Positions 1 to 64,000 of a stretch of 64,000 bases of DNA are shown here, in pieces. Every line of letters starts with the position of its first letter. Within the stretch, counting starts at the first letter, position 1. The stretch is from the NCBI RefSeq assembly GCF_024741135.1, contig NZ_JANSUY010000005.1:1-64000 (forward strand), read 5' to 3'. The DNA comes from Aquiflexum gelatinilyticum. GTDB taxonomy: Bacteria; Bacteroidota; Bacteroidia; Cytophagales; Cyclobacteriaceae. Position numbers and translations under genes: made by a program. Below the pieces are notes generated by a model. It was not told where the DNA came from and ran no database searches. It saw only the letters and a list, made by a program, of their open reading frames with translations.

Positions 1-113
1 CCGAAGGGGTAACATTTTTATAGAATAAAATGAAGCGTGAGATTGAATTTGGTTTTGGCTAATTTGATGGGAAATTGTAAGTATAGTTTCCGCCAAAACA
101 GATCTAGTTTTTT

Positions 114-143
114 TAACCACAGATAAAAAAGATGAACACAGAT
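114..143. repeat. CACAGAT-type intergenic repeat
   Basis: The motif ACCACAGAT is followed about 20 bases later by GAACACAGAT, separated by an A-rich stretch. This resembles short iterated CACAGAT repeats known from spacers of unrelated bacteria. Only one copy is present in this window, so the family assignment rests on recall. Confidence 0.4.
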
Positions 144-360
144 CTTGCGTCTATTTTTGAAAGTCTTAAATCTTGGGTCCTGTATCCAGTGGCTATTTTT
201 AAGTCTTGAAACTTATGCCTAGCATCGTGTATCTTTTTTTGTTGTGTGCTATGGGTTGTCATTTTTACCAAGTTGTCGAAATCCGACATTAATAATTCTT
301 CATTCTTAATTCTGAATTTTCAAAGTCTTAAGTCTTGTGTCTTATATCTTATGTCTAGTC
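141..360. repeat. degenerate TCTTGTGTCTT-type repeat tract
   Basis: Imperfect units built from AAGTCTT, TCTTG and TGTCTT recur at about 141-186, 199-240 and 319-360; the clearest unit is AAGTCTTGTGTCTTATATCT around 327. The same family appears in reverse complement at 10418-10557. The units are too degenerate for CRISPR and have no constant period. Confidence 0.55.
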
Positions 361-604
361 AACACCAAATTCCCCCTCCCCCCTACCAAATTCTCCCCAA
401 TCTCCGCCAATTTCTAATTTTTGTAGAAATATTTATAAAGTGTTTTTAATTCTAAAAAGTATTTCCTAATTTTAAAGTACTTGAAATCAAAGTATTAGCC
501 AAATAGATTTTTGTATTCAAGTCTCTAAACATCCTGAAAAGGATAAAAATCTTGGTAGTTTTTTGTGATTAGCCAAACAGCACAGATCCTGCCCTTTAAA
601 CTTA

Positions 605-618
605 TCCGCTTCGGCGGA
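605..618. repeat. small hairpin repeat with TTCG loop (copy 1)
   Basis: TCCGC-TTCG-GCGGA is a perfect 5-bp stem closed by a TTCG tetraloop, followed by ACCAC. A second copy at 10578-10591 keeps both stem arms and the trailing ACCAC but has TGTG in the loop. Each copy lies roughly 35-80 bases upstream of a plus-strand gene start. This looks like a mobile or dispersed extragenic hairpin rather than a terminator, since no T run follows. Confidence 0.55.
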
Positions 619-652
619 ACCACACTAATTATTCCTTTTTAATTTTTCTTAG

Positions 653-1111
653 ATGAGAACATTATTAGCCAATCCTGATGCCTTATTCAGGTTCCAAAAA
701 ATCCTCCTCCCCTCCTATGCCCTCCTATTTATAGGTGCTGCATACATCCTCTTCGGAGAAGTCGCAGACAAACTCGAGTGGAATGAAACCGTGTATGTGC
801 TAGTGTTGATCATGGCAGCTTCCTTTGGGATCTCCTTCGCTTGGGCGAGGATAGAATACTCCAAGGTCCGTGTCCTGATGGACAAACTCCAAACAGCAGA
901 AAAAAACAAAGAAACCTCTCTCCAACACCGACTCAATCAACTTTCCTTCAAGGAAAAAGAAGTACTCAACCATATCCTTGCCGGTAAAAGCAACAAGGAA
1001 ATCTGCGCTACCCTCTTTATAGAACACAGCACACTCAAGTCCCATATCAACCACATCTACAAAAAGCTCGGATTCAATTCCCGAAAAGAGATCGTATTGG
1101 CCTTGAAATAG
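653..1111 (+). CDS. membrane-anchored LuxR-type HTH regulator
   Basis: This is a 152-residue protein. Two hydrophobic segments (about residues 17-36 and 46-66) are followed by a short charged coiled linker (about 68-92) and a C-terminal LuxR/FixJ-type helix-turn-helix (about 92-150). The HTH shows the usual LSFKEKEVL entry, GKSNKEIC and the recognition helix STLKSHINHIYKKLG. There is no receiver or ligand-binding domain, so any signal would reach it through the membrane part or a partner. Such two-helix membrane LuxR proteins are common in Bacteroidota and are mostly uncharacterised; the target genes are unknown. It stands alone: the next gene begins 215 bases downstream and is much A/T-richer, so I see no reason to link the two. 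ATG start. Confidence 0.85.
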   Translation: MRTLLANPDALFRFQKILLPSYALLFIGAAYILFGEVADKLEWNETVYVLVLIMAASFGISFAWARIEYSKVRVLMDKLQTAEKNKETSLQHRLNQLSFKEKEVLNHILAGKSNKEICATLFIEHSTLKSHINHIYKKLGFNSRKEIVLALK

Positions 1112-1326
1112 GTGTTTTTTACATAAATAAGTATAAATCAACCTTTTTTCAACCTGTTTTTCCCTCCAATTTCTTTGAAGAATTGATAAGTTCACTATCT
1201 AATCAACATCGTACTCCGATATAAATAAGGCCTCGGAAAAAAGCCAAGTATTATTTCAAAAAGAAAATAAACACCACCAATTCTGGTTGTGAAGGAAAAA
1301 ACTCACATCAAACCAATATTGTAGCC

Positions 1327-3111
1327 ATGCTTGATTCAGCTATTGCTCTAACAGTAATTCTTTTTGTACTTAGCATAGTATCTGAAAAGTTCATTCAACT
1401 TATTCGGTCGTACCCACATACATTTTCAATAATTTTAATCGCTATTGCTGCCTTTTTCTTTTACCGGGCGATTATTCTTTTTAGTTATGTTTTTGGAAAT
1501 AGTGTATTTGATTTATTGATAATTTATATTTTGAATCTCACGCTTTTGGCATTTAGTTTCGTTTTTCTCAGCGCCCATAGGTGGAACTGGATTTATGGAA
1601 CGAAACTTAGCCGTTTTTTATTCATTGTAGCTTGGATACTCATTCTAATTTGGGCGCTTTGCGAATCAGCATATTCGCTTTACCCATTTGTCGGGGGGAT
1701 AATTCTTTTTTCTTCGCTGATTAGTCTGGGAATGAGGCATGATACTATATCTATTGGTTCAAAACGAGTCGACCTCAAGTTTTTCAAGAGAATAAAAAAG
1801 GATTTTGTTGTTAGGAAAGAAGTTGAGGATAAAGAAAAAAAAGAAAATGAAATAACAGTGCTAAGTATTTTGATTGGAGTTGTTATTGCATTTGCATTCA
1901 AAGCCAATTTTTTTAAACTGATAAAGGATTTCGAAAAAAATTCCCAAAAAATCACAATCGGGTGGGAAGAAGGGGAGTTTCCATTAAAAAACATTTTTTC
2001 AAATCAAAAACCATATTTTGAAGAATCATGGACTTTCGATCCCATCTTTTTGATTGGGATTTTCTTGACAGGCTTTTTCCTTTCCTTCGGTTCAAAATTC
2101 TTTCATGACCTGTTGGACAGACTATACTATGCAAAAAAAGCAAATCAAGCCCTTAACGATCCTGAGATTCTAAATCAAACAAGTGCTGCAAAAGTGTCCG
2201 AATTTGTCGAAAGCTATAATGTTGAGAAAACCTACCACAAATACAAATCCCTCTTACTAAATGAACCGGGTATCATGGGAGTTTCTATTCAAAGGAAGGA
2301 GTTAGTAAACAGGTGGGTTGATTATTTGATGATTTCATTGGAGGGAAACCACAACGGCAGCTTCGAGGAAAAGGTTAGAAGTATAATTCGGGATTTTGAG
2401 ATACCTATACAATTTGAAAGCAATGTTGGAAAAGTTGAATTAACAAGTGGAATCAGTTTTAAAGATAGTATTGAAAATGCTTCCACACCAAAAAATAAAG
2501 GTTCTATTGCGATCGAGGTGTATAAAGAAGACAAACCTAATATTAAATATTTGTTAACATGCTTCCATGTTGTCAAGCACCCTAACCATAATTGGAGTGG
2601 TCAATTATCAAATAACCCTTTAGATAATCGTGTAATAATAGGCTCAGGGGGTAAAGATAATGGAACAGTAATTAATGCTTTAAGATCAAGTGTTTGGGAA
2701 TGCGCATTAATTGAGGTGGATGAATTCAATTCAATTTCACCTCTTCAAAATTTGATAAATATGGTTATAAAAGAACCTCGGGTGTTGGATAAAAAAGATT
2801 TGAGTCAAGATGCTTTTATGTTTAGCAGGAAAAAAAACTCAAATCAAAAAGGAGAATTATTAAGTCATTCATGTTCATTTGAACTTGATTTTCCGGGTGA
2901 CACAAATCCATTTCAAATGTATGATTTGATTAAAGTTTGGAATAAACAAAACCAATCTCCAATTCAAGATTTTGGAGACTCAGGAAATTTATTATATGAC
3001 GATAATGGGTTTGCCTTAGGTATTGTTTTCGCAAAGTCCAATCAATTCACCTATGCTATGAATATCAATTTTCCACTAAATTATTTTAACGTTAAAATTA
3101 GAAAGCCATGA
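1327..3111 (+). CDS. polytopic membrane protein with C-terminal trypsin-like protease domain
   Basis: A 594-residue protein. The first ~265 residues contain about six or seven hydrophobic segments, ending in SFGSKFFHDLLDRLYYAKKAN, a variant of the post-membrane motif seen in many bacterial membrane proteins. Residues ~310-375 resemble the preamble found before trypsin-like domains in bacterial proteases (GIMGVSIQRKE, then IPIQFESNVGKVEL). The C-terminal domain has a catalytic-His-like LTCFHVV (His414) and a nucleophile-like GDSGN (Ser552). The usual Asp before the A-L-I strand appears to be Glu458 (WECALIEV), so activity is uncertain. The next gene starts inside its stop codon (ATGA), implying translational coupling. 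The pair is visibly A/T-richer than its neighbours, suggesting recent acquisition. The substrate is unknown; the partner protein is one candidate. Confidence 0.7.
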   Translation: MLDSAIALTVILFVLSIVSEKFIQLIRSYPHTFSIILIAIAAFFFYRAIILFSYVFGNSVFDLLIIYILNLTLLAFSFVFLSAHRWNWIYGTKLSRFLFIVAWILILIWALCESAYSLYPFVGGIILFSSLISLGMRHDTISIGSKRVDLKFFKRIKKDFVVRKEVEDKEKKENEITVLSILIGVVIAFAFKANFFKLIKDFEKNSQKITIGWEEGEFPLKNIFSNQKPYFEESWTFDPIFLIGIFLTGFFLSFGSKFFHDLLDRLYYAKKANQALNDPEILNQTSAAKVSEFVESYNVEKTYHKYKSLLLNEPGIMGVSIQRKELVNRWVDYLMISLEGNHNGSFEEKVRSIIRDFEIPIQFESNVGKVELTSGISFKDSIENASTPKNKGSIAIEVYKEDKPNIKYLLTCFHVVKHPNHNWSGQLSNNPLDNRVIIGSGGKDNGTVINALRSSVWECALIEVDEFNSISPLQNLINMVIKEPRVLDKKDLSQDAFMFSRKKNSNQKGELLSHSCSFELDFPGDTNPFQMYDLIKVWNKQNQSPIQDFGDSGNLLYDDNGFALGIVFAKSNQFTYAMNINFPLNYFNVKIRKP

Positions 3112-4730
3112 AAACTCTTAACTTCCTTTCAATTCTATTTTTCCTTTTTACAGGAACTATTCATTTATCTTTTTCCCAAAAATTAACATTAAGACTAGGT
3201 AGTGACCCTGCCACTGTTGAGCATGATGCGGATCCAATTTTAACGGGATATAAAGGAAATCCACGATCGTTTGATAAAATTCCAAATATCGATGAACTAA
3301 AAAAAATCGAAATTGATCCGAAACTAATTATTTCAGCTATACCTAACCCAAGTTTTAAAATAAAAACCAATTTAAGTGATAACATTCAAGATTTGCTATT
3401 AAATGATGGAAAGCTTAGTTTTTCAAATTTAGGTAGTAATGTAAATTATGTAGAATTTATTGTCAACAACGGAAGTGGAACCTTACAAAATAATATATTT
3501 AAATTCAGTATAAATTCTAGTAGTAAACCTGTAAATAATACAAAATCTGCGCCCAAAGATTTTACTCCTTTTCCTTTCCCAATTTTTTCCAATTCTTTTG
3601 ATCAAACAACTTTCAATAAACACCATCGAATATTAATAATAGATGGAACTTCAAGAAATAATCTTAACAGAGGGTTCAGTCTAAAAAAAGGAGATAAGAA
3701 AGATTCTACTAATCTATTATTAAAAGATGTTAATGCACTTGTAACGGGGAAGAGTTTAAGTGTTTTCACTAAAAATATAGGTTTAAGAAATCTAGACTAT
3801 ATAAGAGTTTCAGTAAACGGAAGCGACTACACATTTAATGCTGGGGTCAGTAATTTATTAGAATTAGCATCTGCTTTAGACCCGGAGGAAGAACTTAAAA
3901 ATTTAGAAGGCCTGACTAGCGAGGAAATCAAAACAGAAAATGAAAAACAAAACAGAATTGCTCAGGAATATTTTAGTTCAATTCAAAATCATCTGAATGA
4001 TATAAATGAATTGTCAATCGAAGATTTTCAGACATTGCAACAATACCAATCTTTGCTTCTTGATTCAATAAAGGGAATACGACTTGATCCTACTTCAATT
4101 GTAATGGTCAGCAAAATAGTATCCTTTACTCCAAAATACATAAATCTAACGAGTTTCCCTCTAACTATTCCAAATAATGATGAAGTTACTATTTCTACTG
4201 AGGTAAAATACAAAGGAATCCAACCAAATTCCATTTCATCCGGAACTTTTAAAACAACTGGTGCACTCTCCGTAAATGTTGGCTCTGCAATATACTTAAC
4301 GGGTTTAAAAAATAACAAAGTATATACTGAACCTGTAATTGTGTCTGGTCAAGCAGATGAATTAAGAGCGGTGATTGATGAAGATGACCAACTATCTGTT
4401 GGAGTTGGTATTAATTCCGAAGTTACATACAGAACCGGATCAATATTTAGACCTGCAATAAACATTGGGTTTTTTGTTCCATTTGATGAGGAAATTACAC
4501 CTTTTTTTGCATTAGGCCCTGCATTATCTATTATTGACAGTAAAGTTAGCCTCAATTTTTCTTATGGATTTGCATTTGGAAAAATAAACAGTATCAATGA
4601 ACGTTATCGCGATACCAACCTTAATAATATTCCAAATTTTAGCGAGCTGGACCTTATCCAAAAAGTCTGGTCAAAAAGTTGGTATGTAGGAATCGGTGTA
4701 GGCTACAATATAAATTCTAGCGATAAATAA
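3108..4730 (+). CDS. exported protein of unknown function, coupled to the membrane protease
   Basis: A 540-residue protein with a clear Sec signal peptide (hydrophobic core about residues 5-20, likely cleavage after SFS-Q near 24). Beyond it I recognise no named family. Residues ~30-250 are rich in Asn, Ser and beta-strand-like alternation. Residues ~250-315 are acidic and helical, coiled-coil-like (EEELKNLEGL, EEIKTENEKQN). The last ~100 residues alternate hydrophobic and polar residues (AINIGFFVPF, SWYVGIGVGYNI), as in an outer-membrane beta-barrel or a carboxy-terminal barrel domain. The ATG overlaps the protease stop, so both are made from one mRNA. A periplasmic or outer-membrane role next to the membrane protease is inference. 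A terminator follows at 4813. Confidence 0.6.
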   Translation: MKTLNFLSILFFLFTGTIHLSFSQKLTLRLGSDPATVEHDADPILTGYKGNPRSFDKIPNIDELKKIEIDPKLIISAIPNPSFKIKTNLSDNIQDLLLNDGKLSFSNLGSNVNYVEFIVNNGSGTLQNNIFKFSINSSSKPVNNTKSAPKDFTPFPFPIFSNSFDQTTFNKHHRILIIDGTSRNNLNRGFSLKKGDKKDSTNLLLKDVNALVTGKSLSVFTKNIGLRNLDYIRVSVNGSDYTFNAGVSNLLELASALDPEEELKNLEGLTSEEIKTENEKQNRIAQEYFSSIQNHLNDINELSIEDFQTLQQYQSLLLDSIKGIRLDPTSIVMVSKIVSFTPKYINLTSFPLTIPNNDEVTISTEVKYKGIQPNSISSGTFKTTGALSVNVGSAIYLTGLKNNKVYTEPVIVSGQADELRAVIDEDDQLSVGVGINSEVTYRTGSIFRPAINIGFFVPFDEEITPFFALGPALSIIDSKVSLNFSYGFAFGKINSINERYRDTNLNNIPNFSELDLIQKVWSKSWYVGIGVGYNINSSDK

Positions 4731-4812
4731 AAATTCCTGTGTAACAACTTGCTCTAGATAAATTTTAATCTGAGTCCCCTTTAGGCGTAGCCAAACGGTG
4801 GATTTTAGGACG

Positions 4813-4839
4813 GGGTGAAATTTCTGATTTCACCCTTTT
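4813..4839 (+). terminator. intrinsic terminator of the 1327-4730 operon
   Basis: A perfect 9-bp stem (GGGTGAAAT / ATTTCACCC, loop TTCTG) is followed by TTTTA. It lies about 80 bases after the stop of the exported protein gene. Confidence 0.7.
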
Positions 4840-4959
4840 ATCATTTCCAATATTTTATTAGTAAATATTGAACCCTTCTCAGCTTGAACCTGAAAGAAAA
4901 CCCTCATATCATCCCCAACCTTCCAACTTTGGAACCTCCAAACCCTATAACCTATCTCC

Positions 4960-5168
4960 CTATCTCTCCACCACCACCTTCTTCCCTACCACTTCCCTTC
5001 CATTCCAAGCCTGTAAAAAGTATATCCCGGAAGGGAATCTGAATAGTTCGATAAAGGTTTCTTGGGTTTGGAATTGTTGATGGAAGATAGGTTTGCCCAT
5101 GGTATCGTAAATATGGATTCAGTATTTGGTTGGGAAAGGTTGACTTTGAATATACCGTCAGAGGGATT
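4960..5168 (-). pseudogene. remnant of a type IX secretion (T9SS) C-terminal sorting domain
   Basis: Read on the minus strand, the sequence gives NPSDGIFKVNLSQPNTES, then after a frame change at about 5105-5118 IHIYDTMGKPIFHQQ, then FPSGIYFLQAW and finally GKKVVVER followed by a stop at 4960-4962. This is the layout of a T9SS type A sorting domain: an N-P-x-x-G start, a Y-D-x-x-G-K centre, a G-x-Y-x-x centre and a basic K-K-x-x-V tail. A stop codon sits directly before NPSDG, and an intrinsic terminator lies further upstream at 5224-5261, so no intact gene feeds into it. It is best read as the 3' scar of a deleted secreted-protein gene. Confidence 0.7.
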
Positions 5169-5223
5169 CTAAGAAAGGTCCAGGCAGAAATTGGATTCTT
5201 GGAGAAGATTTCCACCAAAAACC

Positions 5224-5261
5224 AAAAAAAAGCCATTGACCCTCTTAGGCCAATGGCTTTT
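5224..5261 (-). terminator. intrinsic terminator of the 7046-5386 operon
   Basis: AAAAGCCATTG (5228-5238) pairs perfectly with CAATGGCTTTT (5251-5261). On the minus strand the stem runs into eight T residues; on the plus strand the T run is only four, so it serves mainly the minus-strand operon ending at 5386. Confidence 0.75.
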
Positions 5262-5385
5262 CTTCATTTATAAATCTTCGGAATCTCTAATTTTCCAATC
5301 CTCCAATCCTTTCAAATTGAAACATTAAAACCTTGAAACTTCCTTAGAAATCTTCCAATTTTTCAATGTTCAAATCTTTCAATCC
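5262..5385. repeat. degenerate TTCCAATC/TTTCAA spacer repeat
   Basis: The short 3' spacer of the adhesin operon is built of imperfect TCCAATC, TTTCAA and CTTGAAAC units without fixed period. Similar pyrimidine-rich text occurs at 4900-4960. No gene is visible. Confidence 0.4.
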
Positions 5386-6336
5386 CTAATTCACAATCTT
5401 AATACTCCCGCTGCTCACTTTTCCCCGTATGGTATTTGAAGCACCGTTATCAAGATCGAGTTCTTTGCCGGAATTTTGCTCGCCTACGCTGACGCTGCCG
5501 CTGTTGGCTTTGAGGTCGAAGTTAAAGGTTTTGAGGTCTGAGGGTGTTTGGATGCTGATGCTGCCGGAATTGGCTTCCAAGCTTGTATTGCTTCCCAAAC
5601 CGGAATTCTCGGCTTTGATGCTGCCTGAACTCGCAGACAATTCTCCCAATTCTTCCACATTGACCAACCTGATATTTCCAGAATTGACCTGGGCATTGAC
5701 CGCTCCTTTTACTTCCTCAATTTTCAAGCTGCCTGAAGAAGCGACTGCATCGACATTGCCGACAACATCTTTTAGGCTGATACTGCCTGAATTGACCTTG
5801 CAATTGATTTTGCCGGTCAATGCTTCTCCGCTGATGCTTCCTGAGGAAGCGTTCAATTGGATGTCGCCTACTTCGAGGGAGGTGGCTTTGATGCTTCCGG
5901 AGTTGACTTTGAGGTTGATATTTTTATGGACCACATTGAGGACATCGATAGAGCCCGAACCGTTGGTCAGGTTGAGTTTGATGTCTTCAGGCCCGGTAAG
6001 GCTGATATAGCCTTTGGTGTGGTTGGAAAAATTCCAACTGATTTCATTCTCTCCGGTCACTTCGATCTTCAGTTTGGAACCTGATTTTCTGTAGCTGATT
6101 TCCATGCCTGAACTTTCGGAAGCCTCCAGGAAACCGTCCAAATAAACTTCCGCCTCTCCAGATTTACCTTCATAACTGACTTCCAAAAACTTCCCGTCCA
6201 GTTCGATTTCTTTGATACCTTCAAAGGTTTCTTCGTAGTCTTTGGTAATGGTTTTCTCTGACGTAAAACAAGACGTCAAGAGAAAACCTGAAACCAAAAG
6301 CATTCCCATTTGTAATCCCAACTTATGCTTTGTCAT
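5386..6336 (-). CDS. putative adhesin lipoprotein with beta-solenoid repeats (GIN/DUF4097-like)
   Basis: A 316-residue protein with a lipoprotein signal: hydrophobic stretch about 8-20 and lipobox LTSC, predicting lipidation at Cys23. From about residue 125 to the end, an S-G-S-I (or S-G-N-I) motif recurs about every 18-22 residues, roughly nine times (NSGSIKATSL, SSGSISGEAL, NSGSISLKDV and so on). This is the pattern of the putative auto-transporter adhesin head (GIN/DUF2807) and DUF4097 families, predicted to form a right-handed parallel beta-helix. Members are abundant in Bacteroidota and their function is not settled. It overlaps the upstream TM2 gene by 14 bases, so it is the last gene of a three-gene operon. 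Attachment to a membrane is predicted; which face is unknown. Confidence 0.8.
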   Translation of the reverse strand: MTKHKLGLQMGMLLVSGFLLTSCFTSEKTITKDYEETFEGIKEIELDGKFLEVSYEGKSGEAEVYLDGFLEASESSGMEISYRKSGSKLKIEVTGENEISWNFSNHTKGYISLTGPEDIKLNLTNGSGSIDVLNVVHKNINLKVNSGSIKATSLEVGDIQLNASSGSISGEALTGKINCKVNSGSISLKDVVGNVDAVASSGSLKIEEVKGAVNAQVNSGNIRLVNVEELGELSASSGSIKAENSGLGSNTSLEANSGSISIQTPSDLKTFNFDLKANSGSVSVGEQNSGKELDLDNGASNTIRGKVSSGSIKIVN

Positions 6337-6718
6337 TTGGATTGGTATTGACGTTTGGATAGAAATTGCTGTTGTTTGACATCATGGACAAAGTCTCATG
6401 TGCCACTTTGATGTTGTATTCGTAAGCAAGACTTTTGTAATTGACCAAGTCTACAATGGTACCGATAAAACACAATCCCAGGGTCAGGATGTAGAGGATA
6501 CCCAATCCGATCTGTCCGAGAATAAAGCGGTGGAGTCCGGCAAATCCGAAGAAACCGAGCAAACAAAGGATCAATACCATTTGGTTGTCTTTTCTTCTGG
6601 CGCGATATACTTGGGCAAAAAGATTTGCCTGATCGTCATCCATGTTTTTCAGGATGCCCTGAATGTAACCCAATTCCATACCTTCAAGCTCAGGAAGGTG
6701 TCTCAATACATTAGCCAT
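6323..6718 (-). CDS. TM2 domain membrane protein
   Basis: A 131-residue protein. A helical cytosolic N-terminus (residues ~1-45, including LPELEGMELGYIQGIL and an R-A-R-R-K-D stretch) is followed by a TM2 domain at about 46-100: two transmembrane helices joined by the GLHRFILGQ turn, which carries the family's G-x-H-R-F-Y-like signature, and ending in IGTIVDLVN. TM2 proteins are widespread small membrane proteins with no agreed biochemical role. It overlaps the DUF2752 gene upstream by 8 bases and the adhesin lipoprotein downstream by 14, so all three are almost certainly co-translated. Confidence 0.88.
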   Translation of the reverse strand: MANVLRHLPELEGMELGYIQGILKNMDDDQANLFAQVYRARRKDNQMVLILCLLGFFGFAGLHRFILGQIGLGILYILTLGLCFIGTIVDLVNYKSLAYEYNIKVAHETLSMMSNNSNFYPNVNTNPNDKA

Positions 6719-7046
6719 AGTAGTTAGTAGTTTTTAAGTGTCTGATTAATTCGAAAATCCGGAAACCGATCGCGCCGAAGGCAAACATGGCTAGCGGGTG
6801 CATGGACCATGATGCCTGAAAATCCCCCTTGGTCAACAGACTCATGGCCCGTCCCAATCCACATCCCGGACACCAATGGAAGCCTAGGTTCTCCAAAGGG
6901 CAAAGGGTGAAATGTTGCGCGCCATAAGGGTCGATAAGAAGGATCCCGATAAGGGCCCCGATCCAAAAGACCAATTCCAAAGGGAATGTGCGGATGAAGT
7001 TGCCGATTCTTTTCATTTGGAACTCAAAGTACGAAAAGAATGCCAT
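6711..7046 (-). CDS. DUF2752 family membrane protein
   Basis: A 111-residue protein with the DUF2752 hallmark: a Cys-containing segment CPLENLGFHWCPGCGLGRA (about residues 50-69) between two transmembrane helices (about 22-40 and 83-100). The C-P-G-C-G-x-G-R-A motif is the family signature. Function is unknown; members often sit beside TM2 genes, as here. A second ATG at 7016 (MKRIGNF) could be the true start, giving 101 residues. It is the first gene of the minus-strand operon with the TM2 and adhesin genes. Confidence 0.85.
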   Translation of the reverse strand: MAFFSYFEFQMKRIGNFIRTFPLELVFWIGALIGILLIDPYGAQHFTLCPLENLGFHWCPGCGLGRAMSLLTKGDFQASWSMHPLAMFAFGAIGFRIFELIRHLKTTNYYG

Positions 7047-7126
7047 AAGGTAAAAAGTGCGATTTTAACCTAAATTAACGTGTTCCAAAAATGTCCTGAC
7101 ACGCACACGGACAAAAAAGTGTTCGG

Positions 7127-8212
7127 TTATGGACGCTTGGGAACCGGGATATTCAAACTGAGTTCCTTGCCGAATTGGGTTTTACTTTGTTCCAAAAATT
7201 GGGTTCTGGTTTTGAGATACGAGGGATTTCCTCCGTTTTGTTTCAAAAAGTTGAAATCCAACACCAAAGCATAGACACTTTTGGGGAGTTTTGCTTTTTC
7301 TTTGATCCCCAATACGCCCGCCACTTCCTTTCCTACAAAATAGGCTACCAAGGTTTCTGAGAGTGAGGACAAAGTAGTGTCGGGAATGGACTTTTCATAA
7401 AAACCGAGCAAAGGCCTGATTAAAGTATTTCCGGCTTCCGAAGGTCGGACGTGGCGTTTGCGGATGAGTTTTTCCAATTCAAAAGATTCCTTGGCTGTTT
7501 CCGGCCAAAAGGCTATGTCAATTCCCAGATAATGGCCGATGACTTTCCAATAATGCAAAACTGCCTCATGGGTTTCTATACCAGGAAAACGGTTAAGCTT
7601 CTCCATTCCCCGCATTACCATCAGGCTAAAGGCAAGATTGGTACCGATCATATCTTCCTGATTGATGGGCAATCCCCAATCCGAATTCCAGTCTTTGGCA
7701 TACTTGGAAACAAAATACCGGCTGAAGGCATGGATCAACCGCACCTTCGCAATGGTCAACAACGACTTATTCTCTTCGATAAATGTTCCGGGAACAAAAC
7801 AATCCAACAGGAACAAGGCAGTCTCCGAAAGCCGCATGCCCACCTCATCTGTTATTCTTTTGGAGCGTACCAGGACTTGGGCACCGTCTGCGAAAGCATA
7901 GCAATAAGGCAAAGAATAAAAACCCAAGAGGGAAAGGTAGAGATTTCCTTCTTTGTCAAAAAATTCCTGAGCGGTCTTGACTTTTCCGGGAACAATGAAA
8001 TCCGGTGCTTGGTGGAAGAAAAGAAAGAAGCTTTTCAATTCGGCAGGAAATGAAGCCAACTCCTTTTTGGAAGGCAAAGCTTTCCAGCTATTGATTTTTT
8101 CGCACCATGCAGCTTCACCAATCAAAAAAAGTACTGCATCATCAGCCAAGCTGTCCCCTACTTTCCTGAGACTTTCGAGATTTTTATTGGTATATAAAGT
8201 TAATTTTCCCAC
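7127..8212 (-). CDS. oxygenase MpaB/Lcp-family (DUF2236) protein
   Basis: A 361-residue, all-helical protein matching the DUF2236 family, which includes the haem-dependent latex-clearing oxygenase Lcp and fungal MpaB. Family features seen are VRLIHAFSRYFV (about residues 155-166, a His in the conserved R-x-x-H segment), the very characteristic PINQEDMIGTNLAFS (about 178-192) and HYWKVIGHYLG (about 221-231, second conserved His). I expect a b-type haem, but the substrate of bacterial homologues like this is generally unknown. It starts with GTG, as no in-frame ATG lies near. The gene is divergent from the TolB-like gene at 8261, with only 48 bases between them. Nothing suggests rubber degradation here: there is no signal peptide. 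Confidence 0.75.
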   Translation of the reverse strand: MGKLTLYTNKNLESLRKVGDSLADDAVLFLIGEAAWCEKINSWKALPSKKELASFPAELKSFFLFFHQAPDFIVPGKVKTAQEFFDKEGNLYLSLLGFYSLPYCYAFADGAQVLVRSKRITDEVGMRLSETALFLLDCFVPGTFIEENKSLLTIAKVRLIHAFSRYFVSKYAKDWNSDWGLPINQEDMIGTNLAFSLMVMRGMEKLNRFPGIETHEAVLHYWKVIGHYLGIDIAFWPETAKESFELEKLIRKRHVRPSEAGNTLIRPLLGFYEKSIPDTTLSSLSETLVAYFVGKEVAGVLGIKEKAKLPKSVYALVLDFNFLKQNGGNPSYLKTRTQFLEQSKTQFGKELSLNIPVPKRP

Positions 8213-8260
8213 GTTTGTCTAACTGCCATTTTGTATTTTAGTTTCCGAAATGTAAAGTAT

Positions 8261-9157
8261 ATGTATCCAAAATTTCAAATTGCTTTAGTCACCCTATTTA
8301 TCTCGCTGTCATTCAATGCTTTTGCTCAGGGAAATTTTGACCTGATTGCGATCGATGGCAAAAAATCAAGCGGGAAGTTGGTTCTGGATTATAATTCCAT
8401 CAAGTTGATTACGGACCGGCCATTGTATGACAACCAACCTGCATTTATCAATGACATTCAGATGGCTTTTTCGGCGGTTGACGAAAAGGGAAACAACGAC
8501 ATCATCATTTACAACTTTGAAAAAGACAAGTTTACCAACCTCACCAAAACTGCGGACAGGAATGAATTTTCACCTTCCCTGACGGATTGTGGTCTGTATG
8601 TGTCGGCAGTGACCGTCGAACCGGATGGCAAGCAAAGACTGTGGCTCTACCCTACCAATTTTGGGGAACCGGAGTTGCTGTATGACGACATCGAACCAGT
8701 GGGCTATTACGATTGGTATGACAATAAAGCTGCGATGTTTGTCCTTGGCCAACCCAATAAACTCGTCTATCCTTACAGCAAATCTGAGTTGCATACCATC
8801 AGTGAAAATGTCGGTAGATCGGTGAAGAAAAAACCAAAAACCAGCATCATCACTTATATCGACAAAAACGTCAGCAAAGATGTGGACGGTATGAAATCCT
8901 ATGCCATCAAAGGATTTGATATTGAAAAAAGAACCTATTTCGATTATGGTTATACTTTTCCCGGTTCGGAAGACTTCATTTGGTTGGACAATCAGCTTCT
9001 CCTGATGGGTAAAGGAAATGACTTGTATGTCAGAAAAGCGGAAAAAACGGATTGGGAAAAAGCAGGTTCCATCATCCTGGAAGGCTATCAGAACATTACC
9101 CGAATGGCCTATTCGGCTGATTTGAAGAAGTTGGTGGTGGTGATGGAGAGGAAATGA
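8261..9157 (+). CDS. exported TolB-like beta-propeller protein
   Basis: A 298-residue protein with a Sec signal peptide ending in FNAFAQ (about residues 12-24). The start is the ATG at 8261 rather than the in-frame TTG at 8231, because the signal peptide begins there. The body shows repeated blades of the PD40/WD40-like type: DNQPAFINDIQMAFSAV, NDIIIYNFEKDKFTNLT, NEFSPSLTDCGLYVSAV and QRLWLYPTNFGEPELLYDD. The pattern of state, print and compare strands resembles TolB, but the DPSD hallmark of true TolB is not present. It is likely periplasmic, possibly a binding scaffold. No operon partner is evident: the gene downstream is convergent. Confidence 0.75.
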   Translation: MYPKFQIALVTLFISLSFNAFAQGNFDLIAIDGKKSSGKLVLDYNSIKLITDRPLYDNQPAFINDIQMAFSAVDEKGNNDIIIYNFEKDKFTNLTKTADRNEFSPSLTDCGLYVSAVTVEPDGKQRLWLYPTNFGEPELLYDDIEPVGYYDWYDNKAAMFVLGQPNKLVYPYSKSELHTISENVGRSVKKKPKTSIITYIDKNVSKDVDGMKSYAIKGFDIEKRTYFDYGYTFPGSEDFIWLDNQLLLMGKGNDLYVRKAEKTDWEKAGSIILEGYQNITRMAYSADLKKLVVVMERK

Positions 9158-9260
9158 GCGAAGGTAGAGGAATGGAAAAGTAATTGGTAAGAAGTAAGTG
9201 GTAATGGATTTAGAATTTTTGAATTTCCAAAACAAGAGGAAGAATGAAATTGAGATACTC

Positions 9261-9668
9261 TCAGAATCCCACTCCTATATATCCATGCTGAACTATTAAA
9301 TATAAAACTATTAAAGGAGGAAGGCCGAAAATTGCAAATGTCAGCCATGGATCATAGTAAACTTTTTTAGCATTTTCGATCCTCTCAAAAGGGATTTCTA
9401 TGAAATTTTCCTCTAATTTATTTGTCTTGTTTTTAGTGTTGGTAATGAATCCAAAAAGTGATGAAGCAGTCGAATTCTTCACTTTAAAACTAAGCTCTCT
9501 GCCATCTTTTAGCATTACAAGGTAAATTGAATTTACTTCAAAATTCTTGTTTATTTCAGTGTTTGAAAAATCAAGAGGTTTATCCATTTTGTAGACTTTT
9601 GAAAAATCTTTGGTCACTATGCAAGATGACAGCCCAAATGATATTAAAATTAAAGTGAGGTATTTCAT
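9261..9668 (-). CDS. small lipoprotein with C-terminal membrane helix, paralogue of 9725-10171
   Basis: A 135-residue protein with lipobox LSSC (Cys16) after a short hydrophobic leader. The middle is a small beta-rich domain (DGRELSFKVK, FIEIPFERIENAKKV), and the C-terminus has a hydrophobic helix (about 108-127). It shares layout and motifs with the upstream neighbour: a D/E-D-(F/L)-S-K-x-Y start, F-S-N, a strand with L-x-D-x-x-E, then I-P/L-x-x-I-x-x-A-K and a terminal helix. The two look like tandem duplicates. I recognise no named family; the domain resembles the small beta sheet seen in proteins that bury a DG-x-x-ragged strand, but no function can be stated. Confidence 0.7.
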   Translation of the reverse strand: MKYLTLILISFGLSSCIVTKDFSKVYKMDKPLDFSNTEINKNFEVNSIYLVMLKDGRELSFKVKNSTASSLFGFITNTKNKTNKLEENFIEIPFERIENAKKVYYDPWLTFAIFGLPPLIVLYLIVQHGYIGVGF

Positions 9669-9724
9669 TGCGATCTATTTAAGAATGATTGGTTTCTGTG
9701 ATGTTTTTAAGCGAATTGAAATTT

Positions 9725-10171
9725 TCAAAACAGCCAGTAATCTTGGGATTCATTCCCGGGATCTGCAAGGATAATCAGTACGCAAACACCCGATAGGATC
9801 AATATCCCAACAAGGAAAGCCACCAAAGCAGAAGTTTTGAGCGCATCTATTACCCTTATTTTTGCATGGGCAATTTGTTGTAATTTAATCTCTTGGTATT
9901 TGGCTTTTGGAAACTCCAAAAAAGGAGGACTTTGAGTGATGTAGCCGGAAATTGTCTGATTTGATCTTTTATCGATAAGGATGTAGCATTCTGAATCATC
10001 CGCCAACCGGATATAATATTCCTCGTTTTCCTGAAAAGTAACCAAGGTGTCAAAATTCGAAAAAGAGACGTTTTGGGGTAAATTGTAAGTCTTTGATAAG
10101 TCCTCATATCTGGTACAGGACATCAAATAAAACCCCAAAAAAAGGAAGAGAATATTTAGTTTCGGTTCCAT
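9725..10171 (-). CDS. small lipoprotein with C-terminal membrane helix, paralogue of 9261-9668
   Basis: A 148-residue protein with lipobox LMSC (Cys19). It has the same plan as the downstream gene: YEDLSKTYNLP, VSFSNFDTLV, a strand with RLADDSECYI, then IKLQQIAHAKI, and a long hydrophobic helix (about 113-135). The spacing of 56 bases to the next gene on the same strand suggests one transcript. The function is unknown. A membrane helix at the C-terminus of a lipidated protein is unusual and would fix it to one membrane at both ends. Confidence 0.7.
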   Translation of the reverse strand: MEPKLNILFLFLGFYLMSCTRYEDLSKTYNLPQNVSFSNFDTLVTFQENEEYYIRLADDSECYILIDKRSNQTISGYITQSPPFLEFPKAKYQEIKLQQIAHAKIRVIDALKTSALVAFLVGILILSGVCVLIILADPGNESQDYWLF

Positions 10172-10417
10172 ATTTCATGCCGTTTGATTTCTTTGTAAAA
10201 TTAAAAAGTGGGCATTACTTGGATCGGGTGTTCCAAATTTTAAATAATTGATTTAAACCATGGTGATTTTTTATTTTATTGAAAATCACTTTTACCTATT
10301 ATTTCTTTGGAAAGTTCACTGATTTTCATCTAAAATGGAATCCAGCTCCTTTTAAAAGAAAAAAAGAAACCTTCGAATCCTTCGGTGATTTTGGTTAAAA
10401 AAGTAACTTGTCTAAAT

Positions 10418-10557
10418 AAGACACAAGATGAAAGACACAAGATGCAAGACTTGATTCGTTTAAAACAATGATATATGATAACCCGATAACGCGAAGCTGA
10501 TAACTCGACAACACGAAGCAGACAACAAAAAAAGACACAAGATTCAAGACTTGATTC
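10418..10557. repeat. degenerate AAGACACAAGAT-type repeat tract
   Basis: Units AAGACACAAGAT(G/T)(A/C)AAGAC followed by TTGATTC occur at about 10418-10459 and 10529-10557, with a related CGATAACGCGAAGC / CGACAACACGAAGC pair between them. Reverse-complemented, the units match the tract at 141-360. Confidence 0.55.
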
Positions 10558-10577
10558 CCCAACAACAATCACACCTG

Positions 10578-10591
10578 TCCGCTGTGGCGGA
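10578..10591. repeat. small hairpin repeat (copy 2)
   Basis: TCCGC-TGTG-GCGGA followed by ACCAC. The stem arms and 3' flank are identical to the copy at 605-618; only the loop differs. The gene downstream starts 80 bases later. Confidence 0.5.
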
Positions 10592-10671
10592 ACCACTACA
10601 ACCTCTATAACAAAACAACAACTAAAACAAAGAAAACGGTATCCCCGTAGTGACCAGAATCCTTCAAAGCC

Positions 10672-11457
10672 ATGTACTACCTATCACGCATATCCCTTCC
10701 AAAAGGTCCTCAAACCCAATTCCCATTTACTTTGCAGGCATTCAGGGAATTGGAAAGCATGTCATTTGAAACACCGGTGACAGTCTTTGTTGGTGAAAAT
10801 GGATCTGGCAAATCTACCCTGCTTAAAGCCTTGGCAATCAAGCTTAACCTTCCTGCCATTGGAAGCAACGATTTGGAATCGGATGAGACATTGGAAGGGG
10901 TTAAGTCTTTCGGTGAAGCCATCATCACTTCATGGAAGAAAAAGGCTTTTCGGGGGTTTTTCTTTAGGGCTGAGGATTATTTTGGATTCGTGAAGCGCCT
11001 CAAAAACATCGATCAGGAATTCAAAGGTGACATTGTTGATTTTGAAAAGCGTCTGAGTGGAACAGGCTTGAAATTGGCGGTAGGTGCAGTGTATGGCCAA
11101 AAAGAAGCACTGCTCAGAAAATATGGAGATTTGACAGAGGTGTCACATGGAGAAGGATTTTTGAAAGTTTTACAAGGGAGGTTGCAGGCTGAAGGGATTT
11201 ACCTGATCGACGAACCTGAAGCTGCGCTATCTCCTCAGCGTCAATTGGCACTTTTTTCTTTGATCAAAAACCTTTCAGAAAACCACGGTTGCCAGTTTAT
11301 CATAGCCACCCACTCTCCCATTCTGATGACTTTGCCCAATGCGACGATCTACCAGTTTTCAGATTCAATTCAGAAAGTGAACTATGAGGACACCGAGCAT
11401 TTTACGATCATGAAAAACTTCCTCAACAACCCTGAGGCATTTTTGAGGTATTTGTAA
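10672..11457 (+). CDS. AAA/ABC-type predicted ATPase (COG3910-like)
   Basis: A 261-residue soluble ATPase. Walker A is GENGSGKST (residues 41-49), the ABC-like signature is SHGEGF (about 160-165), and Walker B with catalytic Glu is IYLIDEPEAAL (about 177-187), followed by a D-loop-like segment and the switch His in IIATHSP. The order and size match stand-alone predicted ATPases related to the AAA_21/AAA_23 group rather than a transporter subunit: there are no membrane segments and no permease gene nearby. It is not next to a nuclease or other partner typical of defence cassettes (OLD- or retron-type), so a stand-alone housekeeping role is as likely. ATG start; monocistronic, with a convergent gene downstream. 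Confidence 0.8.
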   Translation: MYYLSRISLPKGPQTQFPFTLQAFRELESMSFETPVTVFVGENGSGKSTLLKALAIKLNLPAIGSNDLESDETLEGVKSFGEAIITSWKKKAFRGFFFRAEDYFGFVKRLKNIDQEFKGDIVDFEKRLSGTGLKLAVGAVYGQKEALLRKYGDLTEVSHGEGFLKVLQGRLQAEGIYLIDEPEAALSPQRQLALFSLIKNLSENHGCQFIIATHSPILMTLPNATIYQFSDSIQKVNYEDTEHFTIMKNFLNNPEAFLRYL

Positions 11458-11658
11458 AAGTCATTTTTTTATTTTATCGGGTACAATTTGCCCAAACTCA
11501 AATTAAGTATCTGTATCCGATAAAGTCACTTCCAGGCCCAAAGTGCAACATATCAGATACCCATATCAATAAATATCCAATATCAATAAAATCGGATTTG
11601 ATAAAGATTCACCCTATGAAGCCATCAGCTACCTTCAATCCATATAATCCCCAATAAA

Positions 11659-13215
11659 TCACGGCACCGCCATCACATACTCATAAGTGCTCTGCAATCC
11701 CAAAGGAATACCCAAAGTCCAATAAAGCAACAAAAACAAAGTCCATGTCACCAGCAAGATCATGGAATAAGGCAACATCATCGAAACCAAGGTTCCGATT
11801 CCCGTAGACTTGACATACCGTTGGCAGAAAACCACAATTAAAGGAAAATAGGGCAACAAGGGCGTGATTATATTGGAAACGGAATCTCCTACCCTGTAAG
11901 CTGCTTGGGTCAGATCAGGAGATATCCCCAACTGCATCAGCATGGGCACAAATATAGGACTGATCAATGCCCACTTAGCGGAAGCCGAACCTACCAGAAG
12001 ATTGACCAATGAAGTCAAAATGACTATACCTATGATGGTGATTTGAGAAGGCAGGGCTAAGGACTGAAGGAAATTGGCCCCTTTCAGCGCAGTCAATGCA
12101 CCGATATTGGATTTTCCAAAAGCATCTATAAACAGGGCACAGAAAAAGGCCATCACAATATAATATGCCATACTTCCCATTGCTTTGCTCATGGAGGCAA
12201 CCATGTCTTTCATACTCTTGTACGTTCCTGCAGCAAAGCCATAAATCAATCCAGGAATCCAAAACAAGGCAAAAATTAGCGGTACAATGGATTTCATCAA
12301 TGGTGCATCCCTTGAAGTGATCTCTCCTGCTGCATCCCTCCATGCGGAATCTTGCGGAAATACCCATAAAAAGAGTCCCAAGACACAAAGGAACATAACT
12401 CCAAATGCCATCCAAAATGCTTTTTTCTCTTTGGCATTCAGGATATCAATTTTAGGAATGTCGTCAAGATTTTCATCCACTTTCACATTTTTATTCAATC
12501 TTGGTTCCACCACCTTATCTGTCAGGTACCAAACGACAATAACCACAACCAAGCTTGAAAGACCGGTAAAAAAGATATTGTTCAGAGGATTAAGAACAAT
12601 CTCCGGATCGATGATCTGGGCAGCTGATTGAGTAAAACTCTGGATCAATGGATCAATACTTGATGGGATAAAGTTGGCACCGAATCCTCCCGAAACACCG
12701 GCAAAAGCAGCTGCTATCCCTGCTAAGGGGTGTCTGCCTGCCGCATAAAAAATCACGCCACCCAAAGGTATAACCAACACATAGCCGGCGTCGGCAGCGG
12801 TATGACTGACTATCGCCACCAAAACCAAAATCGGAGTCAGCAGCATTCTTGGGGTCACTCCCAATAAAAACTTCAAACCTGTATTGATAAATCCTGAATG
12901 CTCAGCAACCCCAACTCCCAACATCGCCAACAACACTACACCTAAAGGTGGAAAATTGATAAAAACCCCGGTCATATTGGCGAAGAATGCCGCAAATTGT
13001 GTTCCTGTCAACAGGTTTTGGATCTTTAGCGCTCCTCCGTTTCTAGGGTCAATGGCCCCAAAGTCGATGGGAGAAAGTATGGCTGACAGCACCCAAGTAA
13101 AAACCATCAATATCAGAAAAAGTATAGCCGGATCAGGAAGTTTGTTTCCTGCCTTTTCTATAAAATCCAAAAATCTGTCCAAAAAGGTTCTGGGTTTTTT
13201 CTCAATATTGTTCAT
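11659..13215 (-). CDS. AbgT family transporter
   Basis: A 518-residue inner-membrane protein with about twelve hydrophobic segments, matching the AbgT family throughout. Recognisable stretches are the N-terminal LDFIEKAGNKLPDPAILF, SHTAADAGYVLVIPLGGVIF, GVSGGFGANFIPSSIDPLI, GSASAKWALISPIFVPM and GDSVSNIITPLLPYFPL. The family includes E. coli AbgT (p-aminobenzoyl-glutamate uptake) and MtrF-like sulfonamide efflux proteins; the actual substrate and direction here cannot be told from sequence. It is divergent from the nuclease gene at 13297 and has no amidohydrolase partner (abgA/abgB) alongside, so an import role for folate breakdown products is not supported by context. Confidence 0.92.
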   Translation of the reverse strand: MNNIEKKPRTFLDRFLDFIEKAGNKLPDPAILFLILMVFTWVLSAILSPIDFGAIDPRNGGALKIQNLLTGTQFAAFFANMTGVFINFPPLGVVLLAMLGVGVAEHSGFINTGLKFLLGVTPRMLLTPILVLVAIVSHTAADAGYVLVIPLGGVIFYAAGRHPLAGIAAAFAGVSGGFGANFIPSSIDPLIQSFTQSAAQIIDPEIVLNPLNNIFFTGLSSLVVVIVVWYLTDKVVEPRLNKNVKVDENLDDIPKIDILNAKEKKAFWMAFGVMFLCVLGLFLWVFPQDSAWRDAAGEITSRDAPLMKSIVPLIFALFWIPGLIYGFAAGTYKSMKDMVASMSKAMGSMAYYIVMAFFCALFIDAFGKSNIGALTALKGANFLQSLALPSQITIIGIVILTSLVNLLVGSASAKWALISPIFVPMLMQLGISPDLTQAAYRVGDSVSNIITPLLPYFPLIVVFCQRYVKSTGIGTLVSMMLPYSMILLVTWTLFLLLYWTLGIPLGLQSTYEYVMAVP

Positions 13216-13296
13216 AAAGGATTAAATTGGGTTTTGATAAAAATAGCAAGCTTTTCTAATTTTCATATCATTCATTTCATTCTTTCTCTTATTGCG

Positions 13297-14253
13297 ATGT
13301 CAATCAATCTGTTTTCCCCTCCCAAAGAAGTTCAGGACGAACTTGAAGCTTTCAAAAGTTTCTTGGATTCCACCATTCCTGCAAAAAAACTCGATAAAAA
13401 TGTCCTGATCTGTACATGGAATATCCGGATGTTTGGTGATATCACCATGAAATGGGAATCAGGAGAAAATGACTCTCCAAAAAGAGATGCCCATGCCCTA
13501 CTTTGTATTGTTGAGATTATTAAGAGGTTTGACATCATTGCCGTTCAGGAAGTGCGGGGCAATTTCAAAGGATTGAGGGAAACTATGCACCTGTTGGGTT
13601 CGGATTGGAGTTTTTTGATGACTGATGTCACCGTAGGATCCAAGGGAAACAATGAAAGACTTGCCTTTATCTTTGATACCCGTAAAGTCAAATTGTCTGG
13701 ACTTGCCTGCGAGATCGTCATTCCCGATGAAATTTTGGAGAAAAACAAGGAAATCCATACCGATGCACTGAAGCGCCAATTTGCGAGGACTCCCTATGGG
13801 GTGAGTTTCAAAGCCGGCAAAAGTACTTTTGTGTTATTGACTCTTCATGTGCTCTTTGGGTCAAAATCTCAAGATCGGGTTGGAGAGATCCAAGCTATTG
13901 CTGACTGGATTTTTGACTGGTCAAAGGAGATGGCTTCCTGGAACCACAGTCTGCTGACATTGGGAGATTTTAACCTGATGCGAAAGGGAGATCCGACCTT
14001 TGATGCCTTCATTTCTACCGGACTTTTTATCCCAAATGACCTTCAGGAACAGGACAGAACTGTTTTCAAAAAAACCAATACATTCTACGACCAAGTGGCG
14101 TGGTTTGAAAACAACATCAACCTGAAGTATGTACAGGGAGGCATTGTGGATTTTCGAGACCATGTACTCAAGGATAGGAACTATACAATTTCTCAATTAT
14201 CTTTCCGCCTTTCTGATCATTTTCCACTTTGGACTGAATTTATTACCCAATAA
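13297..14253 (+). CDS. endonuclease/exonuclease/phosphatase-family protein
   Basis: A 318-residue protein of the EEP (DNase I-like) fold. Visible motifs in order are LICTWNIRMFGD (metal-binding Asn), IIAVQEVRG (catalytic Glu), FVLLTLHVLFG (His region), LLTLGDFNLMR (G-D-F-N, catalytic Asp and Asn) and LSDHFPLWTEF (S-D-H, catalytic His). All active-site positions are present, so it should be an active metal-dependent phosphodiesterase; DNA, RNA or a phospho-ester substrate cannot be distinguished. I chose the ATG at 13297 over the in-frame TTG at 13234, which adds a weak hydrophobic stretch; if the TTG were used, a membrane anchor or signal would result. The next gene follows after 8 bases. Confidence 0.85.
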   Translation: MSINLFSPPKEVQDELEAFKSFLDSTIPAKKLDKNVLICTWNIRMFGDITMKWESGENDSPKRDAHALLCIVEIIKRFDIIAVQEVRGNFKGLRETMHLLGSDWSFLMTDVTVGSKGNNERLAFIFDTRKVKLSGLACEIVIPDEILEKNKEIHTDALKRQFARTPYGVSFKAGKSTFVLLTLHVLFGSKSQDRVGEIQAIADWIFDWSKEMASWNHSLLTLGDFNLMRKGDPTFDAFISTGLFIPNDLQEQDRTVFKKTNTFYDQVAWFENNINLKYVQGGIVDFRDHVLKDRNYTISQLSFRLSDHFPLWTEFITQ

Positions 14254-14261
14254 AAATACCT

Positions 14262-15179
14262 ATGATAACCTTAAAAAAATACGGCCTCACGGCAATAATT
14301 GCTGTTATTTTCGCATTCAACGGCCTATCCCAAGAATTGGATAGAGGAAGTGTCGTTGCCAAAAATGCAGAACTGAAAAAAGTCGGGGAAGGCTACACAT
14401 TTACTGAAGGCCCGGCTGTCCACCGCAACGGTGACATTTATTTCACAGATCAACCCAATGACAAAATTTTCAAATGGTCCGCAACAAGAGATGAGGTGAC
14501 TCTTTTCAAAGAAGGTGGAAAGCGATCAAATGGAATGTATTTTGACAGAAAAGACATCCTGATTTCATGTGCCGATGAAGAAAATCAATTGATTGCCATC
14601 GATGATAAAGGAGAAATGAAAATCCTGATAGAAAACTATAAAGGAAAGAAACTAAATGGGCCAAATGATGTGTGGATAGCACCAAACGGCGGGATGTACC
14701 TCACCGACCCATTGTACAAAAGGCCTTGGTGGACGGGAAGAAGCCAAGAAATGGAACAAGATGGTGAACACCTTTATTATTTAGCCCCGGATAAGATCCA
14801 ATTTTTCAGGGTTGACGAAAAACTTGTAAAACCTAATGGTTTGGTCGGAACACCTGACGGAAAAAAACTCTATGTGGCAGATATCGGAGATAAAAAAACC
14901 TACGTCTACGATATCGAGGAGGACGGTTACCTCAAAAACAGAAAGGTTTTCTGTGAAATGGGCTCTGATGGAATGACCATTGATAACAAAGGCAACGTCT
15001 ACATTACAGGCAAGGGAGTTACTGTTTTTAATCCAAAAGGTGAACAAATTGCCCATATCCCGATGAAGGAAGGATGGACTTCCAACGTGGTATTTGGAGG
15101 AACTGAACGTAAAACTTTATTTATAACTGCTATGGACGCAGTTTATACCTTGGAAATGAAAGTCAGAGGGGTTTGGTGA
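14262..15179 (+). CDS. exported SMP-30/gluconolactonase-like protein
   Basis: A 305-residue protein. The Sec signal peptide has its core at about residues 7-20 and the likely cleavage site after GLS-Q. The rest is a six-bladed propeller of the SMP-30/gluconolactonase (LRE) family: YTFTEGPAVHRNGDIYFTDQ carries the metal-binding Glu of the first blade, LNGPNDVWIAPNGGMYLTDP the conserved N-D pair, VKPNGLVGTPDGKKLYVAD and GSDGMTIDNKGNVYITG the remaining blades. It probably hydrolyses a sugar lactone in the periplasm. It follows the nuclease by 8 bases and may share its transcript. Substrate unknown. Confidence 0.88.
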   Translation: MITLKKYGLTAIIAVIFAFNGLSQELDRGSVVAKNAELKKVGEGYTFTEGPAVHRNGDIYFTDQPNDKIFKWSATRDEVTLFKEGGKRSNGMYFDRKDILISCADEENQLIAIDDKGEMKILIENYKGKKLNGPNDVWIAPNGGMYLTDPLYKRPWWTGRSQEMEQDGEHLYYLAPDKIQFFRVDEKLVKPNGLVGTPDGKKLYVADIGDKKTYVYDIEEDGYLKNRKVFCEMGSDGMTIDNKGNVYITGKGVTVFNPKGEQIAHIPMKEGWTSNVVFGGTERKTLFITAMDAVYTLEMKVRGVW

Positions 15180-15230
15180 AAAGGATTTTTAGGTTGTAAA
15201 ATTGAAAAATTGTATAATCCCTGAATTTGA

Positions 15231-15260
15231 CCACAGTGGACAGTCGACTGTCCACTGTGG
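15231..15260. repeat. perfect 30-bp palindrome between convergent genes
   Basis: The left arm CCACAGTGGACAGTC and right arm GACTGTCCACTGTGG are exact reverse complements with no loop, centred on a GTCGAC site. It begins 51 bases after the lactonase stop and ends 4 bases before the stop of ung on the other strand. There is no T run on either side, so if it terminates transcription it does not do so in the classic intrinsic manner. Confidence 0.8.
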
Positions 15261-15264
15261 ACTA

Positions 15265-15927
15265 CTACCACCTAATCTCCCCTTTATCCTTTTCCTTTAA
15301 ATAAGCATTGGCTTTGGAAAAATGTCCGCATCCCAAAAATCCCCTATGCGCCGAGAGAGGGCTAGGATGTGGGGCATGTAATTTCAGGTGTCGTCCCTCG
15401 TCAATAAACGATGCTTTTTTCTGGGCATAGGCACCCCAAAGCATAAAGACAACATTTTCCTTCGTTGTTGCGATTTTATGGATTACTGCATCTGTAAAAA
15501 TTTCCCATCCTTTGTTTTGGTGTGACCCTGCCTGATGCGCACGGACCGTCAGGGTAGCATTTAAAAGTAAAACTCCTTGATCTGCCCATTTGGTCAAATC
15601 TCCATTCGGGGGCATGGAATGACCTAAGTCCCTGTTAATTTCTTTAAAAATATTGAGCAAACTCGGTGGAAAAGGAATCCCTTCCCTTACCGAAAATGAA
15701 AGACCATGCGCCTGACCAGGACCATGATATGGGTCTTGTCCAAGAATGACAACTTTTAGCTTATCCACCGTACAATGTGCAAAGGCATTGAATATTTCTT
15801 TCCCCTTTGGATATACTACCTGATTTTGGTATTCTGATTTGATAAATCCTGCCAGATCACCAAAATATGGTTTTGAAAATTCCTCTTCCAGGAGATTTTT
15901 CCACCCTGATTCGATTTTAACATCCAT
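15265..15927 (-). CDS. ung: uracil-DNA glycosylase, family 1
   Basis: A 220-residue enzyme that excises uracil from DNA, the first step of base excision repair. The water-activating motif GQDPYHGPGQAHGLSFSV is complete (catalytic Asp65), the uracil-binding strand is VLLLNATLTVRAHQAGSH, and the minor-groove leucine loop is HPSPLSAHRGFLGCGHFSKAN with the catalytic His at about 187. The length is normal for family 1. It is monocistronic and convergent with the lactonase gene. The gene starts with ATG at 15927. Confidence 0.97.
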   Translation of the reverse strand: MDVKIESGWKNLLEEEFSKPYFGDLAGFIKSEYQNQVVYPKGKEIFNAFAHCTVDKLKVVILGQDPYHGPGQAHGLSFSVREGIPFPPSLLNIFKEINRDLGHSMPPNGDLTKWADQGVLLLNATLTVRAHQAGSHQNKGWEIFTDAVIHKIATTKENVVFMLWGAYAQKKASFIDEGRHLKLHAPHPSPLSAHRGFLGCGHFSKANAYLKEKDKGEIRW

Positions 15928-16004
15928 TTTTGTATTGTATTTCGTAGATAATTTGGAAATAAGACAAAGTTTTCGAATTTTTAAATCCCAATTGTAAAAA
16001 AGAA

Positions 16005-16391
16005 ATGGTTACAGCTGTTACACAAGGAATTAAAGTCACTGTTCAAGTCACCTACCAAGCAGAATTTTCAAGTCCACATCAGCATCATTATGTATTTACC
16101 TATAAAGTAAATATAGAAAACAACAGCCCCAATACTATCCAACTTCTGAGAAGGAAATGGGAAATTTTTGATGCAGGAGATGCTACCAAGACTGTTGAAG
16201 GTGATGGTGTCGTGGGGCAGCAGCCGGTTCTCGAACCTGGATATCTGCATGAATATGTATCAGGATGCAACCTGAAGTCAGGTTTGGGTAAAATGAGGGG
16301 TTCATTTTTTATGGAGAAATTATTCGACGGAAAAGTTTTGGAGGTTAAAATCCCTGAATTTCAGTTGATTGCTGATATCTTCGACAATTAA
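16005..16391 (+). CDS. apaG: ApaG (DUF525) protein
   Basis: A 128-residue protein of full ApaG length, with the beta-sandwich motifs HHYVFTYKVNIENNSP, IQLLRRKWEIFDA, VEGDGVVGQQPVLEPG and YVSGCNLKSGLGKMRGSF. ApaG has been linked to Co2+ resistance and Mg2+ homeostasis in enterobacteria, but its biochemical activity is unsettled. The methyltransferase gene downstream starts 2 bases after the stop, so the two form an operon. Confidence 0.93.
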   Translation: MVTAVTQGIKVTVQVTYQAEFSSPHQHHYVFTYKVNIENNSPNTIQLLRRKWEIFDAGDATKTVEGDGVVGQQPVLEPGYLHEYVSGCNLKSGLGKMRGSFFMEKLFDGKVLEVKIPEFQLIADIFDN

Positions 16392-16393
16392 AC

Positions 16394-17173
16394 TTGAAGC
16401 GACACTTTTTTCCACTTCTATCCTATTTACGCTATTGGCTTGTCAAAGAAGACCAATATGCCATCCAATCTCCTTTTGTTTTTGACGTTTACAATGGACT
16501 TCTTGGACATATACAGCAGTCCAAAGAAAAAGACTTAGACATAGAGGAATTTAGGAAAAAATTACTCTCATGCGATGAAATCTGCGAAATAGAGGATTTT
16601 GGGGCAGGCTCAATTAAATTAAGAAAATCAAAACGAAAGATTTCCTCAGTCACTAAATACAGTACAAGTCCAAGGAAATTCTCCCAACTGTATCAGTTTT
16701 TCTGTTTAAAAACACAGGCAAATGTTGTTTTTGAGTTGGGAACATGCGTTGGAGTCAATACGCGATATTTATCCAAATCTACCAAAGGCAATTTATATAC
16801 TTTTGAAGGTTCTCAAGCCCTTTGGCAAAAATCCCAAGAAAACCCCAAGCCAGAAAATACTCATTTTGTTTTGGGTGATTTAAAAAACTCCCTTCCTTAC
16901 CTATTGGAGAAAAATCAAACAGTTGATTTTGCGCTTTTGGATGCCAATCATACTTATCAGGCCACTTTTGATTATTTTGAATTATTGCTTCCAAAAATCC
17001 GGGAAACAAGTATCATCGCAATTGCCGACATTCATTGGTCAAAAGAGATGAACAGGGCTTGGGAAAAGATCAAAGCACACCCTGAAGTAGTCATCAGCTT
17101 GGATTTTTATGAGTGTGGTATCTTGTTTTTTGATAAAACCCTTACCAAATCCCATTACATCCTACATTATTGA
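16394..17173 (+). CDS. class I SAM-dependent methyltransferase
   Basis: A 259-residue protein. After a helical N-terminus (residues 1-90) a Rossmann methyltransferase domain follows: motif I FELGTCVGVNTRYLS (about 113-127), motif II acidic end YTFEGS (about 134-139), and DFALLDANHTYQATFDYFE (about 176-194), which resembles the DG/DAxH metal-binding stretch of O-methyltransferases, then IAIADIHWSKEM. The substrate is unknown. It starts with TTG, two bases after the apaG stop, because there is no ATG anywhere near; translational coupling to apaG would explain the weak start. Its 3' end overlaps the convergent methyltransferase by 7 bases. Confidence 0.8.
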   Translation: MKRHFFPLLSYLRYWLVKEDQYAIQSPFVFDVYNGLLGHIQQSKEKDLDIEEFRKKLLSCDEICEIEDFGAGSIKLRKSKRKISSVTKYSTSPRKFSQLYQFFCLKTQANVVFELGTCVGVNTRYLSKSTKGNLYTFEGSQALWQKSQENPKPENTHFVLGDLKNSLPYLLEKNQTVDFALLDANHTYQATFDYFELLLPKIRETSIIAIADIHWSKEMNRAWEKIKAHPEVVISLDFYECGILFFDKTLTKSHYILHY

Positions 17174-17766
17174 TTTTTTTGTAAGATAAAAAACAACTCC
17201 TGTCCCTGTCTTGGAGAAATTGAATTGTAGCAAGTTTCCATTTTAAGAATCTTTAATTCCTTTTCAAACAACTCCTTATATTCCTCCTCACTTCCACCAA
17301 AGGGAGGGCCTGACTTTTCAAAATGCCTGTTGAACAACAATCCCACCAATTTCCCACCCGGTTTGAGAAGGTTTTTCATTTTTTTTACATAATCAGACCT
17401 TCTACAGGGTAGCAATGCGCAAAAAAAAGTCTGTTCAATGATCAGGTCGTACTGATCCTCATGGGCAAAAAAATCTCCATGATGGATTTGGCTTTCAGGA
17501 AAATCAGGGTTGATTAGTTGAAATTTTTCCAAAGGTAAAAGAGAAATATCTAATATATTAGTGTTCAAAAACCCCTTATTTAGCGCGTATTGTGCTTCAT
17601 ATGCATTTCCTGAGCCAGGAATAAGTATTTTTAACCAATAATTATCAATTTGGTCTAAATATTGCTTTAATGGTTTTGTAACTTCACCTACATCCCAACC
17701 AATGGAATTTTGTTGATATCTTGAAGTCCAGTAATCTTCACCAAGGATATTTGACATATAATTCAT
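17167..17766 (-). CDS. TPMT-family SAM-dependent methyltransferase
   Basis: A 199-residue protein that follows the thiopurine S-methyltransferase family plan: DYWTSRYQQNSIGWDVG (family N-terminal W-x-x-R-Y and G-W-D), motif I ILIPGSGNAYEAQYALNKGF, the acidic loop ILDISLLPL, and DLIIEQTFFCALLPCRRSDYV, the strongly conserved E-x-T-F-F-C-A-L segment. In bacteria such enzymes may methylate sulfur, selenium or halide substrates. The actual substrate is unknown. Its tail overlaps the convergent methyltransferase at 17167-17173. Confidence 0.88.
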   Translation of the reverse strand: MNYMSNILGEDYWTSRYQQNSIGWDVGEVTKPLKQYLDQIDNYWLKILIPGSGNAYEAQYALNKGFLNTNILDISLLPLEKFQLINPDFPESQIHHGDFFAHEDQYDLIIEQTFFCALLPCRRSDYVKKMKNLLKPGGKLVGLLFNRHFEKSGPPFGGSEEEYKELFEKELKILKMETCYNSISPRQGQELFFILQKNQ

Positions 17767-17796
17767 TAATTTAATAATTTCTACATTTATTCATCT

Positions 17797-18711
17797 ATGG
17801 AAACTACTCCGCAAAAGAACGCTAAAAGTGACAATGGAAAAAACATCCTGATCATTGTCTTATTGATTTTGATTGTTGCCAGTGGCATCAAGCTTTACAC
17901 AGACCACCTTGACAAAACAAGAAAATCAGAAGAAATCCTCATGCTCTCAGAAGAAAACAATGAACTGAACAGAAGGATTGATTCCATGACTTATCAGCTT
18001 GATCTCAGAATCCAAGAGATCAGCAAACTAGGCGGAGACATCGCTGCCCTAGAGGAAATTAAAGAACAGCTTACACGTGAAAGGAACCTGGACAGAAAGC
18101 GTTCCTCTGATGAAATCGCTTCCTTGAACAAGAGAATAGCAGCATTCTCCAAAACCATAGAAGAAAAAGATCAGGAAATCATCAGGCTCAGAGAAGCCAA
18201 TGAGCAGCTTTTCTCAGAAAATACCGATTTGAAGACCACCCAAGCTCAAATTCAGGAAGAAGTCGCCCAATTAAATGTGAAGCAAAAAGAACTTCAGGAG
18301 AAAGTTGATATTGCAGCAAGGTTAAGAGCGGAAAATATCAGCATTGCAGCGGTGAACTCCAGAGGAAAGGAAAGGGAAGACGGTTTCAAAAACAGACAAT
18401 TGGAAAAACTTCGAGTGACTTTCAACCTTGCAGACAACAAAGTGGCTGAAAAGGGTCCCAGAGATATTTATGTACAAATCATGGCACCAAATAACCAGCC
18501 TATTTTTGATGTGGCTAAAGGTTCAGGTACATTCTCTATCGATGGCAGAGAAGAATTCTATACCGTTCACCAAGATATCATCTTTGATAATTCCAAGCAG
18601 ACTTTGACTTACTTCTATGAAAAAGGTACCAAATACAATCCCGGTGTATATGAAGTGAGAATTTATTCTGATGGATATCAGATTGGAACAAAGACATTTG
18701 AGGTGAAATAA
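17797..18711 (+). CDS. inner-membrane anchored coiled-coil protein
   Basis: A 304-residue protein. One transmembrane helix (about residues 17-35) is followed by a long coiled coil (about 43-190, heptads rich in E, L, K and R) and a C-terminal beta domain (about 205-304) with LRVTFNLADNKVAEKGPRD, YVQIMAPNNQPIF and GVYEVRIYSDGYQIGTKTF. The architecture suggests a periplasmic rod with a small beta-sandwich head. Similar proteins with the same C-terminal domain occur widely in Bacteroidota, often near ribosomal genes, and are annotated only as chromosome-partitioning-like or hypothetical. The rpsF promoter follows within 25 bases. Confidence 0.75.
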   Translation: METTPQKNAKSDNGKNILIIVLLILIVASGIKLYTDHLDKTRKSEEILMLSEENNELNRRIDSMTYQLDLRIQEISKLGGDIAALEEIKEQLTRERNLDRKRSSDEIASLNKRIAAFSKTIEEKDQEIIRLREANEQLFSENTDLKTTQAQIQEEVAQLNVKQKELQEKVDIAARLRAENISIAAVNSRGKEREDGFKNRQLEKLRVTFNLADNKVAEKGPRDIYVQIMAPNNQPIFDVAKGSGTFSIDGREEFYTVHQDIIFDNSKQTLTYFYEKGTKYNPGVYEVRIYSDGYQIGTKTFEVK

Positions 18712-18732
18712 TCCGGTATTTTCTCTCTTATA

Positions 18733-18764
18733 TTTGGAATAAACAGGACAAACAACTACTTTTG
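18733..18764 (+). promoter_or_regulatory. promoter of rpsF-rpsR-rplI
   Basis: TTTG (18733-18736), a 20-base spacer, then TACTTTTG (18757-18764). This matches the Bacteroidota sigma-A consensus TTTG / TAnnTTTG. The rpsF start is 39 bases further on, leaving a short leader. Confidence 0.75.
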
Positions 18765-18802
18765 CGGTCTGTTTATCAAAAATAAGCTTAAATAAAAAAA
18801 TC

Positions 18803-19174
18803 ATGTTCCAAAAAAATTATGAAACGGTATTCATACTTACTCCCGTTTTGTCTGAAGTTCAGATGAAGGATACCGTAGACAAGTTTGTAAATTTGTTAAA
18901 AACTGAGGGAGCAGAAATCATTAATGTTGAGAATTGGGGTCTAAAAAAATTGGCTTACCCTATTCAGAAAAAAAGCACCGGTTTCTACGTATTGATCGAG
19001 TACAAAGCAGATCCTACTGTAATCAAGAAATTGGAAATTGAAATCAGAAGAGACGAGAAAATTCTTCGATTCCTGACCACTGTTCTTGACAAGCATGGAA
19101 TTGCTTATGGAGACAAAAGAAGAAAAGGGGAATTTAACAAAAAAACTGAAGCGAAGGAGGAGCCTGTAGCATGA
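18803..19174 (+). CDS. rpsF: 30S ribosomal protein S6
   Basis: A 123-residue protein. [13 protein letters not shown] and the [24 protein letters not shown] core are standard S6, followed by [17 protein letters not shown]. The C-terminal tail (about 100-123) is charged and variable, as usual in this phylum. It binds 16S rRNA with S18 in the small-subunit platform. rpsR begins inside its stop codon region (ATGA overlap), keeping S6 and S18 synthesis balanced. Confidence 0.97.
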
Positions 19175-19422
19175 CACTCAAAAACGAACCAATCAACAGA
19201 AACGATAACAGAAAAAAATACTGCAGATTCAAAAAAAGCGGTATCAAGTATATCGATTACAAAGACCCTAACTTCCTTTTGAAGTTTGTCAATGAGCAGG
19301 GAAAAATCCTTCCAAGAAGATTGACAGGAAATTCAGCTAAGTTTCAAAGAAAAGTGTCTAATGCCATCAAGAAGGCAAGACACTTGGCATTGATGCCATT
19401 TGTAACTGACGGTTTGAAATAG
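19171..19422 (+). CDS. rpsR: 30S ribosomal protein S18
   Basis: An 83-residue protein with the S18 signature [18 protein letters not shown] near the N-terminus and [20 protein letters not shown] in the middle, then [12 protein letters not shown]. The single N-terminal Cys is retained, but no zinc-ribbon set is visible. It overlaps rpsF by 4 bases and is followed by rplI after 36 bases. Confidence 0.97.
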
Positions 19423-19458
19423 TACATCTTTGTTCATTTATCTTTAAATAGTATTACA

Positions 19459-19902
19459 ATGGAAGTTATTCTAAAAACAGACATAAAAGGACTTGGATAC
19501 AAGAATGACATGGTTGAAGTAAAACCAGGTTATGGTAGAAACTACCTCATCCCTCAGGGATTTGCGGTATTGGCTACAGGTTCCAACAAAAAAATCCTTG
19601 CCGAAAACGTAAAGCAAGCAGCCCACAAAGCTGAAAAAATCAAAACTGCTGCCGAGGAATTGGCTTCAAAACTTGCTGAAATGACTTTGGAAATCAAAGC
19701 AAAAATCGGTGAATCAGGTAAAATATTCGGAAAAGTAACAACCTTACAGATTTCTGATGCTTTGGCTACCAAAGGAGTGGATATAGACAGAAAGAAAATC
19801 TCTATCAACGTACCGGTTCAGGGTGCCGGAGAATTTGAGGCTGAAGTTGACCTTCACAGAGAAGTTAAAAGTTCAGTAAAATTTGTGGTAGTAGCTGAGT
19901 AA
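19459..19902 (+). CDS. rplI: 50S ribosomal protein L9
   Basis: A 147-residue protein. The N-terminal RNA-binding domain has the signature GYGRNYLIPQGFAVLAT (about 23-39), followed by the long connecting helix (about 40-75) and the C-terminal domain with GKIFGKVTTLQISDAL. Last gene of the rpsF-rpsR-rplI operon; a strong terminator follows. Confidence 0.97.
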   Translation: MEVILKTDIKGLGYKNDMVEVKPGYGRNYLIPQGFAVLATGSNKKILAENVKQAAHKAEKIKTAAEELASKLAEMTLEIKAKIGESGKIFGKVTTLQISDALATKGVDIDRKKISINVPVQGAGEFEAEVDLHREVKSSVKFVVVAE

Positions 19903-19926
19903 GCATTACCTTCAAAATACCAAAAC

Positions 19927-19956
19927 AAAAAAGGCTTTCAAATGAAAGCCTTTTTT
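19927..19956. terminator. bidirectional terminator after rplI
   Basis: AAAAAAGGCTTTC (19927-19939), loop AAAT, GAAAGCCTTTTTT (19944-19956). Symmetric T runs on both strands let it serve rplI and the convergent small gene ending at 19969. Confidence 0.9.
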
Positions 19957-19968
19957 GTTTGGTTTTGA

Positions 19969-20217
19969 TTAGTTCAAAGCAATCTTCTCAAGATCTTCTA
20001 CCAGCTTTTTGGCAACTGCTTTACTGTTTTCCTCTCTTTTGGCTTTTAGCAACTCCAAAGCTTTCTTGCTTTTTTCAATTACACCAACTGGATTGTTGTC
20101 ATATTGGAAACTGTTCCAACACCAAGATAACTCAGCATGAAGCTTCTCATCCAAGTTTAATTTTTCTAGTTTTTCCAAGGTTGAAACAATGGTTTTTTCA
20201 GAGATTTTTACTGACAT
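19969..20217 (-). CDS. small hypothetical protein
   Basis: An 82-residue, mostly helical charged protein (VSTLEKLEKLNLDEKLHAEL, then WCWNSFQYDNNPVGVIEKS and ALELLKAKREENSKAV). The start is the ATG at 20217; an in-frame TTG at 20271 would add an unlikely basic leader. It has no membrane segment and no motif I recognise. It uses the bidirectional terminator after rplI. Coding is supported by clean codon structure and a plausible soluble helical fold; a function cannot be given. Confidence 0.65.
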   Translation of the reverse strand: MSVKISEKTIVSTLEKLEKLNLDEKLHAELSWCWNSFQYDNNPVGVIEKSKKALELLKAKREENSKAVAKKLVEDLEKIALN

Positions 20218-20408
20218 GATTATAATTGTTTTGTTAAATAATGTAAATGCTTTTTTCAAATTTCGCTGCAAAACAATACATAATTTTCTGTAAATGCAAA
20301 ATAATCAGCCTTTTAGTAACATTAATTTAAAATTCAATCGATTTCCAAAGAAATGTTCGAGCCATATTTTTGTTTCTTGTCACTATATTTATCCGAAATA
20401 GGAAATGT

Positions 20409-21053
20409 ATGGATAGGAAACAATCACTGGAGGAAGAATTTGCCAATAGTATTACCCATGGTTTTGGAATATTATTCAGTATAGTAGCCATTGCTTTGTT
20501 GGTCACATTTTCTGTACTCAACGGAACCGGGATCCATATTGTCAGTTGCAGCCTTTTTGGTGCCTCCATCCTACTCTTATATACTTTCTCTACCCTTTAT
20601 CATGCAACACCCCAAAGCCCCATCAAAACTTGGTTGAGAACCTTTGACCATATTGGCATCTATTTTCTGATTGCGGGGACTTATACGCCATTTTTGCTTT
20701 TGGCTGTAAAAGGTACCAAGGGGTGGGTCTTTTTTGGAATTATCTGGGCATTGACCTTATTCGGTATTGTTTTCAAAATTTTCTTTACGCATCGATTTAA
20801 AAGGGCTTCTTTGATTCTTTATCTTGGAATGGGTTGGATGGCGGTTTTTTTAATCAAACCCCTGTTGACTGCCTTAAGTACCCCTACCCTTTCTCTTATC
20901 GCTGCCGGAGGGCTTAGCTACACACTTGGTACTATTTTTTATACAAGACCTCAAATGCGATATGGCCATACAATTTGGCATCTTTTTGTATTGGCAGGTA
21001 CAATTCTCCATTTTATTGCGATCATGAACATGATATTGACGGACAACATTTAA
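20409..21053 (+). CDS. TrhA/hemolysin III family membrane protein
   Basis: A 214-residue protein with seven hydrophobic segments. Family markers are EEFANSITHGFG (first conserved His), FSTLYHATPQSPIKTWLRTFDHIGIYFLIAGTYTPF (second His, Asp-His pair) and the C-terminal GHTIWHLFVLAGTILHF (metal-binding-type H-x3-H). These are the PAQR-superfamily positions. The name hemolysin III is historical; E. coli homologue TrhA affects membrane energetics and lipid homeostasis. The start is the ATG at 20409, because the TTG at 20370 adds a hydrophobic stretch foreign to the family. Confidence 0.88.
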   Translation: MDRKQSLEEEFANSITHGFGILFSIVAIALLVTFSVLNGTGIHIVSCSLFGASILLLYTFSTLYHATPQSPIKTWLRTFDHIGIYFLIAGTYTPFLLLAVKGTKGWVFFGIIWALTLFGIVFKIFFTHRFKRASLILYLGMGWMAVFLIKPLLTALSTPTLSLIAAGGLSYTLGTIFYTRPQMRYGHTIWHLFVLAGTILHFIAIMNMILTDNI

Positions 21054-21113
21054 TCTTTTTGGGCTGACATTAAAGCATTTAAATTGCATCATTTAAAAAT
21101 CTTCACTCCCCTG

Positions 21114-21145
21114 CTTGCATAAAAAGGAAAGTACCCCTACATTTG
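21114..21145 (+). promoter_or_regulatory. promoter of tRNA-Gln
   Basis: CTTG (21114-21117), 20 bases, then TACATTTG (21138-21145), a near-perfect Bacteroidota sigma-A promoter. The predicted start of transcription is about 30 bases before the tRNA. Confidence 0.6.
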
Positions 21146-21183
21146 TGACACCTTTTGAAAAAGAGGGAATTTTAACAAATAAT

Positions 21184-21256
21184 TGGCCGATGGTGTAACT
21201 GGCAACACGTCTGATTTTGGTTCAGAAGAGTCCAGGTTCGAAACCTGGTCGGCCAA
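21184..21256 (+). tRNA. tRNA-Gln (anticodon TTG)
   Basis: 73 nucleotides. The acceptor arms TGGCCGA and TCGGCCA pair fully, with discriminator A. The anticodon arm is TCTGA-TTTTGGT-TCAGA, giving anticodon TTG, and the T arm is CCAGG-TTCGAAA-CCTGG. The CCA end is not encoded. Confidence 0.95.
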
Positions 21257-21259
21257 CGG

Positions 21260-21287
21260 AAAAGCAGCTCAAAAGGCTGCTTTTTTT
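21260..21287 (+). terminator. terminator after tRNA-Gln
   Basis: AAAAGCAGC (21260-21268) pairs with GCTGCTTTT (21276-21284), followed by more T residues; it lies four bases past the tRNA. Confidence 0.88.
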
Positions 21288-21385
21288 ATTTTCTTCCTCT
21301 TCTTTCTCAGGTTTTATTTCGTAAAAACAGACTTCCCGCTTTCCCTAAAATTCACTTTATTTGCAAAACCATCAAATCCATTAAG

Positions 21386-22531
21386 ATGTCAGCGTTCGAC
21401 GATATCAGACCCTATTACGATACAGAAGTAAATGATGCCATCAAGGAAATCATTGACCATCCTATGTTGAAGGCTATGATGAATTTCACTTTCACTGAAC
21501 ACCAAGATGATTATTGGAAAAACCTGATGCTTCATTGCCATTCTATTAGGGATTTTCAGATCAACTTCATCTACCCTGCTATCCAAAAGGTCATTGAAAA
21601 AAGCTCAAGCGGGTTGACGACTTCAGGTTTTGAAAAATTAGAAAAGAACACGGCTTACCTCTTTATCTCAAACCATAGGGATATCATTTTGGACACATCC
21701 CTGCTCAACGCCTCTCTTTACGAACATGGACTCCGCATGACCACTTCAGCCATCGGAGACAATTTGGTCAAAAAACCTTTTTTAAAAACCTTGGCAAGGT
21801 TGACAAGAAGTTTCATTATTAAAAGGGGGATTCCTTCACGTGAACTGTTAGAAAGTTCCAAAACGATTTCTGCGTTTATCAGACAATCCATTCTAAGAGA
21901 AAACAGGTCAGTTTGGATAGCACAAAGAGAGGGACGGACAAAGGACGGCAATGACATGACCCACAAAGGGGTGCTCAAAATGATCGGAATGGCTGCAGAC
22001 ACGGGGGAAAATATTCTGGATTATCTTAAAAAAATAAATGTCGTTCCCGTGAGTATCTCCTATGAATATGACCCAACCGATGTGCTCAAAATGCCTGAGT
22101 TATTGGCAAAAGCCAGGTCTGAAGCCTATGTCAAAGGAGAAAATGAAGACTTTCACACCCTTCTAAACGGCATCATCGGACAAAAGAGAGGTATTCATAT
22201 CCATATTGGTGATCTTTTGACGGATCAAATCGACAATATCTCAAAATCAGTTTCAGGTAGCGTAAAGCAAATGCAGGAATTGGCAGAATTGATAGACAGA
22301 CAAATTATTTTAGGGTATAAATTATGGCCAACTAAGTACATTGCCTATGACCTACTCCATCGTTCAAGTCAATTTGCAGACAAATACACAACAGAGGAAA
22401 AGGAATTATTTGAAAGGCGGTTTAAAAAAGGAGTAGATCAAAAAGACCCGATGGCGGTAAATAGTTTCTTGACCATGTATGCCAATCCCGTAATGAATCA
22501 AATGGAAATTTTAAAAAAGACGTCAAACTGA
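21386..22531 (+). CDS. glycerolipid acyltransferase (PlsC-like)
   Basis: A 381-residue protein. It carries acyltransferase motif I as ISNHRDIILDTSLL (about residues 90-103, His-Asp pair one residue wider than the usual H-x4-D), a motif II/III region with AQREGRTKDGND (about 173-184; the E-G of the phosphate-binding loop), and a later VVPVSISYEYDP strand (motif IV, Pro). It should transfer an acyl group to a phospholipid precursor such as lysophosphatidate. There is no strong membrane helix; peripheral binding is likely. It is longer than classic PlsC, with an N-terminal helical extension (1-85) and a C-terminal helical region (300-381), as in Bacteroidota homologues. Monocistronic, preceded by the tRNA unit. 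Confidence 0.85.
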   Translation: MSAFDDIRPYYDTEVNDAIKEIIDHPMLKAMMNFTFTEHQDDYWKNLMLHCHSIRDFQINFIYPAIQKVIEKSSSGLTTSGFEKLEKNTAYLFISNHRDIILDTSLLNASLYEHGLRMTTSAIGDNLVKKPFLKTLARLTRSFIIKRGIPSRELLESSKTISAFIRQSILRENRSVWIAQREGRTKDGNDMTHKGVLKMIGMAADTGENILDYLKKINVVPVSISYEYDPTDVLKMPELLAKARSEAYVKGENEDFHTLLNGIIGQKRGIHIHIGDLLTDQIDNISKSVSGSVKQMQELAELIDRQIILGYKLWPTKYIAYDLLHRSSQFADKYTTEEKELFERRFKKGVDQKDPMAVNSFLTMYANPVMNQMEILKKTSN

Positions 22532-23140
22532 TTTTAGTTTATCTCATTTTTTCTTAAAAATAACTTCTTCAAAATAGAATAAGGTTGTTTTGAATTTGCC
22601 CAATCCATACCGACTTTTAGAAAAAAGAGAAAATAGGAGTCCATTTATATAATAAATCTAAAAAAAATGCTCTTTCCCCGCTAAATAGCATTTTTTATAA
22701 TAATTGAATTTGATCATTAATTTAATGTAAAAAATACCATAAATACTCTGAATATTACTTTTTATACTATGTTATAATGATTTTTTATCTTTCCAAACTT
22801 TTTTTATTTACATAATTGATTGTTTTATTTAAAATAAAAATACAATCTTTGTTCTCTGAATATGCTTTAAACCCATATCTCTAAAAACTAATAATGGTAA
22901 GAAAGCAGCCTGCATGTTTCTACTATTATCCTCTACTCTATCTCGCATTCTGAATCACCCAACATAAAATCATAGAAACCTCAATCATTTTCCAGAATCC
23001 GTCCCATTCAGCAATTTGAAGGGCAGGTAATCTCCGTTCATTTTATTCAAAAACAGATGGCTTTTCAGTCTTAAAATAGTGTGAAAAGCTCCATCCGAGT
23101 TTGGACGTCCATTCAAAACATATTGTTATTACCAAATTTG
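22532..23140. other. A/T-rich spacer with one terminator
   Basis: No gene is seen. Apart from the terminator at 22662-22696 the first half is very A/T-rich; the second half (22880-23140) is of ordinary composition without an open frame and must hold the promoter of the histidine kinase gene, which I cannot pinpoint. Confidence 0.5.
22662..22696 (+). terminator. putative terminator of the acyltransferase gene
   Basis: AAAAAATGCT (22662-22671) pairs with AGCATTTTTT (22687-22696) across a 15-base loop. The stem is A/T-rich and lies 130 bases past the stop, so confidence is moderate. Confidence 0.5.
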
Positions 23141-25549
23141 ATGATGAGAAGTAAAATTAAATCACTGCTAAAAAATTTCAACAAAAGACCCATACTGACA
23201 GGAATTGCAGTTTTTTTTATTTCGCTTGGCCTAACTCAATTTTTAACTTATAAAGATTTCCTATTGATCAAATCATATGAGAAAGAGTCTGTAATCGAAA
23301 GAACCAATCTTATTGAAAAGAAAATCATGGCCGGATTGAGCAATGCTTTGTCAGCCACCAAAACGCTAGCTTACATCGAAAGGAAATATGGGGTTGGAGA
23401 TGATTTTAATCATATAGCTCATGAAATTCTTCGTAACAATCCTAATCTAGATGCCATCCAGTTACTCGAAAACGGAACGATAAAATATAATTATCCCCTC
23501 GTTGGAAACGAAATGGTAATTGGCTATGATATTTTTTCTGACTCTCTCAGGTCAAAGGAAGCAATCAAGGCAATAGAAAGTAATACATTATTTTTTGCAG
23601 GACCATTTGAACTAAGGCAAGGAGGTTCAGGTATCGTTGGCCGATTGCCTATTTACAAAGAAAATATATTCTGGGGCTTTGCTGCTGTTGTGGTTAGGCT
23701 TGAAACATTTTATGAGATCATTGGAATTGAAAATTTAGACCAAGACCTTTTTGCTGTTCAATTTTCCAAAATTAACCCTGATTCAGGGGAAGAAGAATTG
23801 TTTTTGCCCCATCAGAAAAACACTTTCTCCGGATACACTCACTCTATTCCAATTCCGCTAGGAGATTGGAAACTAACCGTACAGCTTAAAGAGTCCCAGG
23901 CATTCAGTAAAAATAAAAAAGCCTTCTGGTTGAGGATTATATTTTCGGTGGTATTGGGAATGGCAGCTTGGTATCTTGCAATTCAACCCTCCATACTGCA
24001 AGCCAAAGTAAACAAGCAATCAAAACAATTGAAGAAAAGTAACGAAAGGTTTGAATATGCAACCTTGGCTACTTCTGATGCAATTTGGGATTGGGATTTG
24101 GTTACCAATAAAGTGTATCGTTCAGAAAATTTTGAAAAACTCTTTGGATACACTTCTGAGGATTTTAGCAAACACCCTGATTTTTGGAACAGGCATATCC
24201 ATTCTGAAGATTTTCAAAATTCAAAAATTGAACTTGAAAATACTTTAGAATCAAAGCAAGAATATTGGGAACAAGAATTTCGGTTTTTGAAAAAGGATGG
24301 TACATATGCTTATGTAGTGGATAAAGGTATCATCATTCGAAATGAAAATGGAAAAGCAATCAGACTCATCGGTGCAACTCAGGATATCTCCAAAATCAAA
24401 GCGACAGAGTTTGCAATAGAAAAAGAGAAGGAATTCCTCAAAGCTATGATGGAAAATCTTTCGGAAGGTATCATTGCATGTGACCACAACGGCCATATAA
24501 CCGTCCTAAACAAGACGACAAGAGAAATGTTTGGATTTTCGAAAGGAGAATTCGAAATATCAAAATGGAAAGACTACTATAAATGTTATCAACCCGACGG
24601 TGTTACCTTGGTTAATGAAAATGAAACGCCACTTTATAAAGCATTAGGCGGTGAGCGAGTTTCCCAACAAGAATTGGTTATCCGCTCAAATAATGGTCAA
24701 AACAAAATAGTTCTTTGTTCAGGAGAACAAATTAAAACAACTGACGGCAGAATAATTGGAGCTGTCGTTGTCATGTTGGACATCACAGAAAAGAGAAAAA
24801 AAGACAAGGACTTGACCAAAATGAGCGAGGATCTTAAGGCTAGGGCTGCGGAACTGGAAGCTTCTAATGCAGAATTGGAGCAATTTGCCTATGTCGCTTC
24901 CCATGACCTTCAGGAACCCTTGAGGATGATCACTAGCTTTCTAAAACTCATTGAAAAAAAATATAACCCAATTCTGGATGAAAAAGGGAAACAATTCATT
25001 CACTTTGCCATGGATGGATCTATTAGGATGAGACAAATTATTACGGACTTGTTGGAATACAGCCGTGCAGGAAATTCTATTCAGCCAGAAGAATTCTCGA
25101 TTCAAGAAATATTAAACGAGGTCGTCATATTAGAAAAAAACCACATCAAACGGCTTGGGGCAGTTTTAACACATGATCCCTTACCTAATATTTATGCAGT
25201 TAAGGTTCAAATAAGACAATTACTACAAAATCTCATAAACAATTCTTTGAAATTCACTACACCTGGATCTAAACCCAAAATTCATATTGCTTATCAAGAA
25301 TGTCCCAAATATTGGAAGTTTAGTGTCAAAGACAATGGAATCGGCGTAGCCCCGGAATACCATGACAAGATTTTTCAGATTTTTCAAAGACTACATACCA
25401 GACAAGAATATGAAGGCACCGGGCTTGGCTTGGCCAACTGCAAAAAAATTGTAGAGAACCACCAAGGTAAGATCAAGATCATTTCAAATGAAGGAATGGG
25501 CAGTATTATATTTTTTACCCTAATGAAACCTGATACATTCGAGTCATGA
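23141..25549 (+). CDS. membrane sensor histidine kinase with CHASE-like and two PAS domains
   Basis: An 802-residue kinase. TM1 is at about residues 17-36, then a periplasmic CHASE-type sensor domain (about 37-265), TM2 (about 268-288), PAS/PAC 1 (about 305-425, with WDWDLVTNKVYRSENFEKLFGY), PAS/PAC 2 (about 435-555), a short coil, HisKA with phospho-acceptor His588 in YVASHDLQEPLRM, and the ATPase domain (N box LLQNLINNSLKFT, G1 DNGIGV, G2 EGTGLGLANCKKIV). No response regulator gene is adjacent, so it is an orphan kinase; the ligand is unknown. The start is the ATG at 23141 (another at 23144); the upstream in-frame GTG at 23081 is less likely. Confidence 0.9.
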   Translation: MMRSKIKSLLKNFNKRPILTGIAVFFISLGLTQFLTYKDFLLIKSYEKESVIERTNLIEKKIMAGLSNALSATKTLAYIERKYGVGDDFNHIAHEILRNNPNLDAIQLLENGTIKYNYPLVGNEMVIGYDIFSDSLRSKEAIKAIESNTLFFAGPFELRQGGSGIVGRLPIYKENIFWGFAAVVVRLETFYEIIGIENLDQDLFAVQFSKINPDSGEEELFLPHQKNTFSGYTHSIPIPLGDWKLTVQLKESQAFSKNKKAFWLRIIFSVVLGMAAWYLAIQPSILQAKVNKQSKQLKKSNERFEYATLATSDAIWDWDLVTNKVYRSENFEKLFGYTSEDFSKHPDFWNRHIHSEDFQNSKIELENTLESKQEYWEQEFRFLKKDGTYAYVVDKGIIIRNENGKAIRLIGATQDISKIKATEFAIEKEKEFLKAMMENLSEGIIACDHNGHITVLNKTTREMFGFSKGEFEISKWKDYYKCYQPDGVTLVNENETPLYKALGGERVSQQELVIRSNNGQNKIVLCSGEQIKTTDGRIIGAVVVMLDITEKRKKDKDLTKMSEDLKARAAELEASNAELEQFAYVASHDLQEPLRMITSFLKLIEKKYNPILDEKGKQFIHFAMDGSIRMRQIITDLLEYSRAGNSIQPEEFSIQEILNEVVILEKNHIKRLGAVLTHDPLPNIYAVKVQIRQLLQNLINNSLKFTTPGSKPKIHIAYQECPKYWKFSVKDNGIGVAPEYHDKIFQIFQRLHTRQEYEGTGLGLANCKKIVENHQGKIKIISNEGMGSIIFFTLMKPDTFES

Positions 25550-26068
25550 AATTTACCCCCGATGGATATTTCATGTTATTGATTTGAAATGGCAATGATT
25601 ATATTCATGGAAATTAATTTAATTGGTTTTGAAGAAATACAAGGTCAAACCCTGATTAAGAAACCAAAACTACAAAAAGAGCGAAATTCTCTATTGGATT
25701 GAGATAAAAAGAGAATATTGACTTGGTAATTAAAGCATTATAGATAACAAAACTCAAAAATGTGATCTGATTTTCTTGAAAAGGAGTAATGGTGGAAACA
25801 TATCCCACCATTATATCATCTAGAGATCACCTTCCCCCAGTCCCCTTACTGATTTCCCTACTCTGTCCATAGATACTCTGACCCTGAGTTACGTGTAATC
25901 TATCCTTGAGCTACGTTTCAAGCTCCTTCCAAAAATGAAAACTGACTTTTTGTAACGCTCTAAAAATCCTATCTTCTTTTCAAATTCTGCATTCTTTATT
26001 TCAATTGTTACTACATTTAAAGACCCAAAATTGCTTTTTCCTATTTTCATGAAACCAATAGTATTAAA
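25550..26068. other. spacer without a visible gene
   Basis: No open frame of note. A 9-bp inverted repeat TAATGGTGG/CCACCATTA lies at 25787-25813 without a T run. Nearby GAGTTACGTG and GAGCTACGTT (about 25890-25918) form a loose direct repeat. The promoter of the cyclophilin operon should lie in the last 80 bases; TACATTTA near 26010 is a partial match to the -7 box. Confidence 0.4.
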
Positions 26069-26641
26069 ATGAAAAAAACAGGATTCTTTGTCATTGCTTG
26101 CCTTTTCTCCATTTGTTCATTTGCCCAGGAAAAGAACCCGATAGGATTGATCGAAACCCCAAAAGGAAAAATTTATATCCAACTTTTTGATGAAACACCA
26201 AACCACCAACAAAGCTTTATCGAGCTGGCAGAGGAAGGATATTGGGACTCGCTGACATTTAATAGGGTCATCCCCAATTTTGTAGCGCAAGGTGGCTGTC
26301 CCGATACCGAAGAAGGATTCAAGGACCCTGAGTACTTGCTTGAACCAGAGTTTGTCAAAGGGCTAACCCACATCTATGGCGCTGTTGGTGCAGGAAGAGA
26401 TGATAATCCCGGAAAGCTTTCAGCAAGGTGCCAATTTTATATTGTCCAAAACAAAGATGGCTTACACAGGCTTGATAATGATTACACGGTATTTGGCCAG
26501 GTAATCAAAGGAATGGATATCGTAGATGCTATCGTATATCAGAAAAGAAACAGCAAAGACGAACCGGTAATCCCCGTGACCCTCAAGGTGAGCATCCTGT
26601 ACCTTTCCAAAGCTGAAATAGAAAATTTAACCCACTTTTAA
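26069..26641 (+). CDS. exported cyclophilin-type peptidyl-prolyl isomerase
   Basis: A 190-residue protein with a Sec signal peptide (core about residues 5-17, cleavage after SFA-Q). The cyclophilin domain shows ETPKGKIYIQLFDETP, LTFNRVIPNFVAQGGCPDTEEG (catalytic Arg; the F-x-x-Q-G-G core is intact) and SARCQFYIVQNKDGLHRLDNDYTVFGQVIKGMD. The usual H-F-H-R catalytic strand is shortened to TFNRV but keeps the Arg. It should speed proline isomerisation during folding in the periplasm. It is 16 bases upstream of the AsmA gene, and probably co-transcribed with it, which would link folding catalysis to outer-membrane biogenesis. Confidence 0.92.
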   Translation: MKKTGFFVIACLFSICSFAQEKNPIGLIETPKGKIYIQLFDETPNHQQSFIELAEEGYWDSLTFNRVIPNFVAQGGCPDTEEGFKDPEYLLEPEFVKGLTHIYGAVGAGRDDNPGKLSARCQFYIVQNKDGLHRLDNDYTVFGQVIKGMDIVDAIVYQKRNSKDEPVIPVTLKVSILYLSKAEIENLTHF

Positions 26642-26657
26642 AATATCACTTTCACCC

Positions 26658-29600
26658 ATGGAATGGAATAAAAGACCTGCACTGAAAATATTAAAATATT
26701 CAGGACTAGGATTTGGGTTGATACTGGCAATCATGGCCATCTTTCCTCTTTTTTTCAAAGACAAAGTCAATACAAAAGTCAAAGAATACATCAACAGCCA
26801 GGTTACTTCAGAACTCCGGTTCAATGAAATCAACCTTACTTTTTTCAGGCATTTTCCAAACTTGACTGTTTCTTTGGATGAAGTTTTTGTAAAGGGTGCC
26901 GAAGGTTTTGTCCCTGACACTTTGCTTTATGCCAAAGATGTGTCCTTCGGTGTCAATCTTCTTTCTGTTTTCAATGATAAGATTGAAGTTTCAGGTATTT
27001 ACTTCAATGAAGCTAAGATCAATATCCTCCGTGATACACAAGGCCATGCCAATTTTGATATTTTCCTTTCCGAAACTGATAGCATCAAATCAGAACAAGA
27101 ACCCTCAGATCTGAGTTTGGAAATCAACAATATCAAATTCAGCAACAGTGATTTTTTCTATCGGGATACGGATTTAGATTTTTCTTGCCTCGCAGAGAAT
27201 TTTGACTACTCCGGAAAAGGAAATTTGAAGGATGCCATCGTGGACCTCAGCAGTGAATTAAACATTCAGACATTTGAGCTTACTTATGAAAATGTCACCT
27301 ATTTATCCAAAAAAAGAGTCAGCGCAAGCCTCCAAACCAAAATCGATACAGAATCGACAGCTTTGACTTTCGAGAGAAACCACCTCATGATCAATGAACT
27401 CCCTGTAGATTTTATAGGGAAACTGGAATTTTTGAATGGAGGTTATGATATGAATTTCATCCTTGAATCCGTCGATACGGATTTTAAAGACATGCTTACC
27501 CTCATTCCGGATGAATTGGGCACTTGGCTAGACAATACAACTGTCAGAGGAAAAGGAGAACTCAGGGGTTCGCTGCAGGGTCTTTACCTTCCCGAGCAAA
27601 ACCAGATGCCAAACATCCTGATGAATCTTTTTATCTACAATGGATTTATCAGCCACACAGGTTCTTCGACTCCTCTCGAAAAATTATACCTCGACCTTGA
27701 CCTTACTGTACCCGAACTCAATGTAGACAAAACCATCATTGCCTTGGACAGCGTTTCGATGACTCTTGGAGATGGTTTCGTCTATGGACATCTCAATATT
27801 GAAGGGCTTGATCCGGCAATTATTAACATTGATTTGGCTATCAATGTAGACTTGGACCTTCTTGATAAAGCATTGGGAATAATTCCCTTCGATTTAAAAG
27901 GATTGATGGAAATGAAATTGCAGGCTAAAGGAAACTACTTGACCCGGCCGCTTCCAAACCAATTCAGGGGAGATGAAAAAGAAGTCATCAGCATACCCAA
28001 GTTTAATTTCAGTTCCTCACTTAAAGAAGGATATTTAAAATGGACTGCATTGCCTGAGGCCATTCAGGACATCTCTTGGAATCTTAGTATAAATTCTCCT
28101 GACAGCATCCTCCAAAATATCGGAATCGACCTTCAAGACTTCAGATTCAAAGTTCTTGACAATCAGACAAAAGGAAGTATGAAAGTGGCAGGTCTCAAAA
28201 TAATGGACGTTGATGCTGATCTCACAACAGATTTTGACCTTGCTCAGATTGAAAAATTCTACCCCCTTGATTCAGGGATTGTACTGAACGGAAAACTAAA
28301 AATGGATGTAAAAGCCAAAGGGAGTTACCAACAAGACAAAAAGCTTTTTCCAATCATCAACTCCCAAATTTCTGTCAATGAAGGCTTTATCAAAACTCCA
28401 TATTCCGATCAGGCAATAGAAAATATTTCATTTGTATTAAATATCATAAGTGAAAAAGGATCTTACAATGATTTGAAAATTGACCTTCAGCCTATAGCAT
28501 TCACATTTGCAGGGAGTCCATTTTCATTAAAAGCCAATGTTGAAAATCTGGATGACATCAAATATGAAATCCAATCCCAAGGAAGGATAGACCTAGGAAA
28601 ACTCTATCAGACATTTGGGGTAGATGGTTATGAATTGGATGGGTACCTTATCACAGACATCAATCTCAAAGGCCTTCAAAGTGACGCCACAAAAGGAAGG
28701 CTTCAGCAGCTAGACAACAGAGGTACCATTGAAATGGAAAAAATCAGGGTACGGTCAGATTTGTTTCCCCTGCCTTTTGACATCCATTCTGGAAAAATCA
28801 GGGTAGACAAGGACAAACTTTTTCTTGAAAAACTTCATGCACAATATGCCGAAAATACCCTGATAGCTGACGGCTATCTGTTCAACTTGATAGCTTATTA
28901 TGCGGATGAAGTTGCTCCTGTTAAGGGAAATTTGACGTTAAGCAGCCAAAAGCTAAATCTGAATGACTTTATGTTTTATTCGGAGGATGGTGCGGTGGAA
29001 GTAGACACTTTGGGATCTGTTCAGGGTGTAGTCATGATTCCGCCCAATGTTGATTTCAGCCTGGTAGCATCACTAGATACGGTCATTTTTGATCAGGTTA
29101 GACTGGAAAAATTCAATGGGAAAATAGGGATTAAAAACGGCAGTCTTTTGATGGAAAATACCGGATTCAATCTAGTGGGTTCTACATTTCAAATGACAGG
29201 AAATTATGTTCCTTTAAATCCATTCAACGCAACCTTTGATTATCATATTCGGGCAAAAGGTTTTGACATAAAACGTGCCTATGACGAAATTCCTTTGTTT
29301 CAGGAAATGGTTTCCGCTGCAGAATACGCACAGGGCATAGCTTCTTTGGACTATAAGTTGTCCGGTAGATTGGATGCCAATATGAACCCTGTGCTTCCTT
29401 CTATCAAAGGAGAAGGGATTTTTGCTTTGGACAAAGTCAAACTCAAAGGATTCAAACTGATGAACAGTATCGCCAAAGATACCGAAAACAAGGAATTGGC
29501 AGACCCTGAACTAGCAGGAGTACAGATCAAAAGCAACATTGCCAACAACCTGATGACCATCGAAAGGACAAGGATGCGCATAGCAGGATTTAGACCAAGA

Positions 29601-29819
29601 TTTGAAGGTCAGGTCAGTTTGGATGGGGATATGAGCATTGCTTTCAGGCTTGGACTTCCTCCTTTGGGGCTATTCGGCATTCCGATCAAAATCACAGGAA
29701 ACGCAGAAAATCCAAACATCGAAGTAGGTAAAATTACTGAAGGAGATGAATTGGAGGAAACTGAAGATAAATCAGGAGCTGAGAGCGAAGGGAATTCAAT
29801 TACCGGATCAAATACATAA
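26658..29819 (+). CDS. AsmA-family membrane protein
   Basis: A 1053-residue protein. One N-terminal transmembrane helix (about residues 11-33) is followed by a very long periplasmic part of repeated beta strands. The start of the AsmA domain is FFKDKVNTKVKEYINSQV, LRFNEINLTFFRHFPNLTVSLDEVFV; the AsmA C-terminal region is around 860-1000 (DAYEIP-like segment IKRAYDEIPLFQEMV, GIASLDYKLSG, then MRIAGFRPRFEGQVSLDGDMSIAFRLGLPP). Such proteins form bridge-like grooves for lipid transport between the membranes. The C-terminus is acidic and disordered (about 1020-1053). Downstream of the cyclophilin gene. Confidence 0.9.
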   Translation: MEWNKRPALKILKYSGLGFGLILAIMAIFPLFFKDKVNTKVKEYINSQVTSELRFNEINLTFFRHFPNLTVSLDEVFVKGAEGFVPDTLLYAKDVSFGVNLLSVFNDKIEVSGIYFNEAKINILRDTQGHANFDIFLSETDSIKSEQEPSDLSLEINNIKFSNSDFFYRDTDLDFSCLAENFDYSGKGNLKDAIVDLSSELNIQTFELTYENVTYLSKKRVSASLQTKIDTESTALTFERNHLMINELPVDFIGKLEFLNGGYDMNFILESVDTDFKDMLTLIPDELGTWLDNTTVRGKGELRGSLQGLYLPEQNQMPNILMNLFIYNGFISHTGSSTPLEKLYLDLDLTVPELNVDKTIIALDSVSMTLGDGFVYGHLNIEGLDPAIINIDLAINVDLDLLDKALGIIPFDLKGLMEMKLQAKGNYLTRPLPNQFRGDEKEVISIPKFNFSSSLKEGYLKWTALPEAIQDISWNLSINSPDSILQNIGIDLQDFRFKVLDNQTKGSMKVAGLKIMDVDADLTTDFDLAQIEKFYPLDSGIVLNGKLKMDVKAKGSYQQDKKLFPIINSQISVNEGFIKTPYSDQAIENISFVLNIISEKGSYNDLKIDLQPIAFTFAGSPFSLKANVENLDDIKYEIQSQGRIDLGKLYQTFGVDGYELDGYLITDINLKGLQSDATKGRLQQLDNRGTIEMEKIRVRSDLFPLPFDIHSGKIRVDKDKLFLEKLHAQYAENTLIADGYLFNLIAYYADEVAPVKGNLTLSSQKLNLNDFMFYSEDGAVEVDTLGSVQGVVMIPPNVDFSLVASLDTVIFDQVRLEKFNGKIGIKNGSLLMENTGFNLVGSTFQMTGNYVPLNPFNATFDYHIRAKGFDIKRAYDEIPLFQEMVSAAEYAQGIASLDYKLSGRLDANMNPVLPSIKGEGIFALDKVKLKGFKLMNSIAKDTENKELADPELAGVQIKSNIANNLMTIERTRMRIAGFRPRFEGQVSLDGDMSIAFRLGLPPLGLFGIPIKITGNAENPNIEVGKITEGDELEETEDKSGAESEGNSITGSNT

Positions 29820-29898
29820 ACCTGTTCCATTTATTGAACGGCTTTCGATTACATAACCAATTGATTAGATTTAGCTATCATTCTTACCCAAATATGCC

Positions 29899-32800
29899 AT
29901 GAAAAATTTACTTACTCTTTTTACTCTGTCTATTGCCTTCCAATTTGCAAATGCCCAAGGCACAAGATTACTCCGCGAACCTACAATCAGCAAGGAACAC
30001 ATTGTGTTTGTCCATGCCAATGACTTGTGGAAGGTAAATAAATCAGGAGGAGATGCTGTTCGCCTGACCAGCAATGAAGGCGCTGAAACCTTACCAAGAT
30101 TCTCACCTGATGGCAAATCCATTGCATTTACAGGTCAATATGACGGTAACACGGATGTTTATTTGATTCCAGTGGAAGGTGGAGAACCCCTGCGGCTTAC
30201 GTGGCATCCTGGAGCTGATTTGGTTACAGGTTGGACTCCGGATGGCAGACATGTGCTTTTCACTTCTTCAAGAATGGGAGTTCCTACCAAGGAATCTAAA
30301 TTTTTCCAAGTTGCCAAGGAAGGTGGAATGGAAGAACCATTGGATATTCCAAGAGCAGTAAATGGAAGAATTTCTCCAGATGGAAAATCCATAGCCTATC
30401 AGCAAATCGCTTTTTGGGATCCCGAATGGAGGAATTACCGTGGAGGGCAGGCTAAACCAATTTGGATTGTGGATATGAAAAACCACTCCTTAAAAATGAC
30501 TTTACAAACAGACAACGAGCGGCATACCCAACCCATATGGCATGGGGAACGGGTATTTTTTCTTTCTGAAAGGGATTATGCAGGCAATATCTGGTCATTT
30601 GACCCAAAGTCAGAAACATTGAAGCAAGAAACTTTCCATACAGATTTTGACATCAAAAACCTTGATTCCAATGGATCTGAGGTAGTTTATGAACAAGGAG
30701 GCTACCTCCATATTCTGGATCCTGCCACAGGAGTTACCAATCAGTTGACAATAAATATCAACGGAGATTTCCATTGGGCAAGAGAAAGATGGCAAGATGT
30801 AAATGGAAGAAGCCTGACAAATGCTTCTTTGTCTCCTACAGGGCAAAGAGCGCTTTTTGAATTCAGGGGAGAAATCATCACAGTTCCAAAGGAAAATGGA
30901 GATGCACGTAACCTGACCAATACCTCCGGCATCGCAGACAGGTCGCCGATTTGGTCTCCTGACGGTCAGCAGATTGCTTGGTTTTCAGATGCCTCAGGAG
31001 AATACCAACTCATGATTGGAGACCAAGAAGGACTTACCAAACCAAAAACTATCTCCCTTCCCAACAAATCTTTTTACTTCAAACCCGATTGGGCACCTGA
31101 TGGAAAGCACATAGCTTTTACCGATACAGATTACAACCTATGGATAGTCAATGTGACTAGTGGAACTGCAAAAATTGCTGACACAGAACGTTTTGCACAC
31201 CCAAACAGAAGTCTGAATCCTGTATGGTCACCGGATTCCAAATGGGTCGCTTACGCAAGACTTTTGGACAATCAATTCAAAGCCATATTTGTCTATCAAA
31301 TTGAAACCGGCAAAAAAATACAGGTAACGGATGGATTGGCAGATGCCATCAGTCCTGTTTGGGATGTCAATTCTGAATACCTTTACTTCTTAGCCAGTAC
31401 CAATTTTGGATTGAATTCAGGTTGGTTGGACATGAGCTCTTACGAAAGACCAATTACCAGAAGCTTGTATGTGGCTGTTTTGAATAAAAACGGGAAGTCC
31501 CCTTTCTTACCTCAAAGTGACGAAGAAAAGCAGAAGGAAACAGAGAAAAAAGAAGGCGAAAAGAAGACCGATACCAAACTTGTGACAATTGATGAGGAAG
31601 GTATATGGAAAAGGATCATTGCGGTGGATGTCCCTGCAAGAGATTATATTGGTTTGGTCGGAGGACCTGAAAACTATTTGTTCTATACAGAATCTTTACC
31701 TAACCAACCGGGAGTATTGCTGCACAGGTACAATTTCAAAGAAAGAAAAACTGAACAATACCTCTCAGGAATCAGCTTTGCGACTGTTTCAAATGATAGA
31801 AAAACATTACTCTATCAAGCAAATGGCAATTGGGGAATCGTTGAAACCAACGGAGGTCCAAAAAAAGCAGGAGACGGTAACCTGAAAGCCCTTGCAAATT
31901 TCAAAATCAAAATCAACCCTAAACAAGAATGGGAACAGATTTTTAAAGAAGGATGGAGGTACCAACGTGATTTCCTTTATGTGGATAATGTACACGGAGC
32001 ACCTTGGGATGACATTTTCAGTTGGTATAAGCCTTGGGTGTCGCATGTCAGGCACAGAAGTGATTTGAATTATATCATTGACATACTTGGCGGAGAGGTA
32101 GCGGTCGGACACAGCTATACTTCAGGCGGAGATTTTCCTGATGTCAAGTCGGTCAATATCGGTTTATTGGGTGCAGACTATGAGGTTAACCAGGGAAGAT
32201 ACAGAATCTCCAAAATCTACAATGCTGAAAGCTGGAACCCTAACCTCAAGGCGCCATTAGCCATACCGGGCATAGATGTCAAGGTAGGAGACTATATCCT
32301 TGAGGTTAATGGACAAGAAATAGAAGCCTCAGAAAACCTGTACAAATATTTTGAAGGTACTGGAGGAAGGCAGATAAAAATCAGGGTAAACAGTAAACCG
32401 GACAGCGAAGGTTCACGATTGATTACCGTCGTTCCCGTAGAAAATGAAAACCAATTGAGGATGATGGATTGGGTAGAAAGCAAGAGGAGAAAAGTAGATG
32501 AATTGTCCGGAGGTAAATTAGCCTATGTCTACATTCCAAATACCGGAAATCCCGGTTACACTTATTTCAATCGCTACTATTTTTCCCAACAGGATAAAAA
32601 AGGAGCTGTAATTGATGAAAGGAACAATGGCGGTGGTTCCGCTGCTGATTACATGGTAGACATTATGGCACGCGAACTCCACGGTTATTTCAATAGCCGT
32701 GCCGGTGACCGAAGGCCATTTACCACGCCAATGGCAGGAATTTGGGGACCAAAAGTGATGCTGATCAATGAAAGGGCCGGTTCAGGCGGAGACCTCCTCC

Positions 32801-33141
32801 CCTACTTATTTCACAAAATGGAAATAGGTCCGCTTATCGGTACCAAAACCTGGGGCGGATTAGTTGGTACATGGGATACACCGCCATTCATAGATGGTGG
32901 AAGAATGGTGGCACCTAGGGGAGGTTTCTTTGATGTCAATGGTGAATGGGCAGTAGAAGGAGTGGGAATTTCGCCTGACATTGCTGTTGAACAAACTCCA
33001 AAAGAGGTCATTAACGGTAAAGATCCACAATTGGAGAGGGCTGTTAAAGAAACATTAAGACTATTTGAGACCCAAGGTGTAGAATTGAAGCCTGAGCCAA
33101 AAGCCCCAATCCGATATGCAAGGCCTCAAAAAAAGAATTAA
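29899..33141 (+). CDS. exported tricorn-like S41 peptidase with beta-propellers and PDZ domain
   Basis: A 1080-residue protein. It has a Sec signal peptide (cleavage near NAQ-G, residue 20), then two propeller regions built from TolB/PD40 blades (about 35-300 and 320-560; repeats such as RFSPDGKSIAFTGQ, WSPDGQQIAWFSDASG, WAPDGKHIAFTD). A tricorn core-like domain follows (about 660-760), then a PDZ domain (about 765-840, with VKVGDYILEVNGQEI) and an S41 protease domain (about 850-1060). The nucleophile is Ser962 in INERAGSGGD; DERNNGGGSAADY and GTKTWGGLVG are also tricorn-like. It should degrade peptides in the periplasm. The archaeal tricorn is cytosolic; exported homologues are common in Bacteroidota. 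Confidence 0.92.
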   Translation: MKNLLTLFTLSIAFQFANAQGTRLLREPTISKEHIVFVHANDLWKVNKSGGDAVRLTSNEGAETLPRFSPDGKSIAFTGQYDGNTDVYLIPVEGGEPLRLTWHPGADLVTGWTPDGRHVLFTSSRMGVPTKESKFFQVAKEGGMEEPLDIPRAVNGRISPDGKSIAYQQIAFWDPEWRNYRGGQAKPIWIVDMKNHSLKMTLQTDNERHTQPIWHGERVFFLSERDYAGNIWSFDPKSETLKQETFHTDFDIKNLDSNGSEVVYEQGGYLHILDPATGVTNQLTININGDFHWARERWQDVNGRSLTNASLSPTGQRALFEFRGEIITVPKENGDARNLTNTSGIADRSPIWSPDGQQIAWFSDASGEYQLMIGDQEGLTKPKTISLPNKSFYFKPDWAPDGKHIAFTDTDYNLWIVNVTSGTAKIADTERFAHPNRSLNPVWSPDSKWVAYARLLDNQFKAIFVYQIETGKKIQVTDGLADAISPVWDVNSEYLYFLASTNFGLNSGWLDMSSYERPITRSLYVAVLNKNGKSPFLPQSDEEKQKETEKKEGEKKTDTKLVTIDEEGIWKRIIAVDVPARDYIGLVGGPENYLFYTESLPNQPGVLLHRYNFKERKTEQYLSGISFATVSNDRKTLLYQANGNWGIVETNGGPKKAGDGNLKALANFKIKINPKQEWEQIFKEGWRYQRDFLYVDNVHGAPWDDIFSWYKPWVSHVRHRSDLNYIIDILGGEVAVGHSYTSGGDFPDVKSVNIGLLGADYEVNQGRYRISKIYNAESWNPNLKAPLAIPGIDVKVGDYILEVNGQEIEASENLYKYFEGTGGRQIKIRVNSKPDSEGSRLITVVPVENENQLRMMDWVESKRRKVDELSGGKLAYVYIPNTGNPGYTYFNRYYFSQQDKKGAVIDERNNGGGSAADYMVDIMARELHGYFNSRAGDRRPFTTPMAGIWGPKVMLINERAGSGGDLLPYLFHKMEIGPLIGTKTWGGLVGTWDTPPFIDGGRMVAPRGGFFDVNGEWAVEGVGISPDIAVEQTPKEVINGKDPQLERAVKETLRLFETQGVELKPEPKAPIRYARPQKKN

Positions 33142-33366
33142 AAATCTTGCTCTTAATTTAGTCAAGGCCTACAAGATCAATTTACAAAAATGAGGAATCC
33201 CTTGTGATTAAAAAAAATTGGATCAAAAAGGAAAATAACCAATGAAATTATCCTAAATACCGGATCCCATTGCAGAATACTGATAGAAACAATTCAAAAA
33301 GTTAAAATCTTACCCAAATACCCAACAAATAATTTCAATATTTTTAACTTTAAAGAAAAAACCATT

Positions 33367-33771
33367 ATGAAAAAATCAACCTTTCTTTTCGCCATTTTAA
33401 TCATGGCCTTATTCACTTATAAGGCAGAAGCACAGGCATTAAAAGTACCAAAAGCAGAAATTCCCACTGCAGACCTTCAAAAGCAATTATTAGGAGCATT
33501 GGATAGTGTGGAAGGATTAGGCCTTTCAGCTGATCAAACATCCAAATTAAAGGCTAATAACAAAACCTTTGCAGGAGAGATTTTCAAAATCCTAGGTGGA
33601 AGCGGTTCAGACGATGCCAAAAAGGGTCTTCTGAATAACTTGGGTGGTGAAAGACAAAAGTTTTTGACAAGTCTTTTAGGAAATGACCTTTTAGGAAAGT
33701 ACACAAAAAAAATCAATGGATTGATCAAACCATTCAAAAGCAAATTAGGTTTGGCCTCTTTACTATTCTAA
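33367..33771 (+). CDS. small exported protein of unknown function
   Basis: A 134-residue protein with a Sec signal peptide (core about 6-18, cleavage after AEA-Q). The mature part is helical and low in aromatic residues: IPTADLQKQLLGALDSVEGLGLSADQ, LKANNKTFAGEIFKILGGSGSDDAKKG, FLTSLLGNDLLGKYTKKING. I do not recognise a family with certainty. It stands alone between two terminator-like boundaries, with a strong terminator immediately downstream, so it is probably monocistronic. Confidence 0.75.
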   Translation: MKKSTFLFAILIMALFTYKAEAQALKVPKAEIPTADLQKQLLGALDSVEGLGLSADQTSKLKANNKTFAGEIFKILGGSGSDDAKKGLLNNLGGERQKFLTSLLGNDLLGKYTKKINGLIKPFKSKLGLASLLF

Positions 33772-33820
33772 TCAGAATAGGATTAATTATTTTATAAAAA
33801 GGAATAGCAATCATTTTCTA

Positions 33821-33856
33821 AGCCGTGGAATTTCCTGTAAATTCCACGGCTTTCTT
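33821..33856 (+). terminator. terminator of the small exported protein gene
   Basis: AGCCGTGGAATTT (33821-33833) pairs perfectly with AAATTCCACGGCT (33839-33851), loop CCTGT, followed by TTCTT. It lies 50 bases past the stop and 15 before the next start. Confidence 0.88.
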
Positions 33857-33870
33857 ATTTAAACCCATCC

Positions 33871-35253
33871 ATGAAGCATTTTCCATATTTCATTCTCTTG
33901 TTTTTAATCAGCTGTAACCAACCAAAGATTGAAGCTGAATTTCTGTTGACCGATCCAAAAAAGGGGGTCTTGTTTGAAAAGCAACCTTCAGTCGTATTTT
34001 CAAAATCAGCACCTCAGGATGTGGTCATCCGTTTGGACGAATCGGCTACCTATCAAGTAATGGATGGCTTTGGTTTTACACTTTCACAGGGAAGTGCCAT
34101 ACATCTTTTGGGTATGAGGCCGGAACCAAGAAATGAAATTTTAGAAGAACTTTTTGGAAAAGGAGAAAACAGCATTGGAGTGAGTTATCTCAGGCTTTCT
34201 GTTGCTGCTTCTGACTTGAATCAATATCCATTTTCTTATCATGATATAGAAGAAGGTGAAAAAGATACCCTTTTGGTAAACTTTGACCTAGGCCCGGATA
34301 GGAATGATGTCATACCTGTCTTGAAAGAAATATTTACCATCAATCCCAGCATCAAGTTGATGGCCTCACCTTGGTCTCCTCCGTCTTGGATGAAGGACAA
34401 CAAAGATACAAGAGGAGGAAAACTACTTCCGGAATATTATGATAGGTATGCCCTTTATCTTGTCAAATACATCCAACAAATGGCTGAAGAAGGGTTTGTA
34501 ATTGACGCACTTACTATCCAAAATGAACCGCTACATCCCGGAAACAACCCAAGTCTGCTTATGCTTGCCGAGGAACAACGGGATTTTATAAAGTTTTATC
34601 TAGGTCCAAAATTTGAAGAAAATCAAATCAAAACCAAAATCCTCATCTATGACCACAATGCAGACAGACCTGATTATCCCATCAGCATATTGGATGATCC
34701 AGAGGCAAAGAAATACATCGATGGTTCCGCATTTCACCTTTATGGCGGGAAAATAGAAGCCCTTTCAGAAGTTCATAAAGCTCATCCGGACAAAAACCTG
34801 TATTTCACCGAACAATGGGTTGGAGCACCGGGAAATTTACCCGGAGACCTCGCTTGGCATACAAAAAACTTGACAATAGGTGCATCAAGAAACTGGGCCA
34901 AAACAGTATTGGAATGGAATCTCAGTTCCGCCCCCGACCTCAAACCCCATACTGACAGGGGTGGATGTGACCAATGTTTGGGTGCCATTACGATTAAAAT
35001 TGACAAAGTTTTGCGGAATCCTGCTTACTATGTTATCGCACATGCATCCAAATATGTACTGCCGGGATCCATCAGGATAGACAGCAATGAACCTGAAGGA
35101 TTGCCTAATGTAGCTTTCAAAAGACCCGATGGTCGTTTGGTTTTACTTATGTTGAATGAATCCAAAGAATCCAAAATCTTTTCGGTACAAAACAAAGAAT
35201 GGTCGGGAGATATTGCATTGGAAGCAGGTGCTGTAGCCACCTTGCTGTTGTGA
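33871..35253 (+). CDS. glycoside hydrolase family 30 lipoprotein
   Basis: A 460-residue enzyme with a lipoprotein signal (lipobox LISC, Cys15). The GH30 (beta/alpha)8 barrel has its start in YQVMDGFGFTLSQGSAIHL, the strand SYLRLSVAASDLNQYPFSYHD, MASPWSPPSWMKDN, the acid/base Glu219 in LTIQNEPLHPG, and the nucleophile Glu314 in YFTEQWVG. The fused beta-sandwich domain follows (about 385-460, with YYVIAHASKYVLPGSIRI). GH30 enzymes cleave beta-1,6-glucan, glucosylceramide or related beta-glycosides; the exact target cannot be told. Lipidation would place it on the outer membrane. No SusC/SusD pair is nearby, so it is not part of a local polysaccharide utilisation locus. Confidence 0.93.
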   Translation: MKHFPYFILLFLISCNQPKIEAEFLLTDPKKGVLFEKQPSVVFSKSAPQDVVIRLDESATYQVMDGFGFTLSQGSAIHLLGMRPEPRNEILEELFGKGENSIGVSYLRLSVAASDLNQYPFSYHDIEEGEKDTLLVNFDLGPDRNDVIPVLKEIFTINPSIKLMASPWSPPSWMKDNKDTRGGKLLPEYYDRYALYLVKYIQQMAEEGFVIDALTIQNEPLHPGNNPSLLMLAEEQRDFIKFYLGPKFEENQIKTKILIYDHNADRPDYPISILDDPEAKKYIDGSAFHLYGGKIEALSEVHKAHPDKNLYFTEQWVGAPGNLPGDLAWHTKNLTIGASRNWAKTVLEWNLSSAPDLKPHTDRGGCDQCLGAITIKIDKVLRNPAYYVIAHASKYVLPGSIRIDSNEPEGLPNVAFKRPDGRLVLLMLNESKESKIFSVQNKEWSGDIALEAGAVATLLL

Positions 35254-35260
35254 TCATCAG

Positions 35261-36628
35261 CTATTTTACCACTAAGATTTGATTGAGGGAAAGTTTTGGA
35301 AAAAAAGAGCGTAGGATATATTTGGTTTCGGGCAAGTGTTTGACTTTTTTTAGACTTCCAAGAATTTCAAATTCATCCGAATAACTGTCTTCTTTATCCA
35401 AAAATCCATAGGCAGAAAAAACCCCTTTTTCAAAATAAAGAAAAGCCGTTTCATTGGGATGCATACCTTTTTCTTTGATTATCACCGCACCCTCCTGCCC
35501 TGTGATGGAAGTCAAAAAATCATTTGCCTTTTGGTTATAAACTTCGGGAGATTCTTGATGGCAACATGCCCCTTGACATTTTTGGATTTGAAAGTCATAA
35601 CAAGCACCGGTAGTCTTTTGGATACCTGCCAGTTTTGGACAAAGGTTAAAAACTGCTACATGATCCAGGAGGTATTTCCAGCCTTCAGAATGGCTTTCAA
35701 ATTCAATGAGGGGTTTTAAATTCCCGGAATTCTTCCCAATCTGAAAACGCACATATCCATGTCCATCTTCATATCGATACAATCCCCAATTCCAGGAATT
35801 ATATTTAAGTGCTTTATTGTATTTCGGCCATAACCGTTTGATTTCCAAACACTCAAGCAAAAATGCCAAGAATTCATTTCCTGTAAGCTCCCAACTGATG
35901 TCATGGATTTCATTTGACAGTTGCATTTTGTCTTTGGAACTTGAGGAGAAATGGCCTTTGAACCTGCTTCTGATGTCGTTTGCTTTGCCGACATAGATTA
36001 CCTGTCCGTTTTTGTCATGAAAATAATAGATACCTGTACTTTCAGGAATTTGCAAAAACCGCTCTCGGGAAATATGAGGAGGCAAAAAGGTTTCTCCATT
36101 CGATTTTTTCAAAGACTGGAATATGACGTCAGGGCTGTTCTTGAAAATCCTGTCGAATAACTCAACCGTTGCTTCCGCATCTCCCATCGCGCGGTGGCGG
36201 TCTTTGATGGAAATGGATAATTGACCACAAATCCTTCCCAAACTATAAGAACCAAAACCGGGAAATGCTTTTCTACTCAGTCTGACAGTACATAGTTTTG
36301 GAGAATTGTATTCGATACCTGTAACCTTTAAGGCTTCACGGATAAATGAATAATCGAAATTGACATTGTGAGCAACAAATACATTTCCTTTCAAAAAGTC
36401 ATAAAGCTCCTCAGCAATTTCAGAAAAGGTAGGCGCCCCATCCAACATATCACTATCTATCCCAGTCAATCCCGTTATAAAACCAGGGATCATCCTTTCA
36501 GGATCGATCAGCGAATGAAATCTGTCCACTACACGCTCACCGTCATAAAGGATTGCGGCAATTTCCGTGATTCCCCCTTGCGTTGGGTTTCCTCCTGTAG
36601 TTTCTATATCTACGATGACGTATTTCAT
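35261..36628 (-). CDS. DnaQ-type exonuclease fused to UvrC-like GIY-YIG region
   Basis: A 455-residue fusion. Residues ~1-170 are a DEDDh 3'-5' exonuclease (IVDIETTGGNPTQGG with D-x-E, NVNFDYSFI, and HRAMGDAEATVELF with the terminal H-x4-D). Residues ~190-275 are a GIY-YIG nuclease domain (TGIYYFHDKNGQVIYVGKA, then SRFKGHFSS). The rest includes a UvrC-like Cys segment (about 335-360, CYDFQIQKCQGAC). This resembles the Cho/UvrC N-terminal half joined to a polymerase III epsilon-like exonuclease, as in many actinobacteria and Bacteroidota. A role in excision repair or branched-DNA processing is likely. No uvrA/uvrB neighbour. Convergent with the GH30 gene, 7 bases apart. Confidence 0.9.
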   Translation of the reverse strand: MKYVIVDIETTGGNPTQGGITEIAAILYDGERVVDRFHSLIDPERMIPGFITGLTGIDSDMLDGAPTFSEIAEELYDFLKGNVFVAHNVNFDYSFIREALKVTGIEYNSPKLCTVRLSRKAFPGFGSYSLGRICGQLSISIKDRHRAMGDAEATVELFDRIFKNSPDVIFQSLKKSNGETFLPPHISRERFLQIPESTGIYYFHDKNGQVIYVGKANDIRSRFKGHFSSSSKDKMQLSNEIHDISWELTGNEFLAFLLECLEIKRLWPKYNKALKYNSWNWGLYRYEDGHGYVRFQIGKNSGNLKPLIEFESHSEGWKYLLDHVAVFNLCPKLAGIQKTTGACYDFQIQKCQGACCHQESPEVYNQKANDFLTSITGQEGAVIIKEKGMHPNETAFLYFEKGVFSAYGFLDKEDSYSDEFEILGSLKKVKHLPETKYILRSFFPKLSLNQILVVK

Positions 36629-36819
36629 GGGATTTTTTGGACAGACAAGTTTAAGAAAATACCCTTGAAATTCCTGTCCATTCCAAAATGCTGTCAGAAA
36701 ATGTCATAAAAAATTATTCATGAGAAAAATCCATTCTGATTGGCCAAACTGTTTATAAGATATTCTCCTATCAATTGGATTAAAAAGAAAAATCGGAAGT
36801 CATCCAAGAAAAAAAAAAA

Positions 36820-37158
36820 TCACTGAAGTTTCTTATTTCCTTTGTGCCTATCCTTATCCCGGATATTTTTTTTATCAAAATTCTTTTGAAGTGCTTCTGT
36901 CAGATCTACACCTGTTTGGTTGGCCAAACAAATCAAAACCCAAAGAATATCAGCCATTTCATCAGCCATGTTCACATCCTTGTCCGATTCTTTAAAGGAT
37001 TGCTCGCCATATTTGCGGGCCATGATTCGTGCGAGTTCGCCCACCTCTTCCATCAGAATGGCAGTATTGGTCAATTCATTAAAATAGCGGACACCGACAG
37101 TTTTGATCCAATGATCCACCAACTCTTGGGCTTCTGATATCGTGACTTCCTTTTTCAT
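36820..37158 (-). CDS. MazG-like nucleotide pyrophosphohydrolase
   Basis: A 112-residue all-alpha enzyme of the MazG-like family. Metal-binding Glu residues sit in AILMEEVGELARIMARKYGEQ (E-x-x-E pattern) and Glu-Asp in NMADEMADILWVLICLANQ (E-x-x-D). It should hydrolyse a nucleoside triphosphate or damaged nucleotide to the monophosphate; substrate unknown. The C-terminus is basic (DKKNIRDKDRHKGNKK). Its start overlaps the end of the mannose-1-phosphate guanylyltransferase gene by one base, so the two are co-transcribed. Confidence 0.9.
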   Translation of the reverse strand: MKKEVTISEAQELVDHWIKTVGVRYFNELTNTAILMEEVGELARIMARKYGEQSFKESDKDVNMADEMADILWVLICLANQTGVDLTEALQKNFDKKNIRDKDRHKGNKKLQ

Positions 37159-38231
37159 CAGACAAAATCCTCCCCTTTTGCTTTGGCTGCATTGACAAAT
37201 TCTCTGAACTTCTTATCACCATCCAACTTACATACGATCAACACATTTTCTGTTTCATTGATCAAGTAATTGTCCAAACCTTCGACTACAACCAATTTTT
37301 GGGGACTTACTTTGATGTAACAGTTTTTGGTATCATACAATAATGCATTCGCTTCTATGACATTATTTTCACTGTCCTTTTCATGCACTTCATGAAGGCT
37401 TGACCAAGAACCTAAATCTGACCATCCAAAATCACCAAGGACGACAAAAACTTCATCGGCTTTTTCCATGATGCCATAATCGATGGAGATGTTTTTTACC
37501 AAGGAGTACGCTTTTTTGATAAATGCCTCTTCACTTTCCCTGGTAAAATGATCTCCACCTTCTTCAAATACCTCTGAAACGTCAGGCATGTATTTTTCAA
37601 ATGCCCTGATAATGCTCCTAACTTTCCAGACAAACATCCCGGAATTCCACACAAAATCCCCACTTTCGATAAAGGTCTTGGCCAATTTTGAATTGGGCTT
37701 CTCAGTGAATGTTTTAACCTTTTTTACCGGATTGCCTTGGTTGCTGATATATTGGATATAGCCATATCCTGTTTCAGGACGGTTGGGCCTGATACCGAGT
37801 GTGATCAACCTGTCTTCTATGTCTGCAGCTGCAATTGCTATTTCCATCGTTTTAAAAAAATTATCTTCCTGCACAATAAGGTGGTCAGCAGGTGTGACAA
37901 TTATTTTAGCCTTGGGATTTTTATTCAAAATCCTATAACTCGCATATGCGATGCATGTCGCAGTATTTCTTCTTAAAGGTTCAGTCAAAATCTGGTTTTC
38001 AGGGATTTCAGGAAGTTGTTCCTTTACCAGATCTTCGTATTTGGAATTGGTGACTACAAAAAAATGTGATTTGTCAGAAATTCTTGCAAACCTGTCGTAA
38101 GTCATCTGCAATAAAGTGCGGCCTGTGCCAAGTATATCCAAAAATTGTTTGGGCCTATTGTTTCTGCTGTATGGCCAAAATCGGGAACCGATTCCACCGG
38201 CCATGATTACAATGTATGGTCTGTCTTCCAT
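37158..38231 (-). CDS. mannose-1-phosphate guanylyltransferase
   Basis: A 357-residue nucleotidyltransferase that makes GDP-mannose from mannose-1-phosphate and GTP. The signature MAGGIGSRFWPYSRNNRPKQFLDI (P-loop-like G-G-x-G-S-R and the P-K-Q) is complete, with TPADHLIVQ (metal Asp), ETGYGYI, VKTFTEKPNSKLAKTFI and WNSGMFVW also typical. It stops after the catalytic domain and lacks the C-terminal isomerase domain of bifunctional ManC/AlgA, which is usual in Bacteroidota. GDP-mannose feeds glycan and surface polysaccharide synthesis. The ATG at 38231 is preferred to the TTG just upstream. First gene of the two-gene operon with the MazG-like gene. Confidence 0.92.
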   Translation of the reverse strand: MEDRPYIVIMAGGIGSRFWPYSRNNRPKQFLDILGTGRTLLQMTYDRFARISDKSHFFVVTNSKYEDLVKEQLPEIPENQILTEPLRRNTATCIAYASYRILNKNPKAKIIVTPADHLIVQEDNFFKTMEIAIAAADIEDRLITLGIRPNRPETGYGYIQYISNQGNPVKKVKTFTEKPNSKLAKTFIESGDFVWNSGMFVWKVRSIIRAFEKYMPDVSEVFEEGGDHFTRESEEAFIKKAYSLVKNISIDYGIMEKADEVFVVLGDFGWSDLGSWSSLHEVHEKDSENNVIEANALLYDTKNCYIKVSPQKLVVVEGLDNYLINETENVLIVCKLDGDKKFREFVNAAKAKGEDFV

Positions 38232-38908
38232 CAATTTTTATTATACTTTTCCTTCTTAATTCAATTTATGAATATGGTTAAAACCGGCCACTTTATCGAC
38301 ATTCATCGCTACCGGTTATGTAATTTTGAATTTCCTTTTTTGATTCAATGCAAATATGTCAACTCCTTCCTAAATGGACTTTAGGGTTGATTTTCAAGAC
38401 ATCGGCAACAGAAATTCCTGAAAATATTTTTCATTTCATCAATTATGCTTTTCGGGTCTTCACCTTTCATTCAAAACCAATTAATTTGATTTTGAACGGA
38501 GATCAACTTTTGGAAACATCCAAAACAGCCATGATTTCAAATCCTGTGAATATAAACACATCAGGTGTTTGCTGTCTCCAAATGGACCATTGAATGGCAA
38601 ATTGGGTTAAACTTGGATTTAAATTTATCGGCAATAGTTCCAAGTTTCCTGTTTAATTTGGTGAAGCTGCCTCATATTGGAATCAAAACAACATCTTCCC
38701 AAGACTCAAATTCAACGTTTATGTAATTTCCGGGATTTTGAACAGCATTTGCTTTTGTTTGAAGGAATTTGATGGCACAACTTTTAATATTTTTTGTTAA
38801 CTTCAAAACTGCTGTTGTTATTCATTAGATTTGTAACAAAGGTATAAAAGAAATCCTTCAAAATTTTAATGTGGGCCAATTGTGGCAGCATGGTAATTTC
38901 AATTAATT
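38232..38908. other. long spacer between divergent genes
   Basis: No gene I can support. A 44-49-codon minus-strand frame (38672-38821) and a plus-strand frame (38348-38593) were considered and rejected. TAGATTTG at 38826-38833 resembles a -7 box for recQ, but the nearest TTTG is 29 bases upstream, which is too far. Confidence 0.45.
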
Positions 38909-41086
38909 GTGGATCAAAGCGCAAAAGAAAAACTTAAACTTATTTTCGGTTTCAACCAGTTCAGAGGAACCCAAGAAGCTATTGTGGAGAACGTATTGAA
39001 GGGTAAAAACACCTTCGTGATCATGCCCACAGGAGCTGGAAAATCATTGTGTTACCAGTTTCCGGCCGTTGTCAGTGAAGGAACTGCCATCGTCATTTCT
39101 CCCCTTATTGCATTGATGAAAAACCAGGTAGACCAATTGAATGCATTTGGAGTCAATGCCTATTTTCTCAATTCAACCCTTAATAAATCTGAGACCAACA
39201 AAGTAAAAAAGGAAGTCCTTTCAGGAAAAACCAAACTGTTATATGTGGCTCCCGAATCCTTGACAAAAGAGGAAAACATGCTTTTTCTCAAAGAAGCAAA
39301 GTTGAGTTTTGTCGCCATAGATGAAGCCCACTGTATCTCTGAATGGGGTCATGATTTTAGGCCGGAATACAGAAAAATCAAATCAATCATCGCACAGGTT
39401 GGTTCCCACCTTCCGATTGTGGCACTGACAGCTACCGCAACTCCCAAAGTTCAGGTAGACATACAGAGGAATCTTCAGATGGAAGAGGCTGATATTTTCA
39501 AATCTTCCTTTAACAGGTCAAACCTGTATTATGAAGTCCGTCCAAAGGTTAAAAATGAAACCAAGAAGCAGATCATCAAATACATCAAATCCCAAAAAGG
39601 AAAGTCGGGAATCATCTATTGCCTCAGCCGTAAAAAAGTCGAGGAAATAGCTGAACTGCTCAAGGTAAATGGTATCAATGCCGCTCCATATCATGCAGGA
39701 CTTGACCAACATGTCCGAATTAAAAATCAGGACGATTTCCTCAATGAAGAAACCGATGTCATTGTTGCTACAATTGCTTTTGGGATGGGAATTGACAAGC
39801 CTGATGTGCGGTATGTAATTCACTATGATGTTCCAAAATCCTTGGAAGGCTATTACCAAGAGACAGGAAGAGCGGGACGTGATGGCCTGGAAGGTCATTG
39901 CCTGATGTTTTATAGGTATGACGATATCATCAAGCTAGAAAAGTTCAATAAAGACAAACCTGTCACCGAAAGAGAAAACGCCAAAATTCTTCTTGAGGAA
40001 ATGGCTGCCTATGCTGAAAGTACCATGTGCAGAAGACGTGTGCTTTTGCATTATTTCGGAGAGTCAATGGACCACGATTGCGGTAATTGTGACAACTGCA
40101 AAAAGCAAAAAGAAAAATTTGAAGGGATGGATTACCTCCTATCCGCGATTTCTGCTGTCAAAGAAACCAATAACAGGTTTAATCTTGCCCACATTGTCAA
40201 AGTCATAAGAGGTGAAAAAGATGATTATATCGCAAGTTATGGCCATGATCAAATTTCGGTCTTTGGCAAAGGAAAAGAAGATGATGAAAAACTTTGGAGA
40301 ACTGTAGTCAGACAAGCCCTCATCCTTGGTTTTCTTGATAAGGACATTGAAAACTATGGCATCATCAAGATTACCGAAAAAGGTGAAAGTTATTTAGAAG
40401 ACCCATATTCCATTACTCTAAGTAAAGACTTTAACTTTGATGAAGTGCCGGCAGACAATTCTAATGAGGAAGTTGCAGCAGGAGGAAAAGCATATGATGA
40501 AAAGTTGTTTGAACTTCTCAAAGCCGAAAGAAAAAAAGTTGCCAAATTAAAAGGGCTTCCTCCATATGTGATTTTCCAGGATCCATCTTTGGAAGAGATG
40601 GCAACAGTTTACCCTACTACCAAAGAAGAACTTGCCCAGATCAATGGGGTGGGAATGGGGAAAGTAACTAAATTTGGGGCTCCTTTTCTAAAACTTATTG
40701 AAACATATGTTGAAGAAAATGATATCATTACTGCGTCTGATGTAGTAGTCAAAACAGCAGGTAACCGATCCAAAGTCAAAATTTCCATCATCCAACAAGT
40801 TGATAGAAAAGTGGATTTGGATGAAATTGCAGAAAACCTGAATCTCTCCATGTCAGAATTGATAGGTGAAATAGAGCAGATTATCTACAGCGGTACCAAG
40901 CTGAACATCAACTATTACATTGAAAACATCATGGATGAGGAAAGGGAAGACATGCTCCATGAGTATTTCATGACTGCAGAATCTGACAATATTAAAGCTG
41001 CGCTGGCAGAACTTGAAGAAGAAGACTTTGCTGAGGAGGAAATCAGGGTCTACAGAATCAAGTTCATTTCAGAGCATGCCAACTAA
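38909..41086 (+). CDS. recQ: RecQ-type ATP-dependent DNA helicase
   Basis: A 725-residue 3'-5' helicase for recombination and fork repair. Superfamily 2 motifs are complete: Walker A MPTGAGKSLCYQFP (about 40-53), DEAH box AIDEAHCISEWGHDFRPEY (about 137-155), motif III LTATATP, then TIAFGMGIDKPDVRYVIHYD and the Arg-finger motif QETGRAGRDG. Next come the zinc-binding domain (C-x16-18-C-x2-C-x2-C type; HDCGNCDNCKKQ), an RQC winged helix (about 420-510), and an HRDC domain (about 530-605, YDEKLFELLKAERKKVAKLKGLPPYVIF). The C-terminal ~110 residues are a helical extension common in Bacteroidota RecQ. GTG start. purD follows 14 bases downstream. Confidence 0.95.
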   Translation: MDQSAKEKLKLIFGFNQFRGTQEAIVENVLKGKNTFVIMPTGAGKSLCYQFPAVVSEGTAIVISPLIALMKNQVDQLNAFGVNAYFLNSTLNKSETNKVKKEVLSGKTKLLYVAPESLTKEENMLFLKEAKLSFVAIDEAHCISEWGHDFRPEYRKIKSIIAQVGSHLPIVALTATATPKVQVDIQRNLQMEEADIFKSSFNRSNLYYEVRPKVKNETKKQIIKYIKSQKGKSGIIYCLSRKKVEEIAELLKVNGINAAPYHAGLDQHVRIKNQDDFLNEETDVIVATIAFGMGIDKPDVRYVIHYDVPKSLEGYYQETGRAGRDGLEGHCLMFYRYDDIIKLEKFNKDKPVTERENAKILLEEMAAYAESTMCRRRVLLHYFGESMDHDCGNCDNCKKQKEKFEGMDYLLSAISAVKETNNRFNLAHIVKVIRGEKDDYIASYGHDQISVFGKGKEDDEKLWRTVVRQALILGFLDKDIENYGIIKITEKGESYLEDPYSITLSKDFNFDEVPADNSNEEVAAGGKAYDEKLFELLKAERKKVAKLKGLPPYVIFQDPSLEEMATVYPTTKEELAQINGVGMGKVTKFGAPFLKLIETYVEENDIITASDVVVKTAGNRSKVKISIIQQVDRKVDLDEIAENLNLSMSELIGEIEQIIYSGTKLNINYYIENIMDEEREDMLHEYFMTAESDNIKAALAELEEEDFAEEEIRVYRIKFISEHAN

Positions 41087-41100
41087 AACGAATTTTATTA

Positions 41101-42399
41101 ATGAATATATTATTATTAGGAAGTGGCGGCAGGGAGCATGCTTTTGCCTGGAAAATTGTAAACAGCCCAAAATGTAAGCAGCTTTTCGTTGCACCCGGAA
41201 ATGCCGGAACTGCTTCTATTGCTAAAAATATCAACATCTCCCCTACTGATTTCAAGGCTCTTTCTGATTTTTGTATTGAAAATCAAATAGATATGGTTGT
41301 GGTAGGTCCTGAAGAACCCTTGGTAAAAGGAGTTACCGATTTTTTCAAGAAACATCCTACTTTAAATGGTGTGCCCATCATAGGGCCGTCTATGGCCGGT
41401 GCTGAATTAGAAGGATCAAAAGATTTTTCAAAGCAATTCATGCAGAAATACGGAGTACCCACAGCTGCATATGAAACTTTCACGAAAGAAACCTTTGAAG
41501 ATGGGCTGGCATTTATCCGCAAACAGTCCCTACCGATTGTTCTAAAAGCAGATGGTCTTGCAGCGGGTAAGGGTGTATTGATTTGCCTTAGTCATGATGA
41601 AGCAGAAAATTCACTGAGAGAAATGCTCTTGGAAAGCAAATTCGGAAACGCTTCTGACAAAGTTGTCATAGAACAGTTTTTAAAAGGGATTGAACTTTCT
41701 GTTTTTGTGGCGACAGATGGGAGTCATTACAAAATCCTTCCGGAAGCAAAGGATTATAAAAGAATCGGTGAAGGAGATACAGGTTTGAATACTGGCGGTA
41801 TGGGTGCCGTCAGTCCGGTACCTTTTGCAGATGAAGCATTTATAAAAAAAGTCGAAGAAAGGGTTGTCAAACCAACCATTAAGGGATTGATCCAAGAAAA
41901 TATCCCCTACGTGGGTTTTCTTTTTATTGGTCTTATGAATGACGGTGGCGATCCTTATGTCATAGAATACAATGTCAGAATGGGTGACCCTGAGACAGAA
42001 GCTGTATTGCCCCGGATCAAAAGTGACTTTGTGGATCTTTTATATGCAATGGGAACAGGCAAATTAGACTCCTATCAATTGGAGATCGCTTCATATACCT
42101 GTACAACTGTGGTATTGGTCGCGGGTGGATATCCCGGAGATTACGAAAAGGGTCATAAAATTATAGGTCTTGATAACATTGAAAACTCTCAGGATTCTAT
42201 AGTCTTTCATGCCGGAACAAAAATCACAGATTCAGGGGAAATCCTTACCAACGGCGGAAGGGTTCTAGCCATCACTGGAAAGGGGAATGATATTGAATCT
42301 GCATTAGAAAATGCGTATAGTAGGGCCTCAGAAGTATGTTGGGAAGGATTATATTTCCGAAAAGACATTGGTCAAGACATTTTGAAATTGATTAAATAA
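41101..42399 (+). CDS. purD: phosphoribosylamine-glycine ligase
   Basis: A 432-residue ATP-grasp enzyme for the second step of purine synthesis. It starts with MNILLLGSGGREHAFAWKI, and shows VVVGPEEPLVKGVTDFF, IVLKADGLAAGKGVLI (ATP-binding), the conserved EFLxG-type segment VIEQFLKGIELSVF, AKDYKRIGEGDTGLNTGGMGAVSP (the family signature) and VIEYNVRMGDPETEAVLPRI. Normal length. Placed between recQ and ricT, with short gaps, it may belong to the same transcript. Confidence 0.97.
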   Translation: MNILLLGSGGREHAFAWKIVNSPKCKQLFVAPGNAGTASIAKNINISPTDFKALSDFCIENQIDMVVVGPEEPLVKGVTDFFKKHPTLNGVPIIGPSMAGAELEGSKDFSKQFMQKYGVPTAAYETFTKETFEDGLAFIRKQSLPIVLKADGLAAGKGVLICLSHDEAENSLREMLLESKFGNASDKVVIEQFLKGIELSVFVATDGSHYKILPEAKDYKRIGEGDTGLNTGGMGAVSPVPFADEAFIKKVEERVVKPTIKGLIQENIPYVGFLFIGLMNDGGDPYVIEYNVRMGDPETEAVLPRIKSDFVDLLYAMGTGKLDSYQLEIASYTCTTVVLVAGGYPGDYEKGHKIIGLDNIENSQDSIVFHAGTKITDSGEILTNGGRVLAITGKGNDIESALENAYSRASEVCWEGLYFRKDIGQDILKLIK

Positions 42400-42445
42400 A
42401 TCCAAAACAAAGAGGAGAACATTTCTCCCATTATATATAAATATT

Positions 42446-43861
42446 ATGTCAGGATGTACTAGCTGCTCAACCACCTCCGGATCTAGCGGAGGCTGCCAAA
42501 ATAACGGCACCTGTGGTACAAGCGATTGCAATAAAATGAATTCCTTTGATTGGCTTACCCACATGGGAATTCCGACCATTGATAAATTTGATATAGTAGA
42601 GATCAAATTCAAAGGTGGAAGAAAAGAATATTATAGAAATATAGACCGTATTTCCCTCACGACAGGAGATCCCGTCGTGGTAGATGTGCCCAATGGCCAC
42701 CACATAGGATATGTTTCACTACAAGGCGAGCTTGTCCGATTGCAGATGCAAAAAAGAAAAATCAAAGATGATGATAACATCCTTCGAATTTACAGGGTAG
42801 CTACTCAAAAAGACCTTGAAAAATGGGAAGAGGCCAAAAACAGAGAAATTCCAACCCTATATCGGGCAAAACAGATCATCGATGAAATGAAGATGGACAT
42901 GAAACTCTCAGATGTGGAGTTTCAATCTGATAATTCCAAAGCTACTTTTTACTATTCTGCGGATGACCGCGTGGACTTCAGGGAACTGATCAAATCCCTT
43001 GCTTCTGAGTTTAAAATCCGGGTAGAAATGCGTCAGATTAGTCTCAGACAAGAAGCGGGAAGACTTGGAGGAATCGGTGTCTGTGGTAGGGAACTATGTT
43101 GCTCCACTTGGATTTATGATTTCAAAAGCGTCAATACTTCCGCAGCTAGGTATCAAAACCTTTCATTAAATCCTACCAAACTTTCAGGCCAATGCGGCAG
43201 GTTGAAATGTTGTCTTAACTATGAGCTGGATACCTATATGGCGGCTTTGAGTGATATTCCTGAAGTGGACAAACCTTTGCAGACAGAAGCGGGATCGGCA
43301 AAACTTCAAAAAACGGATATTTTCAGAAAATTGATGTGGTTCAGTTATAACAATGATAACAACTGGCATTCAATCACCTGCGAAAGGGTTTCTGAAATAC
43401 TTGAATTGAATTCAAAAGCAGTAATTCCATTTGATCTCAAAACAAACCATGGTAAGGAACAAGAGGATTTGATTTCTAAATCCAACATGGAACTTGATGC
43501 GCTTGATAAGAAATTCAGCAAAAACAAGAAAACCAAGAAGAAAAAGAAACCGAGAAATCAGGGTGAAAATCAGGTGATGGTTAAAGATACTTCTGCACCT
43601 GAAGCAAGGCCAGCTGGTCCTAAACCTGAAGGCCGACCCAACAGGCAATCTCCGGAAAAGCCTAATCAGAACAGGCAGAATCCCCCAAGAAAAAATGTAG
43701 AGAATAGGCCAAAGCCTATCGAAAACCAAGAAAAAGCAGCAGCAATTCCAAGAGAAATAAATCCCGACCAAGTCCCTAAAAAGAAGAAAAACAACAAGAG
43801 GCGGTTTAATAACAGGAACAAGGGAGAACAAAACAAAGGTGATCAAAACTCAGGACAATAA
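42446..43861 (+). CDS. ricT: PSP1-domain protein RicT
   Basis: A 471-residue protein. A short Cys-rich N-terminus (about residues 4-28, with C-x-x-C and several more Cys) precedes the PSP1 domain (about 45-270): FKGGRKEYYRNIDRISLTTGDPVVVD, YYSADDRVDFRELIKSLASEF, LGGIGVCGRELCCSTW and LSGQCGRLKCCLNYEL. The last two carry the cysteines that in Bacillus RicT help bind [4Fe-4S] clusters in the RicA-RicF-RicT complex controlling RNA processing. The C-terminal 110 residues are a disordered basic tail (KKNKKTKKKKKPRNQ), probably RNA-binding. The gldH start lies one base after the stop; these two genes are adjacent in many Bacteroidota. Confidence 0.93.
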   Translation: MSGCTSCSTTSGSSGGCQNNGTCGTSDCNKMNSFDWLTHMGIPTIDKFDIVEIKFKGGRKEYYRNIDRISLTTGDPVVVDVPNGHHIGYVSLQGELVRLQMQKRKIKDDDNILRIYRVATQKDLEKWEEAKNREIPTLYRAKQIIDEMKMDMKLSDVEFQSDNSKATFYYSADDRVDFRELIKSLASEFKIRVEMRQISLRQEAGRLGGIGVCGRELCCSTWIYDFKSVNTSAARYQNLSLNPTKLSGQCGRLKCCLNYELDTYMAALSDIPEVDKPLQTEAGSAKLQKTDIFRKLMWFSYNNDNNWHSITCERVSEILELNSKAVIPFDLKTNHGKEQEDLISKSNMELDALDKKFSKNKKTKKKKKPRNQGENQVMVKDTSAPEARPAGPKPEGRPNRQSPEKPNQNRQNPPRKNVENRPKPIENQEKAAAIPREINPDQVPKKKKNNKRRFNNRNKGEQNKGDQNSGQ

Positions 43862-43862
43862 C

Positions 43863-44312
43863 ATGAACCAAAGATTTGTAGGAATCATCATTGCTCTTGT
43901 CTCATTGATAACAAGTTGTAATGGAGATAGAATTTATGAAGAGTATCAGGGGTTAAAGACCGGCAATTGGGATGTTGCTGACACAGTTTCCTTTGAAGTC
44001 AATCAACTTTCAATCCCAAATAGAACCCTTATAGGAATAAAATACAACAAAGATTATGAGTTTAGAAATCTCTATTTGAGATATATCCTAAAAGACAGCC
44101 TTGATCAAACGGTGGAGTCCAAATTATTGGACATTCCACTGTTTGACAGCAAAAATGGAAAGCCACTCGGAGAAGGATACGGCAGTACTTTTACCAAATA
44201 CGACACGCTGCCTATTGAAAATCAATATTACAGTATTCACCTATTACAATATATGAGGGTAGAAAAACTTTCCGGAATTGAAACTGTAGGCGTAAAAGTA
44301 GTGAAAAAATAA
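43863..44312 (+). CDS. gldH: gliding motility lipoprotein GldH
   Basis: A 149-residue lipoprotein with lipobox LITSC (Cys19) after a short leader. The mature part matches GldH: DRIYEEYQGLKTGNWDVADTVSFEV, then a beta-rich body (NLYLRYILKDSLDQTVESKLLDIPLFDSKNGKPLGEGYG) and YSIHLLQYMRVEKLSGIETVGVKV. GldH belongs to the gliding/T9SS set of Bacteroidota and is needed for gliding in Flavobacterium johnsoniae. The start is the ATG at 43863; an in-frame GTG at 43839 overlaps ricT. Convergent with the helicase gene, 2 bases apart. Confidence 0.85.
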   Translation: MNQRFVGIIIALVSLITSCNGDRIYEEYQGLKTGNWDVADTVSFEVNQLSIPNRTLIGIKYNKDYEFRNLYLRYILKDSLDQTVESKLLDIPLFDSKNGKPLGEGYGSTFTKYDTLPIENQYYSIHLLQYMRVEKLSGIETVGVKVVKK

Positions 44313-44314
44313 GC

Positions 44315-47300
44315 TCAGTCTCCTAGAATTGGCTTATCCATCCAATATTGCCTACTGTAGAAAAACCTGTAGGACCATCCTTTTTCCTTTAATTGTAAAG
44401 GGTGGTAAACAAAAGCCTCCTTGGCCCCCAAAGCATCATACAACCTTTGATCATCTGTCAGCAGTGCTTCTCCGTATTTATCTTCAGCTTTGATTGCCAA
44501 ATCCATCCAAGTTGAAGCAGGGAACCTATCTAATGAAAAACCTTGGTAGGTGCCCTGAATTTTGTCCCTCAATGACCATCCTGATTCGAATCTGTAAGGA
44601 ATTTGAACTGCAGTTTCTATTTCTTTTCCATTGGAGATATCGATCACAAAACTGAGGTAATCCCTAAGCATTCTGATACCTTCATTCTTCAGTTGGTCTG
44701 AACTGAAATCTGTTGGTTTGATGCTGCTTATCAAAGTGATTTTCTTCTTTGCTCGGGTGACTGCCACGTTTAGTCTGTTTATTCCTCCTTTTTTAGAAAG
44801 CATACCAAAATTGGCTATCAATTTTCCTTTATTGTTTTTTGCATAGCCTACACAAAATATAACCCAATCAAATTCATCCCCCTGCACATTTTCAATGTTC
44901 TTTATAGAAAGGTTTTCAAGTTGGATTTTATCATCTTTGGTTACCATCTCCCTGATATATTCCATTTGGAAAAAATTGAAAGTAATCACCCCAATGCTTA
45001 GTCCTTGGTTGCTTTCCTGAATTGACCTGATTTCTTGTATTACAGCAAGTGCTTCTTCCTTATTGGTCTGATTGTCCCATATGCCATTGACAAATACCCA
45101 TTTAAATGGATTATCCGATTCATTGACCAAATCCATTCTAGTCAACATTTTTAACCTGTTTTCATAGAAATTTTGATTTGAAAAATGGATGAGTGGCAAC
45201 TGTTCACTTCTATAATGCCCTTGCAGCCAAAACTTGGGAAAATAAGAAGAAGCAAGCTCAAGAAGAGACTCTGTTTCTGCCTCGATTCCTTCTTCATCAG
45301 TTTCTATCCTCACCTGATACAGGTCAAAAGGACGGAGTTGATTGGAATCTCCGGCAATAACCGTCTGCTTCCCCCTCAGCATAGCAGGAAGTCCCCGCTC
45401 CACATAACATTGTGAAGATTCATCAAAAATAACCAAATCAAAAGATTGTTTTAGGGGAAAAAGCGCTGATACCGTCTCCGGTGAAGCCAACCAACAAGGT
45501 ACCAATTGGAATATTTCCTTTTCAAAATTCTCTACCAATTTTTTGATACTCCAAATTCTCTTTTGCTTACTCACCTGATGGGAAAGTTCCCTGTAAGTCA
45601 ATAGATTCCCGAGCCTGTTGAATTCAAGGTTTTTATAAGTATTTTCCCTTAACCTGATTTCAGCGATATATTTGGACAATTTCCATTTTTCCAAAACAGC
45701 CTCCATCAATTCCTCTTGGTTCTGATTTGTTTTTGGAGTTACCACATCTTGAAGCAAAGGGTATTTGGTTTCGATATGGCCTATCCAGCTTAGTTTTAAT
45801 CCTGCCAAAAACAGGTTTTTCAAGTCCTGAAAATCCCTCTTTGGATGTGTCAAAAGTATCTTTTCCATGACCAGGATATCTTGGTCTTTGAGCCGGTTTC
45901 GAAGCCTGTCAAAAGTCACTAAGTCATGAAATACTACATCAACCTGAGATTTGAGAGAGATAATCCCCTCTCCTGTCCGTTCTGTGATGAGATGTTGAAT
46001 CTGTATTTTACTGAGGTATAAATTCCAATAAGGAATTTTTGCTTCCAGGTCCTCTATGTTTTTCAAAATCAAATTTAACCTAGAGATAAATTCGGGCCCT
46101 GAATCCAGTTTTTCTTTCAACACGTCCGCTAAAGAACCAAATTCATGAAAAAGGTTTTTAGCTTGGCAAGTATTCTTATACAGTTCCGCAAAATGGTTGA
46201 ATGATATAAAGTCAAAAGGTTTTTCCGGAAGTTTTATCCACTTTTTCTCATTCAGCAATGCGTATTGATGGTTGAGATTCAATCGGTTTTCAAGTTTTTT
46301 GATCAAAGTCTTCACCCCAAATACATTGTTTTGCAACTTGTTTTCAATCAAAAGGTGGTAAATACTTTGGAATCTTTTCTTTTTCCAAAACAATGGGATA
46401 TTCCTCCTCCATCCTTTTTTTCTTTCCAAAAACTCCAAAGACAACTCAAGCAACCTTTCGACTTCTTCATCTTTGCTGTGCCATTCTACACCTTCTTCCG
46501 ATAACAGTGACTTAATGGCATCTAGCTTATGGTCAAGCCAAAGAAGGTCCACTTCATTTTTGGGCAGGCTTTTCAGTTCCCAGAAGAGCTGGAGATTTTC
46601 CCCATTTTTCAAAATTTTTAATAATTCTTGAATTTTCTGTTTTTGCTCAAAAAATGAAAAAAGAAAAGACGATTCAAATGATTCAAGATCTAAAAAATCA
46701 TCTTCAAAACCCTGCTTTAAATGGTAAATTTCTGACATGACTTCCCGGATTCTCCTTGATACCCCAGGTTCAAAACTGCTGAAATCCACCCTATGGAGCC
46801 AAAATGACTTTGGGTTTTGATAATTTTCAAAATAACCCGAATATGCCTTAAAATCCCTCAAAAAATCATTTAGCCTTCCGGCATGGAACCTCCTGTAAAA
46901 TTGGGTCATGTCAAATGCCTCATCAGACAATTTGGAGCTTAGATACAGTTCTTTTACCGGAACACCGCATTCCTCAGTATTAAATAGCGCCTTTTTTAAA
47001 CTTGAAAAATAATCGCTATGATAATCTATAAGTCTTGAATATTGGGAAAATTGCCTTTCCAGTTGAATGGCATCTATTCCAAAGTTCAGTTCCTGATACC
47101 TATCCAGAGACAGGATTTGGTCATGTATTTTTTTATACAAAGCTTTCCTGTCTGCACGGAAATCATGAACCAATGACAAAAATGAACCAAAACCTTCCTT
47201 CTCCAATCTTTTATACACGACATCCAAAGCAGCCCGCTTTTGGGAAACGATAAGGACTTTTTTTCCCCTAGAAATAAAATCAATGGCAAGGTTACTGATG

Positions 47301-48259
47301 AGTTGGGATTTTCCTGTACCCGGAGGTCCCTCCACTACACATGACCTTCCTTCTCTTACCGATTTGATCACTTCTTCCTGACTGGCATCTACAGGAAAGA
47401 TTGTGTAAAGCTGGTCTTCTCGGACTGGCGTAGGCTGGTCCTCTTCAGGAGCAAACCGATTTTGGAATAAGGATTCAAGGTCATTAAACTCTTCACCTCC
47501 TATAAGTTTCTCATAATCTTGGATCAAAAAACTTGCCTTTTGGGAAAACTGGCCAAGTACGGCATAAGGTTTTAATTGAAGTTTGCCGGTTTTAAGTTGT
47601 GATTCATCGAGAGATTTTGCCGATTCTGGGAAAGTCAAAACTTTATTTTCATATAATTCGGAATTGAAATCTAAAAAAAACTCGTTTTTGAGCAATGCGT
47701 AAAGGTCATTACGAAATCCGATCGGGTCGGTTGAAAAATTCTCAAGAGGATTTTCTTCTCCAAAATATTGATGGTCTTTGCCGTAAGCGTAGGCATAGGC
47801 CAATAGAAATGCTTTGTTGAAGAAAGGACCATCACTTGTAGACCGGGACCAAATCCACTGATTCTCTATTTTATCTAATTCAACCGGAAAGAAAATCAAT
47901 GGACATCTGATAACCTGGTCATTGAGTAACTTTCCTTCTACAAATGGCCAACCTACAAAAAGACTTTTTTCCCCTGTTTCGGTTTCAGCGACTTTGACTA
48001 AGTGGTCAAGCCTGTTGAGTCTTTGGGAAAGAAGATTGACATTTTTGTCTCTCGGGTCTGCAAAGGGAATAAGGGTTATTTTTTTATCTTTGGCTAAAAG
48101 AGATTCAACAAGCTTGAATGCCGGATGGTGGTTGAGGAAATCCAACTCATTCAAATCTATCATCTGATTGGAAATCAATCGAGGCAGGTATATAGACCTG
48201 TTACGACTGGAAAGATCCAATAACCTATTGAGATAAATCTGAAGGATATCTTTGAGCAT
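44315..48259 (-). CDS. large superfamily 1 helicase (DUF4011/Dna2-Nam7 type) with REase-like tail
   Basis: A 1314-residue protein. The N-terminus resembles DUF4011 (LLDLSSRNRSIYLPRL), followed by Walker A VVEGPPGTGKSQLISN (about residues 308-323), LIVSQKRAALDVVYKRL (motif Ia), a long helical insert (about 380-900), Walker B FDLVIFDESSQCYVERGLPAM (about 945-965), motif III GDSNQLRPFDL, LQGHYRSEQLPLI, and late motifs QGDEFDWVIF and NVAVTRAKKKITLIS. The last ~90 residues (SLDRFPASTWMDLAIKAE, LLTDDQRLYDALGA, LKEKGWSYRFFYSRQYW) look like the small restriction-endonuclease-like domain that ends many such helicases, but the E-x-D active site seems degraded. DNA or RNA targets are unknown. Confidence 0.8.
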   Translation of the reverse strand: MLKDILQIYLNRLLDLSSRNRSIYLPRLISNQMIDLNELDFLNHHPAFKLVESLLAKDKKITLIPFADPRDKNVNLLSQRLNRLDHLVKVAETETGEKSLFVGWPFVEGKLLNDQVIRCPLIFFPVELDKIENQWIWSRSTSDGPFFNKAFLLAYAYAYGKDHQYFGEENPLENFSTDPIGFRNDLYALLKNEFFLDFNSELYENKVLTFPESAKSLDESQLKTGKLQLKPYAVLGQFSQKASFLIQDYEKLIGGEEFNDLESLFQNRFAPEEDQPTPVREDQLYTIFPVDASQEEVIKSVREGRSCVVEGPPGTGKSQLISNLAIDFISRGKKVLIVSQKRAALDVVYKRLEKEGFGSFLSLVHDFRADRKALYKKIHDQILSLDRYQELNFGIDAIQLERQFSQYSRLIDYHSDYFSSLKKALFNTEECGVPVKELYLSSKLSDEAFDMTQFYRRFHAGRLNDFLRDFKAYSGYFENYQNPKSFWLHRVDFSSFEPGVSRRIREVMSEIYHLKQGFEDDFLDLESFESSFLFSFFEQKQKIQELLKILKNGENLQLFWELKSLPKNEVDLLWLDHKLDAIKSLLSEEGVEWHSKDEEVERLLELSLEFLERKKGWRRNIPLFWKKKRFQSIYHLLIENKLQNNVFGVKTLIKKLENRLNLNHQYALLNEKKWIKLPEKPFDFISFNHFAELYKNTCQAKNLFHEFGSLADVLKEKLDSGPEFISRLNLILKNIEDLEAKIPYWNLYLSKIQIQHLITERTGEGIISLKSQVDVVFHDLVTFDRLRNRLKDQDILVMEKILLTHPKRDFQDLKNLFLAGLKLSWIGHIETKYPLLQDVVTPKTNQNQEELMEAVLEKWKLSKYIAEIRLRENTYKNLEFNRLGNLLTYRELSHQVSKQKRIWSIKKLVENFEKEIFQLVPCWLASPETVSALFPLKQSFDLVIFDESSQCYVERGLPAMLRGKQTVIAGDSNQLRPFDLYQVRIETDEEGIEAETESLLELASSYFPKFWLQGHYRSEQLPLIHFSNQNFYENRLKMLTRMDLVNESDNPFKWVFVNGIWDNQTNKEEALAVIQEIRSIQESNQGLSIGVITFNFFQMEYIREMVTKDDKIQLENLSIKNIENVQGDEFDWVIFCVGYAKNNKGKLIANFGMLSKKGGINRLNVAVTRAKKKITLISSIKPTDFSSDQLKNEGIRMLRDYLSFVIDISNGKEIETAVQIPYRFESGWSLRDKIQGTYQGFSLDRFPASTWMDLAIKAEDKYGEALLTDDQRLYDALGAKEAFVYHPLQLKEKGWSYRFFYSRQYWMDKPILGD

Positions 48260-48262
48260 AGT

Positions 48263-49075
48263 TTATTTGAAAGGCGAATCTTTTTCTTTTGCCATGTGCT
48301 TGTAAACGATTCCATCCATGATTCCGGGCATCCATTTATTTAGAAAAACCGCAAGTTTGCCTTGTCTTGTCAGGACTATATCTCGCTTTCTTTTTATCGT
48401 TGCTTGGAAAATTTCCTGTGCTACCTCTTCGGAAGTCATCATTTTTTCTTCCTCTCTTGGAGATTCACCCTGAACGGTCCCATCAGCTGTCAATGCATTG
48501 TTTCGGATATTAGAGGCTGTGAATCCCGGGCAGGCTACTAAGACATGAACTCCTCTTTTCATTACCTCCGTCCTGAGCGATTCAAAAAAACCATTCATAG
48601 CATATTTGCTGGCAGTATATGCTGTTCTTGCAGGAGTTCCGCGATATCCGTTGATAGAAGATACCCCAACAATGGACCCTTTGTTTGTAAGAATCTGAGG
48701 GAGGCAATATTTTGTCGCATAGACTGTTCCCCAAAAATTAGTATCCATCACCTTTCTAAAGACCTCCATATCCAAGTTTTCAAAAAGTGCTCTCATAGAA
48801 ATACCGGCATTATTGACCAGGATATCAATCCGTCCAAAATGTTTGATGGCCTCTTCCGCTATTTTCTTATTATCAGTTTCGGAACCTGCATCAGCCAACA
48901 CTCCATAAGCGTCCACTCCTTCCTTCCTAAGTATATCTAAGGTATTGTCCAACTTCACCTGAGACCTACCTGTGATCACGACTTTATATCCTTCCCTCCC
49001 AAAAACCAATGCACAGGCCTCTCCTATTCCTGAAGTAGCTCCAGTTACTATGACGACTTTATCCTTTAATTTCAT
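48263..49075 (-). CDS. short-chain dehydrogenase/reductase
   Basis: A 270-residue classical SDR. The cofactor site TGATSGIGEACALVFGREGYKVV has the T-G-x3-G-I-G motif and Arg36 in ITGRSQVKLD points to NADP(H). NNAGISM, the catalytic Ser in VVGVSSINGYRGTPARTAYTASKYA with Tyr-x3-Lys, and PGFTASNIR complete it. The alcohol or ketone substrate is unknown. It sits 4 bases downstream of the helicase start side, both on the minus strand: the SDR stop and the helicase start nearly touch, so the two may share a transcript, the SDR first. Confidence 0.92.
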   Translation of the reverse strand: MKLKDKVVIVTGATSGIGEACALVFGREGYKVVITGRSQVKLDNTLDILRKEGVDAYGVLADAGSETDNKKIAEEAIKHFGRIDILVNNAGISMRALFENLDMEVFRKVMDTNFWGTVYATKYCLPQILTNKGSIVGVSSINGYRGTPARTAYTASKYAMNGFFESLRTEVMKRGVHVLVACPGFTASNIRNNALTADGTVQGESPREEEKMMTSEEVAQEIFQATIKRKRDIVLTRQGKLAVFLNKWMPGIMDGIVYKHMAKEKDSPFK

Positions 49076-49251
49076 GAATGTGGTTTTAAAAGCTTAAAGA
49101 TAAAAATTCGAATTGAAGGCTTGCAATCGGGCTTGATGTTTTTGGAAAGATAAAAGCGCCCGTGGCTTCTCGGGATTTAAAGGGTTTTTCCGTCTGATTT
49201 TTAATTTTTCATTTGACCAATCTTCCGATCCAAACCCTTATTTTTGCGCCC

Positions 49252-50658
49252 ATGTCAAGAAAGATGAAAAATAAAGTAATCGCTAACCTGAGGATTGAAA
49301 GAATTGCAGCGGAAGGGAAATGTGTCGCACATCATGAGGGAAAAGTGGTTTTTGTACAGAATACAGCACCCGGCGATCTCGTAGATGTACGCATCAATAG
49401 AGGAAAAAGCTCCTTTATGGAGGGAGAGGCCATCAGATTTCATGAATATTCAAAAGACAGGATTGAACCTTTTTGCTCTCATTTTGGCACTTGCGGGGGC
49501 TGTAAATGGCAGCATATCAATTATGATTTACAGAAAAATTACAAAAGGCAACAGGTAGTCGATCAGTTTGAAAGGATAGCCAAAGTAGAAATACCTGAAG
49601 TATTTCCGATTCTTGGTTCGGCAAAAACCCAATATTACCGTAACAAACTTGACTATACTTTTTCGAACAACAGGTGGCTGACAAGAGAAGAAATCAATTC
49701 CGGTGAGCAATTTGAAAGGAATGCTTTGGGTTTTCATATCCCAAAAATGTTTGACAAAATCATCGATGTCGACCATTGTTACCTTCAGGGTAATATTTCC
49801 AATGAAGTACGTATTGCTTTAAGAGATTTTGCAAGGGCTGAAAACCTGAGTTTTTATGACATCCGAAATCAGGTGGGCCTATTGCGAAATCTGATCATCA
49901 GGACAACTAGTACAGGTGAATCAATGGTGATTGTCCAATTTGGAGAAGAGAACTCTGAAAATATCGAGAAAGTGATGAGATTTTTAAACGAAAAATTTCC
50001 TCAAATCACTTCCTTACTTTACATTATCAACCTAAAAAAGAACGAAACATTCAATGATCTTGATGTGATTACCTTTTCTGGTAAAGACTTTATAGAGGAA
50101 GAAATGGAAGGGCTAAATTTTCGGATTGGACCAAAGTCATTTTACCAGACCAATTCCGAACAAGCTTACGAGCTTTATAAAGTAGCAAGAGAATTTGCTG
50201 ACCTACAGGGAGATGAAGTGGTATTTGATCTTTATACGGGCACAGGTACGATTGCAAATTTTGTAGCTAAAAATGCAAAAATGGTCATTGGGATTGAATA
50301 TGTAGAGGCTGCCATCGAAGATGCGAAGTTGAACGCCAAAGTTAACAGCATTGAGAACACCCAATTTTATGCCGGGGATCTAAAGGATATTTTGACTGAG
50401 GATTTTGTAAGGAATCATCCCAAACCCGATGTGGTCATCACCGACCCACCTAGAGCAGGAATGCACGAAGATGTCGTCAAAATGCTTCTGAAGTTGGAAG
50501 CTCCGAAGATTGTCTATGTAAGTTGCAACCCTGCCACCCAAGCCAGGGATGTTGCTTGGCTTTCAGAGAAATATTCGGTGGATAAAATCCAGCCTGTGGA
50601 CATGTTTCCACAGACCTATCATGTAGAAAATGTTGTACGATTAACTCTAAAACCATGA
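49252..50658 (+). CDS. rlmD: 23S rRNA (uracil-5-)-methyltransferase RlmD/RumA family
   Basis: A 468-residue SAM-dependent enzyme forming m5U in 23S rRNA. It has an N-terminal TRAM domain (about 8-65), the iron-sulfur Cys set in FCSHFGTCGGCKWQH plus a later Cys, the methyltransferase motif FDLYTGTGTIANFVA (about 335-350), DPPRAGMHEDVV, and the nucleophile Cys in VYVSCNPATQARDVAWL. A likely promoter box TATTTTTG at 49239-49246 ends only five bases before the ATG at 49252, so the second ATG at 49264 may be the true start. The TTG at 49213 is rejected. The next gene overlaps by 4 bases. Confidence 0.9.
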   Translation: MSRKMKNKVIANLRIERIAAEGKCVAHHEGKVVFVQNTAPGDLVDVRINRGKSSFMEGEAIRFHEYSKDRIEPFCSHFGTCGGCKWQHINYDLQKNYKRQQVVDQFERIAKVEIPEVFPILGSAKTQYYRNKLDYTFSNNRWLTREEINSGEQFERNALGFHIPKMFDKIIDVDHCYLQGNISNEVRIALRDFARAENLSFYDIRNQVGLLRNLIIRTTSTGESMVIVQFGEENSENIEKVMRFLNEKFPQITSLLYIINLKKNETFNDLDVITFSGKDFIEEEMEGLNFRIGPKSFYQTNSEQAYELYKVAREFADLQGDEVVFDLYTGTGTIANFVAKNAKMVIGIEYVEAAIEDAKLNAKVNSIENTQFYAGDLKDILTEDFVRNHPKPDVVITDPPRAGMHEDVVKMLLKLEAPKIVYVSCNPATQARDVAWLSEKYSVDKIQPVDMFPQTYHVENVVRLTLKP

Positions 50659-51032
50659 TTTCAGATTTCAATGATCCCGAACTGAGCGGAAAATATCTAG
50701 GAACCATTACCAAAGACTTTGTCAAAGTTTCGGATATCCTCAAGGAAGCTTCTTATCAGGTCAGAAGTAGAAAGTTTTCTGATTTTCCGATTTTCCCGAT
50801 CTCCAAAGAAGTGCAGCCAATCGGAAAGCTGCTTCTAGGAAAAGTGGAAAAAGACTTGGACTGGAATTATTTCATCACTTACGTAGACGAATTTATCCAA
50901 AGGAAACTTATCGCCGAGGAATTGTTGGATGAATTCAAAGCTGCTTATAAAGACCCGGACGAGTTTTGTTGCCTTTTTGTAATGGATGGGGTTTTTACCA
51001 GTTTTGTATACATTCCATATCCTGAAGATTGA
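50655..51032 (+). CDS. hypothetical protein coupled to rlmD
   Basis: A 125-residue soluble, acidic protein. Its ATG overlaps the rlmD stop (ATGA), indicating translational coupling. Notable segments are FNDPELSGKYLGTITKDFVKVSD, SDFPIFPISKEVQPIGKLL and a C-terminal DEFCCLFVMDGVFTSFVYIPYPED with a Cys-Cys pair. Proteins of this type recur next to rlmD in the phylum, as far as I recall, without assigned function. Terminator follows 9 bases downstream. Confidence 0.8.
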   Translation: MISDFNDPELSGKYLGTITKDFVKVSDILKEASYQVRSRKFSDFPIFPISKEVQPIGKLLLGKVEKDLDWNYFITYVDEFIQRKLIAEELLDEFKAAYKDPDEFCCLFVMDGVFTSFVYIPYPED

Positions 51033-51040
51033 TTTTTCCA

Positions 51041-51073
51041 AAGTCCTGAAAAACTTCAGGACTTATTTTTTTT
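51041..51073 (+). terminator. terminator of the rlmD operon
   Basis: AAGTCCTGAA (51041-51050), loop AAAC, TTCAGGACTT (51055-51064), then A and a run of T. Confidence 0.9.
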
Positions 51074-51317
51074 AGGAATACATCGAAATTTGCTCAGGTT
51101 TTTTGAATTTTTTTTCCATTTAACCATACTATTCTACCTCAGATCTATCAAATCATCTCAGAAATTCATGAGGCTATTGATTTTTTTAAAAAGCATATTT
51201 ATATTGAGTTATAAATTATTGACAGAATATTATTTCACCATTTAATATTCTGTAAATAAATCGTTGTTAGACTCACTATTTATCCGTTCCTTTAATTTAA
51301 TTATTTATTTACCTGAT

Positions 51318-51920
51318 ATGTATAAAGAAAAAGCATTTGATATTACTTCAGCAGTCTCTAGGCTCCGGGAAGGTGATGAAAAAGCTTTTTCAATATTGTA
51401 TGATTTTTTTAGGTCTAAGGTTTTTTTCACTTCAAAAAAAATGAATTTGTCCACTGAAGATGCCGAAGAAATCGTACAGGAAGTTTTTTTGATAATCTGG
51501 AAAAACAGACAAAACCTCAACTCGGAATTATCTTTCAACGCATACCTTCTTACCATCCTCAAATCCCTAATCATTAAGAAATCTAAGAAAGAAGCCAGAA
51601 GGATAGCCTATGAAGTCTACACCCTTTCGACTCAAGAAATTGAAAGCAACGAAACTGAAACACAGATTGAATATTCAGAATTTGAGAGGATTTCTATTTC
51701 AGAAATCGAAAAATTACCCAAAACACAAAAGGAGATTTTCAAAATGAAAAATTATGAAAACCTTCATTCAGGAGAAATCGCCGAAAAATTAGGGATTTCG
51801 AAAAGAACCGTAGAAAGCCATATTTACGTTGCAACCAAATCAATCAAAAACAAACTTCAAAAAAAATACTTAATTGCCATCAAATCTTTGGCAATAGGGA
51901 TGATATATTATTTTTTTTAA
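51318..51920 (+). CDS. ECF RNA polymerase sigma factor (Bacteroidota sigma-70 family)
   Basis: A 200-residue sigma factor. Region 2 is at about residues 12-75 (LYDFFRSKVFFTSKKMN, DAEEIVQEVFLIIWKNR) and region 4 at about 125-185 (LPKTQKEIFKMKNYENLHSGEIAEKLGISKRTVESHIY). The C-terminal hydrophobic tail (LIAIKSLAIGMIYYFF) is typical of Bacteroidota SusC-linked sigma factors. The start is the ATG at 51318; the TTG at 51264 upstream is unlikely. It is expected to activate the adjacent SusC-SusD operon when released by FecR, so the whole 51318-62857 stretch forms one signalling-controlled locus. Confidence 0.9.
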   Translation: MYKEKAFDITSAVSRLREGDEKAFSILYDFFRSKVFFTSKKMNLSTEDAEEIVQEVFLIIWKNRQNLNSELSFNAYLLTILKSLIIKKSKKEARRIAYEVYTLSTQEIESNETETQIEYSEFERISISEIEKLPKTQKEIFKMKNYENLHSGEIAEKLGISKRTVESHIYVATKSIKNKLQKKYLIAIKSLAIGMIYYFF

Positions 51921-52039
51921 CCATCCTTATTGGGATATCCCGCTTAATATTTCCTGATTTTGAAAATAATTGAAATATTTTCGATTATTGACTAAGTAAA
52001 TCCTTTCCGATATTGCTATATGTAGGAAAGAGATATTTA

Positions 52040-53074
52040 ATGAGTTACAGCAAAAGAGATATTGATAGATTTTTTGACGGAAAACTTTCAAAGAAAGAGG
52101 CCAAGGATTTTTTGAACTGGCTGGACTCTCCTGCCGGTGAATCTACATACAATGCCATTATTGAGGATGCGTGGTCAGATGAATTAAAAAACACCGATGA
52201 AGCTCCCGAGAAAGCTGACCCACACATTTTTGTTTTTTCAAAGAAAGAAAATCAGTCAAAAAACATTTCTTCTTCGCCCGTTAAAAACTCAAAATATAAA
52301 TCAAAGACAATTTGGACTTTGACAGGATTAGCTGCCACTTTGGTTCTTCTCTTGTCAGCCAGCTATATTTTTTATTTTGATTCCCCATCTCATAAAACTG
52401 AAGAGCGGACTGCCTTCTTGGAGGTCAAAACAATAGAAAGATTTACTCCAAAAGGAAATAAGAAAATAATCACCCTTCCTGACGGTTCTACCGTGGTCCT
52501 AAATGCAGACAGCAAATTGACCTACGCAAGTGATTTTATCCAAAATAGAACCATCACCTTAGAAGGTGAGGGATTTTTTGATGTCGTCAGAGATGAGGAA
52601 CATCCATTTAAAGTGATCACTGATAACATCGCTACGACAGCTTTGGGAACCAGTTTCAACATCAGGGCATATGAAGGCAATCCAAATATCCAAATAAGCC
52701 TGGCCTCCGGCAAGGTCAAGGTAGAAAATAACATTGACCAAAACCTTCTTGAAATCACCCCCGGAGAGGCTGTTTATTACTCAGAGGACAGCAATACTTT
52801 TGAAAAACAAAATGTAAACCTTTCCCACGTATTGAGCTGGAAGGAAGGTATTCTCCAATTTGAAAAAACCCCCTTCAACTTGATCATCGAAGATTTGGAA
52901 AGATGGTACGGTGTAGAAATAAAAGTCACGGGAGACAAAAAATTACCTGAATACAAATGTTCCGGTACATTCAAGCCACATGAATACTTATCCAATGTCT
53001 TGAAAGTACTTAGCTATTCAGTGGAATTTGAATATAAAATTAGTGGAAATGAAGTAACTCTTGAATTCAATTAA
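52040..53074 (+). CDS. FecR-family anti-sigma factor (DUF4974)
   Basis: A 344-residue inner-membrane protein. The cytosolic N-terminal anti-sigma part is at about residues 1-90 (DIDRFFDGKLSKKEAKDFLNWL), a transmembrane helix at about 96-116, the FecR periplasmic domain at about 130-240 (GNKKIITLPDGSTVVLNADSKLTY, FFDVVRDEEHPFKVITDNI, ALGTSFNIRAYEG), and a DUF4974 domain at the end (about 255-344, LSWKEGILQFEKTPFNLIIEDLERWYGVEI). It should hold the sigma factor at 51318 until the STN domain of the SusC signals ligand uptake. ATG at 52040 chosen; the upstream TTG at 52013 is not needed. Confidence 0.92.
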   Translation: MSYSKRDIDRFFDGKLSKKEAKDFLNWLDSPAGESTYNAIIEDAWSDELKNTDEAPEKADPHIFVFSKKENQSKNISSSPVKNSKYKSKTIWTLTGLAATLVLLLSASYIFYFDSPSHKTEERTAFLEVKTIERFTPKGNKKIITLPDGSTVVLNADSKLTYASDFIQNRTITLEGEGFFDVVRDEEHPFKVITDNIATTALGTSFNIRAYEGNPNIQISLASGKVKVENNIDQNLLEITPGEAVYYSEDSNTFEKQNVNLSHVLSWKEGILQFEKTPFNLIIEDLERWYGVEIKVTGDKKLPEYKCSGTFKPHEYLSNVLKVLSYSVEFEYKISGNEVTLEFN

Positions 53075-53190
53075 ACAAGCCTATGAAACAAAAAAACAGA
53101 GAACACCATACAATTTTCCTTTAAAAATAAAGGAGATTGCTTCCGATCCAATCTGAATTGGATTTTAGGATAAATCAGAATGATAATTCA

Positions 53191-56100
53191 ATGATTGACA
53201 CTAACACAACCCAAAATATGTCACAATCACTACAAAAAACAACGATTATGGTCTTCAAGCGTGCTATTCTGAGTACGTTTCTCATGACCATAGCACTTAA
53301 TGCCGTCTTTGCCAACAGCAAATTGGACCAGATTAAAAGTATTGATGAAGTTTACATCAAACTTGATATCAGGAAAGGAAGTTTGGAAAACATCCTTAAC
53401 GCAATCGAAAGCAAAACAGATTACAGCTTTTTTTACACTGAAAAGAATTTAAAAAACAACTCCAACATTGAGCTATCCACTTCAAATGGTACTGTGGCTG
53501 ATGTTCTTACAGAGATTGCAAATAAAAAGCAACTTCACTTTAAGCAAGTCAACAATGTCATCAGTGTGAAATCTCTTTCGCCTGATATTTCTTCAAAGAA
53601 AATTGTTATTGAAATTGAAGATCGAGATGTGGAAATTTCAGGAACCATTACAAGTGAATCAGGAGAGACACTTCCGGGTGTAGCCATTTCAATATCCGGC
53701 ACCACTTTGGGAACGGTGTCTGATATCGATGGAAAGTACAAAATCTCCGTGCCTGAGGGTTCTACCCTTGTGTTTTCTTATATTGGATTTGCTACCCAAA
53801 GAATCGAAATCGGAAACCAATCCGTCATCGACGTAGTCTTGGCTCAAGAGGCCAGAGCACTTGAAGAAGTGGTCATTGCAGCTTTGGGCATCCAAAAGAC
53901 TTCAAGAAGTATTGGATATGCAGCTACAAATGTTGGTTCAGATGAAGTAACCATCAACAGAACGCCTAATTTCATGAATGCCTTGCAGGGAAAAATTGCA
54001 GGTGTGGCTATCTCTCCAATGGGAACCGGTCCGGGCGGAACAACCAAAATCAGGATCAGGGGTCAATCTTCCATTTCCGGTCAAAACAACCCACTCATAG
54101 TTGTTAACGGTATCCCAATTGACAATACCAACTTTGGTACTAATCCAGGAAATAGCGGTGCTGACAACTCCATAGGAGTAAGAGGTGGTGGTGTGACATC
54201 AGATGGTGGTGATGGTCTCAGCAGTATCAACCCCGACGATATCGAAAGCATGACCGTCCTAAAAGGTGCTGCAGCATCTGCACTTTATGGATCAAGAGCC
54301 AAAGATGGAGTCATCATGATCAACACCAAATCAAGAGGTGAATCAAAAGGAATAGGCGTGACTTATAACCTGAATTACACCAACGAAGCACCATTAGATT
54401 TTACGGATTATCAGTATGAATACGGTCAGGGTGAACAAGGTGTGAGGCCTACAACTCCAAACCCAACTTCGGGACAGTGGTCATTTGGTGAAAAATTCGC
54501 ACCCGGTATGACCCAAGTCTTATTTAATGGCGTGACTGTACCCTACGTTCCGCAAAGAGGAATCATCAATGACTTCTTCAGGAATGGACAGAATGTGACC
54601 AATTCCATTATGGTTTCTACCTCAAGCGATAAAGGTGGATTGAGCTTTTCTTTCTCCGACCTTAATAGTAAGGGTATTGTTCCAAACAACTCTTTCAACA
54701 GAAAGACAATTTATTTAGGATTTGGCTACCAACTTAGTAAAAGATTAAACTTCAAAGGAAATATCAATTACTCTGTTGAAGACAACAAAAACCCACCAAA
54801 CGTTGCCAACCAAGACAACTCTATTCCAACAGCCCTTTATAATATGGCCAACTCCATGCCATTAAGTGTGCTTGATGAAAATAAATTTGATGCTAATGGC
54901 AACGAGGCTGTTTATTCAAGATTTAGAAACAGAACAAATCCATACTTTACGCTTTCTCAGCAGTTTCAAAATATCAAAAGAGACAGGATCTTTGGAAACG
55001 TAGCAGTAAAATATGATCTCACTCCTTGGTTGTATATCCAAGGACGTATAGGTCAGGATTATTGGTCAAGAGATCAAGATTACAACAACTTCCCTACAGG
55101 TCAGGCTTCATTAGCCGCTGCACCTGCAGGATTTGTAAACGGACTTTATACACAGGAATCAAGGAGATTTAGAGAAGTCAATGCTGATTTCATATTGTCT
55201 GCTACCAAAGAATTTGGTGATTATGGCATCAATGCAAATATAGGTGGAAACCATATGTACAGGACTTCTGATGTCAACAGTGTTCAAGCCAGGGATTTTG
55301 TAGTGAGAGATCTTTATACCGTCCAAAACGGAAGGGTTAAAGATCCGATTTTTGACAGGTATGAAAGAGCTGTGAATTCATTATTTGCATTTGCAGAGTT
55401 TTCTTATAAAAAGTTTCTGTTTATCAATGGTACCATCAGAAACGACTGGTTCTCGACCCTTTCTCCTGAAAACAGAAGTATTCTTTATCCTTCTATTTCT
55501 ACCAGTTGGATTTTTACAGAAAATACAGGTACATCTGATTGGTTTAATTTTGGAAAGTTAAGAGTAGCATATGCTGAAGTTGGTTCTGATTCAGATGTGG
55601 GACCATATTCCAACGTATTGTTCTATGGTGTCAATGCTAACTTGTTTAATAACCAACCTGTCGGTGGTCCTCTAGGCGGAACTCTTCCGAACCCAAATTT
55701 GAAGCCAATGCGTGTAGCAGAAACTGAAATTGGATTAGAAACGAAGATGTTCCAGGGAAGGGTTTCTTTAGATCTTGCTGCTTACAGCAAAATCACAAGT
55801 GATCAGATAGTAAGTGCCCAGATTTCTGATGCATCTGGTTTTGTAAACACCTCTATCAATAGTGGCCAAAGTTCAAATAAAGGTATTGAAATGCTCTTGA
55901 CTGTTGTCCCTGTAGAAAATGAAAACTTTACTTGGGAAGCTTCCTTCAACGGTGCCTACAACAAGACCAAAGTATTGAGCTTATTGACTGACACTCCTGG
56001 TGAAAGAATCACTGTAGGTACCCACGTTTTCAATGGTGAACTGAGACAGATCGTAGGAGAAGAAATGGGACAGATAGCAGGATTCGGCTACAGAAGGGAC

Positions 56101-56700
56101 GAACAGGGAAGACAGATTTTCGGGGGTAATGGTTTGCCATTGAGAACCCTTGATCTTGTAAATTTTGGCAGTGCCCTCCCAAAATGGATTGGAGGTATCA
56201 ACAACTCCTTTAATTATAAAGGAGTATCGCTTTCATTCCTCATAGACTTTAGATTGGGTGGAAAAATGCTTTCAGGGACCAACTTCAACGCTGTAAGACA
56301 CGGTTTGCACAAAATGACCCTAGAAGGTCGTGAAGGCGGAGTCGTAGGAGATGGTGTCAACCTTGCAGGTGAAACAAACACTGTCGCTGCGCCGGTTCAG
56401 TCTTATTGGGAAATTGTAAGGTCTCAGGCATTGGTTGAACCAGTTATCTACAATTCTGGATTCTGGAAACTGAGACAAATCACAATGGGTTACGATTTTA
56501 CCAAATTCATCCCTAAAAACTTCCCGGTTAGCGCTGTCAGACTTAATCTTGTAGCCAACAACGTTTTCATGATCAAAAAGTGGGTGGATAACATTGACCC
56601 AGAATCATTTGGGTATACCTCAGATAACCTTGTCGGAATGGAATCTACAGGACTTCCTACTACAAGAGGTCTCGGCTTCAATCTTAATGTTAAATTTTAA
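53191..56700 (+). CDS. SusC/RagA TonB-dependent outer membrane receptor with STN domain
   Basis: A 1169-residue protein. After the signal peptide (about 20-42; VFANSK) comes an STN signalling domain (about 50-120; VYIKLDIRKGSLENILNAIESKTDYSFFY), a carboxypeptidase-like regulatory beta domain (about 145-225, ISGTITSESGETLPGVAI, GKYKISVPEGSTLVFSYIGF), the TonB plug (about 232-380, with TRSIGYA-like SRSIGYAATNV and DIESMTVLKGAAASALYGSRAKDGVI) and the 22-strand barrel. The STN domain marks a transducer that signals to FecR. The TonB box is in LEEVVIAALGIQ. Two ATGs are possible (53191 and 53218); the in-frame TTG at 53137 follows an AGGAG too closely. Substrate unknown, probably sugar-acid-containing. 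Confidence 0.93.
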   Translation: MIDTNTTQNMSQSLQKTTIMVFKRAILSTFLMTIALNAVFANSKLDQIKSIDEVYIKLDIRKGSLENILNAIESKTDYSFFYTEKNLKNNSNIELSTSNGTVADVLTEIANKKQLHFKQVNNVISVKSLSPDISSKKIVIEIEDRDVEISGTITSESGETLPGVAISISGTTLGTVSDIDGKYKISVPEGSTLVFSYIGFATQRIEIGNQSVIDVVLAQEARALEEVVIAALGIQKTSRSIGYAATNVGSDEVTINRTPNFMNALQGKIAGVAISPMGTGPGGTTKIRIRGQSSISGQNNPLIVVNGIPIDNTNFGTNPGNSGADNSIGVRGGGVTSDGGDGLSSINPDDIESMTVLKGAAASALYGSRAKDGVIMINTKSRGESKGIGVTYNLNYTNEAPLDFTDYQYEYGQGEQGVRPTTPNPTSGQWSFGEKFAPGMTQVLFNGVTVPYVPQRGIINDFFRNGQNVTNSIMVSTSSDKGGLSFSFSDLNSKGIVPNNSFNRKTIYLGFGYQLSKRLNFKGNINYSVEDNKNPPNVANQDNSIPTALYNMANSMPLSVLDENKFDANGNEAVYSRFRNRTNPYFTLSQQFQNIKRDRIFGNVAVKYDLTPWLYIQGRIGQDYWSRDQDYNNFPTGQASLAAAPAGFVNGLYTQESRRFREVNADFILSATKEFGDYGINANIGGNHMYRTSDVNSVQARDFVVRDLYTVQNGRVKDPIFDRYERAVNSLFAFAEFSYKKFLFINGTIRNDWFSTLSPENRSILYPSISTSWIFTENTGTSDWFNFGKLRVAYAEVGSDSDVGPYSNVLFYGVNANLFNNQPVGGPLGGTLPNPNLKPMRVAETEIGLETKMFQGRVSLDLAAYSKITSDQIVSAQISDASGFVNTSINSGQSSNKGIEMLLTVVPVENENFTWEASFNGAYNKTKVLSLLTDTPGERITVGTHVFNGELRQIVGEEMGQIAGFGYRRDEQGRQIFGGNGLPLRTLDLVNFGSALPKWIGGINNSFNYKGVSLSFLIDFRLGGKMLSGTNFNAVRHGLHKMTLEGREGGVVGDGVNLAGETNTVAAPVQSYWEIVRSQALVEPVIYNSGFWKLRQITMGYDFTKFIPKNFPVSAVRLNLVANNVFMIKKWVDNIDPESFGYTSDNLVGMESTGLPTTRGLGFNLNVKF

Positions 56701-56711
56701 TCAGAGCTACC

Positions 56712-58232
56712 ATGAAAAAGATATATAATTTTATCCTCCTTGTGCTGATGCTAGGCTACAGCACATCATGTGATCAAAACTTTGATGAGCTTAATACCAA
56801 CAAAGTTGCCGCTACTTCAATTGATCCTGCTTTTCAATTAAACAATGCTACAGTAAATGCTTCGCCAAATTCATTTGGAATGTTGGTTTACGAAATGGGT
56901 ATTGTTCAGCAAATCATTTCTCCTAACTCGGGGGTTTTGACAGGTGCTAATTTTAATCAGGACAACAGGGCTTCTACACAAGACAACTGGCAGAAGTATT
57001 ACAGGAACGTAATCAAAAACACAAAAGATATCATCTCAAGAATTGAGGATGATCCAACCAGAAGTAATCTTCTGCAGATGACAAGGATTATCCAGGCTTA
57101 TGGTTTTATGATTCTGACTGATTCTTATGGTTCTATTCCTTACACAGAAGCAGGTGTGGGATATAGCAATCAAGTCTTCTATCCCAAATATGATACACAG
57201 GAGTCTATTTATGCAGATCTTATCAAAGAATTGGAAGAGGCCTCTGCAGCACTTAATGCAAGTGGAAGAGTGGAAACTGCTGATATCCTTTATGCAGGAA
57301 ATATTGCCAAGTGGAAAAAATTCGGTTATTCCCTACTTCTTAGGGCAGGCATGAGATTGAGTAATGCAAATCCAACACTTGCACAACAGACTGTAGCCAA
57401 GGCCTTTGCGGGAGGAGTTATCCTTACAAACAATGATAATGCTGTCATTGTTCACGATGCAAACTATGTCAATCCTGCCGGAAATACTTTAAATGCCACA
57501 GAAGCAGCCAACTTCTATATGACAGAGCCTTTTGTGAATTTCCTTAAAAACAGCAATGATCCAAGATTAAGCGCCATAGCTGTAAGATATGTAGGTGCTA
57601 AATCAGGGTCAGAACAGCAGCCTGCTCGTCAAACCTATGATCCTGCCCTTCAAATCGGAATGCCTATGGGTAATGATAATGCAGGTGCCGTTCAGATAGC
57701 TGCTGATCTGGGATTGGCAAGTTTTTATGACTTCAGTCAAGTCGACAGGAGGAGGGTTGCAAAAATTACAGCTCCGGGATTTATGGTTACTGCATCTCAA
57801 ACCAACCTTTTGCTAGCTGAAGCAAGACAAAGAGGATGGATAACTTCTGGAACTGCAGCTGAATATTTTGAAGCAGGTGTTAGAGCGCATATGATTCAAA
57901 TGGCACTTCATGATCAAGCATCCACAATTCCTGCAGCGGATATTGATGCATACATTGCGGCCAATCCATTGGTTGACGCCACAGCACTCCAGCAGATCAA
58001 TTCTCAATATTGGATTTCCTCTTTGATGAATGGACCTGAAGCTTTTGCCAACTTCCGAAGAAGTGGTTTCCCTGTACTTACAGCAAATCCATTCCCAGGC
58101 AGAGAGGTATTGTTTATTAACAGATTGACATATCCTAACTCAGAGATTTCTGTAAACTCTGAAAATGTAGGCGCTGCCATCACAGCCCAAGGTGCTGATG
58201 ACCTTGAGACTAAGGTTTGGTGGGACAAATAA
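56712..58232 (+). CDS. SusD/RagB-like lipoprotein
   Basis: A 506-residue lipoprotein that caps the SusC channel on the cell surface and binds the ligand. Lipobox STSC (Cys20) follows a short leader. The family is SusD-like type 2: FDELNTNKVAATSIDPAFQLNNA, NWQKYYRNVIKNTKDIISRI, MTRIIQAYGFMILTDSYGSIPYTEAG (TPR-like core), FGYSLLLRAGMRLS and ISSLMNGPEAFANFRRSGFP. It begins 11 bases after SusC. A stable hairpin follows its stop. Confidence 0.92.
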   Translation: MKKIYNFILLVLMLGYSTSCDQNFDELNTNKVAATSIDPAFQLNNATVNASPNSFGMLVYEMGIVQQIISPNSGVLTGANFNQDNRASTQDNWQKYYRNVIKNTKDIISRIEDDPTRSNLLQMTRIIQAYGFMILTDSYGSIPYTEAGVGYSNQVFYPKYDTQESIYADLIKELEEASAALNASGRVETADILYAGNIAKWKKFGYSLLLRAGMRLSNANPTLAQQTVAKAFAGGVILTNNDNAVIVHDANYVNPAGNTLNATEAANFYMTEPFVNFLKNSNDPRLSAIAVRYVGAKSGSEQQPARQTYDPALQIGMPMGNDNAGAVQIAADLGLASFYDFSQVDRRRVAKITAPGFMVTASQTNLLLAEARQRGWITSGTAAEYFEAGVRAHMIQMALHDQASTIPAADIDAYIAANPLVDATALQQINSQYWISSLMNGPEAFANFRRSGFPVLTANPFPGREVLFINRLTYPNSEISVNSENVGAAITAQGADDLETKVWWDK

Positions 58233-58240
58233 ATTAGAAA

Positions 58241-58277
58241 TGAAGGTCCGGCGAATTCCGGGCCTTCATCTTCTCTT
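58241..58277 (+). terminator. hairpin after susD (terminator or mRNA-stability element)
   Basis: TGAAGGTCCGG (58241-58251) pairs with CCGGGCCTTCA (58258-58268), one T-G wobble, loop CGAATT, followed by TCTTCTCTT rather than a clean T run. It lies 42 bases before the RraA-like gene. It could partly end transcription or protect the susCD part of a longer mRNA. Confidence 0.6.
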
Positions 58278-58309
58278 CAATCAACAATTTCACAAATTAT
58301 CCAATCAAA

Positions 58310-59245
58310 ATGACTAGGAAAATAATCCCTGTTATGCTTTGCTGTTTTCTAATAATTGGAAGTATCAAAGCACAGCAAATTTCAAAAGAGGAGCTGATCT
58401 ACCTCACCAGAGAATGGAAAGGAGAAAGATTTGAGGATGGACGTCCAAAAGTTTCAGATGATCTATTAAAGCGCATGCGGCTTGTCACACATGATGAGGC
58501 TTGGGCGGTGATGAGAAACGCAGGTTACAAATATCAATATGCTGACGGTTGGCAAATAATCAACCCAGATAGCATACTTATAGGTAGGGCAGTTACTGCT
58601 ACATTCCTTCCAGGCCGTCCAGACATCCATAATGCAATAGATGACAGAGGAAAAAAAGAGGGTAAGCGGGGACAAAATTCATGGCCTGTTGATTTATTAG
58701 TTAAAGGTGATGTGTATGTGGCTGACCAGTTTGGGCTACATGTAGATGGACCAACTATTGGTGACAATGTAGGAAATGCCATTTATGCAAAAACAGGAAA
58801 TGGTATCGTTTATGACGGTGCCATCAGAGATGTTACCGGATTGAAAGAAATCGGTGGTTTTACCTCCTATTATACAAGCTACCACCCCTCCCACCATAAC
58901 CAGCAAGGTAATCTAAATACCATGCTTACAGGAATAAACCAACCTACAAGAATCCGTCAAGTAACAGTGATGGCAGGAGATGTAGTGTTAGGTAGGGACG
59001 GTGGAGTTTCATTTATACCTGCACATTTGGTTGAACAGGTAGTTGTTACTTCTGAAGTCGTCCGGCTGAGAGACATGTTTGGCCATGAAAGATTAAGAGC
59101 CGGTGTATATACTGCAGGTCAAATTGACACCCGTTGGTCAGATGACATTGAAAGAGATTTTTCTAAATGGCTCAATGAACATATAGATGAACTTCCTATT
59201 CCAAGAGAGCAAATCCAGGAAATCCTGAAGAAAAGAACATGGTAG
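58310..59245 (+). CDS. exported RraA-family (HMG aldolase-like) protein 1
   Basis: A 311-residue protein with a Sec signal peptide (core about residues 6-20, cleavage after IKA-Q). The body matches the RraA/4-hydroxy-4-methyl-2-oxoglutarate aldolase family: SWPVDLLVKGDVYVAD, the metal loop-like GDNVGNAIYAK (Asp152 where others have Glu), and YDGAIRD with Arg173-Asp174, the pair that binds the substrate carboxylate. This part keeps the usual D-G before the aldolase R-D. Cytosolic RraA enzymes cleave 2-keto acids to pyruvate; the export signal is unusual and implies a periplasmic reaction. First enzyme of the locus, 24 bases ahead of the first dehydratase. Confidence 0.85.
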   Translation: MTRKIIPVMLCCFLIIGSIKAQQISKEELIYLTREWKGERFEDGRPKVSDDLLKRMRLVTHDEAWAVMRNAGYKYQYADGWQIINPDSILIGRAVTATFLPGRPDIHNAIDDRGKKEGKRGQNSWPVDLLVKGDVYVADQFGLHVDGPTIGDNVGNAIYAKTGNGIVYDGAIRDVTGLKEIGGFTSYYTSYHPSHHNQQGNLNTMLTGINQPTRIRQVTVMAGDVVLGRDGGVSFIPAHLVEQVVVTSEVVRLRDMFGHERLRAGVYTAGQIDTRWSDDIERDFSKWLNEHIDELPIPREQIQEILKKRTW

Positions 59246-59269
59246 TCACTTCCATAAAAATCCAAGCCC

Positions 59270-60556
59270 ATGAAGACAGACAACAATAGGCGTTCATTTA
59301 TCCAAAAAAGTTTAATGGCTGGATTGGCCACTTCAGCTTTGATTCCAAGTTTTGGTTCTGAATTGATAGCAGCGGTAGACCGAGGACCAAAATATTCTAA
59401 TCCCTCCGACCTAAAAATCACAGGTGTCAAAACAGCTTTTATGAAAGGCCATGGCACACATATGTTTGTCAAATTGACCACCAATCAGGGGATTACAGGC
59501 TATGGCGAGGCGATGGATGCTGTGAGGGGTACTTATGGTGTAGCGACCGGAACTGAAGGTTGGGACAATATGACCCAGTTTTTGATTGGGCAAAACCCTT
59601 TGGACATCAATAAAATTGTAGAACAGATTTTAAGGAGAGGCCACTTTAGCGGGGCACAGGGCGGCATGTATGTGGCTGTTCTTACTGGAATTGAAATCGC
59701 TCTTTGGGACTTGGCGGGAAAGGCAATGAACCAACCTGTCTATCGGTTGATGGGCGGTAAGTTCCGGGATAAAATCCGCCTGTATTGTGACAGTGCCAGC
59801 AGCTCCGAAAGCCCGGAAGACATGGCCGCAGGAGCTATTGAAGTGAAAAATGCAGGATTTTCTGCCATAAAATTTGACTTGGATTGGGCGGGTGATCCCT
59901 CTAAACAGGATGAGTTTAACCGGACAGCTTCTAACGGGGAAATTGACAGGATGGTAAAACAGATTACTGCGGTGCGAGAAGCTATCGGTATGAACATGGA
60001 CCTTTGTCTCGACGCACACGGCAGATATGATTTGCCTTCTGGAATCCAAATTGCCAAGGAAATGGAGCAATTCAAACTCATGTTTTTAGAAGAACCTATT
60101 CCAGCCGAAAACCTTGACAGCCTCAGGGAAATCACAAGTCAGACCACTACCCCAATCTGTACTGGAGAAAACCAATATCTGGCACATGATTTCCGAAAAA
60201 TCCTTGAGAAAAAAGCAGCGGATATCATCATGCCTGACCTCCATAAATGTGGCGGAATCGGAGAAGGACAGCGGATCGCCAACTTGGCAAATCTATATTA
60301 TGTTCCTGTTGCACCCCATATGGTTGCCTCACCTTTTGGTGCTATGGCCGCTTGTCATTGTTGTGCTTCCATTTCCAATTTTCTTTGTTTAGAATGGCAT
60401 TGGTTCTCCAAATGGAAACAGTGGGATGAACTCATCTTAGAAGCACCATTGATCAAAGAAGGTTATATCCATCTAACTGAAAGACCTGGTGTGGGAGTCA
60501 CACCAAATGAAGAAGCGATAAGAAAATATGCTGTAGCTGATGCCCCTTTCTTTTAG
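59270..60556 (+). CDS. Tat-exported mandelate racemase/galactonate dehydratase-like enzyme 1
   Basis: A 428-residue enolase-superfamily protein. It starts with a twin-arginine signal (NRRSFIQKSLMAGLAT). The capping domain spans about 45-160 (SDLKITGVKTAFMKG, YGEAMDAVRG) and the barrel about 165-400. Metal ligands are Asp248, Glu274 and Glu300, seen in LCLDAHGRYD, MFLEEPIP and CTGEN; His250 in the DAHGR motif and His350 in APHM are the acid/base residues used by galactonate dehydratase-type members. Dehydration of an acid sugar to a 2-keto-3-deoxy product is the likely reaction. Tat export suggests it folds with its metal in the cytosol and works in the periplasm. Confidence 0.88.
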   Translation: MKTDNNRRSFIQKSLMAGLATSALIPSFGSELIAAVDRGPKYSNPSDLKITGVKTAFMKGHGTHMFVKLTTNQGITGYGEAMDAVRGTYGVATGTEGWDNMTQFLIGQNPLDINKIVEQILRRGHFSGAQGGMYVAVLTGIEIALWDLAGKAMNQPVYRLMGGKFRDKIRLYCDSASSSESPEDMAAGAIEVKNAGFSAIKFDLDWAGDPSKQDEFNRTASNGEIDRMVKQITAVREAIGMNMDLCLDAHGRYDLPSGIQIAKEMEQFKLMFLEEPIPAENLDSLREITSQTTTPICTGENQYLAHDFRKILEKKAADIIMPDLHKCGGIGEGQRIANLANLYYVPVAPHMVASPFGAMAACHCCASISNFLCLEWHWFSKWKQWDELILEAPLIKEGYIHLTERPGVGVTPNEEAIRKYAVADAPFF

Positions 60557-60604
60557 GAAAAAAGAAAACTAAAATGATTTCAAAATAAGAATTAAAGTAA
60601 CGAT

Positions 60605-61885
60605 ATGAAAAACAGTAAAGACAGTAGAAGATCATTTATCCAAAAAGGATTGGTGGCAGGTCTGACAGGTGGAGCACTATTATCAACATTTGGACAGGGA
60701 TTAAATGCCGCTGTGGATAGACAATCTCCCTTTTCCAACCCATCAGATCTGAAAATCACAGATGTAAAATGCGGCTATGTACGTGGGGCACTTTACGTTA
60801 AAATATATACCAACCAAGATGTATGGGGCTGCGGAGAAGCAGTGGATGCGATACATGGCACTTACCATTTGGTAAAAAGAATGGGCAACATGATAAAAGG
60901 CCAAAGCCCGCTCAATCCTAACCGGATTGCAGAGCAGTTGAGAAAGGGAGCATTTTTTGGGGGTGCCCAGTCGGGAGTTTTTGTGGCTGTTATGACAGCT
61001 ATAGAAACCGCACTTTGGGATTTGACAGGCAAAGTATTTGGCGTTCCGGTCTATCAGTTGTTGGGCGGTAAATTCAGAGATAAAATCAGAGTTTATTGTG
61101 ATACGGCGTTATATACTTCTACCAACCCTACCCCACAAGATTATGCCAAAGCGGCAAGAGGCGCTGTAGACAAGGGCTATAATGCAGTGAAGTTTGATGT
61201 CGATGATGCAAGAGATCCGAATAAATATGATCGGTTCAACTGGACCGCCAATCCTATGGAAATCGAAAGAATGTATAATGCAATCGCCGCAGTTCGTCAA
61301 GAAGTAGGTCCAAACATAGACATCTGTGTGGACATGCATGGAAGGTATGATGCAGTGACAGGATTGAAAATGGCCAAAATGTATGAAGATTTGAATCTTA
61401 TGTTTTTGGAAGAACCGATACCAGCTGATAATCCGGAAGTTTACAAATCGATTACCACTCAAACTTCAACTCCTATCTGTACAGGTGAAAACATCTATCT
61501 GGCATATGGATTTACAAGATTGCTCTCAGAATCAGCCATAGACATTATCATGCCGGATATTCAAAAAGCCGGTGGATTAGGTGAGGCCCAGAGGATCGCA
61601 AACCTTGCAAATCTATACTATGTGCCTTTTGCACCCCACATGGTGGCTTCTTTCCTTGGAGCAATGGCCAGCTGTCATGTCTGCGCCTCGGTGCCCAATT
61701 TCATGATCATGGAATGGCAAATCTACATGGATACCGATCAGCTTTGGAAAGATATTGTTACTTACGATGGTCCAAGAACAGAGAATGGTTTCATTACACT
61801 TTCTGAAAAACCTGGAATCGGTGTTGAAATCAACGAAGAAGGAATGAAAAAATATGCGGTAAAAGACATTCCGTTTTTTGAATAA
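60605..61885 (+). CDS. Tat-exported mandelate racemase/galactonate dehydratase-like enzyme 2
   Basis: A 426-residue paralogue of the preceding gene, 48 bases downstream, alignable along the whole length. It has a Tat signal (SRRSFIQKGLVAGLTGG), the capping domain with CGEAVDAIHGTYH, metal ligands Asp243, Glu269 and Glu295, and acid/base His245 (DMHGRYD) and His345 (APHM). The catalytic set matches enzyme 1, so both should be active; divergence is mostly in the capping domain (WGCGEAVD, ATTGTEGWDN-like segment missing), which sets substrate choice. A tandem duplication followed by specialisation is the simplest history. Confidence 0.88.
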   Translation: MKNSKDSRRSFIQKGLVAGLTGGALLSTFGQGLNAAVDRQSPFSNPSDLKITDVKCGYVRGALYVKIYTNQDVWGCGEAVDAIHGTYHLVKRMGNMIKGQSPLNPNRIAEQLRKGAFFGGAQSGVFVAVMTAIETALWDLTGKVFGVPVYQLLGGKFRDKIRVYCDTALYTSTNPTPQDYAKAARGAVDKGYNAVKFDVDDARDPNKYDRFNWTANPMEIERMYNAIAAVRQEVGPNIDICVDMHGRYDAVTGLKMAKMYEDLNLMFLEEPIPADNPEVYKSITTQTSTPICTGENIYLAYGFTRLLSESAIDIIMPDIQKAGGLGEAQRIANLANLYYVPFAPHMVASFLGAMASCHVCASVPNFMIMEWQIYMDTDQLWKDIVTYDGPRTENGFITLSEKPGIGVEINEEGMKKYAVKDIPFFE

Positions 61886-61906
61886 TAACCCATTAACCAA
61901 GTAACC

Positions 61907-62857
61907 ATGAAAAAAAATATCAAATTAACCCAATTGATCCTAGGAGCTTTCCTTATCCTCGCTACAGGAATAGTAGAAGGCCAAAATGTGGGCTCCTCTC
62001 CTGAATATATCAAAGCACTAACTTCAGAATGGAAGGGTGAAAGGTTTTCAGACGGTAGGCCTAAAGTCTCTGACCAAATTCTGGAAAGGTTGAAAAACAT
62101 CTCCATCGAAGAAGCTTGGGGAGTACTCAGAAACAAAGGATACCAAAATCAATATGAAGGGAATTGGCAGATAATGCTTGAAGATGAGGCCATGACAGGA
62201 CGGGTTGTTACTGCCCAATACATGCCTTTGAGACCTGACTTGCAAAATCAGATAAAAGATCAGGGAGTCAACAAAGAAGGAAGATCACCTAAGGGAGGCA
62301 CCAATTCTTGGCCTATTGATATCCTGACCAACGGTGATGTTTATGTCGCTGATGGTTATGGCAAAATTGCTGATGGCACATTGATCGGTGATAATCTTGG
62401 TAATTCCATTTATGCAAAATCAAAACGTGGGGTGATTTTTTATGGTTCGGTAAGAGACCAAGAAGGCCTTTCCGAAATCAAAGGATTCAATGCCTGGCAT
62501 AAAGGCCAAGACCCTTCATTTATCAATCAAATGATGCTGACATCCATCAATGCTCCCATCAGGGTTGGAAGAGCAACTGTGCTTCCCGGAGATGTCGTTT
62601 TAGCTAAAAAATACGGAGTAATCTTCATTCCGGCGCATTTGGTGGAAGATCTGGTGATCACCTCAGAGGTGACAGGCTTAAGGGATGAATTCGGTCACCA
62701 AAGACTAAGAGAAGGAAAATATCTTGCCGGAGAGATAGACAGTGAATGGACTGAAGCTATCAAAAAAGATTTCTTGGACTGGTTGAACAAATATCCGGGA
62801 AAGCTGCCGATGACAAAACAAGAATTGGATAATTACCTCAAGGAACGAAATTATTGA
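61907..62857 (+). CDS. exported RraA-family protein 2
   Basis: A 316-residue paralogue of the RraA-like protein at 58310. It has a Sec signal peptide (core about residues 8-24, cleavage near VEGQ) and keeps SWPIDILTNGDVYVAD, GDNLGNSIYAK and the substrate-binding Arg183-Asp184 in GSVRD. The residue pair before it is Y-G rather than D-G, unlike copy 1, so activity or specificity may differ. It lies 21 bases after dehydratase 2 and 57 bases before dehydratase 3. Possibly an aldolase for a second 2-keto-3-deoxy acid. Confidence 0.85.
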   Translation: MKKNIKLTQLILGAFLILATGIVEGQNVGSSPEYIKALTSEWKGERFSDGRPKVSDQILERLKNISIEEAWGVLRNKGYQNQYEGNWQIMLEDEAMTGRVVTAQYMPLRPDLQNQIKDQGVNKEGRSPKGGTNSWPIDILTNGDVYVADGYGKIADGTLIGDNLGNSIYAKSKRGVIFYGSVRDQEGLSEIKGFNAWHKGQDPSFINQMMLTSINAPIRVGRATVLPGDVVLAKKYGVIFIPAHLVEDLVITSEVTGLRDEFGHQRLREGKYLAGEIDSEWTEAIKKDFLDWLNKYPGKLPMTKQELDNYLKERNY

Positions 62858-62914
62858 TTGTCTTAATCACTGGAACACTTTGAATAAAAATTTCAACAAT
62901 AACCCATAGACAAA

Positions 62915-64000
62915 ATGAAAAACACTTTAAAAAGCATTATTTCGGATCAAAAAGAGAAGGAGCGGCAGTATGCAATTCAAAGACAAGCTGAAATCGACCA
63001 CATTGACACCAAAGCCAATAGAAGGGATTTCTTGAAAAAAACCGCATTGGGTGGTATGTCCCTGACGGCTCTGATGGGATTGAGTTTTGAAGACTCAATG
63101 GCCCAGACAACATCCAAAGTTCAAAAGGCTTCAGCTCCTTCTGATCTCAAAATCACTGACCTGAGATATTGTGTTACCACAGTATTGGGACGGACAGCCA
63201 TCATCAGGATTGATACCAACCAGGGAATTTATGGACTTGGCGAAGTAAGAGATGGCGCAGATCCGCGCTATGCCTTGATGCTTAAAAGCAGGATTTTGGG
63301 AGAGAATCCATGTAATGTAGAGAAGATTTTTAAAATTATTAAGCAGTTTGGGGGCCAAGCCCGTCAGGCAGGCGGTGTATGCGCAGTAGAAATGGCATTA
63401 TGGGACCTTTGTGGCAAAGCTTATAATGTCCCTGCATGGCAATTGCTCGGAGGCCGATACAGAGATTCTGTCAGACTTTATGCAGATACACCTACCGGTG
63501 AAAATCCTGAAGATCAAAAGGAAAAAATCAAGTACAGAACAGAAGTGCAAGGATATTCTTGGCTCAAAATGGATGTATCCATCAATCAGGTAAAAAACAT
63601 TCCCGGCACGCTGAACAACACTTCGATAATGAATCAAAATTCAAGTCAGTGGCAAGGAGGATACATGTCGTATGCGAATACCAAACATGCATTTACCGGA
63701 GTTCAGATCACTGAAAAAGGTTTGGATGAACTAGCCAAAATTGTCCATAATGTCAGAGAAATGGTTGGTTACGAAATTCCGATTTCAACTGATCACTATG
63801 GGCATATAGATGTCAACAATTGTATCAAATTGGGTAAAGCACTCGAAAAATACAACTTGGCTTGGTTGGAAGATATGGTGCCTTGGCAATGGACCGAACA
63901 GCACAAAACAATTACAGATGCTCTTGAAACCCCAACAACAACCGGTGAGGACATCTACTTACTCGAAAACTTCAAAGACCTGATCCATAACCATGCAGTG
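62915..64000 (+). CDS. Tat-exported mandelate racemase-like enzyme 3 (cut by window end)
   Basis: The frame is open from the ATG at 62915 to the last base (362 codons, no stop), so the C-terminus is missing. It has an unusually long N-terminal extension (about 35 residues, rich in charged residues) before a twin-arginine motif NRRDFLKKTALGGMSL. The enolase-superfamily body follows: SDLKITDLRYCVTTV, YGLGEVRDGAD, WQLLGGRYRDSV, then metal ligands Asp293 (STDHYGHID, with His294/His296), Glu319 (WLEDMVP) and Glu345 (TGEDIY). It differs clearly from enzymes 1 and 2 in motif spelling and spacing. Probably a dehydratase or racemase for a related sugar acid. Confidence 0.85.
   Translation, partial: MKNTLKSIISDQKEKERQYAIQRQAEIDHIDTKANRRDFLKKTALGGMSLTALMGLSFEDSMAQTTSKVQKASAPSDLKITDLRYCVTTVLGRTAIIRIDTNQGIYGLGEVRDGADPRYALMLKSRILGENPCNVEKIFKIIKQFGGQARQAGGVCAVEMALWDLCGKAYNVPAWQLLGGRYRDSVRLYADTPTGENPEDQKEKIKYRTEVQGYSWLKMDVSINQVKNIPGTLNNTSIMNQNSSQWQGGYMSYANTKHAFTGVQITEKGLDELAKIVHNVREMVGYEIPISTDHYGHIDVNNCIKLGKALEKYNLAWLEDMVPWQWTEQHKTITDALETPTTTGEDIYLLENFKDLIHNHAV

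Follow-up and report, generated by a model that had tools for sequence, protein, structure and literature searches.

Acid-sugar dehydration followed by aldol cleavage is known as cytosolic chemistry, and in the Dahms-type and the glucarate/galactarate non-phosphorylative pathways a dehydratase, which several of them recruit from the enolase superfamily, precedes a pyruvate aldolase. To our knowledge, these pathways are cytosolic and draw their aldolases from families other than the RraA-like proteins. A locus of Aquiflexum gelatinilyticum, which we analyzed within a window of 64,000 nucleotides (contig NZ_JANSUY010000005.1, positions 1 to 64,000), presents the same succession of a dehydratase and a putative aldolase, but differs in that its enzymes have predicted export signals and its aldolase candidate is RraA-like. 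This raised the question of whether a SusCD locus for a sugar acid (an aldonate, an aldarate or a lactone thereof) could place its catabolic enzymes in the periplasm, a reading to which we assign a probability of about one half.

Nine genes were found on the plus strand between positions 51318 and 64000 of the window, encoding an ECF sigma factor, FecR, SusC, SusD, a pair of RraA-like proteins and three dehydratase homologues of the enolase superfamily; the SusD, RraA-like and dehydratase assignments of the initial annotation held throughout, with all of these proteins scoring above the Pfam cut-offs on one strand at the coordinates given below. The sigma factor (51318..51920, with an alternative TTG start at 51264) matched Sigma70_r2 and r4_2 above cut-off and fell slightly short of that of TIGR02985 (123.6 bits; cut-off 126.4), the FecR-type anti-sigma factor (52013..53074) gave 54.1 bits for FecR and 71.9 bits for FecR_C, and the SusC/RagA TonB-dependent transporter (53137..56700) exceeded the Pfam cut-offs for Plug and CarbopepD_reg_2 and reached 623.4 bits with TIGR04056 (cut-off 368.25). 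Thus, the sigma, FecR and SusC components of a proposed ECF sigma/FecR/STN-SusC switch were present, but the match to an N-terminal STN domain in SusC was weak and below cut-off (24.2 against 28.4 bits); that these proteins control the locus is suggested by the order of the genes. The SusD-like lipoprotein gene (SusD-like_2; 56712..58232; PF12771, 267.9 bits) is followed, in the gap to rraA1, by a terminator-like hairpin of 12 pairs with a weak T tail (58240..58269, plus strand), which we regard as a mere consensus match because 12 such sites were found in the region against 11.8 expected. A sigma-70 promoter scan of the region gave no excess over shuffled sequence. Downstream lie RraA1 (58310..59245), DehA (59270..60556), its tandem paralogue DehB (60605..61885; 55% identity), RraA2 (61907..62857) and DehC, which begins at 62915 and runs past the window end at 64000 (full gene, contig positions 62915-64399, 494 aa). 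A gene for a BASS-type symporter follows beyond the window at contig positions 64499-65578, and the 15-pair terminator-like hairpin that separates it from DehC counts against the periplasmic reading.

With respect to a canonical PUL, the SusC and SusD pair was present, and a profile search of the nine window proteins and BASS detected neither glycoside hydrolase nor polysaccharide lyase domains. Oligomers are the usual cargo of SusCD systems, and the substrate might accordingly be an acid sugar still held in an oligosaccharide or conjugate, in which case the dehydratase homologues would be eliminases resembling lyases; since the acid sugars would be bound, the enzymes would have to act ahead of inner-membrane transport. 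A chondroitinase-B-like gene close to one of the relatives' loci (L086) fits this scenario, but such a homologue occurred at only 1 of 93 loci, and the lack of hydrolase and lyase domains in the proteins searched, together with DehA, DehB and DehC residues that fit the acid-dehydratase superfamily, renders it quite unlikely. In the periplasmic sugar-acid reading, SusCD would, judging from its family, move the acid sugar through the outer membrane.

All three dehydratase homologues matched MR_MLE_N and MR_MLE_C above the Pfam cut-offs, which places them in the MR/MLE-type enolase superfamily. In an alignment of relatives, the columns of D248, E274, E300 and H350, which from family knowledge would represent three acidic metal ligands and the catalytic histidine, were kept in 94/94 DehA/B and 73/73 DehC proteins, and the key catalytic and motif residues were intact in the A. 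gelatinilyticum enzymes. A second histidine (DxH) was found in 94/94 DehA/B and 0/73 DehC relatives, the latter having Tyr, Phe or Trp in that column; therefore, the chemistry of DehC may differ from that of DehA and DehB. The galactonate dehydratase model NF010624 (cut-off 311) gave 261.2 for DehA, 249 for DehB and 179.8 for full DehC, and the other isofunctional NCBIfam dehydratase models likewise remained below their cut-offs for the three proteins, so that these models provide no substrate assignment and any substrate derived from them was rejected. Considering their family and conserved residues, DehA/DehB and DehC, exported in folded form by the Tat system, would abstract the proton adjacent to the carboxylate and eliminate water, yielding a 2-keto-3-deoxy acid.

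Export signals were scored with crude, home-made rules, of which the Tat rule combines a twin-arginine motif with a mild hydrophobic stretch and the Sec rule considers the n-region, the hydrophobic core and the cleavage site. Twin-arginine motifs (NRRSFI, SRRSFI and NRRDFL) were present in the three dehydratase homologues, at residue 35 after a long n-region in the case of DehC, and a Tat-like N-terminus was shared by 94/94 DehA/B and 69/73 DehC relatives. The same rule picked out 21 of 633 other ORFs, 1/94 (DehA/B) and 0/73 (DehC) shuffled N-termini, and none of the glucarate-dehydratase (0/10), HpcH/HpaI (0/8) or GarR (0/9) homologues from the same neighbourhoods. Within the A. gelatinilyticum genome, which encodes TatC, the motif was found in the four dehydratase-type enolase-superfamily proteins and was absent from the three remaining PF13378 matches. 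These controls led us to reject chance and wrongly assigned starts as the origin of the dehydratase motifs. Moreover, a median of 48 residues precedes the first residue alignable to the solved homologue 2qq6 in the dehydratase relatives. The twin-arginine signals claimed for all three dehydratases were therefore borne out, and export of these proteins is strongly indicated.

The Sec signals claimed for both RraA proteins fared less evenly, since RraA2 passed the strict rule but RraA1 failed it and passed only a relaxed rule that was devised after this miss. Most relatives passed, with 66/83 (strict) and 74/83 (relaxed) for RraA1, where shuffling left 4 and 8, and 67/74 and 74/74 for RraA2/3/4, where it left 5 and 12; the background in other ORFs, a set that includes many genuinely exported proteins, was 210/633 and 330/633, respectively. 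Export of the RraA proteins is thus probable, although less firm than that of the dehydratases. False signals and an ordinary cytosolic pathway would be in keeping with the crudeness of the rules, the strict-rule miss of RraA1 and the 210 strict Sec-like ORFs, but this explanation is highly improbable in view of the Tat-like N-termini with their clean controls and the residues ahead of the 2qq6-alignable start.

Both RraA proteins matched PF03737 (RraA-like; 52.9 and 61.9 bits; cut-off 24.5). The predicted structure of RraA1 (pLDDT 85.1), the one protein whose fold was compared, matched RraA-fold structures, with the HMG/CHA aldolase 3noj at rank 7. The D-X20-R-D formula, which we take to be the RraA/HMG-CHA aldolase motif, was present in RraA1 and RraA2 of A. 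gelatinilyticum and in 83/83 RraA1 relatives; among the RraA2/3/4 relatives it was kept in 56/74 and missing from 18/74, a loss that would speak against a simple two-aldolase reading. From its intact motif, RraA1 is a candidate class II pyruvate aldolase, which we consider its most likely function, and after Sec export it would use the dehydratase product, cleaving it into pyruvate and an aldehyde. With the HMG/CHA aldolase and the RraA family (PF03737; PMC5065237), the A. gelatinilyticum RraA proteins share the Arg-Asp pair and, in RraA1, the fold. They carry D-X20-R-D as well, and differ from the HMG/CHA aldolase in having a predicted export signal, a length of about 310 aa and, for RraA1 in the structural match, only 19% identity to 3noj.

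The BASS protein (PF01758, 137.1 bits; cut-off 24.3), with 3zuy as its best solved match, scored 243.5 with the PanS model NF047939, below the cut-off of 400. Its Asn 265-equivalent was kept in 57/57 BASS proteins with the motif (of 58 proteins, one being off-pattern). According to PMC10645422, this Asn is required in ASBT-NM for the hydroxy acid pantoate; PF01758 and the Asn 265-equivalent are common to ASBT-NM, PanS and plant BASS1/2, from which the A. gelatinilyticum protein differs in its linkage to sugar-acid enzyme homologues. Pyruvate, initially expected as the cargo, was dropped because the Asn tied to hydroxy-acid binding is conserved, which by analogy argues against keto acids in general, and the symporter would take an acid product over the inner membrane.

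Another division of labour would leave only dehydration to the periplasm, with BASS importing the 2-keto-3-deoxy acid, a cytosolic KDG kinase and KDPG aldolase finishing the route, and RraA serving a non-aldolase role (e.g., tautomerisation, decarboxylation or lactone handling). This would agree with a locus (L101) in which a PfkB-family KDG-kinase-like gene (below NCBIfam cut-offs) and Eda (374.6 bits; cut-off 275) come after BASS, with the KDG-kinase and Eda homologues encoded elsewhere in the A. gelatinilyticum genome and with the RraA2/3/4 proteins devoid of D-X20-R-D. However, such linkage was seen at 1 of 93 loci, the motif is invariant in RraA1 and the BASS Asn speaks against a keto-acid cargo, and we therefore regard this alternative as rather doubtful.

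The pairing of RraA1 with the dehydratases was further considered in the light of gene linkage. The relatives were gathered via RraA1, with homologues called at score thresholds of our own choosing, and are not mutually independent; duplication occurs in at least one case, loci L033 and L112 lying on equally long contigs with identical gene scores. Distinct sequences numbered 82/83 for RraA1, 93/94 for DehA/B, 73/73 for DehC, 74/74 for RraA2/3/4 and 57/58 for BASS, and signal and motif counts exclude plus-strand ORFs whose start lies at base 1, 2 or 3 of a locus. DehA/B directly adjoined RraA1 in 79/80 labelled loci, the remaining one stopping at a contig end (L089, whose RraA1 was hidden by a longer overlapping ORF, was excluded). 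Gene order varied among the loci, with six or more arrangements and, in some of them, strand changes. DehB occurred in 6/295 genomes and was adjoined by RraA1 in 6/6, one copy being in two broken pieces. Among 15 protein pairs, RraA1-DehB had the highest distance correlation (0.747), positive values being expected from shared ancestry alone. SusC and SusD lay within the same retrieved stretch in 56/81 loci, BASS lay at most six genes away in 55/80, and neighbouring genes in Cyclobacterium loci point to a sugar-acid context. These sequence comparisons support a linked unit of dehydratase and RraA1, often with SusCD, that appears common to related genera, and the linkage strongly indicates that RraA1 and the dehydratase are coupled. 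The periplasmic acid-sugar pathway proposed in the initial annotation is thereby sustained in part: the Tat-like signals conserved across genera, the common Sec-like RraA starts, TatC, the conserved residues and the dehydratase-RraA1 linkage speak for it, whereas the RraA2-type copies without D-X20-R-D and the kinase-like and KDPG-aldolase genes of L101 do not.

A PQQ dehydrogenase was found nearby in 9/80 loci, and in some Flavobacteriaceae loci it was accompanied by a protein with an SMP-30/gluconolactonase domain. Each of the two has a Sec-like N-terminus, and together they could form the acid from free sugar in the same compartment. Many Bacteroidota might then possess a full extracytosolic sugar-to-pyruvate route, running from PQQ dehydrogenase through SMP-30 lactone opening and Tat dehydratases to an exported RraA aldolase, with BASS importing only small acids, a scheme we put forward tentatively and with the odds against it.

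A dehydratase located in the periplasm also takes part in the quinate route of acetic acid bacteria, for which we know of neither a SusCD system nor an aldolase. As described in PMC9171043, that route leads from quinate to 3-dehydroshikimate by membrane-bound oxidation and then a dehydratase; it resembles the predicted pathway in having a dehydratase beyond the cytosol and differs in its enzyme families. Periplasmic sugar chemistry, predicted here, is likewise a feature of the 3-keto-glycoside route of LacABC and DUF1080 proteins, also proposed in Bacteroidota (Pedobacter, Indibacter), which involves glycoside oxidation and hydrolysis instead of the putative acid dehydration and cleavage (PMC9007349). 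Among the matches listed from the open-licence PMC literature, as titles and abstract beginnings, no description of an exported RraA/dehydratase locus was found. A proteomic study of Maribacter on arabinogalactan was rejected as a prior description, since PQQ, RraA and gluconolactonase were absent from its main text (PMC11036162).

If the periplasmic reading is true, SusCD loci without glycoside hydrolases would need a different annotation, and functions would be gained for exported proteins labelled merely as RraA family or mandelate racemase. The question would then become what is gained from extracytosolic chemistry; speculatively, inner-membrane uptake of the sugar acid may be dispensed with, electrons may be delivered directly via PQQ, and reactive aldehydes may be kept outside.

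The gene content that the initial annotation had assigned to this locus was borne out: genes for an ECF sigma factor, FecR, SusC, SusD, RraA1, DehA, DehB, RraA2 and DehC were found in that order as one same-strand run from position 51318, RraA1 and RraA2 being RraA-like proteins and DehA, DehB (tandem paralogues) and DehC being enolase-superfamily dehydratase homologues. The window covers bases 1 to 64,000 of its contig, which is 249,565 bases long in a genome of 5.0 Mb; DehC extends beyond the window, ending at contig position 64399. It is followed by a gene for a 359-aa BASS/SBF-family transporter (64499-65578), after which the next gene lies on the opposite strand. Since terminator-like hairpins are present after both DehC (15 pairs) and BASS (14 pairs), with 5 such sites versus 2.4 expected, an own transcript is possible for BASS, which may be transcribed separately from the locus in this genome.

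Related loci were fetched with RraA1 as bait in named genomes, and the best 80 of 106 relatives' loci were kept; 80 of 81 loci, own locus included, were labelled. The best named RraA1 relatives (94-96% identity) came from Cognataquiflexum and Aquiflexum, which makes a place in the Cyclobacteriaceae probable for the own genome. DehA/B immediately adjoined RraA1 in 79 of the 80 labelled loci, and the remaining one (L059) breaks off where its contig ends. Both RraA2 and DehC were present in 62/80, BASS lay at most six genes away in 55/80, SusC plus SusD at most six genes away in 37/80, and a PQQ dehydrogenase gene was present in 9/80. Both SusC and SusD lay in the sequence fetched for 56 of 81 loci, and the SusCD pair usually accompanies the dehydratase-RraA unit where enough sequence was fetched. 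According to record names, the export-type unit is seen in the sequences of Cyclobacteriaceae, Flavobacteriaceae, Chitinophagaceae and others, in several arrangements: many Cyclobacteriaceae have SusCD-RraA1-DehB-RraA2-DehC-BASS, Allomuricauda and one Maribacter have SusCD-DehC-RraA2-DUF4440-BASS-DehB-RraA1-PQQ-cupin, a Chitinophagaceae MAG has RraA2-DehC-BASS-RraA1-DehB, and in Pelagihabitans RraA1 is on the strand opposite to the remaining block. The small DUF4440 (SnoaL-like) protein occurs in or near the block at L046:16224-16694 and in another 34 of the 93 loci; of those tested, 30/33 had a Sec-like start.

A sample of 295 genomes of the class contained 7 with RraA1-like matches at E up to 1e-10 and 6 with DehB at E up to 1e-60, and RraA1 adjoined DehB in 6/6; the seventh RraA1-like genome held a 51% relative only. 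In one of the six (G014, locus L038), RraA1 is split into two pieces; in G267 (L033/L112), RraA2 and DehC are mere fragments and RraA1, DehB and BASS are intact. The protein-distance correlation was highest for RraA1-DehB among 15 pairs (0.747; lowest, 0.329), shared ancestry alone yielding positive values.

Export was predicted by home-made N-terminal rules on ORFs from 93 loci, with internal controls included. The twin-arginine signals initially proposed for the dehydratases were confirmed by this rule: a Tat-like N-terminus was present in 94/94 DehA/B and 69/73 DehC, as well as in 8/8 UxuA-like neighbours, versus none of the cytosolic controls from the same neighbourhoods (glucarate-dehydratase homologues, 0/10; HpaI, 0/8; GarR homologues, 0/9), 21/633 other ORFs, and 1/94 (DehA/B) and 0/73 (DehC) shuffled N-termini. 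The median number of residues ahead of the first one aligning to the solved homologue 2qq6 was 48 in DehA/B, 78 in DehC and 28 in the glucarate-type control. In the own genome, the Tat motif was found in the 4 dehydratase-type proteins among 7 PF13378 matches and in none of the other 3, and one TatC was found. The Sec signals proposed for the RraA proteins are probably right. Under a strict rule, 66/83 RraA1 and 67/74 RraA2/3/4 had a Sec-like start (other ORFs, 210/633; three cytosolic control families, 0/27; shuffled, 4/83 and 5/74), but own RraA1 failed it and passed only a relaxed rule, under which the values were 74/83 and 74/74 (other ORFs, 330/633; cytosolic controls, 1/27; shuffled, 8/83 and 12/74).

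The columns of DehA D248, E274, E300 and H350 were invariant across 94 DehA/B and 73 DehC, their putative roles being read from the superfamily. The DxH histidine of DehA/B is missing in DehC, which therefore belongs to another subtype. Of the isofunctional models, galactonate dehydratase came nearest, with DehA (261.2), DehB (249) and DehC (179.8) all below the cut-off of 311. The motif D-X20-R-D, which we take to be the RraA/HMG-CHA aldolase formula, was present in 83/83 RraA1 and in 56/74 RraA2/3/4; among the 18 losses are Flavobacteriaceae RraA2 in which Ser replaces Asp, and another two exported-type RraA copies from the own genome. The AlphaFold2 model of RraA1 (mean pLDDT 85.1) has structures of the RraA fold as its matches, and the aldolase 3noj ranks seventh. 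The top match, PDB 5ir2, was deposited as a 'novel cellulase' despite matching the RraA fold, and that label looks doubtful. For the P. putida aldolase, PMC5065237 states that Arg-123 is essential, that Asp-124 binds the metal and that most homologues carry one of two motifs.

Elsewhere in the own genome, a second cluster (L007:7897-16819, contig C1 about 900,900-909,800) contains the exported-type RraA4, whose motif has Ala instead of its first Asp. Encoded alongside it are a cupin protein, an SMP-30-domain protein, an MlrC-like protein and a PQQ dehydrogenase that bears a cytochrome c domain; homologues of the PQQ dehydrogenase, cupin and SMP-30-domain genes of relatives sit with this exported-type RraA near 903,000. 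RraA3, the fourth exported-type RraA (L006:8889-9863, minus strand), has R-N in place of R-D, and no dehydratase gene was found near it in the L006 stretch read. Also present were a Tat-type homologue of the D-mannonate dehydratase ManD (L010:964-2307; 388 bits, cut-off 550) and an apparent cytosolic hexuronate pathway (L125, contig C55:197000-216000), with KdgK and Eda homologues from searches and with genes assigned by eye as UxaB-like, UxaA-like and TRAP-transporter.

Neighbouring genes in relatives point to sugar acids, though to no single one. In a Cyclobacterium locus (L073:4203-9870), the exported-type enzymes lie beside an HpaI-type aldolase (GarL/HpaI homologues, 217-218 bits, below cut-off), a GntP permease (238.5 bits, below the cut-off of 292.75 and above that of Pfam), a Tat-type UxuA-like protein, a tartronate-semialdehyde reductase (348 bits, above the cut-off of 340.75) and a glucarate-dehydratase homologue (324.7 bits, cut-off 828.7). 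Like stretches occur in other Cyclobacterium loci, and between 8 and 10 of the 93 loci have similar gene sets. The 9 loci with a PQQ dehydrogenase gene (one cut at a contig end) also carried the cupin protein in 8 and the SMP-30/gluconolactonase-domain protein in 7; family tests of these genes covered L086, and Sec-like N-termini were found in 9/10, 10/10 and 8/9, respectively. A chondroitinase-B-like polysaccharide lyase lies at L086:18971-20932, near the Allomuricauda locus. L-arabinose isomerase genes were near 3/93 loci (L091 and L095, family-tested; L038, by similarity). At L101:13491-15220, a PfkB kinase resembling KDG kinase (below NCBIfam cut-offs) and an Eda KDPG aldolase (above cut-off) directly follow BASS, which suggests keto-deoxy acid import in that species.

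BASS, the candidate carrier out of the periplasm, was nearest to PanS (below cut-off) and ASBT-NM. According to PMC10645422, mutation of Asn 265 abolishes pantoate binding, ketopantoate apparently does not bind, and that place is taken by Ser in the BASS proteins with which plants transport pyruvate, glycolate and chain-elongated keto acids. The Asn 265 equivalent was kept in 57/57 BASS homologues with the motif; at the Thr 112 place, 10 of 58 had Thr and 47 had Met, Val or Leu. By analogy with those transporters, a hydroxy acid would be at least as likely a candidate cargo as pyruvate.

We infer an acid-sugar substrate, dehydration, aldol cleavage and acid import. The function originally read from the locus is plausible. 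Among the matches listed in the literature, mainly open-access, there was no description of such an exported dehydratase/RraA locus. The enzyme families and the kind of pathway are known; it is the putative compartment, the periplasm, that is unexpected.
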